Shown one piece after another: positions 1 to 64,000 of a DNA stretch of 64,000 bases. Each line of letters opens with the position of its first letter. Position 1 is the stretch's first letter. The translations under genes were made by a program, and so were the position numbers. Source of the DNA: Endozoicomonas sp. G2_2 (lineage in GTDB: Bacteria > Pseudomonadota > Gammaproteobacteria > Nevskiales > Salinisphaeraceae); contig NZ_JAGHQU010000008.1 in NCBI RefSeq assembly GCF_017744135.1, forward strand, positions 62,001-126,000. The letters run 5' to 3'. The notes below the pieces were generated by a model, which saw only the letters and a list, made by a program, of their open reading frames with translations, had not been told where the DNA came from and searched no databases.

Positions 1-703
1 CGCCGGTCACGCTCGGTGAGTCGAGCAGCGCGTAGACCGTGACCCGGCGGTTGTCGTTGTCGGGCTGTACGAACCAGAACTCGGTGAAGTCCGGGAATTC
101 TTCGGTATCGTCGGTGGCGGTATCCACCGCCAGGCCGCGCGCCGAGATGCCGTACTGCTTGTTCTCGTCGATGAAGCGGAAATAGCTGGCGCCCAGAAAC
201 GCCCCGGCCTCGTCGATGACTTCGGAATGCGGATTGCGTGCGAGCACGAAGCCGGCAAAGCCGAGATCCTTGCCTTGCAGCTGGCCGGTATCGACGCCCG
301 AGTTGTCGTAGTCGAACAGCTCGGGGCGGAAATGGATTTCGCGCGCCGTATTCGTCTTCGGGTCGACGGAATGCATGCGTACCGGCACGTCGAACTGCAT
401 GCCGACATGGAAGAAGTTGATGCGCAGGTCGAACTCGGAATGGCCGTGCCAGAGGGCCTTTTTCCGGTCGTAGCGGATCTTCTGATAGTCGAGCGGCTGC
501 AGGTTCGCCAGCGTATCGGGCAGGTTTTCAACGTGCGACTTGTATGGCTTGTCGGCCAGCGCCTTGGCGCGCTGCTTGAGCCAGGCGTAGTCGAAGTGTT
601 CGCCGGGAGAGTCCTCGCCCAGCGTGCGGGCGAGAAGCGGAAAGGCCGGCAGGCCCAGGGAAGTCAGGGCCAGGGAGGCCTTCAGCAGATTGCGTCGATT
701 CAT
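1..703 (-). CDS. opgD: Glucan biosynthesis protein D (OpgD/MdoD), 3' end outside window
   Basis: Periplasmic protein of the OpgG/OpgD family, which tailors osmoregulated periplasmic glucans. Translation from the ATG at 703 begins MNRRNLLKASLA, a twin-arginine (Tat) signal with Arg3-Arg4 followed by a hydrophobic stretch; this is typical of OpgD, whereas OpgG uses a Sec signal. The visible ~234 residues run through family-typical segments such as PYKSHVENLPDTLANLQPL and FLGASYFRFIDENKQYGIS. The same ASYFR motif occurs in the complete opgG of this window (42644-44272). The gene is cut by the window edge, so its C-terminal immunoglobulin-like domain is not seen. The next 243 bases upstream (704-946) show no gene. 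Confidence 0.88.
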   Translation of the reverse strand, partial: MNRRNLLKASLALTSLGLPAFPLLARTLGEDSPGEHFDYAWLKQRAKALADKPYKSHVENLPDTLANLQPLDYQKIRYDRKKALWHGHSEFDLRINFFHVGMQFDVPVRMHSVDPKTNTAREIHFRPELFDYDNSGVDTGQLQGKDLGFAGFVLARNPHSEVIDEAGAFLGASYFRFIDENKQYGISARGLAVDTATDDTEEFPDFTEFWFVQPDNDNRRVTVYALLDSPSVTG

Positions 704-946
704 GGCTCGCTCTTCATAAACTCGAAAGACAAGACAGGCGGCATGGAAGAGGGTTCCCCCCCGCGCGCAACGGCCCGGCCCCTGTTCGTGTTTGCCTTTC
801 GCCGCGCCTCGCAGCCCCCGCTGGCGAAACCGGATCCGCACACGCGGATTCGAGGGTTACAGATTACAGCATGCCGGCGCTTGTCGAACCATGGCGACGC
901 GGCCGGGGCCTTGGTGCGCCATGGCTTCGCGTCTGCGGCATGGCGG

Positions 947-1438
947 TCAGACATCCATCTCGGTCAGAAAGGCCTGGGCTTCGCTCTGCATTTGTTCACG
1001 CAGTTCGATCATGCGTTTCGCATAGGCGTTGAGTCGCTTCGAGTGGTCGGAGTCGGGCACGAAGTCGGGAATGCGCTGCGGTTTGCCCTGGTCGTCCAGG
1101 GCCACGAACACGAGGATGCAGTGGGTCGTGAAGCGTCGCTGCGGGTCGCGCGGGTTACGGGCGTGCACGCTCACCGAGATATGCATGCTCGTGCGTCCCG
1201 TGTGCATGAGTTCGGCCTTGAGTTCGACCAGATCGCCCACGCTGATCGGCTTGAGAAACCGGATGCCGCCGACGTATACCGTTACGCAATACGCCGAGCT
1301 CCAGTTTGCCGCGCAGGTGTGGCCGGCATGATCGATCCACTTCATCACGTTGCCACCGTGCACGTTGCCGCCGAAATTCACGTCCGAGGGTTCGGCGAGA
1401 AAGCGCAGGGTGATGTCGGCTTCGGGGTTCGAGTTCAT
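947..1438 (-). CDS. Acyl-CoA thioesterase, hotdog fold (YciA/ACOT type)
   Basis: 163 aa single-domain hotdog thioesterase that hydrolyses acyl-CoA to free acid and CoA in the cytoplasm. The segment NFGGNVHGGNVMKWIDHAG (about residues 21-39) matches the N-x2-G-x5-G-x2-M-x2-ID signature of the YciA/BACH family, with the Asp as the catalytic residue. A second conserved stretch, VGGIRFLKPISVGDLVEL, follows. It is transcribed away from the GST gene at 1541, so about 100 bases hold both promoters. The C-terminal ~45 residues are charged and helical. Chain-length specificity cannot be read from sequence. Confidence 0.85.
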   Translation of the reverse strand: MNSNPEADITLRFLAEPSDVNFGGNVHGGNVMKWIDHAGHTCAANWSSAYCVTVYVGGIRFLKPISVGDLVELKAELMHTGRTSMHISVSVHARNPRDPQRRFTTHCILVFVALDDQGKPQRIPDFVPDSDHSKRLNAYAKRMIELREQMQSEAQAFLTEMDV

Positions 1439-1540
1439 CGCGGCCTGTCCGGCTGAGGTTCACGGCACAAAAGTCTAGCTGTGAGCGGCCGTCGGGCGCA
1501 CGTAGAATCGCGGTGATCATTTCATTTGCCGAGACGCGAC

Positions 1541-2119
1541 ATGAAACTGCTGGGTTCAGGCACCTCTCCCTACGTACGGCGCACGCGCCTGCTCCTGGGG
1601 GATGCCGACTACGAGTTCGCCAGCCTCGATATCTACGGCGCTGACCGCGACGAACTGCGCAAGCACAATCCGGCGCTCAAGATCCCGATGCTCATCGACG
1701 ACGATGGCCAGTCGATCTACGACTCGCGCGTGATCGCCCGCTATCTCACCGCGAAGCTGGGCCTCGAGCGCCCGGACTGGGCGCAGGAGAATCAGCTCAC
1801 CCTGATCGACGCCGCCAACGATTCGATGGTCACCATCGCCCTGTCCAAGCGTTCCGGGCTGGATACGAGTCGCGACATCAACTTCTACGCCTTGCAGCAC
1901 GAGCGTATCGCGCGTTCCATCGACGCCCTGTCGGCCATGGCCGCCGACGGCGCGTTCGATGCCTGGCATTACCCCAGCATGTGCCTGTTCTGTCTCGTCG
2001 ACTGGGCCGAGATGCGCGAGCTGTTCGATTTCTCGGGCCACGAGCCGCTGCGCGACCTGAAGGCGCGCTTCGCAGATCAGCCGATGGTCGCCGCGACCGA
2101 TCCGCGCAAGGCGTTGTAG
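1541..2119 (+). CDS. Glutathione S-transferase family protein
   Basis: 192 aa. The N-terminal thioredoxin-like GST domain starts MKLLGSGTSPYVRRTRLLL, with Ser/Pro (SPYVRR) in the active-site position, as in bacterial GSTs that lack a CxxC. It continues with the cis-Pro region ALKIPMLIDDDG and the glutathione-binding IYDSRVIARYL, and a helical C-terminal domain fills the rest. ATG 1541 was preferred to the in-frame TTG at 1526 because the GST fold begins exactly at MKLLG. The physiological substrate is unknown. It is divergent from the thioesterase gene. Confidence 0.8.
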   Translation: MKLLGSGTSPYVRRTRLLLGDADYEFASLDIYGADRDELRKHNPALKIPMLIDDDGQSIYDSRVIARYLTAKLGLERPDWAQENQLTLIDAANDSMVTIALSKRSGLDTSRDINFYALQHERIARSIDALSAMAADGAFDAWHYPSMCLFCLVDWAEMRELFDFSGHEPLRDLKARFADQPMVAATDPRKAL

Positions 2120-2191
2120 CGCGTATTTGACCCGCGCCCGGGGTCGGCCCAGTCTCGACGAATCGCCCGAGGGCGACGTTGGAGACACCGC

Positions 2192-2851
2192 ATGAGTCGA
2201 CTCTACCGCGCACCGCATCGCGCGCTTCAGGATCGTTTCCGGACCCGCGCGCTGGCCGATCGCATCGAGACCGTGGCCGCGGCCACGGTCATCGAGGATG
2301 AAAGCCGCGCCTTTATCGAAAGCCGCGATCTGTTCTTTCTGTCCACGATCGACCCGGACGGTCGGCCGACGGTCTCCCACAAGGGCGGGGCGCCGGGTTT
2401 CGTACGCGTACTCGACGATCGCACGCTGGCGTTTCCCAACTACGACGGCAACGGCATGTATCTGTCGATGGGCAACGCGCGGTTGAATCCGCAGGTCGGG
2501 CTGCTGTTCATCGATTTCGAGCGTCCGCATCGGCTGCGCGTGCAGGGCCGGGCCAGCGTCAGCGCCGACGACCCGCTCATCCACGAATGGCCCGGCGCCG
2601 ACCTGCTGGTGCGGGTCGCGGTCGAGGACCTGTGGCAGAACTGCCCGCGCTATATCCATCGCTACCGGCGTGTCGCGGCCTCGCCCTATGTGCCGGTCGC
2701 CGGTGCCGAGGCGCCCCTGGCCGGCTGGAAGCGTATCGACGGCATGCAGGACGTGCTGTCGGATGCCGACCAGCGTCGTGCCGAGGACGAAGGCGTGATC
2801 AGCGAACAGGCGTGGACTGACCAGATCCGGCGCGGCGATCCGCGTGCCTGA
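2192..2851 (+). CDS. Pyridoxamine 5'-phosphate oxidase-like FMN-binding protein
   Basis: 219 aa member of the PNPOx-like split-barrel superfamily. The core FFLSTIDPDGRPTVSHKGGAPGFVRVL and the later LSMGNARLNPQVGLLFIDF are typical of PNPOx-like flavoproteins that are not PdxH (the true PdxH is at 19195-19836). GGAG at 2181-2184 is well placed before the ATG. The end lies 12 bases from the convergent DUF3301 gene. It probably binds FMN; the substrate is unknown. Confidence 0.78.
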   Translation: MSRLYRAPHRALQDRFRTRALADRIETVAAATVIEDESRAFIESRDLFFLSTIDPDGRPTVSHKGGAPGFVRVLDDRTLAFPNYDGNGMYLSMGNARLNPQVGLLFIDFERPHRLRVQGRASVSADDPLIHEWPGADLLVRVAVEDLWQNCPRYIHRYRRVAASPYVPVAGAEAPLAGWKRIDGMQDVLSDADQRRAEDEGVISEQAWTDQIRRGDPRA

Positions 2852-2863
2852 GTCGCCGGGCGC

Positions 2864-3169
2864 TTACGACATATCGGGCCCGAACGGGTGCGGGTCCATT
2901 TCCACGTGCTCGACCCGCTGGCCGCGCATGTCGACCCAGCCGGTATAGCGGCGATCGCCGCGGCGGTAGAACTCGAAGCGATAGCGCCGCTTGAGCGTAC
3001 CGCGGGCGAACGACAGGCGCTGGAAGGCCAGTTCGTCGATGAACGTCACCTCGGCGTCTTCGCAGGCCCTGAGCGCCGCCCGCCGTGCGGCCCAGCGCGC
3101 GCCCAGCGACTGCCACCAGAACAGCCCCAGAATCGACAGCCCGATCAGCCAGGGAAAGAAATCGAACAT
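2864..3169 (-). CDS. DUF3301 family small membrane-anchored protein
   Basis: 101 aa. It has one N-terminal membrane segment (MFDFFPWLIGLSILGLFWW) followed by a soluble domain with the DUF3301 pattern (RRAALRACEDAEVTFIDELAFQRL, then RRYRFEFYRRGDRRYTGWV). The family is restricted to gammaproteobacteria and has no assigned function. It sits immediately downstream of the FMN-dependent oxidase gene in the same direction (25-base gap), so the two may be co-transcribed. Confidence 0.8.
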   Translation of the reverse strand: MFDFFPWLIGLSILGLFWWQSLGARWAARRAALRACEDAEVTFIDELAFQRLSFARGTLKRRYRFEFYRRGDRRYTGWVDMRGQRVEHVEMDPHPFGPDMS

Positions 3170-3193
3170 CGCTTGCCGTGCCGAGACCCGGCC

Positions 3194-4525
3194 TCAGCCG
3201 GCGATGGTCTCGTCGCGCACCAGGCGCGTCTCGCCGGCCCGGATCGCCGCGATATCGGCACAGCCGGCCAGGGCCATGGTCAGCTCGAAATCGGCGGCGA
3301 GATTGTCCAGCACTTCGCCGACGCCCGTTTCGCCGGCCAGTGCCAGCCCGTAGGCATAGGGCCGGCCCAGCCCCACCGCCGTCGCGCCCAGCGCCAGCGC
3401 CTTGAACACATCGGCGCCGCCGCGGATGCCGGAGTCCAGAATCACCGGCAGATCGGGGGCGGCGGCCTTGATCTCGGGCAAGGCATCGAGACTGGCGCGC
3501 GCGCCGTCGACCTGGCGCCCGCCGTGGTTGGACACGATCAGCCCGTCCACGCCGTGTTCCACCGCCAGCTTCGCGTCGGCGCCGTCGAGCACGCCCTTGA
3601 GCACGATCGGCAGGCGCGTGCGTTCGCGCAGCCAGGCCAGATCGGCCCAGGTGATGTTCGGCCGCGAATAGGTGGCGATGAACTGACGCACCGCCGCCAG
3701 CGCCTCGCCGCTGGTCAACGCGCGTAGGCTCGAACCGGGATAATGCCGGGCGGCGGCAAGCACGTTGCGTAGCGTGCGTGTGGTGATCTTCGGGCGCGGA
3801 CCGCTATCCTCGGTGCCGGCGAGACTTTCGCGAAAAACCGGATCCGAGGTGTACTGGGCGATGCCCTGGCCGAGCAGAAACGGCAGGTGCGCCATGTCCA
3901 GATCGCGCGAACGCCAGCCGAGCAGCGTGGTGTCGAGCGTGACCACTAGCGCTTCGCAGCCGCAGGCCTCGGCGCGCGATACCAGCGACTCGACGAGCGC
4001 ATCGGATTTCGACCAGTACAGCTGGAACCAGCGGGGCGCGCCGGGCGTGACCGCGTCCATCGCGGCGGCACAGTCTTCCATGGGTCGGCTGGCTTGGTTC
4101 GAGAACAGCATCGGCACGCCGCGGGCGGCCGCCGCGCGGGCCACCGCCATGTCGGCCTCGCCGTGCGCCATCTCCAGCACGCCGATGGGGCACAGCACGA
4201 AGGGCTGGTTCAGACGCCGGCCGAACAGGTCGATGGCCGTGTCGCGACGGTCCACGTTGCGCAGCATGCGCGGCACGATCCGCCAGCGCTCGAAGGCGCG
4301 CCGGTTGGCGCTCATGGTCGACTCGCGGCCCGCGCCGCCGGCGATATAGGCGAACGCTTCCCGCGACATGCGCTGCTCGGCCGCGGCCTCGAGCGCGGCA
4401 TAGTCGACGGGCACGGCCGGCTTCTGGCCGGACATGCCGCCCGTATAGATCGCCTGCTGGCGGGCCATGGTGCCGGCGCGCGGGCCCTGGCTGTCGCTTT
4501 CGTTCGAAAACGGCGTGTCGGTCAC
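3194..4525 (-). CDS. FMN-dependent alpha-hydroxy-acid oxidase (lactate 2-monooxygenase type)
   Basis: 443 aa TIM-barrel flavoprotein. The N-terminus carries the lactate 2-monooxygenase hallmark ARQQAIYTGGMSGQKPAVPVD and then AFAYIAGGAG. The catalytic strand VDGLIVSNHGGRQVDG contains the conserved His/Arg, and ILDSGIRGGADVFKALALGA binds FMN phosphate. It would oxidise a 2-hydroxy acid such as L-lactate. The GTG at 4525 was chosen because a strong Shine-Dalgarno (GGGGGA) lies about 7 bases upstream of it. The ORF extends further upstream in frame, but those residues do not look like the family. Confidence 0.82.
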   Translation of the reverse strand: MTDTPFSNESDSQGPRAGTMARQQAIYTGGMSGQKPAVPVDYAALEAAAEQRMSREAFAYIAGGAGRESTMSANRRAFERWRIVPRMLRNVDRRDTAIDLFGRRLNQPFVLCPIGVLEMAHGEADMAVARAAAARGVPMLFSNQASRPMEDCAAAMDAVTPGAPRWFQLYWSKSDALVESLVSRAEACGCEALVVTLDTTLLGWRSRDLDMAHLPFLLGQGIAQYTSDPVFRESLAGTEDSGPRPKITTRTLRNVLAAARHYPGSSLRALTSGEALAAVRQFIATYSRPNITWADLAWLRERTRLPIVLKGVLDGADAKLAVEHGVDGLIVSNHGGRQVDGARASLDALPEIKAAAPDLPVILDSGIRGGADVFKALALGATAVGLGRPYAYGLALAGETGVGEVLDNLAADFELTMALAGCADIAAIRAGETRLVRDETIAG

Positions 4526-4651
4526 GGCGTGTCCCCCAAGATCGCGCAAATGTCTGACGGTCGGTATCGGGTCATGTCGTTCTTCTTGTTGGCGAAGTCT
4601 GTCGTTCGTGTTGAGCCGCCTTGATCGGGTCGGGACATGTCCACGCCGGCG

Positions 4652-5491
4652 TCAGCGATGGGCTTGGCCGCTCGCGCGGGCGAACTCGACCGGATCGTGG
4701 CTGCAGAAAACATTCACGTCGGCATGGCCGACCGCCAGTTCGCGCAGCCGCGCCTGGTTGCGGCGCCGGTCCGTGTTGTCCACGCCAACGGCGGCCTGAA
4801 ACAGGCGCAGGCCGAAGGGGCAACAGGGCTTCGCGGCCATTTCGTCGCGATGGAAATAGGCATCGCCGGCGTGCAGCAGCCAGCCCTGATTGTGGCGTAC
4901 CGCAACCGCGGCATGGCCCCGCGTATGGCCGGTGACCGGCACGAGCAGGATGTCCGGATCGTTGTCGATCACCGCGCGTACCGCGTCGAAGCCGTGCCAG
5001 GCCTCGCCCGTGGCGTCGTAAAGCTGCCAGTCATCGTGACCCTGCCACTGGGCCGGGCGATAGCGGTCGCGTTCCTTGACGTGGCGGCGCGCCTTGGCAG
5101 CGGCGTGTTCGGCGGCCAGCACGTGCACGCGCGCATTCGGGAAGTCGCCGATGCCCCCGGCATGATCGACGTCGAGATGGGTGAGCACGATATGGCGCAC
5201 ATCGTCAGGCGAGAAGCCGAGCGCTTCGATCTGGTGACGTGCCGTCTCCTCGGCCCGCAACGCGGGGCGCACGACATGGCTGAACATGGCGCCCAGGCGC
5301 GGGCAGCCCTGGGCCACGTCGGCGCTGCCGAGGCCGGTATCCACCAGCACCAGCCCGGCATCGGTCTCGATCAGCAGGCAGTGGCACACGAGCCCGGCGT
5401 AATCTTGCGCCTGGCCGCGGTGTTCGAGCGTAAAGCCGGCCAGCGGATGCATGCTGGCGCAGTTCAGATGATGAATTTTCGGGGCGGACAT
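4652..5491 (-). CDS. MBL-fold metallo-hydrolase (lactonase-like)
   Basis: 279 aa metallo-beta-lactamase-fold hydrolase. The metal motif is THLDVDHAGG (residues 104-113), i.e. H105-x-D107-x-D109-H110, with Asp where the classic motif has the second His. Further metal ligands are likely in GHTRGH (about 198-203) and LLHAGDAYFH (about 214-223). The layout resembles AttM/AiiA-type lactonases, but the substrate is not predictable. It is divergently oriented to the Kef-type antiporter gene, with about 80 bases between the starts. Confidence 0.78.
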   Translation of the reverse strand: MSAPKIHHLNCASMHPLAGFTLEHRGQAQDYAGLVCHCLLIETDAGLVLVDTGLGSADVAQGCPRLGAMFSHVVRPALRAEETARHQIEALGFSPDDVRHIVLTHLDVDHAGGIGDFPNARVHVLAAEHAAAKARRHVKERDRYRPAQWQGHDDWQLYDATGEAWHGFDAVRAVIDNDPDILLVPVTGHTRGHAAVAVRHNQGWLLHAGDAYFHRDEMAAKPCCPFGLRLFQAAVGVDNTDRRRNQARLRELAVGHADVNVFCSHDPVEFARASGQAHR

Positions 5492-5572
5492 TGGGCCTCC
5501 TCGGCGCCGGGTACTCGGCTAGAATCATGCCTGACAAGTCCGATCACGGGCCATGTCGCAAGGGAGTGGAGT

Positions 5573-7357
5573 GTGGAGCCGTTACTCGAAGAAATCGCGA
5601 TTTTCCTGGCCGCGGCGGTCATCGCCGTGCCGATTGCCCAGCGACTGGGGCTGGGCTCGGTGCTGGGCTATCTGTCCGCCGGCGTGATCATCGGCCCCTG
5701 GTGTCTGGGGCTGATCAGCGAAGTCGATGAAGTCCTGCACATCGCCGAGTTCGGCGTAGTGTTGCTGCTGTTCATCATCGGCCTGGAAATGCAGCCGAAA
5801 CGCCTGTGGGCGCTGCGCAAGGCCATCATCGGCCTGGGCGGCATGCAGGTCGCGTTGTCGGCCGGCGCACTCGCGCTCGCGGCGTCGCTGTTTCTCGAGT
5901 TGCCGCTCGCGCCCGCTGTCGTGGCCGGTCTGGCGCTTGCACTGTCGTCGACGGCATTCGCGCTGCAGCTGCTGGCCGAGCGCGGCGAACTTACCGCCAA
6001 GCATGGCCGCGCGGCCTTTGCCATCCTGCTGTTTCAGGATCTCGCGGTGATTCCCATCCTTGCCTTGCTGCCGCTGCTGTCGTCGGGCAGCGAGTCGGTG
6101 AGCTTTCTCGGCGCGCTCTGGGAAACCAGCAAGATCGCGGCCGTGATGGCGGCCATGGTCGTCGGCGGCCATTACCTGCTGCGCCCGATCTTCCGGCTGG
6201 TCGCCGCGACCCGCATGCCCGAAATCTTCACCGCCATGACGCTGCTGATCGTGGTCGGCACCGCGGTGATCATGGAGGCCACCGGCGTCTCGGTCGCGCT
6301 CGGCGCGTTCGTTGCCGGCGTGCTGCTCGCCGATTCCGAATACCGGCACGAGCTCGAGGCCAATATCGAGCCGTTCAAGGATCTGCTGATCGGGCTGTTC
6401 TTTATCGCCGTGGGCATGTCGATCAATCTCGGTTTGATCGCGGCCCAGCCGTTGTTCCTGCTCGGACTCACCTTCGGCCTGATCGGCGTGAAGGCCGCCA
6501 TCCTGTTCGTGCTCGGCCGCCGCCAGGGGCTGAGCTGGAGCGCATCGCGCGGTCTGGCGGCGTTTCTGCCGCAGGGCGGCGAGTTCGCCTTCGTGATCCT
6601 GTCGACCGCGGTCGCGGGTGGTCTGTTCGTGCAGGCCGAGGCCGATCTGCTGGTCGCAACCGTGACGCTGTCGATGGTCGTCACGCCGCTGTTCGTGAAG
6701 CTCGTCGCCTGGTACAACGCCTGGCGCACCCCGAAGAGCGAGCCGACCTTCGATACGCCCGACGGCTCGGAGCATCCGGTGGTCATCGCCGGCTTCGGCC
6801 GCGTGGGCCAGATCGTGGCCCGTCTGCTGCGGGCCAAGCACGTCGGCTTCACGGCACTCGAGATCAACGCCGACCAGGTCGATTTCGTACGCAAGTACGG
6901 CAACAAGGTCTACTACGGGGATGCCTCGCGGCTGGACCTGCTGCGTGCCGCCAGGGCCGAGGAGGCGCGTCTGTTCGTGCTCGCTATCGGCAATCGCGAG
7001 GCCTCGTTACGTACCGCACGCACGGTGCGCGAGCATTTTCCCCATCTCAAGATCATCGCCCGCGCGCGCAATCGCAAGCATGCCTACGAGCTGATGGATC
7101 TGGGCATCACTGTGCTCCAGCGCGAAACGTTTCTTTCCAGCCTGGAATTAGCTGGCGACGCGCTGAAGATGCTGGGCTTCAAGTCCGACGAGGTCGACCG
7201 CGCGAAGCGGCTGTTCCGCAGCCACGACGAAAAGCGGCTTTTCGAACACTACGAAGCCGCGGACGACGAGACCCGCTACGCCAAGCTGGTGATGGAAGCC
7301 GCCCAGGAACTCGAGGAACAGTTCGAGCGCGACGAAGCCGAACACGCCGGCCAGTGA
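5573..7357 (+). CDS. Monovalent cation:proton antiporter, KefB/KefC type with RCK/TrkA-N domain
   Basis: 594 aa inner-membrane CPA2 antiporter. Residues ~1-385 hold about 12 membrane segments starting EPLLEEIAIFLAAAVIAVPIA; VLLLFIIGLEM and GVLLADSEYRHELEANIEPFKDLLIGLFF are diagnostic of KefB/C. From ~residue 400 a Rossmann TrkA-N domain (VVIAGFGRVGQIVARLL) binds nucleotide or glutathione. Expected role is regulated K+ efflux and cytoplasmic acidification under electrophile stress. The GTG at 5573 has AAGGGAG at 5560-5566. The open frame extends back to 4637, but that part is antisense to the MBL gene and non-coding. No KefF/KefG ancillary gene is adjacent. Confidence 0.88.
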   Translation: MEPLLEEIAIFLAAAVIAVPIAQRLGLGSVLGYLSAGVIIGPWCLGLISEVDEVLHIAEFGVVLLLFIIGLEMQPKRLWALRKAIIGLGGMQVALSAGALALAASLFLELPLAPAVVAGLALALSSTAFALQLLAERGELTAKHGRAAFAILLFQDLAVIPILALLPLLSSGSESVSFLGALWETSKIAAVMAAMVVGGHYLLRPIFRLVAATRMPEIFTAMTLLIVVGTAVIMEATGVSVALGAFVAGVLLADSEYRHELEANIEPFKDLLIGLFFIAVGMSINLGLIAAQPLFLLGLTFGLIGVKAAILFVLGRRQGLSWSASRGLAAFLPQGGEFAFVILSTAVAGGLFVQAEADLLVATVTLSMVVTPLFVKLVAWYNAWRTPKSEPTFDTPDGSEHPVVIAGFGRVGQIVARLLRAKHVGFTALEINADQVDFVRKYGNKVYYGDASRLDLLRAARAEEARLFVLAIGNREASLRTARTVREHFPHLKIIARARNRKHAYELMDLGITVLQRETFLSSLELAGDALKMLGFKSDEVDRAKRLFRSHDEKRLFEHYEAADDETRYAKLVMEAAQELEEQFERDEAEHAGQ

Positions 7358-7360
7358 AAG

Positions 7361-7392
7361 CGTCCCCGGTGCGCGATCGCGCAGCGGGGACG
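7361..7392. terminator. Strong hairpin between convergent genes
   Basis: Outer stem CGTCCCCG (7361-7368) pairs with CGGGGACG (7385-7392), enclosing the self-complementary TGCGCGATCGCGCA (7370-7383). It lies between the stop of the antiporter gene (7357) and the stop of the convergent membrane-protein gene (7409). There is no U-tract, so efficiency is uncertain; it could serve both directions. Confidence 0.5.
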
Positions 7393-7408
7393 GCGGGCGG
7401 AGAAAACG

Positions 7409-7840
7409 CTAGAAGCGGTTGCCCGGCAGTGCGGTGCCGCCCTGGGCGCGCAGCGTGGCGGCCGTGACCAGGCCCCAGACCGCGTTGAATACCAGCACGA
7501 ACAGCGGGGTCAGGGTGCCCACGGCAAGCCCGAGCACGCCCGCGTCGAGCTTGAACGGGAATACGACAAAGCACTGCACCAGCGACGGGCCGAGGCTGAG
7601 CAGCAGGCCGCGCGCGAACAGCGGCAGGCCGGCTGCGAGCGGGGTCAAAAAAATCCAGCCCCAGATGCCGCCCCAGATGATCGGCCCGTAAAGAAAGCTC
7701 GGCCCGATCGACGGCGCGATGCTCACGCCCAGCGCGGGGGTGATGCCGAGCAGGCCGAACAGCCAGATCGTGAGCGCGGTGGCCAGCCCGCCGAGCGCGC
7801 CGGCAGCAAAGCCGAGTGATAGTTTGGCAGTCATCGTCAT
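7409..7840 (-). CDS. Hypothetical four-helix integral membrane protein
   Basis: 143 aa, very hydrophobic. About four membrane segments are visible: LGFAAGALGGLATALTIWLF, GPIIWGGIWGWIFLTPLAAG, LLLSLGPSLVQCFVVF and a C-terminal LTPLFVLVFNAVWGLVTA. It is rich in Gly and Pro, with conserved-looking small-residue packing. I do not recognise the family. It lies tail-to-tail with the Kef-type antiporter and downstream of the PAP2 gene on the same strand. MTMT at 7840 gives the start; the second Met at 7834 is an alternative. Confidence 0.6.
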   Translation of the reverse strand: MTMTAKLSLGFAAGALGGLATALTIWLFGLLGITPALGVSIAPSIGPSFLYGPIIWGGIWGWIFLTPLAAGLPLFARGLLLSLGPSLVQCFVVFPFKLDAGVLGLAVGTLTPLFVLVFNAVWGLVTAATLRAQGGTALPGNRF

Positions 7841-7898
7841 CCCCTCGTGATGCTGAGTCGGTATTTTTCGTTACCGCCCGCAATCTACCACGAAGGGG

Positions 7899-8768
7899 TC
7901 ATCGACCGGGCATGTCGGCCCGCTGGCGCAGGTACTCGGTAAGCGCAAAACCCGAGAGAAGCCAGAACCCGCCGACCAGCAGGCCGGCGGCGATATCGCT
8001 GGCGAAATGCACCGACAGGATCGCGCGGCTGGCCGCGATGGCGGCGATCAGCGCGCATCCCCAGTAGGCCAGCTCGAAGCGCCGGCGCACGCCCGGGATG
8101 TCGCGCGCGATCGCGTAGATGATGAAGCCGTAGACCGCGATCGCGCCGGTCGCGTGGCCGCTCGGAAACGACGGCGTGCTGGCGCTGGCAAAGGTGAGGA
8201 AGTCGGGCCGGTCGCGGGCGATGGCGTACTTGCCGATATAGGTCAGTGTCTGCGAGCCGATCACCGTGAGCAGCAGGCCCGGTATGTAGGCAAAGCGCCG
8301 GTGGGCCCACAGAAAGCCGGTGGCGACGATGGTGATCGCGATCAGCGTTTCGAGGTTCGCCAGCGACGTGATGCCGGCGATGAGCTTCAGAAACGTCGGC
8401 TCGCGCAGCACACCGAGCGCGTTGTTGACGTGCTGATCGAACTGCACGAGCTCTTCGCCTTCGAACAGATCCTCGAGCAGGCCCGCGCCGAGAAAGACGA
8501 GATAGACCGCCAGGCCGGCGATCAGCGTGAGCGGCAGCCCGGAGAAACGTTCCACGGTCAGCCGGGCGCCCATGAAGCGGGTGGTCGCGGGGGCGCGACG
8601 CTGCAGCCAGGCCAGCGCCTTGCGGCGGTGAGCCATGCCGGTGATGCCGCGGCCCACCCAGGGCCCGGAAAACGCCAGCGCCCGCCAGGCCCACCAGGAC
8701 AGCACGTGGCCGACAACGAGAACACAGATCAGACCGAGCAGCAGTTGCCAGAACGGCAGGGGCGCCAT
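7899..8768 (-). CDS. PAP2-family membrane phosphatase
   Basis: 289 aa polytopic membrane protein. All three phosphatase motifs are present: K-x6-RP (KYAIARDRP, ~180-188), PSGH (~202-205), and SR-x5-H-x3-D (SRAILSVHFASD, ~247-258). Likely substrates are phosphatidic acid, undecaprenyl-PP or a similar lipid phosphate, cleaved at the periplasmic face. The frame opens at 8822, but that would overlap the divergent gene starting at 8821; the internal Met at 8768 is therefore preferred. An N-terminal ~80-residue extension with one membrane segment precedes the PAP2 core. Confidence 0.82.
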   Translation of the reverse strand: MAPLPFWQLLLGLICVLVVGHVLSWWAWRALAFSGPWVGRGITGMAHRRKALAWLQRRAPATTRFMGARLTVERFSGLPLTLIAGLAVYLVFLGAGLLEDLFEGEELVQFDQHVNNALGVLREPTFLKLIAGITSLANLETLIAITIVATGFLWAHRRFAYIPGLLLTVIGSQTLTYIGKYAIARDRPDFLTFASASTPSFPSGHATGAIAVYGFIIYAIARDIPGVRRRFELAYWGCALIAAIAASRAILSVHFASDIAAGLLVGGFWLLSGFALTEYLRQRADMPGR

Positions 8769-8820
8769 AAGCGGGGCAAGGCAGTTTAAGCTTGCGGCGA
8801 GTATACCGAGAGAACCCGTC

Positions 8821-9618
8821 ATGAGTTACACCCGCACGACGGTGCGCTGGGTCGCACGCGTGGGCTACGGCGCGCGCGGTCTGGTCTATCTGACCGTGGG
8901 CGCGCTGGCGATCAACGCCGCCATGGAATTCGAGGAAGCGCGCGACGTGCGCGGCGCCATGCAGGAGATCAGCACCCAGGCCGGCGGCCAGATCGCGCTG
9001 TTCGGGCTGGCCGCCGGCCTGCTCACCTACAGCCTCTGGCGCCTGGTGCAGACCACGCTGGATGTCGACGAGCACGGCTGGAAACCGGGCGGGCTCGCGG
9101 TGCGCATCGGGCTGCTGGTCAGCTCGGTGATGCACGCTTCGCTGGCCTACGGTTGCATGCAGATCGCCATGCGCCTGGCCGGCAACGGCGGCAAGCCGGT
9201 GCAGCGCGCGGTCGAGCGCACCCTCGACTGGCCGTTCGGGCCCTGGCTGGTGGTGGCCGGCGGTCTGATCGTCGGGGGCGCGGGCGTGGCCCATATCCAC
9301 AAGGGCGCGACCGGCGGTTTCCGGCGCTGGTTCGAGGCGCCGGCCTGGGCGATGCGCTGGATCGATCCGATCAGCCGCTTCGGGCTTACCGCCCGCGGGC
9401 TGCTGTTCATGGGCATCGCGGCGTTCGTGATCTATGCGGCGCTCACCCTGGATGCCTCCGAGGCGCGCGGTATCGAGGGCGTGATGATCTGGGTGCAGGA
9501 GCGCGCCTATGGCCGGATCCTGCTCGGCATCCTCGGTCTGGGCGTGATGGCGTTCGGCCTGTACAGCGTTATCGAGGCCTTCGTGCGGCGCGTGGGCCTG
9601 GGCCGGGTCAGCCGATGA
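8821..9618 (+). CDS. DUF1206 domain integral membrane protein
   Basis: 265 aa with three repeats of a two-helix unit. Each begins with a [WY]-x-AR-x-GY-x-ARG-like motif: VRWVARVGYGARGLVYLTVG near the N-terminus and SRFGLTARGLLFMGIAAF near residue 190 are the clearest. This is the DUF1206 pattern; its function is unknown. It is divergent from the PAP2 gene (about 50 bases apart) and its 3' end overlaps the convergent queA by 11 bases. Confidence 0.82.
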   Translation: MSYTRTTVRWVARVGYGARGLVYLTVGALAINAAMEFEEARDVRGAMQEISTQAGGQIALFGLAAGLLTYSLWRLVQTTLDVDEHGWKPGGLAVRIGLLVSSVMHASLAYGCMQIAMRLAGNGGKPVQRAVERTLDWPFGPWLVVAGGLIVGGAGVAHIHKGATGGFRRWFEAPAWAMRWIDPISRFGLTARGLLFMGIAAFVIYAALTLDASEARGIEGVMIWVQERAYGRILLGILGLGVMAFGLYSVIEAFVRRVGLGRVSR

Positions 9619-10636
9619 ACATCGCGTCACCGTAGCTCAGAAAGCGATAGCCGCCGGTCTTGGCGTGCTCATAGGCGTTGAGCACGGCTTCGCGGCTGGC
9701 AAACGCCGAGACCAGCATGAGCAGGCTCGATTGCGGCTCGTGGAAGTTGGTGAGCATGGCATCGACCACGTGGAAAGGGTCGCCCGGCTTGATGAACAGG
9801 GCCGTCTCGCCCGCGAACGGTTGCAGACGGCCCTCGGCCTGCGGCTGGCGCGCCGCGCTTTCGAGGCTGCGCACCACCGTGGTGCCGACCGCGACCACGC
9901 GCCCGCCACGGGCACGGGCGGCCGCGACCTGGGCGCATAGCCGGTCGTCGACGTGCACCCGCTCGGCATGCAGGCGCTGATCGGCCAGGTCGCCTTCGCG
10001 CAGGCGCTGGTAGGTGCCGGAGCCCACGTGCAGGGTGACATAGCCGAAGTCCACGCCCTTGTCGGCGAGCGCGGCGAGCAGTGCGTCGTCGAAATGCAGG
10101 CCGGCGGTCGGGGCCGCGACTGCGCCGTCGTGGCGCGCCCAGACGGTCTGGTAGCGGGCCCGGTCGCCGGCGGTGTCTTCGCGCCGGATATACGGCGGCA
10201 GCGGCACGTGGCCGTGGGCTTCGATCATCGTCGCGATGCTGTCGCCCGCGACGTGCGCGAGGGTGTAGAGCTCGCCCTCGCGGGCCGCGACCTCGAGCGT
10301 GGTGTCGCCGATGACGATCCCGACGCCCGGTTTCGGCGGCTTGTTCGCCCGGATCTTGGCCGAGATGCGCTGCGAGTCGAGAATGCGCTCGAGCATGACC
10401 TCGACCGCGCCGCCGCTGTGCTTGTGGCCGAACAGGCGCGCGGCGAGCACGCGGGTATCGTTGAACACCAGCAGGTCGCCTTCGGCGAGCCGATCCGGCA
10501 GATCGGTGATCGCGCCGTCGATCAGGTGGCCATCGTCGCGGCCCAGCGTGAGCAGGCGCGAGGCGCTGCGCCGTGCCAGCGGCTGCTGGGCGATCGAGTC
10601 CGCCGGCAGATCGTAATCGAAGTCGTGCTTGTTCAT
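9608..10636 (-). CDS. queA: S-adenosylmethionine:tRNA ribosyltransferase-isomerase QueA
   Basis: 342 aa. It transfers the ribosyl moiety of SAM to preQ1 at tRNA position 34 to form epoxyqueuosine. Diagnostic segments are FDYDLPADSIAQQPL at the N-terminus, LVFNDTRVLAARLFG, APTAGLHFDDALL, YVTLHVGSGTYQ and the C-terminal FLSYGDAMFI. The Met at 10636 is the family start; the frame runs further upstream without similarity. No tgt, yajC or secDF genes follow, so the usual queA-tgt-yajC-secD order is broken here; instead a DUF1206 gene converges on it. Confidence 0.95.
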   Translation of the reverse strand: MNKHDFDYDLPADSIAQQPLARRSASRLLTLGRDDGHLIDGAITDLPDRLAEGDLLVFNDTRVLAARLFGHKHSGGAVEVMLERILDSQRISAKIRANKPPKPGVGIVIGDTTLEVAAREGELYTLAHVAGDSIATMIEAHGHVPLPPYIRREDTAGDRARYQTVWARHDGAVAAPTAGLHFDDALLAALADKGVDFGYVTLHVGSGTYQRLREGDLADQRLHAERVHVDDRLCAQVAAARARGGRVVAVGTTVVRSLESAARQPQAEGRLQPFAGETALFIKPGDPFHVVDAMLTNFHEPQSSLLMLVSAFASREAVLNAYEHAKTGGYRFLSYGDAMFIG

Positions 10637-10899
10637 TGCGTGCCTTATTTTATCGCGCTGGCCCGGCTCGGCGCGTCGCGGCCGGCCCGTCAACCACCGG
10701 CGCAACGCTGCAGCCGCCAGCCGGGTCGGCGGCGACGGGCCGGGACCGGCTGAAACAGGGTATGCGGCCCGATTCGTGCTAGCTATTTCGCGCGTTCGGG
10801 GGCGGATTCTGGTCAGCGCCGGCCACCACGACAAGTGCGTCGTTCAGGTGCGTGTCGGCGAGATGCGTAAAATCACAGTTTTCCAAACCGAGATGCGCG

Positions 10900-11661
10900 A
10901 TGCAGATCGTCAATGCACTCACATCCACGCTGGCCAGCACCGCCCGGGGCTGGCGCGGCACCCAGGCGGCCCGCGAGTCCCGCCAACCGGAAAAGATGCT
11001 CAAACTCTACGAATACGAAGGCTGCCCGTTCTGTCGGCTGGTGCGTGAAACGCTGACCGAGCTCGATCTCGACGCGGTGATTCATCCCTGTCCGCGCGGC
11101 GGCACGCGCTGGCGCCCCGAAGCCGAGCGTATCGGCGGCCGCCAGCAGTTCCCGCTGCTCGTCGACGACAACACGGGCCGCACGCTCTACGAGTCGTCGG
11201 AGATCATCGCCTATCTGCGCGAAAACTACGGCGAAGGGCGTAATCGCAACGCCGCATCGCCGGGCCCGCTGGCTCAGGTCGGCGCCAATGCGGCCACCGC
11301 GCTGCGCGGTTTTGCCGGCTTGAGCGCACGCGGCGCCAACGGGAGCGGCCCGAGCGAACTGCTCGAACTCTACAGCTTCGAATCCAGCCCCTTCTCGCGG
11401 ATCGCGCGCGAAGCGCTGTGCGAGCTCGAACTGGCCTATGTGCTGCGCAACATGGGCAAGGCGGTCAAGGCGGATATGGGCCCGCCCTGGGTTCGGACGA
11501 AGTTCTTTCCCGACACGCCGGTGCAAGGCCGCAACCGCAAGCGCATGATCGAGCTTACCGGGCGCATGCAGGTGCCCTACCTGATCGACCCCAACACCGG
11601 CACCGCGATGTATGAATCGTCGGATATCGTGCGCTATCTGCGCCAGACCTACGGCGGCTGA
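10900..11661 (+). CDS. Tandem thioredoxin-fold protein with two GST N-terminal domains
   Basis: 253 aa with two GST-N/glutaredoxin-like domains and no GST C-terminal helical domain. Domain 1 (~residues 33-112) has a CPFC redox motif (YEGCPFCRLVRETL) and cis-Pro QFPLLVDDNTG. Domain 2 (~164-253) has SPFS at the same site (FESSPFSRIAREAL) and QVPYLIDPNTG. Both end with the ESSxI(I/V)xYLR signature. Thus one site is potentially dithiol-active and the other degenerate. The ATG at 10900 was chosen; in-frame codons further upstream are possible. The glycine-zipper lipoprotein gene follows 16 bases later. Confidence 0.75.
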   Translation: MQIVNALTSTLASTARGWRGTQAARESRQPEKMLKLYEYEGCPFCRLVRETLTELDLDAVIHPCPRGGTRWRPEAERIGGRQQFPLLVDDNTGRTLYESSEIIAYLRENYGEGRNRNAASPGPLAQVGANAATALRGFAGLSARGANGSGPSELLELYSFESSPFSRIAREALCELELAYVLRNMGKAVKADMGPPWVRTKFFPDTPVQGRNRKRMIELTGRMQVPYLIDPNTGTAMYESSDIVRYLRQTYGG

Positions 11662-11677
11662 CGCCAGGAGCATTGCC

Positions 11678-12097
11678 ATGGCCCGTACTGTCTCTCCCCT
11701 GATCGGCGCCGGCCTGGGCGCGCTGTTGCTGGTCGGCTGTGCCAGCCAGCGGCCGGTGCTGTATCCGAACTCGACCCTGCAGCAGCGCGGCGACGTTGCC
11801 GGGGATCGCGCGATCGAAGGCTGCATGCAGCGCGCCGAGGCGGCCGGGCTGGATTATTCCAAGGGCAATGTCGCCCGGCGCACCGCCGAAAGCGGTGCGG
11901 TCGGCGGCGCCGGCGGCGCGGTGGCGGGTGCGATCTACGGCAGCGCGGCGCGTGGCGCGGTGGCCGGCGCCGCCGGCGGCGCCACCGCCGGGCTTATCCG
12001 CGGCCTGTTCGATCGTAACGACCCGGCGCCGGTATACCGCGCCTATGTGAACCGCTGTCTGGCTGAGCAGGGCTACGAATCGATCGGCTGGGACTGA
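11678..12097 (+). CDS. Glycine-zipper lipoprotein
   Basis: 139 aa. The signal peptide ends in the lipobox LLVGC (Cys ~residue 21), so it is a predicted lipoprotein. The centre is a Gly/Ala-rich glycine zipper (GAVGGAGGAVAGAIYGSAARG) of the type that forms membrane-embedded helices in OmpA-like and SlyB-like proteins. CAGGAG at 11665-11670 supports the ATG at 11678. It is probably co-transcribed with the upstream tandem-thioredoxin gene. Exact role unknown. Confidence 0.75.
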   Translation: MARTVSPLIGAGLGALLLVGCASQRPVLYPNSTLQQRGDVAGDRAIEGCMQRAEAAGLDYSKGNVARRTAESGAVGGAGGAVAGAIYGSAARGAVAGAAGGATAGLIRGLFDRNDPAPVYRAYVNRCLAEQGYESIGWD

Positions 12098-12176
12098 GCC
12101 CGGGGCAGGCGCGCTACCGATTCGCTTTTCTGCAGGCTATGATTGACCCGGGTGTTGTTCTCATCGGGGGTAGATC

Positions 12177-12596
12177 ATGGGGTTTTTCAGCGAATTCAAG
12201 GCGTTCGCCGTGCGCGGCAACGTCGTCGATCTGGCCGTGGGTCTGGTTATCGGTTCGGCGTTCGGCAAGATCGTGTCGTCGCTCGTGGCGGACGTCATCA
12301 CGCCGCCGCTGGGCATCCTGATCGGCGGCGTGGATTTTTCCAATCTCACCCTGACGCTGCGCGAAGCCGTGGGCGAGACACCGGCGGTGACGATCAACTA
12401 CGGCGTGTTCATCCAGACGATCATCAGCTTCGTCATCATCGCGTTCGCGATTTTCCTCGTGGTGCGGGCCATCAACTCGCTCAAACGCAAGGAAGCCGAA
12501 GCACCGAGCGCGCCGCCGGCGCCCTCGAAGGAAGAGACACTGCTGACCGAGATCCGCGACGCCCTGCGCGAGCGCGCGCCGCAGGATCGGCCGTGA
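12177..12596 (+). CDS. mscL: Large-conductance mechanosensitive channel MscL
   Basis: 139 aa inner-membrane channel that opens under hypo-osmotic shock. The N-terminus [20 protein letters not shown] and the pore helix [18 protein letters not shown] are nearly textbook MscL. TM2 is [19 protein letters not shown] and the C-terminal helix bundle ends in EIRDALRER. Length matches the family (~136 aa). The gene ends 11 bases before the convergent SRPBCC gene, with no room for a separate terminator. Confidence 0.96.
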
Positions 12597-12607
12597 TCGC
12601 CGCCGCG

Positions 12608-13054
12608 CTAGCGCAGACGGCGGGCCCAGATACGTAGCGCCACACCGTAGGCGAAGGCCATCTGGCGCGCGATGGCGAACGCCACGGGCGCCTGTACCAG
12701 CGGCGTGCTCGCGCGCAGCTGCGAACGCCAGTGCACGCGGGTGCGCGGGGTCGGGCCGGGCAGCGGTTCGAAGGTCAGGCGCGCGCCGGCATGTTCGATC
12801 GGCAGCGGCGATTCGATGATGCGATACCCCAGCACGTTGCCGGGCTCGTACTCGGTGATGCGCTCGACGATCCGGGCCAGGCCCAGATCCAGCACGCGCT
12901 CCGCGTTCACGCCGTCGCGATGCGCGTCGCCGGTCCGGCGCAGCCAGGCGCGACGCACGCCGGGCAGGCTGGCATAGCCGGCGTGGTCGGAGATGACGTC
13001 GAAAACCGTGGCCGCATCGGCCTCGAAGACCCGGGAAACATGAAGACTCTGCAT
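12608..13054 (-). CDS. SRPBCC/START-fold protein (polyketide cyclase-like)
   Basis: 148 aa. It begins MQSLHVSRVFEADAATVFDVISDHAGYASLPGV, the opening strand and helix of the SRPBCC (Bet v1-like) fold, and ends in a long C-terminal helix (AFAIARQMAFAYGVALRIWARRLR). It would bind a hydrophobic ligand; the family includes RatA/COQ10-like and cyclase-like members. It lies downstream of a methyltransferase gene on the same strand, 61 bases apart, with a hairpin in the gap. Confidence 0.7.
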   Translation of the reverse strand: MQSLHVSRVFEADAATVFDVISDHAGYASLPGVRRAWLRRTGDAHRDGVNAERVLDLGLARIVERITEYEPGNVLGYRIIESPLPIEHAGARLTFEPLPGPTPRTRVHWRSQLRASTPLVQAPVAFAIARQMAFAYGVALRIWARRLR

Positions 13055-13063
13055 GGGGTAAAG

Positions 13064-13086
13064 ATGCGTGCAAGCAAGGCACGCAT
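13064..13086. repeat. Perfect 8-bp inverted repeat in a short intergenic gap
   Basis: ATGCGTGC (13064-13071) and GCACGCAT (13079-13086) are separated by 7 bases. It lies in the 61-base gap between the methyltransferase stop and the SRPBCC start, 10 bases upstream of that start on the minus strand. It could be an mRNA hairpin near the ribosome binding region or an operator. Confidence 0.4.
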
Positions 13087-13115
13087 GCTACCGCGTTCCT
13101 GCAGGGTCCGGGTGG

Positions 13116-13694
13116 TCAGGCGCGGCGATAGCGCCAGATGGTCGATGGCGGCAGGTTGGACCATACAAAGCGTGCGACGTCGGCGCGATAGCCCCATTCC
13201 GCGAGTCGGTGCTGGCGTACCGGCGAGCCCGGCAGGTAGGTGATCTGGGTGAAACTGGCCGCGGTGCCGGCGCGCTCGAAACAGCCGTCGAGGATCGCCC
13301 GCTGGGCCGCGATCGGCATGTTGAGTATCGGCAGGGTGGAAACCACGGCGGCTACGCGGTCGATGCCGCGCTGATCGAACAGCGTGGGCAGATCGGTGGC
13401 GTCGTGGCAGGCTAGAACCCGCGGCTCGAAGCGCTCGCACAACCGCGCATGCAGGGCCGGGTTGGCCTCCACCGCGAGTAGGCGGGAGGCGCCGACGCCG
13501 CGTGCTAGCAGCTGCCGGGTGACGGGGCCGGTGCCGGCGCCCAGTTCGATCACCCAGCCGTCGCGGGCGCGCGTGTTCGTGGCATCGTCGATCAGCGCAT
13601 TGCACACGGCACGCCCGCTCGGCGCCGCGGTGGCGATCCGGCGGGGCGCGCGCAACCACAGGCGCAACAGCAGGCGGGCATCGGAAGCGAACAT
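13116..13694 (-). CDS. Class I SAM-dependent methyltransferase (PmtA/rRNA dimethylase-like)
   Basis: 192 aa. SAM-binding motif I is VIELGAGTGPVTRQLL (E50-LGAGTG56), followed by LLAVEANPALHARLCERF (motif II) and VVSTLPILNMP at motif IV. The pattern matches the short phospholipid N-methyltransferase/KsgA-like group. Phosphatidylethanolamine methylation is a plausible but unproven role. The frame is open far upstream in antisense to selO; the Met at 13694 begins the recognisable domain. Confidence 0.72.
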   Translation of the reverse strand: MFASDARLLLRLWLRAPRRIATAAPSGRAVCNALIDDATNTRARDGWVIELGAGTGPVTRQLLARGVGASRLLAVEANPALHARLCERFEPRVLACHDATDLPTLFDQRGIDRVAAVVSTLPILNMPIAAQRAILDGCFERAGTAASFTQITYLPGSPVRQHRLAEWGYRADVARFVWSNLPPSTIWRYRRA

Positions 13695-13811
13695 GGGCAC
13701 AGGCCTTCGGAGCAAACCTGCCTTGTAACCTGCCGTCATGACAGGCGAATGACGCCCCGCGCGCCGGTCTTTTGGTCTAGACTCGGGGTTCAAGCCGTTG
13801 GGGGGAACGAC

Positions 13812-14183
13812 ATGTCCTATCCGAGTCTGCGCGGTCTGCTGTGGAGCGCCGTTTTCGTCTGTGTCCTGCTGGCCGGTTGCGCCAGCGAGCCCGAGCGCGT
13901 CGAACCGGGGCCGCTGGACGAGCCGGTCGATGCCTTCGAAGCGGTCGGCGAGCCGCGTCGCCCCGATGGCGCAAGCAATCGCGAGGACACCACGCTGTCC
14001 ACCGATATCGAGCGCCTGCAGAACGCGCGCAAGACCTACGAGCAGGAACAGGAGCGCCTGCGCGCCGAAACCCAGCGTCGCCAGGCGGAATGCCGTGCCC
14101 GTGACGGGTCGCGCGAGGTGGCGATCCGCGATGGCAGCGGCGATCCGGATGCGACCTATTGCCAGCCCGCCGACGGCCGCTAA
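13812..14183 (+). CDS. Small lipoprotein with coiled-coil segment
   Basis: 123 aa. A signal peptide ends in LLAGC, giving a predicted lipoprotein. A charged helix rich in Glu/Gln/Arg (IERLQNARKTYEQEQERLRA) is likely coiled coil. Two Cys near the C-terminus (AECRARDG and ATYCQPAD) might form a disulfide. GGGGG at 13801-13805 precedes the ATG at 13812. No family recognised. It precedes selO by 57 bases in the same direction. Confidence 0.6.
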   Translation: MSYPSLRGLLWSAVFVCVLLAGCASEPERVEPGPLDEPVDAFEAVGEPRRPDGASNREDTTLSTDIERLQNARKTYEQEQERLRAETQRRQAECRARDGSREVAIRDGSGDPDATYCQPADGR

Positions 14184-14240
14184 TATCGCGTTTGCGCGGC
14201 GCGCTTGTCTGAGCGCGTTCGCGTCGCCATTGTTGAACGC

Positions 14241-15761
14241 ATGAGCGACGCAGCAACCGCCGATCAGCCCGCGAGCGCCCTCGCGCTGAACTGGATCAAC
14301 CGCCAGGCCGCGCTGGGCGAGCCATGGTTTTTTGCCCAGGCGCCGACCACGCTGCCGGCGCCCTATCCGATTGCCTTCAACGACGATGTGGCCGCCCTGC
14401 TCGATCTGGATGCAGACGCCATACGCGCCGCCGGCTATGCCGAGGCGCTGTCCGGCAATGCCCTGCCGGGCGGCTGCGAGCCGGTCGCGCATCGCTATGG
14501 TGGTCACCAGTTCGGTGTCTGGGCCGGGCAACTGGGCGACGGGCGCGCGATCACGATCGGCGACGTGCGCAATCGCCGTGGCCAGGCCTACGAGATACAG
14601 CTCAAGGGCGCCGGCAAGACGCCGTTCTCGCGCTTTGCCGACGGTCGCGCCGTACTGCGCTCGACCGTGCGCGAGTATCTGGCCAGCGAAGCGCTGGCCG
14701 CGCTTGGCATTCCCACCACGCGCGCGCTGGCCATTGTCGGCAGCGACGCGCCGGTCTATCGCGAGACGGTCGAACATGCGGCGGTCATGACCCGCGTCGC
14801 GCCCAGCCTGGTGCGTTTCGGCAGCTTTGAAATCCTGTTCGAGAACCGCAACTTCGATGCGCTCGCGCCGCTGGCCGATCACGTGATCGAGGAGCATTTC
14901 CCGCAGATCGCGGCGATCGACGACGCGGCCGAGCGCTATCGCGTCTGGGTCGAGCGGGTGATCGATCTCACGGCTGCGCTCATCGCCGACTGGCAGGCCG
15001 TCGGTTTCTGCCACGGGGTGATGAATACCGACAACATGTCGGTGCTCGGGCTGACCCTGGACTACGGCCCGTACGGCTTCATGGACAGTTTCGACCCGCG
15101 CTGGATCTGCAATCACACCGACGCCGGCGGGCGCTACAGCTACGAGCAGCAGCCGCATGTCGGGCTCTGGAATCTCGGCCGTTTCGTGCAGGCCATCCTG
15201 CCGCTGCTTTCGGGCGACCCCGATACCGCGGTGGAGATCGGCCAGAAACTGCTGGAGCGTTATCGCGGCGTGTTCGACGCCGCCTACATGCAGCGCATGC
15301 GCGCCAAACTCGGCCTGCCGGACGCACGCGATGAAGATCGCGAGCTGGTGGACGGCCTGCTCAAGACCATGGCCGCCGATGGCGCCGATTTCACCCGCGC
15401 GTTTCGCGCGCTCGGCCACGTATCGGCCGATCCCGAGGCTCGCGATGCGCCTTTCGTCGATGAGTTTGCCGATCGCGACGCTGCTTCGGCCTGGCTAGTG
15501 CGCTGGCGCGAGCGGCTCGGCAACACCGGCGCCGACGATGTCGCCCGTGCCGAGCGCATGCGTCTGACCAACCCCAAGTACATCCTGCGCAACTATCTGG
15601 CTCAGCACGCGATCGACCGCGCCGACGAAGGCGACTACAGCGAAATCGAGCGGTTGCACGCGATCCTGCGCCGGCCTTTCGACGAGCAGCCCGAGAACGC
15701 CGATTACGCCAAACTGCCGCCCGACTGGGCGCGCGGACTGGTGCTCAGCTGTTCGTCGTGA
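14241..15761 (+). CDS. selO: Protein adenylyltransferase SelO (YdiU)
   Basis: 506 aa pseudokinase-fold enzyme that AMPylates proteins during oxidative stress. Signature segments include VAHRYGGHQFGVWAGQLGDGRA, KGAGKTPFSRFADGRAVLRS, FCHGVMNTDNMS (metal/ATP site) and PYGFMDSFDP. The C-terminus is VLSCSS: the penultimate-region Cys occupies the position that is selenocysteine in eukaryotic SelO, encoded here by TGT. ATG 14241 was chosen because similarity starts just downstream (ALNWINRQAALGEPWFF). Confidence 0.93.
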   Translation: MSDAATADQPASALALNWINRQAALGEPWFFAQAPTTLPAPYPIAFNDDVAALLDLDADAIRAAGYAEALSGNALPGGCEPVAHRYGGHQFGVWAGQLGDGRAITIGDVRNRRGQAYEIQLKGAGKTPFSRFADGRAVLRSTVREYLASEALAALGIPTTRALAIVGSDAPVYRETVEHAAVMTRVAPSLVRFGSFEILFENRNFDALAPLADHVIEEHFPQIAAIDDAAERYRVWVERVIDLTAALIADWQAVGFCHGVMNTDNMSVLGLTLDYGPYGFMDSFDPRWICNHTDAGGRYSYEQQPHVGLWNLGRFVQAILPLLSGDPDTAVEIGQKLLERYRGVFDAAYMQRMRAKLGLPDARDEDRELVDGLLKTMAADGADFTRAFRALGHVSADPEARDAPFVDEFADRDAASAWLVRWRERLGNTGADDVARAERMRLTNPKYILRNYLAQHAIDRADEGDYSEIERLHAILRRPFDEQPENADYAKLPPDWARGLVLSCSS

Positions 15762-15826
15762 TTACGCCCGCAGGTATTAGCTTCGTAGTCGTAGCTTAGA
15801 GCGACTTATCCATAGTCAGGCAGTCT

Positions 15827-16324
15827 ATGAACCTAGAGGACGATGAAGTCGCGAAAGCTGATCTCTCGAAGCTTCTCGACCATTTTCCGGCAGACGGCGA
15901 GCGGGATCTTCAAATACTAAAGGGCCATTTGCTCATAGAAGACTGGCTTCGCGAAATATTCCAGTTTCAGCTGAGTTTCCCAGAGGCAGTAAATGGCCCT
16001 AATGGAACGTCCTTCCAATGCCATCAGCTCATATGTTTAGTGGAGGGGCTTACCCCGTTTAGCCAAGGTATGCCGTGGGTTTGGGTCGCTGCGAAAAAAC
16101 TAAATAAGCTCCGTAACGACTTAGCGCACAATCTAAGCTCGAAGGGTCTAGAAGATAGAGTTTCAGACTTTGTTAATTACGTAATACAGAACGGGGGCAA
16201 ACCTCAGTCCCTGTCAGAAGATGTCGCTAAATTTGCGAACCACGAGTTAGTCGCGGCAATGGTGACTATGTGTGCAGCAATGGCTTCGATGAAACAAGTG
16301 TTGCTTGAAAGCCATAGAAAGTAG
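15827..16324 (+). CDS. AT-rich orphan protein, HEPN/MltR-like helical
   Basis: 165 aa, function not recognised. It is predicted mostly helical, with ILKGHLLIEDWLREIFQF near the N-terminus and WVWVAAKKLNKLRNDLAHNL in the middle. The latter N-D-L-A-H pattern resembles the R-N-x-x-A-H motif shared by HEPN and MltR-like families, but I cannot assign it firmly. Base composition and codon use (many ATA, TTA, AGA, CTA) are clearly AT-richer than the neighbours, suggesting recent acquisition. It stands alone between selO and a convergent hydratase gene. Confidence 0.65.
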   Translation: MNLEDDEVAKADLSKLLDHFPADGERDLQILKGHLLIEDWLREIFQFQLSFPEAVNGPNGTSFQCHQLICLVEGLTPFSQGMPWVWVAAKKLNKLRNDLAHNLSSKGLEDRVSDFVNYVIQNGGKPQSLSEDVAKFANHELVAAMVTMCAAMASMKQVLLESHRK

Positions 16325-16474
16325 ATGGTGTCTAACGAATTGGTGTAGTTCCCGTGCGCCGCAATACGACGCATCGGACAACAACTGAGCTTCGGCGAGC
16401 TGCGTAACCTGCGGATAGAGAGGAAATCGTCCGCCTAGCGATAACCGAGCGCGTTTAGCACGGAGCGTTCGCGT

Positions 16475-17596
16475 TCAGGGCTTGACGTCCGGCAGGTCGC
16501 GTAGTGGGTGGTCGCCGTCCCACGGGGCGCGAAAATGGGTGTCGACATAGTCTGTGGGCACCGCCGAGACGGATTCGAAATGCCAGTGTGGTGTCTTGTC
16601 CTTGTCCACCAGTAGCGCACGTACGCCTTCGGCGAAATCCGGGTGGCGCGTGCACTGCAGTGCCATCTTGAGTTCGCGCATCACTGCCTGCTTGAGTGAC
16701 AGATAGCGTCCGTGGCGCAATTGACGGTAGATCAGGTGAGCGGTCACCGGGCAGCCGCCGTCGAGATTGGTCGCCGCTTCCACCAGCCAGGGATCGCCGG
16801 CGTCGCCGAGCTTGCGAATACCGCCGACGATGCCGGACAGCGTGGCGGCATCGGTGGCCTCGCGAATGGTCATGGCGTGCTCGAGCAGCTTGGATGCGCC
16901 GAGTTCGGCCGGGTGGTCCTTGGCGCTCTGGCGCAGCACGCGATCGACCGCGGCGTGGGGCTGGCTCCAGTCGGTGATGCGGGTCAGTGCATCGATGACC
17001 TCGGCCTTCGCGGCGTGGTCGATGGCGCGGTCCGCCAGCCCGGACACAAGCGCGTCCTGCGCGCCGAGACGCGCGCCGCCGAGCGCGACGAACAGGCCCA
17101 GGCGTGCGGGCAGTCGGTTGAAGAACCAGGTGGCGCCGCAGTCGGGGAACAGGCCGATCCGGATCTCGGGCATCGAAAGCGTCGATGCGCCGGTGACCAC
17201 GCGGTGCGATGCCGCGGAAAACACCCCCATGCCGCCGCCCATCACCAGGCCGTGACCCCAGGCGACACAGGGCGTGGCCAGCATGTGGATGGCATGGCAG
17301 AGGCGGTATTCGAGGGTGAAGAACCGATCGGGATAGTCGGGATCGCCCTGCCCGGTCATGCCCTTGTACAGCGCGACGATATTGCCGCCCGCACAGAAGG
17401 CGCGGTCGCCGGTGGCATCGATCACGATCGCCGCGATCTCGGCATCGGCGTCCCAAGCCGTGAGCTGCTTGTGCAGCGGCTCGAGCATATCGAGCGTCAG
17501 GGCATTGAGCGCCGTCGGGTTGTCGATGGTGGCCCGGCCGACACGCTTGCCGTTCGTGCTGGTCAGCTCTTCGAAGACAATGGTGGTTTCGGTCAT
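16475..17596 (-). CDS. Enoyl-CoA hydratase/isomerase family, 3-hydroxyisobutyryl-CoA hydrolase-like
   Basis: 373 aa crotonase-fold enzyme. The oxyanion-hole segments are DRAFCAGGNIVALYKG and GHGLVMGGGMGVFSAAS, and the catalytic-region MPEIRIGLFPDCGATWFFNRL is characteristic of HIBCH-type members. The long C-terminal part (~residues 250-373), with LKQAVMRELKMALQCTRHPDFAEGVRALLVDKD, also matches HIBCH rather than a plain hydratase. A role in valine catabolism is likely. ATG 17596 was used; an in-frame codon at 17611 is an alternative. Confidence 0.82.
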   Translation of the reverse strand: MTETTIVFEELTSTNGKRVGRATIDNPTALNALTLDMLEPLHKQLTAWDADAEIAAIVIDATGDRAFCAGGNIVALYKGMTGQGDPDYPDRFFTLEYRLCHAIHMLATPCVAWGHGLVMGGGMGVFSAASHRVVTGASTLSMPEIRIGLFPDCGATWFFNRLPARLGLFVALGGARLGAQDALVSGLADRAIDHAAKAEVIDALTRITDWSQPHAAVDRVLRQSAKDHPAELGASKLLEHAMTIREATDAATLSGIVGGIRKLGDAGDPWLVEAATNLDGGCPVTAHLIYRQLRHGRYLSLKQAVMRELKMALQCTRHPDFAEGVRALLVDKDKTPHWHFESVSAVPTDYVDTHFRAPWDGDHPLRDLPDVKP

Positions 17597-17728
17597 GAGT
17601 TCAGGGTGCAAAACGCTTCAGGGCGCGCATGCTCGCGCGATCGACAGGCCGGCCACAAGTCGAAGCTGAACGGCCGGTAAACAGGCGTAATCTACAAAAC
17701 CGCATGGCTGTGATAGCTTGTGTACGCC

Positions 17729-17756
17729 TTGTCGGGCGGGCGCCCGGCGTTAATAT
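17729..17756 (+). promoter_or_regulatory. Sigma70-type promoter for the Lpp-like lipoprotein gene
   Basis: -35 TTGTCG (17729-17734), 16-base spacer and -10 TAATAT (17751-17756). The start of transcription would fall near 17763, leaving a leader of under 20 bases that still includes the AGGAGT ribosome binding site at 17768-17773. Confidence 0.6.
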
Positions 17757-17779
17757 GCAAGAAAGACAGGAGTCTCATT

Positions 17780-18034
17780 ATGACCAAGACGCTGCTGAAA
17801 TCCGCGTTCGTTGTGGGTGTTGTGGCCGCAGCTGCCGGTTGTGCCGGTAACAACGATGCCATGCAGTCGAATGTCGACCAGGCCATGCGCAAGGCCGAGT
17901 CCGCCCAGACGACCGCCAACGAAGCGCAGCGTACGGCCAACCGCGCGATGCAGACCGCGCAGGAAGCCAAGTCCGCCAGCCAGGCGAACTCGCAGCGCAT
18001 CGAGCGCATGTTCGAGAGCTCGCAGCGCAAGTAA
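17780..18034 (+). CDS. Lpp/OprI-type alanine-zipper outer-membrane lipoprotein
   Basis: 84 aa. The signal peptide ends in AAAGC, and the mature protein starts at that Cys. The rest is a heptad-rich helix (QAMRKAESAQTTANEAQRTA, then NRAMQTAQEAKSASQANSQRI) like the trimeric coiled coil of Lpp/OprI, ending SSQRK. The terminal Lys is as in Lpp forms that are attached to peptidoglycan. It faces an L,D-transpeptidase gene, the enzyme class that makes this link. AGGAGT at 17768 sets the start; a strong terminator follows. Confidence 0.85.
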   Translation: MTKTLLKSAFVVGVVAAAAGCAGNNDAMQSNVDQAMRKAESAQTTANEAQRTANRAMQTAQEAKSASQANSQRIERMFESSQRK

Positions 18035-18067
18035 GCGCCGCGACGTGGCGTGTCGAACGCCACGACG

Positions 18068-18098
18068 AAAAAGCCCCGCCTTCGAGCGGGGCTTTTTT
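18068..18098. terminator. Bidirectional Rho-independent terminator
   Basis: Stem AAGCCCCGC (18071-18079) pairs with GCGGGGCTT (18086-18094) around a 6-base loop, followed by a run of six T and preceded by five A. It lies between the convergent lipoprotein and L,D-transpeptidase genes, so it works for both. Confidence 0.9.
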
Positions 18099-18136
18099 AT
18101 GTCTGCCGGTTTCGTGGTGGATGATCGGCTGCGGCG

Positions 18137-19093
18137 CTAGTCGTTGTTGATCTGGACACCGATCGGTTCGGGCATGCCGTCGGTGTTCTCCACTACCGAC
18201 TGCGCGCGATCCCAGTCCACCGGCGCGTCCGGGTGCGATGCGGTCGCGGAAATGAGTTTTTCCACCCAGGGCGTGAACGAGCGTACCGGCGCATCGCCGT
18301 TGGCGTCCGGCGGGTGCGATTCGATATAGAGCGTGTTGCCTTCCCAGCCGATCTTGTAGGGCTGGCTGATGATATTGACCGGCGTGCCGGTGGGCACCAG
18401 CGCGAACAGCGAGGCGATGTCCTCCGGGTACAGGCGGATGCAGCCGTGCGACACCTTGAGGCCGATGCCGGCGGGCTTGTTCGTGCCATGCAGCAGATAG
18501 GACGGCAGCCCCAGATAGAGTGCGTGCTGGCCGAGCGGGTTGTCGGGCCCGGCGGGCACGACCGCCGGCAGCGGGTCGCCCGCCTTTTCGTGTTCGGCAC
18601 GGATCGAGGCTGGCGGCGTCCAGGTCGGATCGGCCTTCTTGCGCACGATCGATGTCTTGGCCAGCGGCGTCGACCAGCCCTCGCGGCCGATGCCCAGCGG
18701 ATAGGTCACCACCTTGCCGGCATACTCGCTGTTTTCCGGCGGGTAGTAGTACAGCCGCATCTCGGGAATGTTGATCACGATACCCTTGCGTGCGACGTCC
18801 GGCAGCACGTAACGGGTGGGAATCACCACCGGCGTACCTTCACCCGGCAGCCAGGGATCGACGTCGGGGTTGGCCAGACGCAGTTCGCGATAGCCGACGT
18901 TGTAGCGGCGCGCGAGCTTGACGAACGTGTCCTCTTCCGAGGTTTCGATATGCTGCAGCTTGCCGACGACATCCGAGCCTTCGGCCGGCATGTCGTACAT
19001 GGCAGCTTGGACGGCACCAGCACACAGCCAGAGTGCGAACGCCGCGATGACGGCAGGTAGCGAACAGAAAGCCGGGCGCGGGCGAAGGGTCAT
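18137..19093 (-). CDS. L,D-transpeptidase (YkuD domain) with LysM-like segment
   Basis: 318 aa, exported by a Sec signal peptide (residues ~1-30, ending AGAVQA). A LysM-like segment (EEDTFVKLARRYNVGYRELRLANP) is followed by the YkuD domain. Catalytic HGTNKPAGIG (His ~202) and SHGCIRL (Cys ~218) match the HxxxxxxxxxxxxSHGCxR signature. Such enzymes (ErfK/YbiS/YcfS) attach Lpp to peptidoglycan or make 3-3 cross-links; the neighbouring Lpp-like gene favours the former. The Met at 19093 was chosen since it starts the signal peptide; 19120 is an alternative. Confidence 0.88.
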   Translation of the reverse strand: MTLRPRPAFCSLPAVIAAFALWLCAGAVQAAMYDMPAEGSDVVGKLQHIETSEEDTFVKLARRYNVGYRELRLANPDVDPWLPGEGTPVVIPTRYVLPDVARKGIVINIPEMRLYYYPPENSEYAGKVVTYPLGIGREGWSTPLAKTSIVRKKADPTWTPPASIRAEHEKAGDPLPAVVPAGPDNPLGQHALYLGLPSYLLHGTNKPAGIGLKVSHGCIRLYPEDIASLFALVPTGTPVNIISQPYKIGWEGNTLYIESHPPDANGDAPVRSFTPWVEKLISATASHPDAPVDWDRAQSVVENTDGMPEPIGVQINND

Positions 19094-19194
19094 AACGTAG
19101 GTTCCATCCGAAGCGGTCATACCGGGGCGCAGGGCGTCGGTGCGACTGCAGACTGTACCGAATTCGCGGCCGCTGCGGCGGCCGGGATGGTGTA

Positions 19195-19836
19195 TCAGGG
19201 CGCCAGGCGATCGATCTGCCAGCCGTCGCCGCTGCGCTGATAGCGCAGACGGTCGTGCAGGCGGCTGCGGCGGGCCTGCCAGAACTCGATCATGTCCGGC
19301 ACCAGCGCATAACCACCCCAGTGCGCTGGACGTTCGACATCCTGCGCGGCAAAACGTGCCTCGGCTTCTTCCACACGCTGTTCGAGCGCCTCGCGATCGG
19401 CGATCACGTGGCTTTGCGGCGAGGCATGCGCGCCGATACGGCTACCGCGCGAGCGCCGCGCGAAATAGGCGTCGGACACTTCGGCTGCCAGCGGGTGCAC
19501 GCTGCCTTCGACACGAACCTGGCGTTCCAGCGATTCCCACCAGAAGACCAGTGCCGCATGCGGATTGGCGGCCAGCGCCTCGCCCTTGCGGCTGCGGTAA
19601 TTCGTGTAAAAGCGAAAGCCCTGGGCATCGACACCCTTGAGCAGGACGATACGGGCCGATGGCCGGCCGCTTGCATCGACGGTGGCCAGCGTCATCGCCG
19701 TGGGCTCGATCATGTCCGCGTGCTGGGCAGACGCATACCAGTCGGCGAACAGGGCAAGCGGATCGGCCGGCGCGTTCGCCTTGACGAGATCGCGCCGGTC
19801 GAGCCGCCCCTGCCAGCCGCTCGGGGCGTCGCTCAC
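19195..19836 (-). CDS. pdxH: Pyridoxamine/pyridoxine 5'-phosphate oxidase PdxH
   Basis: 213 aa FMN enzyme forming pyridoxal 5'-phosphate. It carries AMTLATVDASGRPSARIVLLK, FYTNYRSRKGEALAANPHAA (FMN phosphate site) and the C-terminal VPDMIEFWQARRSRLHDRLRY. The last residues IDRLAP are the family end. Length agrees with E. coli PdxH (218 aa). It sits between the dodecin (46 bases upstream) and the L,D-transpeptidase on the same strand. Confidence 0.95.
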   Translation of the reverse strand: MSDAPSGWQGRLDRRDLVKANAPADPLALFADWYASAQHADMIEPTAMTLATVDASGRPSARIVLLKGVDAQGFRFYTNYRSRKGEALAANPHAALVFWWESLERQVRVEGSVHPLAAEVSDAYFARRSRGSRIGAHASPQSHVIADREALEQRVEEAEARFAAQDVERPAHWGGYALVPDMIEFWQARRSRLHDRLRYQRSGDGWQIDRLAP

Positions 19837-19882
19837 GGTCGGATATCGTGCAGCGCGACGCCCGCCTGCGCCGGGACGAGGT

Positions 19883-20101
19883 TCATCCCGCCTTGTCTTC
19901 GAGAGTGAAGCCGACCTTCACCGAAACCTGCCAATGGGCGATCTCGTTGTTCTCGATATGGCCGCGAACGCCGGTGACCTGAAACCAGCGCATGTTCGCG
20001 ATCGACTTGGAGGCCTCGGCGATCGCCTTGCGCACGGCATCTTCCTGGCTCGTTTCGGAGGAGCCGGTCAGTTCCACGGATTTGTAAACGTTGTCGCTCA
20101 T
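19883..20101 (-). CDS. Dodecin, flavin-storage protein
   Basis: 72 aa. It starts [19 protein letters not shown] and contains the dodecin core [21 protein letters not shown] and [13 protein letters not shown]; the Trp of RWFQV stacks on flavin in known dodecins. It would form a 12-mer that sequesters riboflavin or FMN. Its location just upstream of pdxH, an FMN enzyme, is consistent with flavin handling. Confidence 0.92.
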
Positions 20102-20229
20102 GAAATCTTCTCTTCGAAAAATTGAACCCCGGCAAGCCTACGCCCGAGCACCCGAGGCCTCAAGCAACGGCGAACATTTGTTCAATGTGATACAAACGCG
20201 GCCTGACATCAGTCCATCAAGAGCCGGAT

Positions 20230-21216
20230 ATGAAAGCACTGCGCATCGTCGATACCGACAACGGCACCAGCGCCGACATCACCGATATGGAGATAGGCGA
20301 GCTCAGCGACGGCAACGTCGTGATCAAGTCGCACTACTCCTCGTTGAACTTCAAGGATGCACTCGCGATCACCGGCAAGGGCAAGATTGCGCGCAAGCGC
20401 CCGCTCAACGCCGGCATCGACGTGGCCGGGGTGGTCGAGTCCAGCGAGGACGATCGCTTCTCGCCGGGCGACGAAGTCGTCGTGACCGGCTGGTTCATGA
20501 GTGAAACGCGCGACGGTGGCCTGGCCGAATACGTGCGTATCCCGGCGGAGTGCGTGGTCAAGAAGCCCGCGGGGCTCACGCTCTGGCAGACCATGGCGCT
20601 GGGCACGGCCGGCTTCACCGCCGGCATGGCGGTCAAGCGCATGACCGACAACTTCCAGAAGCCCGAGGATGGCCCGGTGCTGGTCACCGGCGCGACCGGC
20701 GGCGTGGGCATGTTCGCGATCGACATCCTCGCCCGGGCCGGCTACGAGGTGGTCGCGGTATCCCGCAAGGCGGATGCCGAAGGAGACTTCCTCAAGACGC
20801 TCGGTGCGTCGGACGTGATCACGCCCGACGCGCTCGATATCGAAGGCAAGCCCTTGGGCAAGCCGGTCTACGCCGGCGCGATCGACGCGGTGGGCGGCGA
20901 TCTGCTGGCCAACATCGTTGCCCAGGTGCAGCCCTACGGCAATGTCGCCGCGATCGGCCTGGCCGGTGGGCCCAAGCTGGCCACGACGGTGATGCCGTTC
21001 ATCCTGCGCGGCGTGTCGCTGCTGGGCATCCATTCGGTGGAATGCCCGAATGCCTGGCGCGAACAGATCTGGGGTTCGCTCTCGGGCGACCAGAAGCCGG
21101 CACATCTGGACACGATCGCGACAGAAACCGTAGGCTTGGCCGACGTTCACGGCGTGTGCGAGAAGATCATGGCGGGTGAGAACACCGGTCGCACGGTGGT
21201 CGACATCCAGGCCTGA
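20230..21216 (+). CDS. acuI: Acryloyl-CoA reductase / YhdH-type quinone oxidoreductase
   Basis: 328 aa zinc-independent MDR enzyme. It has SSLNFKDALAITGKGKI and ATGGVGMFAIDILARAGYEVV (NADPH site), and the C-terminal ENTGRTVVDI is close to E. coli YhdH. The family reduces acryloyl-CoA to propionyl-CoA with NADPH, which detoxifies acryloyl-CoA from DMSP or 3-hydroxypropionate. prpC follows 45 bases later in the same direction and would use the propionyl-CoA product. Confidence 0.85.
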   Translation: MKALRIVDTDNGTSADITDMEIGELSDGNVVIKSHYSSLNFKDALAITGKGKIARKRPLNAGIDVAGVVESSEDDRFSPGDEVVVTGWFMSETRDGGLAEYVRIPAECVVKKPAGLTLWQTMALGTAGFTAGMAVKRMTDNFQKPEDGPVLVTGATGGVGMFAIDILARAGYEVVAVSRKADAEGDFLKTLGASDVITPDALDIEGKPLGKPVYAGAIDAVGGDLLANIVAQVQPYGNVAAIGLAGGPKLATTVMPFILRGVSLLGIHSVECPNAWREQIWGSLSGDQKPAHLDTIATETVGLADVHGVCEKIMAGENTGRTVVDIQA

Positions 21217-21261
21217 TACGACACAGCACGCTGGTTTGCAGCAATATCCGAGGAGCAGGGC

Positions 21262-22395
21262 ATGAGCAAGACTGAAAACACGGCCGGCCTGGCGGGCGTC
21301 ACCGCCGGCAAGACCGCCATTTGCACGGTGGGCAAGCAGGGCGTCGGCCTGACCTATCGCGGCTATCTGATCGAGGATCTCGCCGCCAAGGCCGAGTTCG
21401 AGGAAGTCGCCTATCTCATGCTCTACGGCGAACTGCCGACGCAGAGCCAGCTGGACGACTACAAGAAGCGTCTGGCCGGCATGCGCACCCTGCCCGATGG
21501 CGTGAAGACGGCGCTCGAAGTGCTGCCGCGCGACACCCACCCGATGGACGTCATGCGTACCGGTGCCTCCGTGCTCGGCACCATCGAGCAGGAAAACGAT
21601 CCCGCCAAGCAGCAGCACGACGTCGCCGACCGTCTGCTCGCCAGCTTTCCGTCGATGCTGATGTACTGGTACCACTTCGTGGAATCCGGCAAGCGCATCG
21701 AGGTGGACACCGACGACGACAAGATCGGCGGCCATTTCCTGCATCTGCTGCACGGCGAGAAGCCGAGCGAGGACGCGATCAAGTGCATGTCGACCTCGCT
21801 GATTCTCTACGCGGAGCACGAGTTCAACGCTTCCACGTTCACCGCCCGCGTGGTCACAGCCACCCTGAGTGATTTCTACTCGGCCACGGTCGGCGCGATT
21901 GGCGCGCTGCGGGGCCCGCTGCACGGCGGCGCGAACGAAAAGGCCATGGAGCTGATCCAGACTTTCAAGGATCCCGATGATGCCGAGGCCGGCCTGAAGA
22001 AGATGCTGGCCAATAAGGAAAAGATCATGGGCTTCGGCCACCGGGTCTACAAGAAGGCCGATCCGCGCAACGGCATCATCAAGGAATGGTCGAAGAAGCT
22101 CGCCGGCGACGACCCGTACAAGCAGAACCTGTACGCGATCTCCGAGCGGCTCGAACAGGTCATGCAGGACGAGAAGGGCATGTTCCCGAATGCCGACTTC
22201 TATCATGCAACCGCCTATCACTTCCTCGGCATTCCCACGAAGCTGTTCACGCCGATCTTCGTGATCTCGCGGCTGACCGGCTGGGGCGCGCACATCTTCG
22301 AACAGCGCGCCGATAACCGTCTGATCCGTCCGAACGCGGAATACGTGGGCCCGGACGTGCGCGATTTCCGCCCGATCGATCAGCGCGGCACGTAA
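21262..22395 (+). CDS. prpC: 2-methylcitrate synthase
   Basis: 377 aa. It condenses propionyl-CoA with oxaloacetate. GKTAICTVGKQGVGLTYRGY at the N-terminus and KLFTPIFVISRLTGWGAHI near the C-terminus are the PrpC type rather than GltA. Catalytic residues lie in GPLHGGANEKAME and GFGHRVYKKADPR. The other methylcitrate-cycle genes (prpB, acnD, prpF) are not in the window. GAGGAG at 21250-21255 precedes the ATG. Confidence 0.9.
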   Translation: MSKTENTAGLAGVTAGKTAICTVGKQGVGLTYRGYLIEDLAAKAEFEEVAYLMLYGELPTQSQLDDYKKRLAGMRTLPDGVKTALEVLPRDTHPMDVMRTGASVLGTIEQENDPAKQQHDVADRLLASFPSMLMYWYHFVESGKRIEVDTDDDKIGGHFLHLLHGEKPSEDAIKCMSTSLILYAEHEFNASTFTARVVTATLSDFYSATVGAIGALRGPLHGGANEKAMELIQTFKDPDDAEAGLKKMLANKEKIMGFGHRVYKKADPRNGIIKEWSKKLAGDDPYKQNLYAISERLEQVMQDEKGMFPNADFYHATAYHFLGIPTKLFTPIFVISRLTGWGAHIFEQRADNRLIRPNAEYVGPDVRDFRPIDQRGT

Positions 22396-22646
22396 CGGTG
22401 CCGCATCACCCGGCTTCAGTCCGGGCCGTGAGCGAGCGCATGCGCAGTCATGCCCGCCGCGCGCCCGCGCCGTGAAGGACAAAAACCCGTCGACCGTGCG
22501 TGCCGGCGTTGTACGCCGGTGCGTTTACCGCGTGTCAAGGGTGGGTGGCCCTTCGATTGCCCGGGGGGCGGTTACCGGCGTGGGCGCCCGCGTCGGTATG
22601 ATCGGGTCACGACCTCCTCGATAACAATGGATAAAAGGAGATGGCA

Positions 22647-23039
22647 ATGATTCTGGCGTACTGGTGCGTGCTCATCGCCGCGCTCATGCCGATCGGCTTC
22701 GTGGCCTATGCGAAGTTCGCCGGCAACAAGAAGATGGATTTCGAGCAGAACCGGCATCCGCGCCGCTGGCTCGAACAGACCGAAGGCGCACAGCAGCGCG
22801 CCTACTGGGCCCAGCTCAACTCCTTTGAGGCGTTTCCGCCGTTCGCGGCGGGCGTGATCATCGCCGTTATCTCCGGCGGCTCGATCGGCGCCATCAACTT
22901 CTTCGCGGTGCTGTTCATCCTGCTGCGGCTGGTCTACGGCTGGTGCTATATCAGCGACCGCGCGACGCTGCGCAGCCTCGTATGGGGCGGTGCGGCCGCC
23001 TGCACGGTGGCGTTGTTCATCGTGGCAGCCATCGGCTGA
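22647..23039 (+). CDS. MAPEG-family membrane protein
   Basis: 130 aa with four membrane helices. The motif AQLNSFEAFPPFAAGVIIA, with a helical N-F/S-x-E core, is the MAPEG hallmark that binds glutathione in GST-like members; GWCYISDRATLRSLVW follows. AAAGGAG at 22634-22640 lies 6 bases before the ATG at 22647, so that start is preferred to the abutting ATG at 22641. Function in bacteria is unresolved. Confidence 0.82.
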   Translation: MILAYWCVLIAALMPIGFVAYAKFAGNKKMDFEQNRHPRRWLEQTEGAQQRAYWAQLNSFEAFPPFAAGVIIAVISGGSIGAINFFAVLFILLRLVYGWCYISDRATLRSLVWGGAAACTVALFIVAAIG

Positions 23040-23411
23040 CAGGTCGCCTGCGCCCGGCGCGTGGCCGCCGGGCGTCTGCCGTGTTATTCGTTTGCGCATC
23101 GGCTTGCTCTGCCTGCGCTGCGGTGCGTGTCCCGCGCGCTGTTCCACCCCTGCTTCGTCGTAGCGACCCTGTCCCGTGTAGTGCCTGTGTACCCATGCGT
23201 GCGTGACGCGGTAAAAAGGCGCAGAGTGATTTGCGGCGGTCGGTGGTCAGCGCGGCGTGCGAGCAATACCCCAAACCGCGTCGTTGTCCATACGTAAAAA
23301 GAACAAGTTTCAAAACCGGCAGGCGGCGTAAACTGACGTGGTGCCCATGCCGGTGGTGATGATCGCGCCGGTGTATACGGCGCTCGTATGTGCGAACAGG
23401 AGATGACGTCG
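23040..23411. other. Gene-free stretch (372 bases)
   Basis: No coding pattern seen. A hairpin with stem GCCCGGCG (23052-23059) and CGCCGGGC (23066-23073) follows the MAPEG stop but has no U-tract. The last ~130 bases are AT-richer and probably hold the promoter of the wax-ester synthase gene, though I could not pick a clear -35/-10 pair. Confidence 0.4.
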
Positions 23412-24878
23412 ATGGAGACCAAGCGCCTCAATCTGGTCGATACGGCCTGGCTGAACGTCGAAACGGAAAACGCGCCCATGCAGGTGGGCGGCCTGCTGAC
23501 GTTCAGGATGCCCGATGACGCGCCGAAGGATCTGCCGCGACGAATCGTCGAGCACTATCACAGCTTCGCCAAGGCCTACTCGCCCTGGAATCATCGGCTG
23601 CGCGCAGGCCGACTGCGTAACGTCGCCCCGGAATGGGAGCTGCTCGACGAGATCGACGTCGAGTATCACTTCCGTCACTCGGCGCTGCCGTATCCCGGCG
23701 GCGAGCGCGAACTCGGCGAACTGGCCTCGCGCCTGCACAGTCATCCACTGGATTTTCGCCACCCGCCTTGGGAGGCGCATCTCATCGAGGGGCTGGAAGG
23801 CAACCGGTTCGCGATCTATATCAAGCTGCATCATTCGTTGATCGACGGCATCGCCGGCATGCGCCAGCTCGCGCGCGCGCTGACCGATGACGCCAGCGAC
23901 ATGGACCGGCCACCGTTCTGGGCCGTGCAGCCGAAAAAACGCCGCAAACGCGCGCCGAGCGAAGTCCGCCCGGGGCTCTATCGCGCGGTCGCGGAGCTTA
24001 TGGGCGGCGCGGCCGAGCAGGTGGGCTCGCTGCCGGGCTTCGCGCGTATCGTGCGCAGCATGCTCAAGAGCGCGCGTTCGTCCACCGGTACGGCGGGCCT
24101 GCCGTTCTCGTCGTCGTCGTCGGTGCTCAACAGCCGGATCCAGTCGCAGCGGCGCTATGCCACCCAGCTCTACTCGCTGAGCGAATTCAAGGCGCTGGCG
24201 GCGAACGCCCACGTGACGATCAACGATATCGTGCTTGCGATCTGCGGCGGGGCGCTTCGCCGTTACCTGCGCGAGATCGGCGAGCTGCCCAAGCGGCCGC
24301 TCACGGCCGGTATTCCGGTTTCGGTACGCCCGGCAGACGATCAGGAAGCCGGCAACGCCATCACCTTCATCGTCGCCAATCTCGGTACCGACATCGAGTC
24401 GACCACCGAGCGTTTGCACACCATCGCGGATTCGACCCTGCGTGCCAAGCGCGAGCTGGCGCGGCTGTCGGCGGCATCGATCACGCAGTACACCGTCGCA
24501 CTCATGGCGCCTTACATCCTGTCGCTGGTCACCGGCATGGGCGGGCGTACGCGGCCGGTGTTCAACGTGACCGTGTCCAACGTGCCGGGCCCGCCCGGGC
24601 CGCTCTACCTGATGGGCGCGGAGATGGAAGCCTTCTACCCCACCTCGCTGGTCACCCACGGGCAGGCGCTCAACATTACCGTGCACGGCTATGGCGATAC
24701 GCTTGGCTTCGGCTTCATCGGCTGCCGGGAAACGCTGCCGTCTATGCAGCGATTGGCTGTCTACGCCGGCGAGACGCTCGACGAGCTTCGGGCCGCGTAT
24801 GGCGACAGCGCCAACGCCAAGCCGGAAAAGACACGCGCGACCCGACGCAAGCAGCCCGCCAAGCGCCGTTCCGGCTAG
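23412..24878 (+). CDS. Wax ester synthase / diacylglycerol acyltransferase (WS/DGAT)
   Basis: 488 aa. It makes wax esters or triacylglycerol from acyl-CoA and an alcohol or diacylglycerol. The catalytic motif HHSLIDG is at residues 140-146, and the family motifs PLTAGIPVSVRP, NVTVSNVPGPPGPLYL and GLTxSF-region equivalents (ALNITVHGYGDTLGFGFIGCRE) follow. The C-terminus is Lys/Arg-rich (~470-488). AGGAG at 23398-23402 is 9 bases from the ATG at 23412, so this start is favoured over 23388 or 23403. Confidence 0.9.
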   Translation: METKRLNLVDTAWLNVETENAPMQVGGLLTFRMPDDAPKDLPRRIVEHYHSFAKAYSPWNHRLRAGRLRNVAPEWELLDEIDVEYHFRHSALPYPGGERELGELASRLHSHPLDFRHPPWEAHLIEGLEGNRFAIYIKLHHSLIDGIAGMRQLARALTDDASDMDRPPFWAVQPKKRRKRAPSEVRPGLYRAVAELMGGAAEQVGSLPGFARIVRSMLKSARSSTGTAGLPFSSSSSVLNSRIQSQRRYATQLYSLSEFKALAANAHVTINDIVLAICGGALRRYLREIGELPKRPLTAGIPVSVRPADDQEAGNAITFIVANLGTDIESTTERLHTIADSTLRAKRELARLSAASITQYTVALMAPYILSLVTGMGGRTRPVFNVTVSNVPGPPGPLYLMGAEMEAFYPTSLVTHGQALNITVHGYGDTLGFGFIGCRETLPSMQRLAVYAGETLDELRAAYGDSANAKPEKTRATRRKQPAKRRSG

Positions 24879-24916
24879 GCGCCCGCGACGGCGACTGGCG
24901 CCTCCGGCTCGACGGA

Positions 24917-24948
24917 TCCGCCTGTTCGCGACGCCGCGAACAGGTGGG
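24917..24948. terminator. Long perfect hairpin after the WS/DGAT gene
   Basis: CCTGTTCGCG (24921-24930) pairs perfectly with CGCGAACAGG (24935-24944) around ACGC, and the stem extends three more pairs including one G-T. It lies about 40 bases after the stop codon. There is no U-tract, so it may act as a Rho-assisted terminator or mRNA stabiliser. Confidence 0.45.
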
Positions 24949-25125
24949 CGCTCGGCACGCCGGTATTTTCGATAGCGCCGTCAATCCAGGGATGGCGTGC
25001 CCCGCGTTCACCGATGTCTCGCCGCTCGCTCATCGGTCTGGCGAGCGTCCCGCGAGGGTTTTGGAAGCCCGCGGTCGCTCGGTGCGTGCGGTGCGTATTT
25101 GGCCGAGCCGGCCTGAGCGTCCATA

Positions 25126-25151
25126 ATCTTCTCATCGCTCAATGAGAAGAT
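25126..25151. promoter_or_regulatory. Perfect 10-bp dyad upstream of the monooxygenase gene (putative operator)
   Basis: ATCTTCTCAT (25126-25135) and ATGAGAAGAT (25142-25151) are exact inverted repeats separated by CGCTCA. The left arm overlaps a possible -10 (TAATCT, 25124-25129) and the right arm ends 8 bases before the ATG at 25160. This is the geometry of a repressor operator; a 5' hairpin masking the ribosome binding site is the alternative. Confidence 0.55.
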
Positions 25152-25159
25152 CAGTCGTC

Positions 25160-26656
25160 ATGCCGCAAGCCTCGAATGCATCCGAAGTTCTGGACGTGCT
25201 GATTGTCGGCGCCGGTATCTCCGGCATCGGCATGGCCTGTCACCTGCGCGAGACGTGCCCGGAGCAGTCGTTCGCCATTCTGGAGCGCCGCGCCGCGATC
25301 GGCGGCACCTGGGATCTGTTCCGGTACCCGGGCATCCGTTCGGATTCGGACATGTTCACCTTCGGCTACCGGTTCAGGCCCTGGCAGGAGCCGAAGACGC
25401 TGTCCGATGGCGCGTCGATCCGCGAATATCTGGTCGACACCGCGCAGGAATACGGCATCGCGGACCAGATCCACTACGGCCAGAAGACCACGCGTGCGGC
25501 CTGGTCCAGCGACGAGGCGTGCTGGACGCTGACCGTCGAGGACGAAGCCAGCGGACAAACCCGCAGCTGGCGCGCGCGCTATCTGGTGCTGTGTACCGGC
25601 TACTACCGCTACGATGCCGGCCACATGCCGGACTTTCCCGGCGCGGATCGTTTCAAGGGGCAGCTCATCCATCCCCAGCAGTGGCCGGAGGATCTCGATT
25701 ACCGCAACAAGAAAGTGGTGGTGATCGGCAGTGGCGCGACGGCGATCACGCTGGTCCCGGCGATGGCCGAAGAGACCGCGCATATCACCATGCTGCAGCG
25801 TTCGCCGTCCTATATCGCCTCGCTACCCGCGGTGGATCAGATCTCCAAGACCCTGCAGCGCTGGCTGCCCGATCGCTGGGTCTTCGGCATGGCGCGCAAG
25901 CGCAATATTCATATCCAGCGGCTGATCTATGTCGCCGCGCGCAAGTACCCGAAGCTGGTGCGCCGGCTGCTGCTGGCGAGCGTGCGCCGCCAGGTCGGCA
26001 ACGACGTCGACATGCGCCATTTCACGCCGTCCTACAACCCCTGGGACGAGCGGCTGTGCGTCGTGCCCAACGGCGACCTGTTCAAGACGTTGCGCTCGGA
26101 CAAGGCCGATATCGTCACCGATCATATCGAGACGTTCACCGAAAACGGCATTCAGCTGAAATCGGGCGAAACGCTCGAGGCCGATATCGTGATCTCCGCC
26201 ACCGGGCTGAACATGCAGATGCTGGGCGATATCGAGCTGGTGAAGGACGGCGAGGTCCAGGCGCCCAACCAGCACATGACCTACAAGGGCGTGCTGCTCG
26301 AGAACGTGCCCAATCTGGCCGCGATCTTCGGTTATACCAACGCATCGTGGACGCTCAAGGCCGATATCGCCGCGACCTATGTCTGTCGCCTGCTCCAGCA
26401 TATGGCGGCGGAGGGTTATCGCAGCGCGACGCCGCGCGCGGTCGACGCGCAGGCGCAGGACAGTTCGATCATGGACGCGTTGAACTCCAACTATGTCCAG
26501 CGCGCGAGCCACCGGCTGCCGCGTCAGGGCGACAAGCTGCCGTGGCGGGTCCTCAACCACTACAGCCGCGACCGCGACATGCTTGTCGAGCAGCCGATCG
26601 AGGACGGCGTGCTTCAATTCGACGCCGCCGCTGACGAACGCCGCGACGCCGCCTGA
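25160..26656 (+). CDS. Flavin-containing monooxygenase, AlmA-like (long-chain alkane)
   Basis: 498 aa FAD/NADPH enzyme. The FAD site is VLIVGAGISGIGMACHL and the NADPH site KVVVIGSGATAITLVPAM. Between them lies YPGIRSDSDMFTFGYRFRPW, and DMRHFTPSYNPWDERLCVVP is characteristic of AlmA/EthA-type monooxygenases. AlmA hydroxylates very long n-alkanes; Baeyer-Villiger activity is the alternative. An ATG at 25142 is in frame but lies inside the dyad and lacks a ribosome site, so 25160 is preferred. It converges on the gene at 26666 with a 9-base gap. Confidence 0.78.
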   Translation: MPQASNASEVLDVLIVGAGISGIGMACHLRETCPEQSFAILERRAAIGGTWDLFRYPGIRSDSDMFTFGYRFRPWQEPKTLSDGASIREYLVDTAQEYGIADQIHYGQKTTRAAWSSDEACWTLTVEDEASGQTRSWRARYLVLCTGYYRYDAGHMPDFPGADRFKGQLIHPQQWPEDLDYRNKKVVVIGSGATAITLVPAMAEETAHITMLQRSPSYIASLPAVDQISKTLQRWLPDRWVFGMARKRNIHIQRLIYVAARKYPKLVRRLLLASVRRQVGNDVDMRHFTPSYNPWDERLCVVPNGDLFKTLRSDKADIVTDHIETFTENGIQLKSGETLEADIVISATGLNMQMLGDIELVKDGEVQAPNQHMTYKGVLLENVPNLAAIFGYTNASWTLKADIAATYVCRLLQHMAAEGYRSATPRAVDAQAQDSSIMDALNSNYVQRASHRLPRQGDKLPWRVLNHYSRDRDMLVEQPIEDGVLQFDAAADERRDAA

Positions 26657-26665
26657 TCTGACGCG

Positions 26666-27433
26666 CTAACCGACGCGAGGCTGGGTGCCGCGCTGCAGCT
26701 GCTGCAGCGCGCGGGCATAGCCGTCGAAGCCCTCGGCGAGATAATCCAGCACCGGCGCCAGGTCGAGATCCCGGGCGAGCCGGTGCGAGGCGGCCTGGTG
26801 ATAGGCGTTGCGCCCCATGTCGCGGTAATAATCCACACCCAGGGCGCTGCGGCCATAGCGCAGCCGGTGTTCGATCCAGCCGCGGCCGACGCCGGCCAGA
26901 AACAGCGCGTAGTTGCCCAGATGCGCATGCACGAGAAACTGGCGTTCGTGCTCGCTCTCGGCGGCCTCGGCGATCAGATCGATCAGGTATTCGAAGCTTT
27001 CCTGCTCGCCGGGCTGTACGCGGTACAGCCGGTCGGTGCGCACGAACAGGCTGAGCAGATTGGCCAGATAGCGGATCACGCGCCGCTGCAGATAGGTCTT
27101 CGGGCGCGGCAGACGTCGGCGTAGCACGACATGGAAATACAGCTGCGGCGAAATATCCAGCCAGCCGCCGCTGTCGCCGGCGACCTTGCGATAGATCGCG
27201 TCCTGCTCGATCAGCGCCTCGATCGCGGGCGACACGCCTTCGGTGATCAGTGCGTCGTCGGCCGTGTCATAGCCGGCGGCATCGAGCAGGAAGGCGATAT
27301 CGCGCGGGCTCAGCCAGGTGGCATCGGCATGGGCGAAGTCGGGCACCCGGGGCACGGCGGGACGCGGCGCGCGGGCGGCCTGCGGTTCGGGCCGCGAGGC
27401 CCCGGCGTGGATGGAAACGATCTTGTCGCTCAT
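26666..27433 (-). CDS. Conserved hypothetical helical protein
   Basis: 255 aa, no family recognised. After a ~35-residue Pro/Ala/Arg-rich N-terminus the rest is predicted alpha-helical. Notable segments are [40 protein letters not shown] and [20 protein letters not shown]. No signal peptide or clear membrane segment. It has a composition like the core genome and is divergent from glnS (about 180 bases between starts). Confidence 0.65.
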
Positions 27434-27610
27434 CGAAGCGCTCCGGTTGTCTCGTCTTTATTGATAACCCAAATGGGCGAATCTGCCCAGCGCGGGCCGG
27501 CCCCCGGCAGGCGAAGACGGGGCGAATCGGGGTCGACCGAGCCGCTATACTGGCGCCACGTATTGTTCATTCATCGATCCGTTCGACCCGCAGAGCGCCC
27601 GCCAGACCCT

Positions 27611-29332
27611 ATGACCGACACCGCATCGAACGACAGCCGTAGCGACGCCACCGCAGCCGACACCAGGCGTGGCAACAATTTCGTGCGCAACATGATCGCC
27701 GAGCAGATCGAGCGCGGCGCGCATACCGGCGAGGTGGTCACCCGTTTTCCGCCCGAGCCGAACGGCTTTCTGCATATCGGCCATGCCAAGTCGATCTGCC
27801 TGAACTTCGGCCTGGCCGAATATTTCGGCGGCCGTTGCCGGCTGCGTTTCGACGACACCAACCCGGAAAAAGAGGAACAGGCGTTCATCGATTCCATCCA
27901 GGAAGACGTGCACTGGCTGGGTTTCGACTGGGACGGCGCGGTGCGCTTCACCTCGGACTATTTCGACACCCTCTACGACTACGCCCTGCACCTGATCGAA
28001 AACGGCGATGCCTATGTCGACGAGCTGACCTCGGAACAGGCGCGCGAATACCGCGGCGACTGGAACACGCCGGGCACCAACAGCCCCTATCGCGATCGCA
28101 CGCCGGCAGAGAATCTCGCCGCGTTCGAGAAGATGCGCGCCGGCGAGTTCGCCGAAGGCACGGCCTCGCTACGCGCCAAGATCGACATGGCCGCCGGCAA
28201 CATGAACCTGCGCGACCCGATCATCTATCGCATCCGCCATGCCGCCCATCATCAGACCGGCGACAAGTGGTGCATCTATCCGTCTTACGACTTCGCCCAC
28301 GGCCAGTCGGATGCCATCGAAGGCGTCACCCATTCCATCTGCACGCTGGAATTCGAGGATCACCGCCCGCTCTACGACTGGTTCCTCGAACACCTGCCGG
28401 TGCCCGCACGCCCGGTACAGACCGAGTTCGGCCGCCTGAACCTGAACTACACCGTCACCAGCAAGCGCAAGCTCAAGCGATTGATCGACGAGAACGTGGT
28501 CGACGGCTGGGACGATCCGCGTATGCCCACGCTGGCCGGCATCCGCCGGCGCGGCTATACGCCCGCGTCGATCCGCAACTTCTGCGAAACGATCGGCGTG
28601 GCGCGGACCGACGGTGTGGTCGATGCGGCAATGCTCGAACACGCCATCCGCGATGACCTGAACAACAACGCCCCGCGTGCGATGTGTGTGCTCGACCCGC
28701 TCAAGATCGTGATCACGAACTATCCGGAAGACGGCGTCGAAAAGCTGGTGGCTGCCGGCCACCCGAACCGCGACGATATGGGCGAGCGCACCCTGCCGTT
28801 CACCCGCGAAGTGCTGATCGAGAAAGAGGATTTCCGCGAACAGGCGAACAAGAAGTACAAGCGGCTGGTGCTGGGCAAGCGCGTGCGCCTGCGCAACGCC
28901 TACGTCATCGAAGCCACGGACGTGGTCAAGAACGACGCCGGCGATATTATCGAGGTGCATTGCAGCTACGATCCGGACACGCTGGGCGACAATCCGGCCG
29001 ACGGTATCAAGCCCAAGGGCGTGATCCACTGGGTCTCGGCCAGCCACGGCAAGCGGGCCGTAGTGCGCCAGTACGACCGCCTGTTCGCCAGCGAACACCC
29101 CGGCCGCGGCGATCGCGACATGCTCGATGATCTCAACCCGGATTCGCTGACCGTAATCGAAAACTGCGTCATCGAGCCGGACCTGGCCACGGTCGAGCCG
29201 GAATACCGCGTCCAGTTCGAACGGATCGGCTATTTCGTCGCCGACCGCCACGATCACGCGCCCGGCAAGCCGGTGTTCAATCGCATCGTGCCGCTACGCG
29301 ATACCTGGGCGAAGATCGCCGGCGACGGCTAG
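27611..29332 (+). CDS. glnS: Glutaminyl-tRNA synthetase
   Basis: 573 aa class I aminoacyl-tRNA synthetase charging tRNA-Gln. The HIGH motif lies in [18 protein letters not shown] and the KMSKS-equivalent in [13 protein letters not shown]. The segment [20 protein letters not shown] is typical of GlnRS. The N-terminal ~20 residues are variable. ATG 27611 fits the family; upstream in-frame codons cross the divergent gene. A TATACT at 27546-27551 may be its -10, but no good -35 is visible. Confidence 0.95.
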
Positions 29333-29530
29333 CGGCTCGCTCGCGGCGCTTACGTTGTGCCTGTTCTGGATCCATTGATCGAGGTTCTTGACGCGGCCGT
29401 GGCGCGTTCGCCCTCGTGTCTTCCGGATACCAGGCGCCGCCTGACGACTGGCCGGATCGTCGCCGACACGCGGCCGATATGCAGCCTCGAAGTCCCGACT
29501 TCGCCGGCCCGCAGCCGATAGCGTGGGTGA

Positions 29531-31021
29531 TCAGGCGGTGGCCAGCATTTCGGCCAGCCAGCGTCGGGATTCGGCCGGGTCGATCACGTCGTCGATCTCG
29601 AAGAAGGTGGCCACGTTCTCGGCTTTGCCCTGCTCGTACATCGTGTCCACGAGCTGCTGAAAGCGTGCCGTGCGCTCGGCCGGGTCTTCGATGGCCGCGA
29701 GTTCGCGCCGGAAACCCAACGTCACCGCGCCTTCCACGCCCATCGGGCCGAGTTCGCCGTTCGGCCAGGCGACGGTGAACAGCGGGCGCTTGAGGTGCCC
29801 GCCCAGCATCGCCTGCGCGCCCAGGCCGTAGGCCTTGCGCAGGATGATGCCGTACCAGGGCACGCTGACCCGGGCGCCGGCAATGAACAGGGCCGATGCA
29901 TGGCGCACGGTGCCGGTCTTCTCGGCTTCGGGGCCGACCATGATGCCCGGTGTGTCGCAGAGCGTGAGCAGCGCAATGCCGTGGGTATCGCACAGGCGCA
30001 TGAAGTTCGCGGCCTTGCGCGCGGCCGGGCTGTCGATCGCGCCGGCCAGGCTGCGCGGGTTGTTGGCGAGCACGCCCAGAGCCTTGCCCTCGATCCGGAT
30101 GAACGCGGTAACGAGATTGGGCGCGTGGGTGGCGCCGAGTTCGGTCATCGAATCCGTATCCGCGAGTGCGGCGACGATGCGGCGCACGTCGTAGGTCATG
30201 CGCCGATTGTCGGGCATGGCCGCGCCGATCGCGGACGGGTCGCCCGCCGTGTAATGGGTGACATCGCCCTGGAAATAGGCCAGGCAGCGTTTTGCGGTGG
30301 CCACCGCTTCGGCCTCGTCATCGACGACGATATCCACCACGCCGATGGCGGCCTGCTCGTCGGCCGGGCCGATATCCTCGGGCGCGAAATCGCCGAGACC
30401 GCCGCCGGCGATCATGGCCGGCCCGGCCATGCCGAGATTGGCATCGCGGGTCGCGATGGTGATGTCGCAACAGCCGAAGAACGCCGCATTGCCGGCAAAA
30501 CAGCGCCCCGCGTTGATGCCGATCAACGGCACCTCGCCGCTCAGACGCGCGAACGAATAGAAGCTGGTGACCTCCAGGCCGGAGCTGGCGATGAGCGCGG
30601 TGTCCACGTCGCCCGGCCGGCCCCCGCCGCCCTCGGTGAAAAACACCACGGGCAGGCGATCGCGCAGGGCGATATCGACCATGCGGTCGGTCTTGCGGTG
30701 ATTCTGGAACCCCTGGGTGCCGGCCAGCACGGTGTAGTCGTAGCTCATCACCACGCAGCGGGCGGTGGCCGCGTCGAAGGCGTCGCCGTTGACGCGGCCG
30801 ACGCCGCTGACGAGCCCGTCGGCGGGCGTGTCGCGCTTGAGGTCATCGACCGCGCGGCGGCTGCGCTGGGCCGCGATCGCCAGCGCGCCGTACTCGAGAA
30901 AGCTGTCGGCATCGCATAGATCCGCGATGTTCTCGCGCGCGGTGCGCTTGCCGAGCTTGTGGCGCTTCGCGACGGCCTCGGGGCGTGCGCTGTCGCGGCC
31001 GGCTTCGTGGGGATCGGTCAT
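29531..31021 (-). CDS. Acyl-CoA carboxylase beta subunit (carboxyltransferase)
   Basis: 496 aa, two crotonase-like carboxyltransferase halves. The first has VLAGTQGFQNHRKTDRMVDI and FFTEGGGGRPGDVD. The second has GIALLTLCDTPGIMVGPEAE, and its acyl/biotin-site region reads VPWYGIILRKAYGLGAQAM. Members carboxylate propionyl-, methylcrotonyl- or geranyl-CoA with a biotin-carrying alpha subunit. No biotin carboxylase or BCCP gene is adjacent, so the partner must be elsewhere. Substrate unassigned. Confidence 0.8.
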   Translation of the reverse strand: MTDPHEAGRDSARPEAVAKRHKLGKRTARENIADLCDADSFLEYGALAIAAQRSRRAVDDLKRDTPADGLVSGVGRVNGDAFDAATARCVVMSYDYTVLAGTQGFQNHRKTDRMVDIALRDRLPVVFFTEGGGGRPGDVDTALIASSGLEVTSFYSFARLSGEVPLIGINAGRCFAGNAAFFGCCDITIATRDANLGMAGPAMIAGGGLGDFAPEDIGPADEQAAIGVVDIVVDDEAEAVATAKRCLAYFQGDVTHYTAGDPSAIGAAMPDNRRMTYDVRRIVAALADTDSMTELGATHAPNLVTAFIRIEGKALGVLANNPRSLAGAIDSPAARKAANFMRLCDTHGIALLTLCDTPGIMVGPEAEKTGTVRHASALFIAGARVSVPWYGIILRKAYGLGAQAMLGGHLKRPLFTVAWPNGELGPMGVEGAVTLGFRRELAAIEDPAERTARFQQLVDTMYEQGKAENVATFFEIDDVIDPAESRRWLAEMLATA

Positions 31022-31195
31022 GTTGGGTGTCCAGTGCGCGGTGCGCGTTCTTGTTCTGCCGGCTTCGCAGATTAAGCCACAGCCGGGCCTGCCTGCATCG
31101 TGCGCTCACCGCTGGATTACCCTGCCGGTGCGCTGAGTGCTTGAAAATCGCTATCCTGAGCGGCTACTTGTGCGCGCAGGGACAACGGATAACGC

Positions 31196-31843
31196 ATGGC
31201 AATGACGGATTGGGACGCCTGCGAGCAGCAGCTCGCGGCAGGCATCGAGACGCTGGGGGTGGCGGTCTCGAAAAGCGCGCAGGTGCAGCTGATCGCCTAT
31301 CTTCGCGAGCTGTCGACGTGGAATGCCACCTATAACCTCACGGCCGTGCGTGATCCGCTGGCCATGGTGACGCGGCATCTGCTCGACAGTCTCGCGGTGC
31401 TGGATTTCGTTACCGGCGCGGCGGTGGCGGATATCGGCAGCGGGCCCGGCCTGCCCGGGCTGGTGATTGCGATCGTGCGCCCGCGCATGGCGGTGACCGT
31501 GGTCGAAGCCAATCGCAAGAAGGCAGCGTTTCTGCGCCATGCGCGTCGGCGGCTCGGTCTCGAAAACGTCACCGTCGCGCAGGAGCGGGTCGAAGCCTGG
31601 CAGCCGCCCGAGAAATTCGATTGCGTGATCTGCCGCGCCTTTGCCGCGGCCGACGAATGCGCGCGCCTGGCCGGCCACGTTGTTGCCCCTGGCGGGCGTT
31701 TCCTGTTGATGAAGGGGCGCGATCCGGCGGCGGAACTGTCTGCGCTGCCGCTGGACTTCCGGCACGTCGACACTGTCTCGCTTGCCGTGCCGGGGCTGGC
31801 GGCGGAGCGGCATCTCGCGATTCTGGAGCCGGGCCTGATCTAG
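31196..31843 (+). CDS. rsmG: 16S rRNA (guanine527-N7) methyltransferase RsmG
   Basis: 215 aa. SAM motif VADIGSGPGLPGLVIAIVRP, preceded by the GidB signature WNATYNLTAVRDPLAMVTRHLLDSL (in two parts). It acts on the 530 loop of 16S rRNA; loss causes low-level streptomycin resistance. It precedes parAB, as in most gammaproteobacteria, but here a structured element separates it from parA. mnmG is not adjacent upstream. ATG 31196 or 31202 may start it. Confidence 0.93.
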   Translation: MAMTDWDACEQQLAAGIETLGVAVSKSAQVQLIAYLRELSTWNATYNLTAVRDPLAMVTRHLLDSLAVLDFVTGAAVADIGSGPGLPGLVIAIVRPRMAVTVVEANRKKAAFLRHARRRLGLENVTVAQERVEAWQPPEKFDCVICRAFAAADECARLAGHVVAPGGRFLLMKGRDPAAELSALPLDFRHVDTVSLAVPGLAAERHLAILEPGLI

Positions 31844-31883
31844 GCGCCGGCGCGCGGCGGGTCACAGCAGGGCGCCGAGTCCA

Positions 31884-31908
31884 AGGGCCTGTTGCCGTTT
31901 CATACGAG
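31884..31908 (+). repeat. Left terminal inverted repeat
   Basis: 25 bases beginning AGGGCCTGTTGCC, exact reverse complement of 32128-32152. It begins 41 bases after the rsmG stop codon. Confidence 0.85.
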
Positions 31909-32027
31909 TCCGCGCCAAGGACTGTTTTCCGGCAAGACGAGGCGTAGCGCGCGCCGCGCAGTCATTCTGCGCAAGCGGGCTAGAACGCTGGATTGCCAGA
32001 AAACAGCCCTTGTCCCGAAGGGTTGGG

Positions 32028-32113
32028 CCGCAAATCATGCCCTGCGGCGTTGCGAGTCTTGATCGTGGCACGCCACGATCGGCCACTCGCGCCTTGCAGA
32101 ACACGATTTGCGG
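32028..32113. repeat. Nested inverted repeats inside the element
   Basis: Three concentric arm pairs: CCGCAAATC (32028-32036) with GATTTGCGG (32105-32113); GCGAGT (32052-32057) with ACTCGC (32085-32090); GATCGTGGC (32061-32069) with GCCACGATC (32072-32080, 2-base loop). As RNA this would fold into one long interrupted stem. Confidence 0.75.
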
Positions 32114-32127
32114 ACGCCAACGCGGCG

Positions 32128-32152
32128 CTCGTATGAAACGGCAACAGGCCCT
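32128..32152 (-). repeat. Right terminal inverted repeat
   Basis: 25 bases ending GGCAACAGGCCCT, exact reverse complement of 31884-31908. It abuts the parA translation start region and leaves no recognisable Shine-Dalgarno between it and the ATG at 32166. Confidence 0.85.
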
Positions 32153-32165
32153 AGACTGAGCGCCC

Positions 32166-33011
32166 ATGAGCAATATCATCGCCATTGCCAACCAGAAAGG
32201 CGGCGTGGGCAAGACCACTACGAGCATCAATCTCGCCGCGGCCCTGGCCGAGGCCGAGCAGCGCGTGCTGCTCGTGGACATGGATGCGCAGGGCAACGCC
32301 ACGATGGGCGTGGGCGTGGACAAGAACGCGCTCGACGCCACGGTCTGCGACTTTCTGCTCGGCGACAAGGGCGTGTCGGAAGCGCTGCAGGTGGTACTCG
32401 ACGGCGAGTTCTTTCTGCTCGGCGCGAATGGCGACATGACGGCCGCCGAGGTGGGCCTGCGCGATCGCAAGAACGGTCGCCTGGCGCTCAAGAAGGCGCT
32501 CGCGGAAATATCCGACAGCTTCGATTACGTGGTCATCGACTGCCCGCCGGCGTTGTCCATGCTCACGGTCAACGCGCTGGCCGCGGCGCGCGGCGTGATC
32601 ATCCCCATGCAGTGCGAGTACTACGCGCTGGAGGGGTTGTCCGATCTGCTCGAAACGATCGAGAGCGTGCGCAAGATGATGAACCCGGATCTGATCATCG
32701 AAGGCGTGCTGCGCACCATGTTCGATCCGCGCAACCGGCTGACCGGCGACGTGTCGGCGCAGCTCACCGACTACTTCGGCAGCGCGGTCTACAACACCGT
32801 GATTCCGCGCAACGTCCGTCTGGCCGAAGCACCCAGTCACGGCGTGCCGATCATGCATTACGATAACGCCGCCTCGGGCGCCGCCGCCTATCGCGCGCTG
32901 GCCGCCGAGATTCTGGGGCGCGACGACAGCGAGATCATCGATGCGCCGCAAAAGGGCGCGCGCCGCGCGGTATCGTCCCTGTTCGGTCGGCGTCGGCGCT
33001 CGGCCGGCTGA
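32166..33011 (+). CDS. parA: Chromosome-partitioning ATPase ParA (Soj)
   Basis: 281 aa. Deviant Walker A KGGVGKTT at residues 11-18 (N-terminal IIAIANQKGGVGKTTTSINL), Walker A' VLLVDMDAQGNAT and Walker B DYVVIDCPPAL. It lacks an N-terminal HTH, so it is the chromosomal Soj type. It forms an ATP-dependent nucleoid gradient that moves ParB-parS complexes. The C-terminal ~20 residues are basic (RRAVSSLFGRRRRSAG). parB follows 30 bases later. Confidence 0.95.
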   Translation: MSNIIAIANQKGGVGKTTTSINLAAALAEAEQRVLLVDMDAQGNATMGVGVDKNALDATVCDFLLGDKGVSEALQVVLDGEFFLLGANGDMTAAEVGLRDRKNGRLALKKALAEISDSFDYVVIDCPPALSMLTVNALAAARGVIIPMQCEYYALEGLSDLLETIESVRKMMNPDLIIEGVLRTMFDPRNRLTGDVSAQLTDYFGSAVYNTVIPRNVRLAEAPSHGVPIMHYDNAASGAAAYRALAAEILGRDDSEIIDAPQKGARRAVSSLFGRRRRSAG

Positions 33012-33041
33012 TCGCGCGTACAAACCAAAGAACAGACGGCT

Positions 33042-33890
33042 ATGGCACAGAAGAAACGAGGACTGGGGCGGGGTCTGGAATCGCTGCTGAGCAACGATTT
33101 CGACGAAGCACCGGAAACCGGCAGCGAACTCGTCGAACTCGATCTCGACGCCCTGCGCCCGGGGCGCTATCAGCCGCGCCGCGACATGGACGCCGAGGCG
33201 CTGGAAGCGCTGGCGCAGTCGATTCGCACCCAGGGCATCGTCCAGCCGCTGGTCGTGCGTGAAACCGATGGCGGTTACGAGATCGTCGCCGGCGAGCGTC
33301 GCTGGCGTGCCGCGCGTCTGGCCGGGCTGGGCAAGGTGCCGGCCGTGGTGCGCGCCATGGCCGACGAGGCCGCGATGGCGGTCGCCCTCATCGAGAACAT
33401 CCAGCGCGAGGATCTCAACCCGCTGGAAGAGGCCGCTGCGCTGCGCCGGCTGATCGAGGAATGCGGGATGACCCACGCGGCCTGTGCCCAGGCCGTTGGC
33501 CGTTCGCGGGCTAGCGTGTCGAATCTGCTGCGCCTGTCGGAGCTCGTTTCCGAAGCACAGGCGTTGCTGCGTGCCGGCGATATACAGATGGGCCACGCTC
33601 GCGCGCTGCTGGGCGCGCCGGCCGCGCTGCAGGCCGACCTCGCGGCCCGCGTCGCGGCCCGTCAGCTGACCGTGCGCCAGACCGAGGCGCTGGTCGCCTC
33701 TGCCATGGCCGAGAACGACAGCGAGCCCGCCTCGCGCCAGAGCAATCGACTGGTGCGTTTCGAACGGGAGCTCGGCGATACCCTGGGTGCGAAGGTCACC
33801 GTGCGGTCGCAGCGAGGCGGCCGGGCACGGGTCGTGATCGACTACCCGAATGCCGCCGAACTGGACGCGTTGCTGGACCGCCTGAAGTAG
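33042..33890 (+). CDS. parB: Chromosome-partitioning protein ParB (Spo0J)
   Basis: 282 aa CTPase clamp that loads at parS. It opens MAQKKRGLGRGLESLLSND. The CTP-binding box is GYEIVAGERRWRAARLAG, followed by IENIQREDLNPLEEAAALRR and an HTH (THAACAQAVGRSRASVSNLL). The C-terminal dimerisation helix ends AAELDALLDRLK. I saw no parS-like 16-mer (TGTTTCACGTGAAACA or close) in the nearby sequence; sites are probably elsewhere near the origin. Confidence 0.95.
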   Translation: MAQKKRGLGRGLESLLSNDFDEAPETGSELVELDLDALRPGRYQPRRDMDAEALEALAQSIRTQGIVQPLVVRETDGGYEIVAGERRWRAARLAGLGKVPAVVRAMADEAAMAVALIENIQREDLNPLEEAAALRRLIEECGMTHAACAQAVGRSRASVSNLLRLSELVSEAQALLRAGDIQMGHARALLGAPAALQADLAARVAARQLTVRQTEALVASAMAENDSEPASRQSNRLVRFERELGDTLGAKVTVRSQRGGRARVVIDYPNAAELDALLDRLK

Positions 33891-33935
33891 GGCGAGAAAC
33901 CAAATTATTGTAGATAACACACGTTTTTGTCGCGA

Positions 33936-33964
33936 TTGACCTTCGATTTGGCTTTGTCTATAGT
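33936..33964 (+). promoter_or_regulatory. Strong sigma70 promoter of the atp operon
   Basis: -35 TTGACC (33936-33941), a 17-base spacer and -10 TATAGT (33959-33964). Predicted start near 33971, about 65 bases before the atpI ATG. The region is AT-richer than the surroundings, as expected for a promoter. Confidence 0.8.
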
Positions 33965-34036
33965 CCGCCGAGCGCCGGATCTGTCGCGAGAGAAAAGCGT
34001 GTCAGAACGGTGCAGCGGTGGGGGATTCGCGCAGTG

Positions 34037-35306
<1,270 letters not shown>

Positions 35307-35350
35307 TCTCACTGACCCACGACCCCACTGACTCGTAAACTGGAGAGTAG

Positions 35351-35632
<282 letters not shown>

Positions 35633-35685
35633 CACCCGGTTTCGCCTAGTCGCTTAAGTCGAGTTACGAAAGCCAGGGGTAACCC

Positions 35686-36159
35686 ATGAGCATCAATGCC
35701 ACACTGCTGGCCCAGATGATCGTCTTCGCGGTCTTCGTCTGGTTCACCATGAAGTTCGTATGGCCGCCGATCATGCAGGCCATGCGTGATCGCCAGAAGC
35801 GGATCAGCGAAGGTCTCGCGGCCGCCGAGCGCGGCGCCCGCGAGCTCAACGAAGCCACCGCCAAGGCCGAGGAAATGGTCGGCAAGGCGCGCGAGCAGGC
35901 CCAGGAAATCCTGACCAACGCTCAGCGCCAGGCCGACGATACCCTCGAGCGGGCTCGCGACGACGCCCGTGCCGAAGGCGAGCGCATCGTCACCGCTGCC
36001 CGCGAAGAAATCGATCAGGCCGTGGCTTCCGCCAAGGAAGACCTGCGCCGCGAAGTCGGTTCGCTGGCAGTGGTCGGTGCCGAGCGCATCCTCAAGCGCG
36101 AGATCGACGCCAAGGCGCATAACGACATCATCGACGACCTCGTCGCGGAGATTCGTTAG
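35686..36159 (+). CDS. atpF: ATP synthase subunit b
   Basis: 157 aa. One N-terminal membrane helix ([19 protein letters not shown]) is followed by a long charged coiled coil that links Fo to F1 through the delta subunit. AGGGG lies before the ATG. The atpH ATG follows 2 bases after the stop, implying translational coupling. Confidence 0.95.
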
Positions 36160-36161
36160 CC

Positions 36162-36698
36162 ATGGCCGAGATGCAGACGCTGGCGCGGCCCTACGCGGAC
36201 GCCGTGTTCGAACTCGCCGAGGCGCAGGGTCAGCTCGACGACTGGTCGCAGGCGCTGACCGCGCTTTCGGCCATCGTGTCCAACGAGGACGTCGTTCTGC
36301 TCATGGACAACCCCGAGATCGCCGACAGCCGCATGGCCGACGTGGTCATCGAGGTGGGTAACAGCGATCTGAACGAGGGCGCGCGGAATCTCGTGCGGCT
36401 GTTGGTGGAGAACGACCGGCTCAGTCTGGCGCCGGCGATCGCCACGCTGTACGAACAGCGCAAGGCCGACGCGGAACATCGCGTCGACGTGCGCGTGACA
36501 TCGGCCGTCGAGTTTTCCGAAGAGCAGCGCTCGGCACTGGCCAAGTCTCTGGAGAAGCGGCTCGACCGCAGCGTGCGGCTGACGTTCGAGCAGGACGAAA
36601 ACGTGATCGGCGGTGCCGTGATCCGGGCCGGCGACATGGTCATCGACGGGTCGCTGCGCGCTCAGCTCGAGCGCATGCGGCAGTCGCTGGCGCACTAG
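36162..36698 (+). CDS. atpH: ATP synthase subunit delta
   Basis: 178 aa. The N-terminal helical domain starts LARPYADAVFELAEAQGQLDDW. The C-terminal stretch VRLTFEQDENVIGGAVIRAGDMVIDGSLRAQLERM is the family signature, given here as one region at about residues 145-174. It joins the b-subunit stalk to the alpha subunits. Confidence 0.94.
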   Translation: MAEMQTLARPYADAVFELAEAQGQLDDWSQALTALSAIVSNEDVVLLMDNPEIADSRMADVVIEVGNSDLNEGARNLVRLLVENDRLSLAPAIATLYEQRKADAEHRVDVRVTSAVEFSEEQRSALAKSLEKRLDRSVRLTFEQDENVIGGAVIRAGDMVIDGSLRAQLERMRQSLAH

Positions 36699-36770
36699 CC
36701 CGGATCCACAGGCGATCATCCGCTCGCGGCAGTTCGCCGCAAGCGACATGGATATAGAGGAATAAGGTCA

Positions 36771-38312
36771 ATGCAACTCAATCCGTCGGAAATCTCAGAC
36801 CTGATCAAGAAACGGATCGAAAACTTCGATTCCGTTACCGAGTCGCGCAACGTCGGCACGCTGGTGAGCCTCGCTGACGGCATTGCGAAAATTCACGGCC
36901 TGGCCGACGCGATGCAGGGCGAGATGCTCGAATTCCCGGGCGGCACCTTCGGTATTGCGCTCAACCTCGAGCGGGATTCGGTGGGCGCCGTGCTCATGGG
37001 CGACTACACGCATATTTCGGAAGGCGCCGAGGTCAAGACCACCGGCCGCATTCTGGAAGTGCCGGTCGGCGAGGAACTTCTGGGACGTGTCGTCGATCCG
37101 CTGGGTCAGCCGATCGACGGCAAGGGCGAGCTGGGCACCACCCAGACGTCGCCGATCGAAAAGGTCGCACCGGGCGTGATCGAGCGTCAGTCCGTCGACG
37201 AGCCGGTCCAGACCGGTCTCAAGTCGATCGACGCCATGATCCCGATCGGTCGCGGCCAGCGTGAGCTGATCATCGGTGACCGCCAGATCGGCAAGACCGC
37301 GATCGCGATCGACGCGATCATCAATCAGAAGGGCACGGGCATCAAGTGCATCTACGTGGCCATCGGGCAGAAGAACAGCTCGATCGCTGCCGTGGTGCGC
37401 AAGCTCGAGGAAGAAGGCGCGATGGACCACACCATCGTCGTCGCTGCGGGCGCGGCGATCTCGCCGGCGCTGCAGTACATCGCGCCGTACGCCGGCTGCT
37501 CGATGGGTGAGTTCTTCCGCGACAAGGGCGAGGACGCGCTGATCGTCTATGACGATCTGTCCAAGCAGGCGGTTGCCTATCGTCAGATTTCGCTGCTGCT
37601 GCGTCGTCCGCCGGGCCGTGAAGCCTACCCGGGTGACGTGTTCTATCTGCATTCACGTCTGCTGGAGCGCGCCTCGCGCATCAACGCCGATTACGTGGAA
37701 GAGCTGACCGAAGGCAAGGTCACCGGCAAGACCGGTTCGTTGACGGCGCTGCCGATCATCGAGACCCAGGCGGGCGACGTGTCTGCCTTCGTGCCGACCA
37801 ACGTGATCTCGATTACCGACGGTCAGATCTATCTCGAGACCGACATGTTCAACGCCGGCACCCGCCCGGCCGTGAACGCCGGTCTGTCGGTGTCACGTGT
37901 GGGTGGTTCGGCCCAGACCAAGATCATCAAGAAGCTGGGCGGCGGCATTCGTCTGGCGCTGGCCCAGTATCGCGAGCTGGCGGCGTTCGCGCAGTTCGCC
38001 TCGGATCTGGACGATGCCACGCGCAAGCAGCTCGAGCACGGCGAGCGTGTGACCAAGCTGATGATTCAGAAGCAGTATCACCCGCTTTCCGTGGCGCTGA
38101 CGGCCTCGTCGCTGTTCGCGGCGGAAGAGGGCTATCTCGACGACGTCGACGCCGACAAGGTCACCGACTTCGAGGCTGCGCTGCACCAGTACATGGAAAG
38201 CGAGCAGAAGGGTCTGGTCGACAAGATCAACGAGACCGGCGACTACAGCGACGAGATCAAATCGGAGCTGCACACGGCGCTGAAGGAATTCAAGGAAACC
38301 CATACGTGGTAA
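36771..38312 (+). CDS. atpA: ATP synthase subunit alpha
   Basis: 513 aa. P-loop GDRQIGKT at 169-176, and the ATP synthase alpha/beta signature in PALNMSVSR-type position reads [17 protein letters not shown]. The N-terminus [16 protein letters not shown] binds delta. Non-catalytic nucleotide-binding subunit of F1. Length equals that of E. coli AtpA (513). Confidence 0.97.
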
Positions 38313-38349
38313 CACCGCGCGTTCCTGAGTCCACCAACGGAGTCAACTG

Positions 38350-39210
38350 ATGGCCGGCGGCAAGGAAGTCAAGACCAAGATCAAGAGCGTAGAAAATACG
38401 CAAAAGATCACCAAGGCCATGGAAATGGTCGCCGCGTCGAAGATGCGCAAGGCCCAGGAGCGCGTCGAGGCGGCGCGCCCCTACGCGCAGAAGATTCGGC
38501 GCACGATCGGCCATTTGGCACAGGCGAACCCCGACTTCCAGCATCCGTTTATGGTCGAGCGCGAAGTCAATCGGGTCGGGATGATCATCATCTCGACCGA
38601 CCGCGGGCTTTGCGGCGGTCTGAACATCAACCTGTTCCGCAAGATCCTCGGCGAGCTGCGCCACTGGGAGAAGCAGAACGTCCCGGTGGACATCGTGGTC
38701 GTGGGCCGCAAGGCCGCGAGCTTCTTCCGTCGGATCAAGGACATCAAGGCGGAAGTGGTCGATCTCGGCGACGCCCCGCATCTCGACGACCTGATCGGCA
38801 GCATCAAGGTGATGCTCGACGGCTATCGCGAAGGCGAGATCGACCGCCTGTTCCTGATGGGCAACGAGTTCGTCAACACGATGACGCAGAAGCCGGAAGT
38901 GCAGCAGCTGCTGCCGGTGCCCGAAGACGAGGACGAAGACCTGCCGGACCACTGGGACTACATCTACGAGCCCGAGCCGGCCGAGCTGCTGGAGTCGATC
39001 CTGGTTCGCTACGTCGAGGCCCAGGTCTACCAGGGCGTGGTCGAGAACGTGGCCTGCGAGATGGCGGCCCGGATGGTCGCGATGAAGTCGGCGTCCGACA
39101 ACGCCGGCGAGATCATCGACGACCTCCAGCTCGAGTACAACAAGCAGCGTCAGGCAGCCATTACGCAAGAGCTGTCTGAAATCGTGGCCGGCGCGGCCGC
39201 GGTGTCGTAA
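38350..39210 (+). CDS. atpG: ATP synthase subunit gamma
   Basis: 286 aa central rotor stalk. The N-terminal helix has [27 protein letters not shown] (two conserved halves) and the C-terminal helix has [21 protein letters not shown] with [17 protein letters not shown]. An acidic insertion ([14 protein letters not shown]) near residues 197-210 is a local feature of the Rossmann-like domain. Confidence 0.95.
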
Positions 39211-39235
39211 CGGACCCGAACAAGCGAAACCCTAG

Positions 39236-40672
<1,437 letters not shown>

Positions 40673-40694
40673 TAGCCGCCGGCATGAAACGGAC

Positions 40695-40719
40695 GGTCGG
40701 CGCCGTGGCGGCGCCGGCC
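40695..40719 (+). promoter_or_regulatory. Intercistronic hairpin between atpD and atpC
   Basis: GGTCGGCGCC (40695-40704) pairs with GGCGCCGGCC (40710-40719) with a single G-T pair, followed by a pyrimidine run TTCTTCTTCC. This looks like an attenuator or processing/stability hairpin that could lower atpC or protect the upstream mRNA. Confidence 0.5.
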
Positions 40720-40742
40720 TTCTTCTTCCATAGAGCAGCGAT

Positions 40743-41156
40743 ATGAAACTACACGTTGACCTCGTCAGTGCCGAAGGCCAGATCTATTCCGGGTCGGCGA
40801 CCATGGTATTCGTCGCCGCGGAAATGGGTGAGGTCGGCATCGCGCCGCGCCATGCGCCGCTGCTCACGCGCATGCGCCCCGGCCAGGTTCGTATTCAGGA
40901 GGAAGGCCAGGAAGAGCAGCAGTTCTTCGTCTCCGGCGGCGTGCTCGAAGTCCAGCCCCACCTGGTGACCGTCATGGCGGATACCGCCGAGCGTGCGGCG
41001 GATATCGACGAAGCAGCGGCCGAGAAAGCCAAGCAACGCGCCGAAGAGCAGGTGGCCAAGGCCGAGGACAAGGTCGATATCGCCCGTGCCCAGTCCGAAC
41101 TGGCCGAAGCAGCGGCACGCCTGCACATGGTCAAGAAACTGCGCTCCGGTCAGTAA
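40743..41156 (+). CDS. atpC: ATP synthase subunit epsilon
   Basis: 137 aa. N-terminal beta-sandwich (MKLHVDLVSAEGQIYSG; GEVGIAPRHAPLLTRMRPG) and C-terminal two-helix hairpin with AAEKAKQRAEEQVAKAEDK. It inhibits wasteful ATP hydrolysis. Last gene of the atp operon; no clear U-tract terminator follows, only a weak hairpin near 41190-41220. Confidence 0.95.
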   Translation: MKLHVDLVSAEGQIYSGSATMVFVAAEMGEVGIAPRHAPLLTRMRPGQVRIQEEGQEEQQFFVSGGVLEVQPHLVTVMADTAERAADIDEAAAEKAKQRAEEQVAKAEDKVDIARAQSELAEAAARLHMVKKLRSGQ

Positions 41157-41281
41157 GGCCCGCCGGTTCGATACGCACGAAACCTATAGACAAGTTCACC
41201 TTCTACGGGTAACTTGCGGTGCGTGCAGCATTCCGCTAGGTTTGTTGCATCGCGTCATCCATACCTTCCCCGGTACACGCC

Positions 41282-42511
41282 ATGCCGCGTGACGGCTTCG
41301 CAATCCGGTTTTTTCTTTGGGCCAGTGGCTTCGCGTTGCTGTGCCCCGTCTCGGCGGGGGCCAGCCCGGCCAAGTCCATATCGCCCTTCATGTCGTCTTC
41401 GTTCGAGCGAACGATCCATGGCGATGAGCGCACCGTCGATCTGTCCGGCATGGCACGCGGCTTCGGCCGTGCCGAGGCGTTTGTCGGCGTGGACGCCCTC
41501 AGCAGCGCGACCCAGCAGTATCTAACCAGTGGCTTGCAGTGGCGTACCGACGCCAACGACGTGCCGCTGCTGAAGGTTTCGGCCCTGCGCACCGAAGGCG
41601 AGGGCAATACCCTCGGTGGCGGGCAGACCCTTGTTCGCGCGGAGAATCGTCTCGATCTCGGGGGGCGCTGGTATATGCCCGACCTGTCCACGGAAGTGGC
41701 CCAGGTCAGCAACAAGAACGCCCAGGGCGACCCCCTGGTCGGCCGCGCCGCCCGCATGGGCCTGACCGGTAGCGTGGGCGCGGGCGAATCCACGCTGAGT
41801 TATTTCCAGGCCGATCCGCAGTTCAATGCGCTCGGCAGCGCGATCGTCGCCGGCGACCGGGGCGTCGAGTTGCAGAACAACCAGTCGCTGGGATCGCGCT
41901 GGCAGGTATCCCACGATCTGCGCCTGCATCAGCCGTCCGCACTGCGCGAAGACTCGGCGCTGGCACAATCGCTGGTGGTGTCGCGTCGCAAGACGATGAC
42001 CGATTTCGGCCGCCCCTGGCAGTTCAGCGCCCACCTCGGCGCCCCTGTGGACAGCCGTGCCAGCGACAGTACGCCGTTGGCACTGGAACTTGCGGCACAA
42101 ACGCTGCGCTGGCGCGACTGGCGCATCGACAGCAGTCTCGGCTGGTACGCCGCGAGCATGGCGGCACCGCTGGCGCTACCGGTCGACGGCACGCTCTGGC
42201 AGTTCTCGGCGAGCCGCGGGCTGCGTATCGCCGGTTTCGATGCCGAGCTGTCACCGACGTTCGCGCTTGGCCAAAGCCGCTATGCGCAGGTACGCGGTGC
42301 CACGCGGACTGGCGTGAACCTCGGCCTGTCCCAGCTCAGCGATCGGGTGGATCTGAGCGTCAATTATCTGTCTGCCGGCTGGGCGGCCACACCCGGCGCC
42401 GAGGACGACGTGCAGATGACCGTCAACTTTTCGCAAAGTACCGGCGCGATCCTGCCTGGTCTGCGTTCCATGGCGCAGAAATTGCGCTTGCCCTGGAAGC
42501 GCCGCTACTGA
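41282..42511 (+). CDS. Predicted outer-membrane beta-barrel-like exported protein
   Basis: 409 aa, no family recognised. An N-terminal signal peptide (FAIRFFLWASGFALLCPVSAGA) is followed by a protein with many alternating polar/hydrophobic strands separated by short turns, for example WQVSHDLRLHQ, WQFSAHLGAP, WRIDSSLGWYAA and VDLSVNYLSAGW. This is the texture of an outer-membrane barrel. There are no cysteines in the mature part. It sits between atpC and opgG on the same strand, separated by about 130 bases from each. Confidence 0.65.
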   Translation: MPRDGFAIRFFLWASGFALLCPVSAGASPAKSISPFMSSSFERTIHGDERTVDLSGMARGFGRAEAFVGVDALSSATQQYLTSGLQWRTDANDVPLLKVSALRTEGEGNTLGGGQTLVRAENRLDLGGRWYMPDLSTEVAQVSNKNAQGDPLVGRAARMGLTGSVGAGESTLSYFQADPQFNALGSAIVAGDRGVELQNNQSLGSRWQVSHDLRLHQPSALREDSALAQSLVVSRRKTMTDFGRPWQFSAHLGAPVDSRASDSTPLALELAAQTLRWRDWRIDSSLGWYAASMAAPLALPVDGTLWQFSASRGLRIAGFDAELSPTFALGQSRYAQVRGATRTGVNLGLSQLSDRVDLSVNYLSAGWAATPGAEDDVQMTVNFSQSTGAILPGLRSMAQKLRLPWKRRY

Positions 42512-42643
42512 AATACGCACGCCGCGCCCAGGCTGGCACGCGTTTTGTTAGATTAAGCGCAGCGTATCGAAGCGGAACTCGTCGAGGGCGCCTGCTGTCG
42601 GTAGCAGGATTGGCGGGGGCCGTGGTTCACACTGGAGTATCAA

Positions 42644-44272
42644 ATGATTAGGCACTGGCCCACTGGCCTGCTCGCGGGGTTTCTTGTGCTCGGCACAACG
42701 CTCGCGATACCTGCAGCGGCAGCCGAGGCATCGGCAGCAGAGGGCAAGGCCGCGAAGCAGACCTCGGACGCAGGTGAAGCGCCCAAGGCCGATGCGACGT
42801 CCGACACCCGAACCGGCAAGGACGGGTTCGGCTACGACGACGTGGTGGAACGCGCCAAGGCGCGTGCCGGCAAGCCATACAGCGCGCCGTCGCAGATTCC
42901 CAAGTTTCTGCAGGAATTCGATTTCGCGCAGCTCGATCAGATCGGCTACAAGCGCGATCGTGCCCTGTGGCACGACACTGGTCTGCCTTTCGAGTCGATG
43001 TTCTACCACCCCGGCTCGTATTACACGCATCCGGTGAAGATGCATCTGGTCAACGATCACGGGGTCGGCGAGTTCCGGTTCGACAAGAACCGTTTCCAGT
43101 ATCCGAACCCCGAACTGCGCGATCGCATACCGGAAGATCTGGGCTACGCCGGTTTCAAGCTGCTGCACGAGCTCGAAACCGAGGGTAAGCTCGATGAGAT
43201 CGTGTCCTTTCTGGGCGCGTCCTATTTCCGTGCACTTGGCGCCGACGAGCACTACGGCCTGTCCGCGCGCGGGCTTGCGATCAACACCGGCGGAGAATCC
43301 GGCGAGGAATTCCCGGCGTTCGTGAGCTTCTGGCTCGTCGAGCCGGACAAGAAGGCCGACACGATCACGGCCTATGCCCTGCTCGACTCCCCGAGCGCCG
43401 CCGGCGCGTATCGCTTCGAGATCACGCCCGGCGAGGCCACGAAGACCCGCGTGGAAGCGACGCTGTTCACGCGCAAGGCGATTGGCAAGCTCGGCGTCGC
43501 GCCGCTCACCAGCATGTTTATGTGGGGCGAGAACAGCCTCACGCGCCTCGACGACTATCGCCCCGAAGCCCACGACTCCGACGGCCTGCTGATCTCGGCG
43601 CCGAACGGCGAATGGCTCTGGCGGCCGCTGCGCAATCCGCAGAAGCTGTCCATGAATCAGTTTGCGGCGAACAACGTTCGCGGCTTCGGGCTCATGCAGC
43701 GGGATCGCGATTTCGACCACTATCAGGATCTCGACTATCAGTACGAGCGCCGCCCAAGTGCCTGGATCACCCCCGAGGGCGATTGGGGCGACGGCCATCT
43801 GGAGCTGGTGCAAATCCCGTCGGACAGCGAAGTCAACGACAACATCGCGCTCTACTGGGTGCCGAAGGATCCGGTGGAAGCGGGCGAGCGGCTGCACTAC
43901 GCGTACAACATCAACTGGAGCTCGCAGCTCGCCGGCCCCGATTCGCTGGCCCACGCCGCGGCTTCGCGCATCGGCCGCGCGGCAGTGGTACCGGGGCAGC
44001 CGCGCGACACCATTCGGGTGGCCATCGAATTCGTCGGCGGTGAGCTCGAAAATCTCACCGAGGCGGGTGACGTGCAGCCGCGGGTGAATGCGATGCGCGA
44101 TGCCACGATCAACAACATCGAAGCGGTGCGCAACCCGCATACCGGCGGCTGGCGCCTGACTTTCCTGGTGCCCACCGAGTCGCTGGACTCGCCGCTCGAG
44201 TTGCGCGCGTTCCTAGCGGATGCCAATGGCGGCGCGCTTACCCAGACCTGGAGTTACGCGCTATCACCGTGA
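42644..44272 (+). CDS. opgG: Glucan biosynthesis protein G (OpgG/MdoG)
   Basis: 542 aa periplasmic protein needed for osmoregulated periplasmic glucan synthesis. A Sec signal peptide (~1-27) is followed by a ~55-residue Ala/Lys-rich linker, then the family domain beginning YDDVVERAKARAGKPYSAP. Conserved stretches include FLGASYFRALGADEHYGLSARG and LDYQYERRPSAWITPEGDWG. GGAG at 42633-42636 precedes the ATG. Its stop codon overlaps the opgH GTG start (GTGA), giving translational coupling. Confidence 0.95.
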   Translation: MIRHWPTGLLAGFLVLGTTLAIPAAAAEASAAEGKAAKQTSDAGEAPKADATSDTRTGKDGFGYDDVVERAKARAGKPYSAPSQIPKFLQEFDFAQLDQIGYKRDRALWHDTGLPFESMFYHPGSYYTHPVKMHLVNDHGVGEFRFDKNRFQYPNPELRDRIPEDLGYAGFKLLHELETEGKLDEIVSFLGASYFRALGADEHYGLSARGLAINTGGESGEEFPAFVSFWLVEPDKKADTITAYALLDSPSAAGAYRFEITPGEATKTRVEATLFTRKAIGKLGVAPLTSMFMWGENSLTRLDDYRPEAHDSDGLLISAPNGEWLWRPLRNPQKLSMNQFAANNVRGFGLMQRDRDFDHYQDLDYQYERRPSAWITPEGDWGDGHLELVQIPSDSEVNDNIALYWVPKDPVEAGERLHYAYNINWSSQLAGPDSLAHAAASRIGRAAVVPGQPRDTIRVAIEFVGGELENLTEAGDVQPRVNAMRDATINNIEAVRNPHTGGWRLTFLVPTESLDSPLELRAFLADANGGALTQTWSYALSP

Positions 44273-46800
44273 GCGAGGACAGGCCCGCCAACGCGGAAGT
44301 GATCGAAGCGGTCGACGCCTATCTGTCGCGGCTCGGCCTGGCAGACGACAGGCGCCGTGCCCTGCGTGCCCGGGTCATCGACGCCCGCCCCGCGGATCGC
44401 CGTGCGGCGCTCCAGCGGTTGCGCGAACAGTTGCAGGACGATGATGGCGATATCCAGGCCGATGGCAGTGATCACGAGCTGATCTCGCGCATCGAGACCA
44501 CCTATCCGCGCCTGCGGCACGAGGATGAAGCGCACCCGCCGACCGCGGGCGCGCTGCGCAGCGCGGCCATGCCGCAACTCAACCGCTGGCCGATGTCCCC
44601 GGCCGATATCGACCGCCGGCCGTGGCGTTTCCTGCCGTGGCTGCGTCGAGCCAGCAACGGCCTGCCCAAGGCCGTGCCCAGTCGGCTGAAGGGCGTCGTA
44701 CGCTGGCGCCAGACGCTGCTGGCGTTCATGGTGGCCCTGCCAGCGGCGGGCGCGGCGGCCTATATGGCGACCGTGCTGCCGCATCGCGGTGCGACGATCC
44801 TGGAAACGTTCATCCTCGGCGCGGCGTTCATGCTCTTCGCCTGGATCCTGGTTGGCTTCTGGACCGCGCTGTCGGGGTTCTTCGTGCTCTGGCGGGGGGA
44901 CCGCTACCTGGTACGGGCTGAACCGTCGCCGCCTGCCGCGGCGTCCGTACCGCTCGCCGACGATGCAATGGGAACCGCTGCGCCGCCGGCCGACGACGCC
45001 CGTACCGCCATCGTCATGCCGATCTACGAGGAAGAGGTCACGCGGACCTTCGCCGGGCTGCAGGCAATCTATGAATCCCTGCAGGCGACCGGCCGCCTCG
45101 ATGCGTTCGATTTTTTCGTGCTCAGCGATTCGGTCAAGCCGGATACGGTGGTGGCCGAAGAGAACGCCTGGGCCGAGACGTGTCGCCGTCTGGATGCCTT
45201 CGGCCGTCTGTTCTATCGCCGCCGGCGCGCGCGCGTGAAGCGCAAAAGCGGCAATCTGGCCGATTTCTGCCGGCGCTGGGGCGGGCATTACCGCTACATG
45301 ATCGTGCTCGACGCCGACAGCATCATGGCGGGCGACACGCTAACCGCGCTGGTCGACCGGATGCAGGCCAACCCCGGCGCGGGCTTGATCCAGACGCCGC
45401 CCACGGCGGTCAATCGCGACAGCGTGCTCGCACGGGTGGCGCAATTCGCCACCCGTGTCTACGGGCGCATGTTCGCGGCGGGGCTGCATTTCTGGCATCT
45501 GGACAACGCGCACTATTGGGGCCATAACGCCATCATCCGGATCGAGCCGTTCATGGCCCACTGCGCGCTGCCGCGACTGCCGGGCCGGGGGGCGCTGTCC
45601 GGCGACATCCTCAGCCACGATTTCGTCGAGGCGGCGCTCATGCGCCGTGCCGGTTGGGGGGTGTATATCGCCTACGACCTGCCCGGCAGCTACGAGGAGG
45701 TGCCGCCGACGCTACTCGATGAGCTCGGCCGCGACCGGCGCTGGTGCCAGGGCAATATCCAGCACATCCGGCTGCTGTTTTCGGATAACCTCGCGCCGGC
45801 GCATCGCGCACTGTTCGCCAACGGCGTGATGGCTTATACCTCGGCCGCGATCTGGTTCGTATTCCTGCTGCTGTCGAGTGCCGAGGCGGTGCTCGAGGCG
45901 CTGCGCACGCCCGACTATTTTCCGGTTGCGGGCGCGTTGTTCCCGCAGTGGCCGGTATGGCAGCCGATCTGGGCCGTCAGCCTGTTCGTGGCGACCCTGG
46001 TGGTGTTGTTCCTGCCCAAGATCCTCGGCGTGGTGATGATCGTCGCGCGCGGTACCCAGCGCGAGTTCGGCGGCGTCGGCAATCTGATCGCATCGACGCT
46101 GATCGAGATCGTGCTGACGTCACTGCTCGCGCCGATCCGCATGCTCGCGCACACGCGCTTCGTGTTCACCACGCTTATCGGCAAGCAGGTGAAATGGAAC
46201 GCGCAGCAGCGGGCCGATGCACAGGTGCCCTGGCTGCGGGCGCTGCGTTTTCATATGTGGGGCATGCTGTTGGCGCTGGGCTGGGGCGGGTTGCTGCTCT
46301 GGTATACGCCCGGCTTTGCGCCGTGGCTGGCGCCGATTCTCGTGCCGCTCATCCTAGCTCCGGCGATTACCGTGCTCACCTCGCGCGCCGATCTGGGCAT
46401 CTGGATGCGCAGGCACGATCTCCAGCTGATCCCGGAGGAGCGCAACGCGCCGGCCGAACTCGCGCGCGTGGTCGAACTCGAAACCGATGCGCCGCCCGAA
46501 GCCGGTTTCGTGGAAGCCGTGGTGGACCCGGTGATCAACGCCATGCATGTCGGCATGCAGGGGCACGAACGCCGTTTCGCGCCGCCCATCGCCGAGTATC
46601 GGCGGGAGCTGGCCGAGCGTGTGCTCGACCATGGTCCGGAATCGCTTTCGGTCGATGAAAAACGCCGTCTGCTGGCCGATCCGGCACGGATGCACTGGTT
46701 GCATGTCGAGGTCTGGGCCGAGATGCCCGCGGCATGGGCCGGCTGGCTCGGCGAGCGCCCGGCCGACCCGTCTACGCAAGGCGTGGCCGGGGCTGTATAG
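44269..46800 (+). CDS. opgH: Glucan glucosyltransferase OpgH (MdoH)
   Basis: 843 aa inner-membrane GT2 glucosyltransferase. A ~150-residue cytoplasmic N-terminus precedes two membrane helices (LAFMVALPAAGAAAYMATV; LGAAFMLFAWILVGFW). The catalytic domain has ARTAIVMPIYEEEVTRTFAG, the Asp motifs YMIVLDADSIMAG and LSHDFVEAALMRRAGW, and the (Q/R)xxRW-type DRRWCQGNIQHIRLL. Several further helices follow. In E. coli OpgH also senses UDP-glucose to delay division. Start is GTG 44269 within the opgG stop. Confidence 0.95.
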   Translation: MSEDRPANAEVIEAVDAYLSRLGLADDRRRALRARVIDARPADRRAALQRLREQLQDDDGDIQADGSDHELISRIETTYPRLRHEDEAHPPTAGALRSAAMPQLNRWPMSPADIDRRPWRFLPWLRRASNGLPKAVPSRLKGVVRWRQTLLAFMVALPAAGAAAYMATVLPHRGATILETFILGAAFMLFAWILVGFWTALSGFFVLWRGDRYLVRAEPSPPAAASVPLADDAMGTAAPPADDARTAIVMPIYEEEVTRTFAGLQAIYESLQATGRLDAFDFFVLSDSVKPDTVVAEENAWAETCRRLDAFGRLFYRRRRARVKRKSGNLADFCRRWGGHYRYMIVLDADSIMAGDTLTALVDRMQANPGAGLIQTPPTAVNRDSVLARVAQFATRVYGRMFAAGLHFWHLDNAHYWGHNAIIRIEPFMAHCALPRLPGRGALSGDILSHDFVEAALMRRAGWGVYIAYDLPGSYEEVPPTLLDELGRDRRWCQGNIQHIRLLFSDNLAPAHRALFANGVMAYTSAAIWFVFLLLSSAEAVLEALRTPDYFPVAGALFPQWPVWQPIWAVSLFVATLVVLFLPKILGVVMIVARGTQREFGGVGNLIASTLIEIVLTSLLAPIRMLAHTRFVFTTLIGKQVKWNAQQRADAQVPWLRALRFHMWGMLLALGWGGLLLWYTPGFAPWLAPILVPLILAPAITVLTSRADLGIWMRRHDLQLIPEERNAPAELARVVELETDAPPEAGFVEAVVDPVINAMHVGMQGHERRFAPPIAEYRRELAERVLDHGPESLSVDEKRRLLADPARMHWLHVEVWAEMPAAWAGWLGERPADPSTQGVAGAV

Positions 46801-46830
46801 TCCACGACAAACCGTCGAATCGCACTCATT

Positions 46831-48207
46831 ATGGGTCTACATATCGTTGTCCTCGCGGCGGGCAAGGGCAAACGCATGCACTCCGCGTTGCCGAAAGTCC
46901 TGCAGCCTCTGGGCGATCGCCCGCTGCTCAAGCACGTCGTCGAGGCCGCACAGGCGCTCGACCCGCAGCAGATTCACGTGGTCTACGGTCACGGCGCCGA
47001 GCAGGTGCAGTCTGCATTGGGCTATCTGGACGTGAACTGGGTCTATCAGGCACAGCAGCTTGGCACCGGCCATGCCGTCGCCCAGGCGATCGACGATGTG
47101 CCGGACGATGCCCGTGTGCTGGTGCTCTACGGCGACGTGCCGCTCATGCGTGCGGGCACCTTGTCGCATCTGGTGGAGGCGGCCGGCCGCGACGCGCTGG
47201 CACTGCTCACCGTGGTGCTGGATGATCCCGCGGGCTATGGGCGCATCAAGCGTAATGACGAGAACCGGGTGGTCGGTATCGTCGAGGACAAGGACACCAC
47301 CGCCGACGAACGCCATATCCGCGAGGTGAACACGGGCCTGCTGTGCGCGCAGGCGCGCCACTTGCGCGACTGGCTGTCGCGCCTGACCAACGAAAACACC
47401 CAAGGCGAGTACTACCTGACCGACTGCATCGCCATGGCATCGAGCGATGGGGTGCAGATCGTGGCCGGCCAGTCCGGCAACATCGAGGAGACCCAGGGCA
47501 TCAACAACAAGCGTGATCTCGCGCTGGCCGAGCGCCTGCTGCAGCGCCGGCAGGCGGATGCGCTCATGGATCAGGGCCTGACGCTGCGCGATCCCGATCG
47601 CTTCGATCTGCGTGGGTCCCTGCGCATCGGGCGTGACTGCCTGATCGACGTCAACGCGGTCATCGAAGGCGAAGTGGTGCTCGGTGACAACGTCACGGTC
47701 GGGCCGCACTGCGTGCTGCGCAACTGCGAAATCGGCGACCACAGTCAGGTGCTGTCGCATACCGTGATCGAGCACGCCCAGGTCGGTGCGCGTTGCCAGA
47801 TCGGGCCGTTCGCCCGTCTGAGGCCGGACACGCGACTGGCCGACCGCGCCAAGATCGGCAACTTCGTCGAGACCAAGAAGATCAGCCTCGGCGCGGGCAG
47901 CAAGATCAATCATCTCAGCTATGTCGGCGACGCCACCGTTGGCGACAACGTCAACATCGGTGCCGGTGTGATCACCTGCAACTACGACGGCGCCAACAAG
48001 CATGTCACCACCATTGGCGACGATGCCTTCATCGGTTCGGACAGCCAGCTCGTGGCGCCGGTGGATATCGGCCACGGCGCGACGATCGGGGCCGGCTCGA
48101 CGGTCACCAAGACCGCGCCCGCCGAGGCACTGACGCTGTCACGCGCCAAGCAGGTGAGTATCGACGGCTGGAAACGGCCGATAAAGCACACGCCCGGCCA
48201 CGACTAG
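46831..48207 (+). CDS. glmU: Bifunctional UDP-N-acetylglucosamine pyrophosphorylase / glucosamine-1-P acetyltransferase
   Basis: 458 aa. The N-terminal uridylyltransferase has LAAGKGKRMHSALPKVLQPL and QLGTGHAVAQAI. The C-terminal left-handed beta-helix acetyltransferase has GAGSKINHLSYVGDATVGDN and GAGVITCNYDGANKH. It makes UDP-GlcNAc for peptidoglycan, LPS and lipid A. glmS follows 60 bases later. Confidence 0.97.
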   Translation: MGLHIVVLAAGKGKRMHSALPKVLQPLGDRPLLKHVVEAAQALDPQQIHVVYGHGAEQVQSALGYLDVNWVYQAQQLGTGHAVAQAIDDVPDDARVLVLYGDVPLMRAGTLSHLVEAAGRDALALLTVVLDDPAGYGRIKRNDENRVVGIVEDKDTTADERHIREVNTGLLCAQARHLRDWLSRLTNENTQGEYYLTDCIAMASSDGVQIVAGQSGNIEETQGINNKRDLALAERLLQRRQADALMDQGLTLRDPDRFDLRGSLRIGRDCLIDVNAVIEGEVVLGDNVTVGPHCVLRNCEIGDHSQVLSHTVIEHAQVGARCQIGPFARLRPDTRLADRAKIGNFVETKKISLGAGSKINHLSYVGDATVGDNVNIGAGVITCNYDGANKHVTTIGDDAFIGSDSQLVAPVDIGHGATIGAGSTVTKTAPAEALTLSRAKQVSIDGWKRPIKHTPGHD

Positions 48208-48267
48208 CAGGCCGGATCACCGTGCCGGTCTTTCGCGGCGCGGTGCCACGAAAGAAGGAACGCTCGA

Positions 48268-50112
48268 ATGTGCGGAATTGTCGGGGCCAGCGCCCAGCGT
48301 GATGTCGAACCCATTCTGCTCGAAGGGCTGCGCCGGCTCGAATATCGCGGCTACGATTCCGCCGGTCTGGCGCTGGTGCACGACGGCGCGCTGGATCGCA
48401 CCCGCGCGGTCGGCAAGGTACAGGCGCTCGCCGACCGGCTCGACGAGGCGCCGCGCCCCGGCAGCCTGGGCATCGCCCATACCCGCTGGGCCACGCATGG
48501 CGGCGTGTCGGAGGCCAACGCCCATCCGCATGTCTCGACCGAGCGCGTCGCCGTTGTGCACAACGGCATCATCGAGAACTTCGAGCCGCTGCGCGCGCGG
48601 CTCGTGGACCAGGGCTACGAATTCACGTCGCAGACCGATACGGAAGTAATCGCCCATCTGGTCGACAGCCATCTCGGCACCGGCACCGATCTGGCAGGCG
48701 CGGTGCGCGCGACCGTGAACGAGCTGCACGGCGCCTATGCATTGGCCGTGGTCTGCCGCGACGATCCGCAAACGCTTGTGGCAACACGCAGCGGCTCGCC
48801 GCTGGTGCTTGGCGTGGGCATCGGCGAGCATTTCGTCGCCTCCGATGTGGCAGCACTGCTGCCGGTCACCCGCAATTTCGTCTACCTCGAGGAAGGCGAC
48901 CTGGTGATCATGAGCGCGGAGCGCTACGACATTCTCGACGGCGAAGGCCAGGTGGTCGAACGCGAGGTCAAGGAGACCGGGCTGTCGATCTCGGCGACAG
49001 AGAAAGGCGACTATCGCCATTTTATGCTCAAGGAGATCTACGAGCAGCCGCGGGCGCTGGCCGAAACCTGGCAGGGCCGGATCTCGGCCGACGATATCTT
49101 TGCCTCCAGCATCAGCGCCGAGGCCAAGACGCTGCTCGAAGGCGTCGAGGCGATCCATATCGTGGCCTGCGGTACCAGTCATCATGCCGGGTTGGTCGCG
49201 CGCTACTGGCTCGAATCGATGGCGCGTATTCCCTGCAACGTCGAACTGGCGAGCGAATATCGCTATCGCGACCCGGTGGTGCCCAAGAACTGCCTGTTCG
49301 TGACGCTTTCGCAATCGGGCGAGACCGCCGATACGCTCGCCGCGCTACGCTATGCCAAGTCCCTCGGCAACGGCCGCGACAATAACACCGGCGGATACAT
49401 GGCCACGCTGGCCATCTGCAACAAGCCGGAAACCTCGCTCACCCGCGAATCCGACCTGGTGCTGATGACCCACGCAGGACCGGAAATCGGCGTGGCGTCG
49501 ACTAAAGCCTTCACGACGCAGCTGCTGTGTCTGCTGCTGCTTACCGGCATGCTCGAGCGCGATAGCGCCGACCGGCGCGCGCTCGCGCAGGACGTTCATC
49601 GCGTCGCGGAAGCCGTCGAGCAGGTGCTCGATCTCGACGACGCTATTCGCAAACTGGCCGAAGAGTTTGTCGACAAGCAGCACGCCCTGTTTCTGGGGCG
49701 CGGGCCGATGTACCCGATCGCCATGGAGGGCGCGCTCAAGCTCAAGGAAATCTCCTACCTGCACGCCGAAGCCTATGCTGCCGGCGAACTCAAGCACGGC
49801 CCGCTCGCGCTTGTGGACGAAAAGATGCCGGTAATCGCGGTGGCGCCGAAGAACGACTGGCTCGAGAAGGTGAAATCGAATCTGCAGGAAGTGCGGGCGC
49901 GGGGCGGCAAGCTCTATGTGTTCGCGGACGCCGAAGCCGGACTCGATACCGGCCCCGGCATCACCGTGCTCGATATGCCGCATGTGGACGAAACCCTGGC
50001 GCCGATTGCCTATACCGTGCCGCTGCAGCTGCTCGCCTATCACGTTGCCGTGGCCAAGGGCACCGATGTCGACCAGCCGCGCAACCTGGCGAAGTCGGTC
50101 ACTGTCGAATAA
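48268..50112 (+). CDS. glmS: Glutamine--fructose-6-phosphate aminotransferase (isomerizing)
   Basis: 614 aa. The glutaminase domain begins MCGIVGAS with the catalytic Cys1 after Met removal, then [13 protein letters not shown] and [18 protein letters not shown]. Two SIS sugar-isomerase domains follow ([37 protein letters not shown]). The C-terminus NLAKSVTVE is the family end. It supplies glucosamine-6-P upstream of GlmU. No glmS ribozyme is expected or seen. Confidence 0.97.
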
Positions 50113-50204
50113 CGGCGCGTACCCTTAGAACGACGGACGCACATCGAGCCCGCAGGGCCCGAACTGTTTTCCCCGAGCCGGCGCGGCGTCTGCCCGCCGG
50201 CCGT

Positions 50205-50274
50205 CGCCCGGATCGTCGGGCGGCAGGGTGCCGCCTGTATCCGGTGATTGTGGCGCTTCGTCGGGCGCGAAGCG
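50205..50274. terminator. Two consecutive hairpins in the gene-poor stretch after glmS
   Basis: CGCCCG (50205-50210) with CGGGCG (50217-50222), then CGCTTCG (50254-50260) with CGAAGCG (50268-50274). Neither has a U-tract. They lie in 284 gene-free bases between glmS and the convergent DoxX-like gene and may end transcription from either side. Confidence 0.35.
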
Positions 50275-50396
50275 TTACCTCAGCCGCGCGATGCGGTTCG
50301 CACGTGGCGCATCGATGGTTCGTGGCGTGATCGCGGCCGATTTCCAGTGTGCTCGCGGGCCCGCGCGGCAGCGTGTGCTGCCCGGTAGCCTAGGTG

Positions 50397-50813
50397 TCAG
50401 CTGCGCTGCGAGCTGGTGAAGCTCAACATGCGATCCTGATCGCGCAGCAGATAGAGGGCGATACAGGCGGCCAGCATCGGCCATGCCGCGAAGAACAGCA
50501 GGTGTGTGCCTTCGAACGGCGTCAGATACTGGCGAAAGGCCGAGAAGGTCGATACGCCGTGCAAGACCATGACGAGACCATAGGTCAGCCGCTTTCGAAG
50601 CCCGGCGACGAACGCGATGATCAGCACACCCTCGAGAATGCCCAGCCCCCAGACCAGCATCGAGCCGACCCCGGGAATCGCGTAGAACTTCTCGAAGATG
50701 CCGGCCGCATGGGACGGGTTGGCGAACTTGTCGATGGTCCAGATGGCCATGACGATGAACACGCCCAGGCGCAGTAGCAGCAGACTCAGTTGCAGTCGTG
50801 TCCGGTCGGTCAT
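50397..50813 (-). CDS. DoxX-like integral membrane protein
   Basis: 138 aa with four membrane helices. RLQLSLLLLRLGVFIVMAIW, then DKFANPSHAAGIFEKFYAIP, matches the DoxX/DoxD-like pattern (first helix, then a kF..P.. loop). A GGAG about 10 bases upstream supports ATG 50813 rather than the longer frame, which would overlap the gene at 50866. It is likely co-transcribed with that AhpD-like gene; such pairs occur in thiol/redox homeostasis. Confidence 0.72.
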   Translation of the reverse strand: MTDRTRLQLSLLLLRLGVFIVMAIWTIDKFANPSHAAGIFEKFYAIPGVGSMLVWGLGILEGVLIIAFVAGLRKRLTYGLVMVLHGVSTFSAFRQYLTPFEGTHLLFFAAWPMLAACIALYLLRDQDRMLSFTSSQRS

Positions 50814-50865
50814 GGCGTCCATGCTCCAGCAGGCGTTGGCGTTGGAAGTCGCGGTCGCGTGTCGA

Positions 50866-51420
50866 TCAGCCGTTGTGTTGCCACGCAAACTTCTGGAACG
50901 GCGCGTCGACCGGCGTCTCGGCGAGGTGATTGACGTAGTTGCTCATCACTTTTTGCGATACGCCAAGAACCACCTCGAGCAACTGACGGCGCGTATAGCC
51001 GGCGTCGAGAAACGCCTGGACCGCGTCGTCGCTGACTTCGCCGCGCTGTCGCACGACGCTCAGCGTGAAGTCGCGCAGGGCTTCGAGTCGTGCCGTGGGC
51101 AGCTCGGTTTCGTCGCGCAGCGCGTCCGTGATCGCGTCATCGACCCCCATCTGTTTCGCGATGGCGGTATGCGCGGGTACACAGTAGTGGCAGCCGTGCT
51201 CGACGTTGATGCTCTGCCAGACAACCGTCTGTTCCTCGGCGCTGAAGCTGGTGTGGAGAAACAACGCATGCAGGTGCTGATAGCCCTCGAGCAGGCCGGG
51301 TGCTTCGGCCATTACGGCATGCAGGTTCGGAATCATGCCGAAATCCTTTACCGAGTTCTCGAGCAATGGCTTGCTGTCTTCGGGGGCGGTTTGTCGATCG
51401 TGGCGCATGAAATCGGCCAT
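50866..51420 (-). CDS. Carboxymuconolactone decarboxylase / AhpD-like peroxidase-type protein
   Basis: 184 aa. The AhpD-type active site is NVEHGCHYCVPAHTAIAKQM, a CxxC followed by the conserved His, used with a thiol partner to reduce peroxides. The helix QTVVWQSINV precedes it as in the CMD family. The Met at 51420 (MADFMRHDRQ) was chosen because the longer frame runs into the divergent promoter. It is divergent from a TetR gene, its likely regulator. Confidence 0.82.
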   Translation of the reverse strand: MADFMRHDRQTAPEDSKPLLENSVKDFGMIPNLHAVMAEAPGLLEGYQHLHALFLHTSFSAEEQTVVWQSINVEHGCHYCVPAHTAIAKQMGVDDAITDALRDETELPTARLEALRDFTLSVVRQRGEVSDDAVQAFLDAGYTRRQLLEVVLGVSQKVMSNYVNHLAETPVDAPFQKFAWQHNG

Positions 51421-51498
51421 GGGGCGAATCCTTGGGTTCGAGTGGCGCTGCCCGGGGATGCGGCGCCGGCAGAATGCTGCGGCACAGATTAATCGTAA

Positions 51499-51514
51499 TT
51501 GAGCAATCACTCAA
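51499..51514. promoter_or_regulatory. Putative TetR operator
   Basis: TTGAG (51499-51503) and CTCAA (51510-51514) form a perfect dyad with a 6-base centre in the AT-rich 149-base gap between the divergent AhpD-like and TetR genes. Flanking bases extend the symmetry imperfectly. This is a typical site for autoregulation by a divergent TetR repressor. Confidence 0.5.
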
Positions 51515-51569
51515 GTTAGAATGATTTTCTCTTTTCCGGCGTCTAACCGCCACCTGCTTCGTATACGCC

Positions 51570-52178
51570 ATGCCGCGCCAACCGCTCTACGATCGTCAGC
51601 ACGCTCTCGACCAGGCGGTGCAGCTGTTCTGGGAACAGGGTTTTCATGCGACGTCGATCAAGGACGTGGAGCGCGCGCTGGATATGCGTCCGGGCAGTAT
51701 CTATGGCGCGTTCGGCAACAAGGTTCGGCTTTTCCAGGCCGCGCTGGATCGTTATGCCGAGCAGGGCCTCGCCGAGCTGGATGCGCAGCTGCAGGCGCAC
51801 GCCTCCCCGCTGGCCGGGCTGGCGGCCTACCTGCGCAGCCTGGGCGGATTGCGGGACCGGCAGATGCCCTGCCGGGCGTGCATGCTAGTCAAGAGTCTGC
51901 TCGAGCTCAACGAGCGCGATGACGCTACACGGCGTCAGGCCGACCAGCTGTTGGCGGCCATGGAAAGTCGTTTCGTGGCCTGCTTCGAGGCGGCCCGGAC
52001 GGCGGGTGAGCTGTCTGCAGCGCACGATCCGCGCCGGTTGGGGCGCCGCCTGCAGGCCCAAGTGATGGGCATGCGCGCTTACGCGCAGCGCGATGTCGAT
52101 GCCGCCGCCTTGCACGAGCTGGCTGAAGACATGGCCGGCTCGGTGGAGAAGCTGCGCGACCCGTCCGCCGGTCGCTGA
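51570..52178 (+). CDS. TetR/AcrR-family transcriptional regulator
   Basis: 202 aa. The N-terminal HTH is HALDQAVQLFWEQGFHATSI with the recognition helix in RPGSIYGAFGNKVRLF. The C-terminal ligand domain contains MPCRACMLVKS (Cys101-x2-Cys104), a pair that could sense electrophiles or oxidants. It is divergent from the AhpD-like/DoxX pair and likely represses it. Ligand unknown. Confidence 0.85.
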   Translation: MPRQPLYDRQHALDQAVQLFWEQGFHATSIKDVERALDMRPGSIYGAFGNKVRLFQAALDRYAEQGLAELDAQLQAHASPLAGLAAYLRSLGGLRDRQMPCRACMLVKSLLELNERDDATRRQADQLLAAMESRFVACFEAARTAGELSAAHDPRRLGRRLQAQVMGMRAYAQRDVDAAALHELAEDMAGSVEKLRDPSAGR

Positions 52179-52269
52179 CGTCGTCGCGGCGCGTTTGCTG
52201 CGGTCTACAACCTTTGACGTGTAGCCGGTTCTACGCTGCTTGTGCGATCTTGCCTCGCAGGAGGAGCGC

Positions 52270-52722
52270 ATGAGCGAACAAGAAAAAACCAATGGCTGGG
52301 CCGGTACGCGTCGCTATATGCCCCGCGTGGGCGATACCGCCGAACGCCGACTCGATATCAGCGAACGTCATATCGATCTGTTCACGCAAATGAGCGGGGA
52401 TCGCAATCCGTTGCATACCGACCGGGCAGCGGCGGAGCAGTCCCGTTTCGGCGGTCTGATCGTGCAGGGCGGGGTGACGACCGGCATTCTCAATGCCGTG
52501 GTCGCCGAGGATCTGCCGGGCCCGGGTAGCGTGTTTCTCAGCGTGGATTGGAAGTTCTCCAAGCCGGTATACGTTGGCGACACCATCACCGGGCGGGTGG
52601 AAATCGTGAGCGTCCGCGAGGACAAACCGTTCTGCAACATACGCACCACGGTCGAGAACCAGAAGGGTGAGGTCTGTGTTTCCGGCGATGCGGTAACCTA
52701 CACGACCCCGCTGCCGCAGTGA
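52270..52722 (+). CDS. MaoC-like dehydratase / (R)-specific enoyl-CoA hydratase family
   Basis: 150 aa hotdog protein. The hydratase-2 motif is DLFTQMSGDRNPLHTDRAAAEQSRFGGLIVQGGV (two adjoining parts: Asp and His catalytic pair, then the G-rich loop). AGGAGGAG directly upstream gives ATG 52270. Its TGA overlaps the MFS GTG start, so the two proteins are translationally coupled. It may hydrate enoyl-CoA for polyhydroxyalkanoate or other pathways. Confidence 0.82.
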   Translation: MSEQEKTNGWAGTRRYMPRVGDTAERRLDISERHIDLFTQMSGDRNPLHTDRAAAEQSRFGGLIVQGGVTTGILNAVVAEDLPGPGSVFLSVDWKFSKPVYVGDTITGRVEIVSVREDKPFCNIRTTVENQKGEVCVSGDAVTYTTPLPQ

Positions 52723-53960
52723 CCGACGCGCCCGCTGCCGCACCGCTGCAGGATCCGGCCGGACGCTGGCGCGCGCTCGTCGTGCTTGCCAGCGCCATGC
52801 TGCTGGGCATGACGACCTGGTTTTCCGCGACCGCGGTCGTGCCGCAGCTGCGTGATCTCTGGGCGTTGAGTCCGGCGCAGTCCGCGTGGATGACGATCGC
52901 CGTTCAACTGGGCTTCGTGGCCGGGGCGCTGGCCTCTGCAGTGTTCAACATCGCCGACCGCGTGCCGCCGCGCCGGCTAATGCTGTACGGCGGGGTCGGC
53001 GCGGCGGTGGCCAACCTTCTGCTGCTCGCCGGCCCGCCCATCGCGATTGCGATCGCCCTGCGTGCGATCACCGGGTTCTGTCTGGCCAGCGTGTACCCGC
53101 CGGCCATGAAAGCCATGGCGACCTGGTTCAAGCTCAAGCGCGGCACGGCGCTCGGTATCATGGTCGGCGCGCTGACCATGGGTTCGGCCGCGCCGCATCT
53201 GGTCAACGGCCTGGGTGGGTTGGATTGGCGTACCGTGATTCTGGCGACCTCGATCATGTCGCTGGCCGGCGGCCTGGTCGCTGAATATCTCGGCCGCGAT
53301 GGGCCGTTTGATTTTCCGCGCGCCGTGTTCGATCCACGCAAGGCCTGGCAGGCGTTTTCCGACCGGCCGGTTTATCTCGCCTCCATCGGTTATTTCGGGC
53401 ACATGTGGGAGCTTTACGCCATGTGGGCCTGGTTCTCCGTGTTCTTCGGCGACGTGCTTACCGCGCAGGCCATCGACGCGCCGCTGGCCTGGAGTGCGAT
53501 CGCCACGTTCGTTGTCATCGGTGTCGGGGCGCTGGGTTGCTGGGTCGGCGGCATGCTCGGCGACCGATGGGGGCGTGGGCGCGCGACGTCTCTGGCGATG
53601 ATCGTGTCCGGCAGCTGCGCGGTGATCATCGGGCTGATTCCGGCCGCCGCCTGGCCGCTGGTGCTGATTGTCGGCCTGGTCTGGGGCTTCTGGGTGGTGG
53701 CCGACTCGGCCCAGTTCTCCACCGTTATCACCGAGCTGGGTGATCAGGCGTATGTCGGCACCGCGCTGACGCTGCAGCTGGCCATCGGCTATGTCCTGAC
53801 CGTACCCACGCTGTGGCTGATCCCGATCGTGCACGGCGCTTTCGGATGGGGCGCCGCTTTTGCCCTGCTCGCGCTGGGGCCCCTGGTCGGCACGATTGCG
53901 ATGCAAAAACTGGCGCGGATCGAGAAAAGATACGCGAATCGAACCGAAGGCTTCTCGTAG
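52719..53960 (+). CDS. MFS transporter
   Basis: 413 aa with about 12 membrane helices. The helix 2-3 loop ASAVFNIADRVPPRRLMLYGG fits the MFS A-motif region, and GFCLASVYPPAMKAMATWF resembles the cyanate/nitrate-nitrite (CynX/NarK-like) branch. Start is the GTG overlapping the MaoC stop. Substrate unknown; coupling to a MaoC hydratase suggests a carboxylic acid. Confidence 0.82.
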   Translation: MTDAPAAAPLQDPAGRWRALVVLASAMLLGMTTWFSATAVVPQLRDLWALSPAQSAWMTIAVQLGFVAGALASAVFNIADRVPPRRLMLYGGVGAAVANLLLLAGPPIAIAIALRAITGFCLASVYPPAMKAMATWFKLKRGTALGIMVGALTMGSAAPHLVNGLGGLDWRTVILATSIMSLAGGLVAEYLGRDGPFDFPRAVFDPRKAWQAFSDRPVYLASIGYFGHMWELYAMWAWFSVFFGDVLTAQAIDAPLAWSAIATFVVIGVGALGCWVGGMLGDRWGRGRATSLAMIVSGSCAVIIGLIPAAAWPLVLIVGLVWGFWVVADSAQFSTVITELGDQAYVGTALTLQLAIGYVLTVPTLWLIPIVHGAFGWGAAFALLALGPLVGTIAMQKLARIEKRYANRTEGFS

Positions 53961-53969
53961 ACGTGAAAA

Positions 53970-53997
53970 AGCCCGCATGCGTCTTTGCATGCGGGCT
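53970..53997. terminator. Rho-independent terminator (best for the minus strand)
   Basis: AGCCCGCATGC (53970-53980) pairs with GCATGCGGGCT (53987-53997), 11 bp, loop GTCTTT. On the minus strand the stem is followed by TTTTT, so it terminates the DUF2267 transcript; on the plus strand it lies right after the MFS stop. Confidence 0.85.
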
Positions 53998-54039
53998 CGA
54001 TTCTCCTGCGGCGCTGAAAGCGCTGCCTCGGTTTGCTGA

Positions 54040-54426
54040 TCAGCTCGCGAGCAGCGTGTTGATATCGGCCGGTAGCTCGAAAGTCACGTCGACGAATTCG
54101 CCGGTGGTGACGGCTTTCTTGAACGTGTTGATCACCACGCGCACGGGCTCACGCACGTCGTCGGCGCTCATGTCGGCACGGGTGGCGACTTCCGTGTAGA
54201 AATCCTCAAGCTCGACCTTGCCGTCGGCCTCGCCGGTCTGCTGCTGGCCACCCTTGAGAGCGGCCTGCGACAGCTCGCTGGGCAGCTGCGAGGTCATCTG
54301 CCGGATTTCTTCCTGCGGCAGATGCAGGCACAGCGCCTCGATGGTCGCAAAGCTCACGTTCGTGGCTACGGTACGGTCGCTGATGCCGGCCTGCTCGACG
54401 CGATTGATGAATTCTTCGGTCTGCAT
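54040..54426 (-). CDS. DUF2267 family protein
   Basis: 128 aa cytoplasmic all-helical protein. It opens MQTEEFINRVEQAGISDRTV and shows FATIEALCLHLPQEEIRQMTSQLP, the DUF2267 signature. Later EDFYTEVATRADMSADDVREP resembles the second helical repeat. The family is often stress-related with no defined function. It lies 178 bases downstream of the copper ATPase on the same strand. Confidence 0.8.
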   Translation of the reverse strand: MQTEEFINRVEQAGISDRTVATNVSFATIEALCLHLPQEEIRQMTSQLPSELSQAALKGGQQQTGEADGKVELEDFYTEVATRADMSADDVREPVRVVINTFKKAVTTGEFVDVTFELPADINTLLAS

Positions 54427-54604
54427 ACGTTGGTCCTTGTTCGTCCTGTTTTATGCGGTGCGACACGCACGGGGCGTGTCGGCGTGGCGCAGACTGTGCC
54501 CACCGCAGATACCCGCGGCTATCAGGACAAACCCGTAATCTCGGTATTCGCGCGTCGCTCAGCGGGCGACCGGGCCCAAAACCTTCAGGCTCGGTCGCGG
54601 TCGC

Positions 54605-57040
54605 TCAAAGCGAGGCGCGCCGCAACCGCAGCGCGTTGCTGATCACCGACACCGACGACAGGCTCATCGCCGCCGCGGCCAGCATCGGCGAGAGCATGGC
54701 GCCGAACAGCGGATACAACACGCCCGCCGCGATCGGCACGCCGGCGCCGTTGTAGATGAAGGCGAAGAACAGATTCTGGCGAATATTGCGCATGCTCTGT
54801 TTCGACAGGCGCACCGCCTTGGCGATGCCGCGCAGATCGCCCTTCACCAGCGTGATGCGCGCGCTTTCCATGGCAACGTCGGTGCCGGTGCCCATGGCAA
54901 TGCCGACATCGGCCCTGGCCAGTGCGGGGGCATCGTTCACGCCGTCGCCGGCCATTGCCACCGTGAGACCGTCGCGCTGGAATTGCTCGACCAGGGCGTG
55001 CTTGTCTTCGGGAAGCGCACCGGCATGGACTTCGTCGATACTCAGATCGCCGGCCACGGCTCGGGCCGTGGTTTCGCTGTCGCCGGTGAGCATCACCAGC
55101 CGCAGGCCAGCGTCGTGCAGAATCCGGACGGCCTCGCGGGTGCTGGGCTTGATTGGGTCGGCAACCGCGACCAGTCCGGCCAGCGCGCCGTCCACGGCCA
55201 CGAACATCACCGTATCGCCGGCCTCGCGGCGCTTGTCGGCCGCTGCGCGCAACGCTTCGGTGTCGATGTCGTGGTCTTGCATCAGCGCGGTATTGCCGAT
55301 GAGCACATCACGATCGTCGATACGGCCGCGCACGCCGCGCCCGGTGAGCGATTCGAAATCGGTCACGTCGCGCAGGGCGATGTCGCGCTCGGCCGCGCCG
55401 TCGACGATCGAGCGTGCCAGCGGATGTTCGCTGGCGTTTTCCAGCGCGGCGACCAGCGCCAGCAGTTCGTCTTCGGCAAGATCGCCACTGGGCTCCACCG
55501 CCACCAGGCGTGGCTGGCCCTCGGTGAGCGTGCCGGTCTTGTCCATGAGCAGCACGTCGATGTTTTCCATGTGCTCCAGCGCCTCGGCATCGCGAATGAG
55601 CACGCCTTCGCGCGCGCCGCGGCCGATGCCGACCATCACCGACATCGGCGTGGCCAGGCCCAGTGCACAGGGACAGGCGATGATCAGCACCGAAATCGCG
55701 GCGACCAGCGCATACGACAGCGACGGCTCGGGCCCGATCAGCGCCCAGACCACGAAGGCCGCGATCGCGCACAGCACCACGGCCGGCACGAACACACCGG
55801 CGACCTTGTCCGCCAGGCCCTGGATCGGCGCCCGCGAACGCTGGGCGTTGGCGACCATGTCGACGATGCGCGAAAGCACCGTGTCGTCGCCGACCGATTC
55901 GGCCTGCATCACGAAGCTGCCGGTCTGGTTGACCGTGCCGCCGGTTACGCTGTCGCCGGTCTGTTTTTCCTGCGGCACCGGCTCGCCGGTGATCATGGAT
56001 TCATCCAGCGTCGAGCGGCCGTCGACCAGGATGCCGTCCACCGGCACCTTTTCGCCCGGCCGCACGCGCAGGCGATCGCCGGCAGTCAGATCGTCGAGCG
56101 CGACATCGGTTTCGTTGCCGTTCTCGTCCAGGCGATGCGCGCTGGGCGGCGCCAGATCGAGCAGCGACGCCAGCGCCCGCGAGGTCTGGCCACGGGCCCG
56201 CGCTTCCATCACCTGACCGAGCAGAATCAGGGTGATGATGACCGCCGCCGCCTCGAAATACAGCGGCGCGTGCCCGGCGCCGGAGAGGAAGGATTCCGGC
56301 AGCACGCCGGGCAAAAGCAGCGCCACGATGGAAAAACCGTAGGCCGCGCCCACGCCGAGCGCGATCAGCGTCCACATGTTGGGGCTGGCGTTGACCACCG
56401 ACTGCCAGGCGCGCTTGAAGGCGAAGCCACCGCACCAGAACACCACCGGTGTGGCGAGCAGCAGCTGGACCCAGCCGAAGGCGGCGCCGAACATGCCGTG
56501 CAGGTCCACGCCCGGCACCATGTCGCCCATGGCCAGCACGAATACGGCCGCCGACAGCGGCAGGCTGACCGTAAATCGGCGCAGCATGGCCTTGAGTTCC
56601 GGGTCGTCGGTATCGGGGCTGACGGTGGTCGGCTCCAGGGCCATGCCGCATTTCGGGCAGTCGCCGGGTTCGTCCTCGACGATCTCGGGGTGCATGGGGC
56701 AGGTGTACCGGGTCTGGCGTTTCGGCGGCTTGGCTGGTTCCAGCGCCATGCCGCATTTGGGGCAGTCGTCCGGCTCGTCGCTTTCCACCCCGGGACACAT
56801 CGGGCAGATATAGCGCGTGCCCGGCGGTGCCGGCGCGGCATCGGACGCCGTCGGGTTCAGGAACGATTCGGGATCCGCGGCGAAACGATCGCGACAGCGC
56901 GTGCAGCAGAACTGCCAGGTTCGACCGGCGTATTCGTGGGCCGGCGCGTCCGGCGCGGTCACGGTCATGCCGCAGACCGGGTCCTTGGCGGCGCCGTCGT
57001 CGTGGGGCGTGTTGGCGCTGTGGCAGCAGTGATCAGTCAT
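54605..57040 (-). CDS. Copper-translocating P1B-type ATPase with YHS and two heavy-metal-binding domains
   Basis: 811 aa inner-membrane Cu+ exporter. N-terminal order: YHS domain (~18-62, DPVCGMTV...FCCTRC), then two HMBD zinc-ribbon-like units (~77-102, YICPMCPG; ~112-137, YTCPMHPE), instead of the usual HMA domains. The core has TGEP (351-354), the metal-site CPC (456-458, [13 protein letters not shown]) and phosphorylation DKTGT (500-504). The start ATG overlaps the stop of the upstream MerR gene by 8 bases, so regulator and pump form one operon. Confidence 0.92.
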
Positions 57041-57428
57041 CGTCGTTCAGGGTTTCGATAATGGGGCAGCCGTCGACCGAGCCCTCGCCGGAGCAGCGGC
57101 AGGTGACGTCGTACAGCGTGGCGCGCATGCGTTGCAGATCGCCCAGCCGGGCTTCGATCTCGGCCAGCTTGGCCTCGGCGACACGCTTGATGTCCGCACG
57201 CTGGCCACCGGCCTGCAATTCCAGCAGGGAGCGGATTTCCTCCAGCGTGAAGCCCAGCCGTTTGGCGCGGCGGATGAACCGCAGCCGTCGTGCGGCATCT
57301 TCCGGGTAGCGCCGGTAGCCGCTGGCCGCGCGCGGCGGCTCCGGCATCAAGCCACGCCGCTCGTAGTAGCGGATGGTTTCGACGCCGGCGTCGGCCGCGG
57401 TGGCGAGTTGTCCAATGGAGTACGGCAT
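57033..57428 (-). CDS. MerR-family metal-responsive regulator
   Basis: 131 aa. The DNA-binding N-terminus ([27 protein letters not shown]) is MerR-like. The C-terminus has Cys110, Cys112 and Cys121 (C-x8-C spacing between 112 and 121, as in MerR). The position of MerR Cys82 is Ala78-Asp79 (QRADIKR), closer to CueR, where Ser replaces Cys. This argues for a monovalent ion, probably Cu+. It is first in the operon with the copper ATPase. Confidence 0.88.
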
Positions 57429-57455
57429 CGGGTCTCACGGGAATGAGGTGATCGA

Positions 57456-57486
57456 AACATAATCCCGTACCAAGGTACGGGGTCAA
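57456..57486 (-). promoter_or_regulatory. MerR-type promoter/operator with 19-bp spacer
   Basis: On the minus strand: -35 TTGACC (57486-57481), a 19-base spacer and -10 TATGTT (57461-57456). Inside the spacer CCCGTACC-TT-GGTACGGG is a perfect dyad (57464-57481). The long spacer and centred dyad are the hallmark of MerR-family activated promoters; the half-site CCGTAC is that of merO. It drives the regulator and ATPase genes. Confidence 0.9.
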
Positions 57487-57585
57487 GTGGAGTCCGGCAG
57501 GCGCATGTGCCCGTCGCTGGAGGCCTCAAACGCTGCAAGCGCGTACACTACGGCGCGTTACGAACCGGTGACAGGAACGAGACGT

Positions 57586-58536
57586 ATGCGAGTAGTGGCG
57601 ATTGGCGCCGGCGCCTGGGGCAAGAACATCATCCGCAATCTCGCCGAGATCGGCGCGCTGGGCGGTATCGTCGATGGCAATGCCGATCGTCTCAACGAAT
57701 TCGGCGAGCAATATCCGCAGGCGGCGCTGTTTGCCGACTATCGCGCCGCGCTGGAATCGGACTGCGAGGCCGTGGCCATCGCCACGCCGACGCCGTCGCA
57801 TTTCGAGATCGCCATGGCCGCGCTCGAGGCGGGCAAGGACGTATTCGTCGAAAAGCCGCTTACCCACAGCTCGGCGCAGGCGCGCCAGCTGGTGGACGCG
57901 GCCCGGCACAAGAACGCGATTCTCATGGTCGGCCATCTGCTGATCTATCAGCCGGCGATCGCCTGGATTCGCGACTATGTCGCCGCCGGCGAGATCGGCG
58001 AGCTGTTCTCGATCCGTCACGAACGGCTCAACCTGGGCCGCGCACGCAGCGCCGAGAACGTGATCTGGGATATCGGCGTGCACGACATGGCGATCATGCT
58101 CTATCTGGTCGGCATGGCGCCGGACCGGGTACGCGGCACCGGCCATCGCATGCTCGGTCTCGGCGTCGAGGACGAGGTGCATGTGCATCTCGAGTTCGAG
58201 AACGGCGTGCGCGGCAATATCCATACCTCCTGGCTCTGGCCCGAGACCAACCGGCGCACCATTCTGCGCGGCTCGCGCGGCATGCTCGTCTACGACGAAG
58301 TCGGCCAGACGGTCACGCATCACCGCAAGTGGATCGATGACGATCTGCAGAACCACGACGAGGGCAGCGAAGTCGTGCATCGCGGCGACGGCCAGCCGCT
58401 CAAGCTGGAACTGCAGCATTTCATCGACCGCGTGGCCGACCGCCAGCCGGCGCGCTCGGACGGCGAAAGCGCACTGGCCGTGGTCGAGACTCTGGAACGC
58501 ATCAACACGGCGGTCGAGGAATCGAGCCGCTACTAG
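57586..58536 (+). CDS. Gfo/Idh/MocA-family NAD(P)-dependent oxidoreductase
   Basis: 316 aa. The Rossmann start is MRVVAIGAGAWGKNIIRNLA, the signature EKPL is in KDVFVEKPLTHSSAQAR, and IWDIGVHDMAIMLYLVG carries the catalytic-type His. Similar proteins act on sugars or UDP-sugars in polysaccharide biosynthesis (WlbA-like). AGGAACGAGA precedes ATG 57586. It is divergent from the MerR operon. Confidence 0.85.
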   Translation: MRVVAIGAGAWGKNIIRNLAEIGALGGIVDGNADRLNEFGEQYPQAALFADYRAALESDCEAVAIATPTPSHFEIAMAALEAGKDVFVEKPLTHSSAQARQLVDAARHKNAILMVGHLLIYQPAIAWIRDYVAAGEIGELFSIRHERLNLGRARSAENVIWDIGVHDMAIMLYLVGMAPDRVRGTGHRMLGLGVEDEVHVHLEFENGVRGNIHTSWLWPETNRRTILRGSRGMLVYDEVGQTVTHHRKWIDDDLQNHDEGSEVVHRGDGQPLKLELQHFIDRVADRQPARSDGESALAVVETLERINTAVEESSRY

Positions 58537-58565
58537 CCGAACGTCACGACACGGCAGCTCATATC

Positions 58566-58591
58566 ACGGTGCCCTCGAGGCGCCGTTTTTT
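58566..58591 (+). terminator. Rho-independent terminator after the Gfo/Idh/MocA gene
   Basis: ACGGTGCC (58566-58573) pairs with GGCGCCGT (58579-58586) with one G-T pair, loop CTCGA, followed by six T. Confidence 0.85.
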
Positions 58592-58630
58592 GCTTGCTCG
58601 ATTGGCGTGCGCCCCGCATATTGCAGACAG

Positions 58631-58653
58631 CGATATCGAACACATCGATATCG
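58631..58653. repeat. Two CGATATCG palindromes, 15 bp apart
   Basis: Exact 8-bp palindromes at 58631-58638 and 58646-58653, within the 5' region of the SBF transporter gene. Spacing of 15 bp between starts is compatible with a pair of operator half-sites, but no candidate regulator is adjacent. Confidence 0.4.
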
Positions 58654-58701
58654 AGGAAAACAACAAGCAATAACAAGACACAAGACGAAGGGGAGCGCCG
58701 C

Positions 58702-59571
58702 GTGGAACAAGGGGTACTGATTCAGATCGGGCTGCCGGTCTCGTTGTTCATCATCATGCTCGGCATGGGGCTGACCCTCGCGCCGCGCGATTTTCGCAAC
58801 GTGTTGGTGTATCCGCGCGCCACGATCATGGGGGCCGTGGCCCAGATTCTGCTGCTGCCGGTGATGGCCTTTGCGATCGCCGCCGTGCTCGGCCTGCCGG
58901 GGCCGATCGCGGTCGGGCTGGTCATCATCGCTGCCTGCCCCGGTGGCACGACCTCCAATCTGTTCACCTTTCTGGCCCGCGGCAACGTGGCGCTGTCGAT
59001 CGTGCTGACCGTGCTGGCAAGCCTGGTCACCATCCTCACGCTGCCGCTGTTCACCAACCTGGCGATGCGCCTCTATATGGACACCAGCGAGCAGATCTCG
59101 CTGCCCGTGCTGCGCACCATCGCCACGCTGGTAGTCATCATCCTCATCCCCGTATCGCTGGGCATGGGTGTGCGACGTATTGCGCCGGGCTTCGCGAAAC
59201 GCTCGGAAAGTGTGGTCAGCCTGTTCGGCATGCTGGTGCTGGTCGCGCTCATTGTGGCCATCGTCATGCAGGTGCGCGATCAGTTCTGGACGCTTTTGCA
59301 GACGGCGGGCCTGGCGGCGGCTGCGCTCAACGTCGCCGGTATCGCGCTCGGGTTTCTCGGCGGCCGGCTGACTGGCCTGCCGGCGCGCGACGCACTGACG
59401 GTCGCAATCGAGCTCGGCATCAAGAACGCCACGCTCGGCCTGCTCGTGACGCTCACGCTGCTGGACTCCAGCGAGATGTCGGTGCCGTCCGCGGTTTACG
59501 GCGTGCTCATGTTCGTCTTCGGCATCGGGCTGATCATCTTCGGGCGCAAGACCCAGCGCGCGCCTGACTAG
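58702..59571 (+). CDS. Bile acid:sodium symporter (SBF/BASS) family transporter
   Basis: 289 aa with about nine or ten membrane helices. Conserved core: VGLVIIAACPGGTTSNLFTFLARGN and TVAIELGIKNATLGLLVTLTLL (the sodium/substrate crossover region, with E-x-G-x-x-N). GGGGAG at 58690-58695 lies 6 bases before the GTG at 58702, so the longer open frame is not used. Substrate likely an organic acid. Confidence 0.85.
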   Translation: MEQGVLIQIGLPVSLFIIMLGMGLTLAPRDFRNVLVYPRATIMGAVAQILLLPVMAFAIAAVLGLPGPIAVGLVIIAACPGGTTSNLFTFLARGNVALSIVLTVLASLVTILTLPLFTNLAMRLYMDTSEQISLPVLRTIATLVVIILIPVSLGMGVRRIAPGFAKRSESVVSLFGMLVLVALIVAIVMQVRDQFWTLLQTAGLAAAALNVAGIALGFLGGRLTGLPARDALTVAIELGIKNATLGLLVTLTLLDSSEMSVPSAVYGVLMFVFGIGLIIFGRKTQRAPD

Positions 59572-59612
59572 GCCGGGCGCACGATTAGGCCGCACCAGAA
59601 CAGGGCGCGCTC

Positions 59613-59629
59613 GGCGGCGTAAGGCCGCC
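59613..59629 (+). terminator. Short hairpin after the SBF gene
   Basis: GGCGGC (59613-59618) pairs with GCCGCC (59624-59629) around GTAAG, about 40 bases after the stop; only a weak pyrimidine tail follows. The rest of 59572-59823 shows no gene. Confidence 0.35.
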
Positions 59630-59823
59630 CCTTCCCGGCGGCCGGATCGCGTGCGCTCCCATCAACCGGCGTCAGTCGTAGCGGCCCTCGCGTTTGCGAC
59701 GTCTGAGTGCGCGACTTACGGTGGCCGGGTCGTTCAGTGACCCACCATGCATCGCACACTCGGTTACAGGAAGGCGCGGCATTATCGCCGCAGCAGCAGC
59801 TCGCGTTTTCGGAGGCCTTGCGG

Positions 59824-60801
59824 ATGTGTCGCTTTTGCTTGGAATCGGCTCTTGTCGGCCATCTTGACGAACTCAATGACCAAGAGTTGCTGGACGCGTT
59901 TGATCCGCCAATCGATGCGCTCGAGGAGATTGATGACCTGCCTGCCGCCCTCATCGACTTGAATCCGGAGAAGCACGCGCTCGAAGTCGTCATAGCGCGT
60001 GTTGTCGAGCATTACGTGCTGCGCGGATTCGACGCATCGGTCTTCGAAGCGGTGCAGAACACCTATGGCCACGCCGCTATCTCTGCGTTTTTTGAGACAA
60101 GTCGAGAGGCGCAGCCGGACTCGCTGGGCTCCGAGCTCACCGACGTCACGATCTACCAGCATCGCAAGGCCTGGTCCCGGTTGATGGCGCAGCGCACCGC
60201 GCTAGTCGGGCACGCAAAAGCCCGTCTCTATGAATACTTGGACTTATGGTGCGTCGCATTGCTCTGGCCAGCCGACCAGCATGAAGTCCAAGCGATGCCC
60301 AAGGTTCAGCCGCCCGCCCGCGAGGAGACGGCGGCAAATACGAGCAGTCTGCATGCACGTTTCATCGGCGATTTCGCCGCGCTGGCCATCGTGCGCCGCT
60401 TCGAACCGGACGCGCCGGTGATTCGATCCATAGTCGCTGCCCAGCCGATGCACCTCCCAGGTTTTTCGACGCTCGGACTATGGCTTCAGCGTCGAGCCGC
60501 GGCGCACGTGGTTCGACATCGCGGCGTGGACTTTTTGGACTGCTTGCTGGAAGTTTCAGATGAGTTCAGGCGACTTGGCTATGAAGATTGGGCCGTCCGC
60601 AACGAACTGTTTCACTATGGTGTAGTGACTGCGCTGCTTACCGAAGAGGGCTGGCTACAACTTGACAAAATCCATCGCGAATACGATCAGACAAAAGGTC
60701 GATTGCCGGCAAATGGCGTGAGCGCGGTCGCTACTCAAGACGTGATAGATAGCCGACTTGGGAGGACCGTCCAGCGTCGGCCTGGCAATTTATTGTTCTA
60801 G
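59824..60801 (+). CDS. Orphan hypothetical protein with N-terminal CxxC
   Basis: 325 aa, family not recognised. It begins MCRFCLESALVGHLDELNDQ (one CxxC at residues 2-5), then mixed helices with many charged residues (LEVVIARVVEHYVLRGFD; YQHRKAWSRLMAQRTALVGH). The C-terminal part has VDFLDCLLEVSDEFRRLGYE. GGAGG at 59811-59815 supports this start. The sequence after ~60500 is AT-richer than the core genome. It faces the nuclease cassette tail-to-tail. Confidence 0.65.
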   Translation: MCRFCLESALVGHLDELNDQELLDAFDPPIDALEEIDDLPAALIDLNPEKHALEVVIARVVEHYVLRGFDASVFEAVQNTYGHAAISAFFETSREAQPDSLGSELTDVTIYQHRKAWSRLMAQRTALVGHAKARLYEYLDLWCVALLWPADQHEVQAMPKVQPPAREETAANTSSLHARFIGDFAALAIVRRFEPDAPVIRSIVAAQPMHLPGFSTLGLWLQRRAAAHVVRHRGVDFLDCLLEVSDEFRRLGYEDWAVRNELFHYGVVTALLTEEGWLQLDKIHREYDQTKGRLPANGVSAVATQDVIDSRLGRTVQRRPGNLLF

Positions 60802-60896
60802 CTTTTGAATTTTTTAGATTCGCGCGGAAGTTATTCGGCGGTACCGTGAGATAAAAGCCTATCGCTCACAGTTCGCGGTCGGGACAAGGCTTATGA

Positions 60897-61505
60897 CTAG
60901 ATAAGCGCCTGTGTAAATGCACGTACTGCTGCAAGAGCGGCTTTCTGCAGCGGCGTTACATCGATGTGATCTAAACCTCGAACCGGCAAGTCCACCGGCT
61001 TTGTAGTCCACTCATCTTCATTGCCATCATGTTCCCAAGCGGCCGCATCGAGAGTCAGACTGTTTGAGAATCCGTAGCCGCCGCCTTTCTCTTCAAAGTG
61101 AAAGCCAATTTTTATAGCCTTCTGGTCGCTCCACACGGAAGAGATAAATCGGCCGTTTTCGATATTGTGCATGCGATACATGCACTCATCCCAAGTGGTT
61201 GAAAGCGAGAGCTCTCCCTCGTATTCGTGTGCTTTGCAATCGGTAGCGCCAGCTTCGATCAATAGGCTCGTCGCCGGCGCCCAAACTTCTTCCCATAGAG
61301 CTTTGTAAAATAGCCATAGGTCGACTTGGGTCTGATAACCAGCCAGTAGCGCGCGGTGATAAGTGGCGAGATCATCCCAGCTCATATCTTCCGTGACGCC
61401 GTCATTGCGCCCGTGAATCTTTTCTACGAGCGTCTCAATCGCTTGTGCGTTACCTGGGGATTCGTAGTAGAACTGCAACGATTCGGGAATATCGATTTTT
61501 GACAT
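60897..61505 (-). CDS. Acidic hypothetical protein, partner of the PD-(D/E)XK gene
   Basis: 202 aa, acidic, no family recognised. Notable are MSWDDLATYHRALLAGYQTQ, the aromatic-rich VDLWLFYKALWEEVWAPATS, and a beta-rich centre (EGELSLSTTWDECMYRMHNI; IKIGFHFEEKGGGYGFSNSL). Its ATG starts one base after the stop codon of the nuclease-like gene, so translation is coupled. AT-rich compared with the window. It could be a cognate inhibitor or a second effector subunit. Confidence 0.65.
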   Translation of the reverse strand: MSKIDIPESLQFYYESPGNAQAIETLVEKIHGRNDGVTEDMSWDDLATYHRALLAGYQTQVDLWLFYKALWEEVWAPATSLLIEAGATDCKAHEYEGELSLSTTWDECMYRMHNIENGRFISSVWSDQKAIKIGFHFEEKGGGYGFSNSLTLDAAAWEHDGNEDEWTTKPVDLPVRGLDHIDVTPLQKAALAAVRAFTQALI

Positions 61506-61506
61506 G

Positions 61507-62292
61507 TCAGGCTCCGATCCGCGCCCAGAGTTGGCGTCGGAATGCGATAAAGGTATTGTCGTGATCGGACACTAATTCCGCTTCCCAATGACGAAGAAAA
61601 TTCAGCCATGAGAGCGGATGCCAGAGTTCCTTAAGCGAGCGCCTGTCTGCTCGTGAGAAGGCCCCATCCAGTGTGAGTAATACGAGCCGCAGATGCTCCG
61701 GATCGTCGACATTCTGCAGCGCGTCGCGGCCGTATTTCTCCAGCTGACCTTTCGTCAGCTTGTGATCGAATTTCATCTCGACGATTTGACGATATCTTCG
61801 GCAATTTTCATCGCGCCAGCTAATCAATAAGTCGATCCGCATAGATGAGTTATCTATACGGTCTTCAGCAGCAACATAAAAGCCCGTCGCTGATTTTAAG
61901 GAGTGGAGAAAATTACTTGAGGAGGGTTCGTTCGGGATCAGCGCTCGAATGAGCGACTTACAACGATTTGCTTTCAGCTCCGGCATATCCCCGGCATGGG
62001 AAAAATGGGCGATTCCACTGGATGCCTGAGGCTCATGGAGCCTGAAACCGAATGGTTCTGCCAGATTGAGAGCGTGGCGCTCCCGCAAGCCGGGAAAGTA
62101 GTCCGTTATCGAGCTAGCCTGAAACGAGCTGATTGATCGGCTCGACTCTGTTACTCGCTCGCTATTTGTGAGAATAGTTCCGAAGCGATTCCGAACGAAA
62201 TCGACGACTTGGCTATCGAGAACCGGGTTTCTCGACCACAGATCCGCCTCCGCTACAACGGATTTGTAAGTCGAATTTAACCCATTCTGCAT
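61507..62292 (-). CDS. PD-(D/E)XK superfamily nuclease-like protein (RecB-type QxxxY motif)
   Basis: 261 aa. Residues 152-187 hold a PD-(D/E)XK core: Asp154 (MRIDLLISW), Glu172-x-Lys174 (QIVEMKFDHKL) and Gln183-x3-Tyr187 (KGQLEKY), the QxxxY element of RecB-like nucleases. The N-terminal 140 residues are Ser-rich and unrecognised. The sequence is AT-rich with AGT/AAT/ATA codons. A G-run before the ATG at 62292 is its ribosome site. Likely a DNA-acting accessory or defence protein; no family name can be given. Confidence 0.7.
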   Translation of the reverse strand: MQNGLNSTYKSVVAEADLWSRNPVLDSQVVDFVRNRFGTILTNSERVTESSRSISSFQASSITDYFPGLRERHALNLAEPFGFRLHEPQASSGIAHFSHAGDMPELKANRCKSLIRALIPNEPSSSNFLHSLKSATGFYVAAEDRIDNSSMRIDLLISWRDENCRRYRQIVEMKFDHKLTKGQLEKYGRDALQNVDDPEHLRLVLLTLDGAFSRADRRSLKELWHPLSWLNFLRHWEAELVSDHDNTFIAFRRQLWARIGA

Positions 62293-62403
62293 ACTCAGTT
62301 TTCCCCGAGTTGTAGTTATAGTTTCGAGTAAATCGACCCTAACTCGGGGGTCTGCTAAATGGAAGGGGAGCTGTCTATCGGAATTCGATCGCAGGCGGCC
62401 CTC

Positions 62404-63177
62404 TTAAATAACGAAGTCGGCCACCACGGGCACGTGATCCGACGGTCGCTTGCGCCCGCGTTCGCCGACGTGCGCCTTGCATTCGCGGCAGTTCTCGGCG
62501 AGCGCGCGGGTGGCGAGCACGTGGTCGATACGCAGCCCGGCGTTGCGCGCCCAGCCGCCGTTGCGATAGTCCCACCAGGTGAAGCGATGGCGGCCTTCGC
62601 GCTCGTCGAACAGGCGCCAGCAGTCGGTGAGGCCGGCGTCGAGAAGCGTCTGCAGAGCCGCACGCTCGGGGGGCGAGCAGAGGATGCGCCCCTGCCATTT
62701 CTCGGGGTCGTAGGTGTCTTCGTCGCGGGGCGCGATATTGAAATCGCCGGTGAGCACGAGCTTGTCGTGGGCCTTCAGTTCGTCGGTGAGCCAGGCGGCG
62801 AGCGCTTCAAACCAGGCGAGCTTGTAGGCGTACTTGGGTGAATCGAGATCCTGGCCGTTGGGGCAATACACGCCGATCACGCGCACGCCGTTCACGGTCG
62901 CGGCGATCACGCGCTTGTGGTCGTCCTCGAAGCCGGGCAGGGCGTAGACCACGTCCTCTGCTCCGGTCTTGGTGAGCAGGGCGACGCCGTTATAGGTCTT
63001 CTGGCCGGTGAAAACGGTCTCGTAGCCGGCCGCGCGGATGGCATCGGCGGGAAACTTGTCGTCGGTGAGCTTGGTTTCCTGTAACGCGAGCGCGTCGACG
63101 GGGTTCTTCTCCAGCCAGGCGAGGACGTGCTCCAGGCGGACGTTGAGCGAATTGACGTTCCAGGTGGCGATCTGCAT
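62404..63177 (-). CDS. xthA: Exodeoxyribonuclease III
   Basis: 257 aa Mg2+-dependent AP endonuclease/3' exonuclease of base-excision repair. Motifs: IATWNVNSLNVRLEHVLAWL, DALALQETKL (metal Glu), LTGDFNIAPRDEDTYDP, LRIDHVLATRAL and the C-terminal SDHVPVVADFVI (catalytic Asp-His). Met 63177 starts the fold; the frame extends to 63201. It is divergent from the DUF1499 gene by about 90 bases. Confidence 0.92.
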   Translation of the reverse strand: MQIATWNVNSLNVRLEHVLAWLEKNPVDALALQETKLTDDKFPADAIRAAGYETVFTGQKTYNGVALLTKTGAEDVVYALPGFEDDHKRVIAATVNGVRVIGVYCPNGQDLDSPKYAYKLAWFEALAAWLTDELKAHDKLVLTGDFNIAPRDEDTYDPEKWQGRILCSPPERAALQTLLDAGLTDCWRLFDEREGRHRFTWWDYRNGGWARNAGLRIDHVLATRALAENCRECKAHVGERGRKRPSDHVPVVADFVI

Positions 63178-63266
63178 CCAAGACTTCCTTGCGGTCGACA
63201 ACGCATGAATCGAGCGGGCGGCGGTGTACAGTGCGAGACCTATACCCAGCCCGGCGAATTCACCCG

Positions 63267-63737
63267 ATGATTCGAGTTCTGTTCAAACCGTTTGCGACCG
63301 CCATTGTAATGGCCACCGGACTGGTCGGCTGTGCGAGTTCGCCGCCCAAGCAGTTCACCCGCTCGGCGGATGAGTTCACACCGTGCTCGAGCGCGCCGCA
63401 CTGCGTGTCGTCGCAGGCGCCGCGCGACGGCTCGAAGCATGTCGAGCCGCTGCGCTTCGAAGGCGCGACCGTCGCGGCGGCCCGCCAAGCGCTGCTCAAG
63501 ACGCTCTACGCGGCTGAAGGCGCGAAGGTAGAGCGCGCCGAAAATCGTTTTGTTCACGCCACGTTTCGCACCACGGTGGGCTTTGTCGACGACGTGACCT
63601 TTCTGATCCAGCCCGATGCACAGATCATCGATGTGAAATCGTCGTCCCGGATCGGTTACTACGACTTTAACGTCAACCGAAGGCGTGTCGAGCAATTGCG
63701 GGCACGTTTCGATGCGCTGCTCGACACCGCGGTCTAG
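63267..63737 (+). CDS. DUF1499 family lipoprotein
   Basis: 156 aa. Signal peptide with lipobox LVGC (~residue 22), then the DUF1499 domain: CSSAPHCVSSQAPRDGSKHV (conserved C-x-x-x-P-x-C-V-S-S pattern) and IDVKSSSRIGYYDFNVNRRRVEQLR near the C-terminus. The family is widespread in proteobacteria with unknown role at the cell envelope. It ends 39 bases before the convergent prlC. Confidence 0.85.
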   Translation: MIRVLFKPFATAIVMATGLVGCASSPPKQFTRSADEFTPCSSAPHCVSSQAPRDGSKHVEPLRFEGATVAAARQALLKTLYAAEGAKVERAENRFVHATFRTTVGFVDDVTFLIQPDAQIIDVKSSSRIGYYDFNVNRRRVEQLRARFDALLDTAV

Positions 63738-63747
63738 CCTAGCCATC

Positions 63748-63768
63748 GCCCGCCGGTGACCGGCGGGC
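63748..63768. terminator. GC hairpin between convergent genes
   Basis: GCCCGCCGG (63748-63756) pairs perfectly with CCGGCGGGC (63760-63768), loop TGA. No U-tract. It lies between the stops of the DUF1499 gene and prlC. Confidence 0.5.
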
Positions 63769-63776
63769 GCGTGGTG

Positions 63777-64000
63777 TCAGGCCGCGCGCTCGCTCTGGTC
63801 CAGCCCGCTATGGCGCAGTAACGCATCGATCGACGGCTCGCGGCCACGGAAGGCCACGAAGTTGTCGAGGGCGTCGCGGGTCGCGCCGCGTTCCAGCACT
63901 TCGGTGAGAAAGCGCCGGCCCGTGGCCTTGTCGAACAGCGAGCTTTCTTCGAACGCCGCAAACGCGTCGGCCGAAAGGACTTCGGCCCATTTATAGCTGT
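63777..64000 (-). CDS. prlC: Oligopeptidase A (M3 metallopeptidase), 3' end only
   Basis: Only the C-terminal ~74 residues are in the window. They read YKWAEVLSADAFAAFEESSL, then LFDKATGRRFLTEVLERG and FVAFRGREPSIDALLRHSGL, the conserved tail of M3 peptidases of the PrlC/Dcp group. The zinc site HExxH lies outside the window. Converges on the DUF1499 gene. Confidence 0.85.
   Translation of the reverse strand, partial: SYKWAEVLSADAFAAFEESSLFDKATGRRFLTEVLERGATRDALDNFVAFRGREPSIDALLRHSGLDQSERAA

Follow-up and report, generated by a model that had tools for sequence, protein, structure and literature searches.

The window analysed here is a 64,000-nucleotide stretch of DNA from a Salinisphaera genome. 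Between two of its genes, rsmG and parA, lies an element of 269 bp as drawn (31884-32152). The features of the locus are listed in Table 1. Note that, when the flanking TA is assigned to the target, the element measures 267 bp (31885-32151, GGG...CCC). A first description made from the letters alone, the sequence-only reading, had portrayed a self-complementary sequence with perfect 25 bp terminal repeats, and these are indeed exact reverse complements at 25 of 25 positions. The inner pair that it gave, matching at 17 of 19 bases, was found by eye, and the hairpin at 32028-32113 is present as described. Nearly the whole element was said to fold on itself; the predicted folding energies are -169.5 kcal/mol (plus strand) and -180.9 kcal/mol (minus strand). 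The corresponding z-scores are -13.2 and -15.1, and none of 200 shuffles was equally stable. As also stated, the right end lies 13 bases from the parA ATG (32166) and the element carries no transposase: two open reading frames tested over it (31862-32491, minus strand, and 31621-31947, plus strand) have no Pfam match. Nor does this copy have a clean target duplication, with AA at its left junction and TA at its right. Rfam 15, applied at the gathering score, gave no match over the window; on 20 element loci, Rfam returned two tRNAs and nothing else. A terminator scan placed one weak site within the element, on the minus strand, where 0.5 were expected.

Table 1. Coordinates of the element, its parts and its neighbours in the window
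Feature	Position	Strand	Remark
Non-autonomous mobile element (MITE type)	31884..32152	.	Multi-copy; empty site in relatives; covariance model 272.3 bits
Left terminal inverted repeat	31884..31908	+	Outer bases match the G007 insertion sequence at 17/18
Right terminal inverted repeat	32128..32152	-	
Arm A hairpin, 79 nt	31925..32003	+	
Mini-hairpin CCC-GAA-GGG, between the arms	32014..32022	+	Three pairs kept in 98.6% of cells, 46 elements
Arm B hairpin, 78 nt, arm A module in inverted orientation	32032..32109	-	
Left target-site position, AA in the window copy	31883..31884	.	TA in 59/69 copies
Right target-site TA	32152..32153	.	
TAGACT, -10-like parA hexamer, restored over the right junction	32152..32157	+	Putative promoter element
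rsmG, upstream neighbour	31196..31843	+	Name from the sequence-only reading
parA, downstream neighbour	32166..33011	+	Name from the sequence-only reading

Among the identities first proposed for the element was a MITE. Both further copies and empty sites were found. In the element's own genome BLAST gives 11 near-full-length copies, ten of them 86-100% identical and one 73%, and fragments besides. A covariance model placed the family in at least 24 distinct places in this genome (150 of 2997 candidates scored), among them one single arm and one weak match at 35 bits. The terminal repeat pattern was present in 14 of 14 genomes of the genus, and a control pattern in none. The rsmG-parA spacer has no element in G005, G007 and G003, which are the three closest relatives by rsmG identity. 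Hence, the sequence is multi-copy, the spacer varies between relatives, and the MITE proposal stands. We conclude that the element is mobile DNA, a non-autonomous MITE-type insertion. It is short and has no transposase, terminal inverted repeats bound it, its copies are dispersed, and it has an empty site and, at the level of the family, a target duplication.

This duplication is apparent in 69 full-length copies from the genus, being fetched loci with a BLAST match of more than 240 query bases after removal of duplicate loci. TA is found at the left junction in 59 of 69, at the right in 53 and at both junctions in 45, where TA makes up 2.0% of flank dinucleotides. Most often, the target TA is within CTAG. 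All 11 copies preceded by TT have C-TA at the right end, so the duplication is of two bases and one of four bases is ruled out. Two empty alleles carry a single TA (L002 compared with G006, and L008 compared with G003). These come from a check that covered six joined sites, L002 and L006 to L010, with joined sites L003, L004 and L005 outside it. Two were clean, three were gapped or unclear (L007, L009 and L010) and one had no spanning hit (L006); for L002 the single TA was kept in 1 of 7 spanning hits. A stop codon at the junction closes an open frame of at least 100 codons at 44 of 138 junction sides; the counts for the remaining two frames are 30 and 16. These counts argue only weakly for landings that supply stop codons.

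The parA side of the insertion deserves separate description. The hexamer TAGACT is 14 bases upstream of the parA ATG in the window and in G003, G005 and G007, while in G004, G011 and G012 that position is taken by TAGGAT. The spacer of G005, G007 and G003 reads GAGTCCATTAGACTGAGCGGCC-ATG. In the window the same words flank the element: GAGTCCA, then the element, then AGACTGAGCGCCC-ATG. The sequence-only reading had the element displacing the parA Shine-Dalgarno sequence. This reading is rejected, since the element-free relatives G003, G005 and G007, which carry TAGACTGAGCGGCC-ATG, have no obvious one either. The distance between TAGACT and ATG suggests a leaderless or near-leaderless parA transcript, and such a transcript would fit the missing Shine-Dalgarno sequence, whether the element is present or absent. 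As drawn, the element ends with the first T of TAGACT. Hence, the right junction restores the hexamer. Conceivably, parAB has taken over this copy as a promoter or regulator, with the old -35 sequence ATAACA cut off and the terminal repeat supplying the upstream half. The retained position of TAGACT speaks for this, as does ATAACA-N18-TAGACT in G003, G005 and G007, of which ATAACA is absent beside the window insertion. However, the terminal repeat has no good -35 element (the best matches 2 of 6 bases, by our own count), and a promoter scan gave only TAGACT-N16-TATCAT, which extends into parA. We consider such recruitment rather unlikely.

The fold of the family, about 270 bp in all, has a terminal stem, two inverted hairpin arms of about 79 nt and, between them, a CCC/GGG mini-hairpin. 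Its consensus of 80 pairs was derived from 41 elements (alignment A1), and 70 of the 80 pairs have double changes. In this alignment 94.3% of cells are paired, compared with 36-40% for slid partners. A1 comprises 15 of the 69 genus copies, together with 26 from a set of 41 diverged or additional loci; truncated or redundant loci and those with uncertain ends were omitted (L033, L034, L037, L040, L049, L108, L243, L286-L289, L293, L295, L297 and L300). The structure was then transferred, through the window copy (L001), to 45 held-out elements aligned by sequence alone. These come from other genera, and some from other classes, and none was used to derive the structure. In this second alignment of 46 (A5, which excludes all genus copies other than L001, and also L330, L414-L418, L420-L423, L425, L427-L431 and L436), 90.6% of pair cells hold, compared with 34-41% for slid partners. 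The covariation score is 0.527, and 0.157 after shuffling. The sequence-only reading had made its RNA proposal depend on covariation in the stems, and covariation strongly supports them.

The two arms are related to each other. The reverse complement of arm B agrees with arm A at a mean identity of 0.61, compared with 0.50 for shuffled sequence, and exceeds the same-strand value in 45 of 46 elements. In the complete genome G205, 26 of the 29 arm matches listed (of 75) form 13 inverted pairs, 105-106 bp apart from start to start. Conservation is not confined to the pairs: unpaired and paired columns have 1.02 and 0.92 bits in arm A, and 1.05 and 1.19 bits in arm B. Simple correction of a palindrome does not predict that unpaired arm columns should be about as conserved as paired ones. 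In an alignment of both arms of 31 of the 46 A5 elements (A6; L345, with a differing arm A tip, was dropped), there are a few sequence types of arm tip, for example GAGGAGAGAAGTTTGGTNATTCCAAATGAACGACGAG, and the arm in which a type occurs, A or B, varies from element to element. It is as if hairpin tips had been swapped between arms.

Among diverged relatives, the interior is common and the ends differ. Within G040, L291 and L294 are 92% identical in their interiors and 46% in their ends; for L291 and L292 the values are 89% and 48%. This genome has two clearly different end types plus an intermediate third; AGAACYTATCCGYGAATTGC is an example of an end type found in it. The genome of the window also has several, including AGGAATCTCTGATTAAG and AGGACCTGTGAACACTG. 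These comparisons indicate that terminal repeats have been exchanged around a conserved interior.

We turn now to the enzyme that might move such an element. Shared ends in some genomes make mobilisation by IS5-family transposases the best-supported mechanism, and probably the right one. In G007 (L116/L261), nearly identical end pairs, AGGGCGTGTTGCCGTTTC, enclose an 857-bp insertion sequence whose protein matches NCBIfam model NF033580, of the IS5 family. Only the outer 18-19 bases of the window element resemble this insertion sequence beyond chance level, and so the earlier suggestion of a dead pair of insertion sequence ends is not supported. An interior decayed from this transposase can also be dismissed: the G007 transposase protein, compared with 87 element rows, had a best E of 0.30, for a 21-residue hit. 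In three other genomes, an IS5-family insertion sequence and a resident element share 17-20 outer bases. Briefly, two insertion sequences of G006 have ends, CTAGGGCGTGTTGAGGTTTC, that coincide with the left end of L379 for 20 bases and with its right end for 19; in G205 the match to the resident element is 17 of 18; in G001 one insertion sequence end equals an end of L079 over 18 bases. Unlike the elements with which they share these bases, insertion sequences of the NF033580 type are 811-866 bp long and have a transposase gene.

Agreement of this kind is not universal. In G359, one of five elements agrees with the insertion sequence ends (17 of 19 bases) and the other four do not. In G404, none of four elements resembles the insertion sequence at its ends. 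G003 has a broken insertion sequence with ends of the GCCGTTT type, unlike L326, whose ends are of the GAGGTTTC type. No NF033580-family transposase was found in the window's own genome. It is one of 11 without the NF033580 type among 20 genomes searched; all 11, and thus ten carriers besides this genome, have matches to the element family. Three loci were considered as an autonomous element and rejected by eye. The long open reading frames of L254 (a 2.2-kb end pair) and L250 (4.1 kb) were taken for host genes, and L284 has an IS5-like gene with different ends. Model R1, run on seven IS5-family loci, found no two-arm fold except for one match, outside the insertion sequence, at L263. At L379:818-1950 (G006:C6), an element is followed head to tail by an IS5-family insertion sequence and by one end of a second element, all joined at CTAG. 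The family's own ends thus serve as targets, and a compound like this one offers a possible route by which different ends might meet.

The family is widespread. At E <=1e-4, model R1 found it in 104 of 369 genomes (83 of 271 genera) in a sample of the class, and in 116 of 398 genomes (60 of 213 genera) in a sample of the phylum, or about 28-29% of the genomes sampled. Both samples contain the window's genome and they overlap in some others. Copy numbers per genome are lower bounds, given strict filters and at most five (class) or four (phylum) candidates scored. Across the phylum, most matches listed are 265-290 bp long; a few phylum-level genomes have matches below about 220 bp, and these could represent other palindromes. 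The whole model is matched at 206-231 bits by plasmids of Azotobacter chroococcum, Halomonas sp. PA16-9 and Pseudomonas aeruginosa PA83, and a Methylophaga frappieri plasmid has a shortened match at 56 bits. The window element itself was not found in this plasmid search, where a few plasmids carry other members. A phage search gave no match, and nor did a search of E. coli genomes with L337. L337 (G431) and L339 (G205), from genomes of different families, are about 90% identical in interior and ends, which hints at transfer between hosts. In the literature collection searched, short family sequence strings returned no paper, and in searches by topic no title or abstract start describes the family.

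How does the family compare with known systems? BIME/REP sequences are REP hairpins without target-duplicating terminal repeats. Hence, the earlier description of the element as BIME-like holds only loosely: two inverted hairpins are there, but the family regularly has terminal repeats and a TA target. Note that BIMEs are set apart here by this definition and not by REP consensus sequences. Correia/NEMIS elements have a palindromic form and a TA target, and RU-1 is ERIC. The window element is longer than RU-1, which is 127 bp (PMC2759123), in a comparison made by description. ERIC and other enterobacterial palindromic repeats are reported as multi-copy and variable in copy number, and MITEs in general as mostly intergenic (PMC10969869). 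The same source gives Correia/NEMIS as a Neisseria MITE of about 200 bp, with more than 120 copies, that can carry promoters and can be cut by RNase III. Compared by description, those elements differ from the window family in being reported from Neisseria, and the available part of the account describes no exchange of ends around a conserved interior. MITEPsy1 of Pseudomonas syringae is, like the window family, gene-less with a CTAG target (CTAG or YTAA); it is mobilised in vivo and its family is given as 'IS5?' (PMC3189936). It differs in its unrelated ends, its shorter length (100 nt, with 18-nt repeats) and its 4-nt duplication, and no two-arm interior is described in the available part of that report. 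QMITE1 and QMITE2 of Coxiella burnetii, too, are MITEs of a gammaproteobacterium; their repeats are 21-29 nt long and they fold very stably (PMC5896051). Their sizes are different, at about 400 and 190 bp, and QMITE1 is reported there to lack an orthologue in other genomes.

We favour, with a probability of about 0.7, a MITE-type element that is moved in trans by IS5-family transposases and whose interior is selected as a paired-hairpin cassette. The transposase of another insertion sequence, of the NF033580 type or a relative, would recognise the outer 18-20 bases or so. It would move the element into TA, preferably CTAG, with duplication of the TA. Since the ends begin with G and end with C, insertion at TA would rebuild TAG on the left and, on the right, the -10-like TAGACT of parA. 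The interior, two inverted hairpins of about 79 nt plus the CCC/GGG mini-hairpin, would keep its fold while the terminal repeats change type. Its conservation suggests that it may work in cis, helping the element to spread or to survive, and folded or protein-bound DNA is the likeliest form for this. Exchanged ends, in turn, might let the element use whichever transposase is resident. More speculatively, the interior could be a structured DNA cassette that behaves selfishly. Its pair of inverted hairpins, nearly fixed in spacing and selected across proteobacteria, would swap terminal repeats to fit IS5-type transposases and outlive any single host transposon; recognition of the hairpins by a host protein or a transposase complex might be how it acts. 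We regard this extension as possible and hold it tentatively. If it were true, the identity of a non-autonomous element would lie in its folded core and not its ends. MITEs are usually defined by their ends, with interiors taken as leftovers; here, the interior is conserved and the ends replaced. The unusual part is the double-hairpin interior, class- and phylum-wide and with exchangeable ends. This raises the question of what a folded interior does in a gene-less transposon, and of how new ends are acquired. The family also matters for annotation: where a copy lands at the edge of a gene it can recreate a stop codon or a promoter hexamer, and this seems to have happened at parA.

Logically, if one RNA strand were the selected molecule, non-Watson-Crick pairs of the G-T kind should exceed those of the A-C kind throughout. 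In the held-out elements, GT:AC is 95:16 in arm A, 16:46 in arm B and 12:14 in the terminal stem. For the first alignment, where the structure itself was drawn with G-T pairs allowed, the values are 64:23, 9:10 and 23:23. Two conserved pairs contribute heavily, one of them G-T, in arm A (33 of 45), the other A-C, in arm B (32 of 45). Leaving out the single conserved pair gives 62:15 for arm A and 16:14 for arm B, so one pair makes up nearly all of the bias of arm B and a third of that of arm A. Without a G-T excess in arm B and the terminal stem, no strand of a whole-element transcript is favoured, and we reject one whole-element RNA strand as the selected molecule. The residual excess in arm A is compatible with a role for that arm as RNA or as a single strand. 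With arm B an inverted copy of arm A, the conserved G-T of the one and A-C of the other are what a hairpin module keeping its own polarity in each arm would give, and not what one transcript would.

These counts bear on the proposal, made in the sequence-only reading, of a structured RNA controlling parAB. In its fuller form the RNA would be cotranscribed with neighbouring genes, would stabilise, process or insulate the mRNA, and would be retained for its benefit to the host. Such benefit has been proposed for other palindromic repeats. The fold is very strong on both strands, covariation is strong, the excess in arm A persists in every count (95:16, 62:15 and 64:23), and junction stops close long open frames at 44 of 138 sides, more than the 30 and 16 counted for the other frames. 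Against this stand arm B, which has no G-T excess in any count (16:46, 16:14 and 9:10), the even terminal stem (12:14 and 23:23) and the lack of an Rfam match. Hence, what survives of the RNA proposal is the covarying stems, while the pair bias does not single out RNA. We judge a host-serving RNA unlikely.

An ordinary MITE with a functionless interior is the simpler alternative. Here, template switching or gene conversion would homogenise the palindrome, and horizontal spread would account for its conservation. Gene conversion between arms could indeed add compensatory changes without selection, and L337 and L339 are alike in interior and ends. Stable stem-loops are, moreover, described as common in bacterial MITEs (PMC10969869). 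Homogenisation should, however, erase mismatches, and the G-T (33 of 45) and A-C (32 of 45) pairs are conserved instead; nor does it sit well with unpaired columns about as conserved as paired ones, or with most matches listed being 265-290 bp over a phylum. This alternative is doubtful, though still a possibility to be taken seriously. A further suggestion is that the interior moves itself, for example through a single-strand DNA transposase that recognises hairpins, with terminal repeats being secondary. REP doublets have a layout of paired inverted hairpins, which the arms resemble, and one copy in the window's genome is a single arm without a partner (L430:222-317; G000:C29:4521-4616). Yet the TA duplications flank the terminal repeats on their outer side, and 26 of the 29 arm matches listed for G205 (of 75) are in inverted pairs. 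We consider self-mobility of the interior very improbable.

Some individual copies merit a brief description. In G002, a different family member has inserted independently in the same rsmG-parA spacer (L243:2150-2427; 76.7 bits with model R1). The copy at L009:1501-1781 (G000:C33:77894-78174) appears, by eye, to break the start of a putative gene that is continuous in G005 and G007, and it has no TA duplication. L085 and L100 have the right flank alone in common. L083 (G012) and L099 (G011) share flanks on both sides, which places that insertion before the split of the two species.
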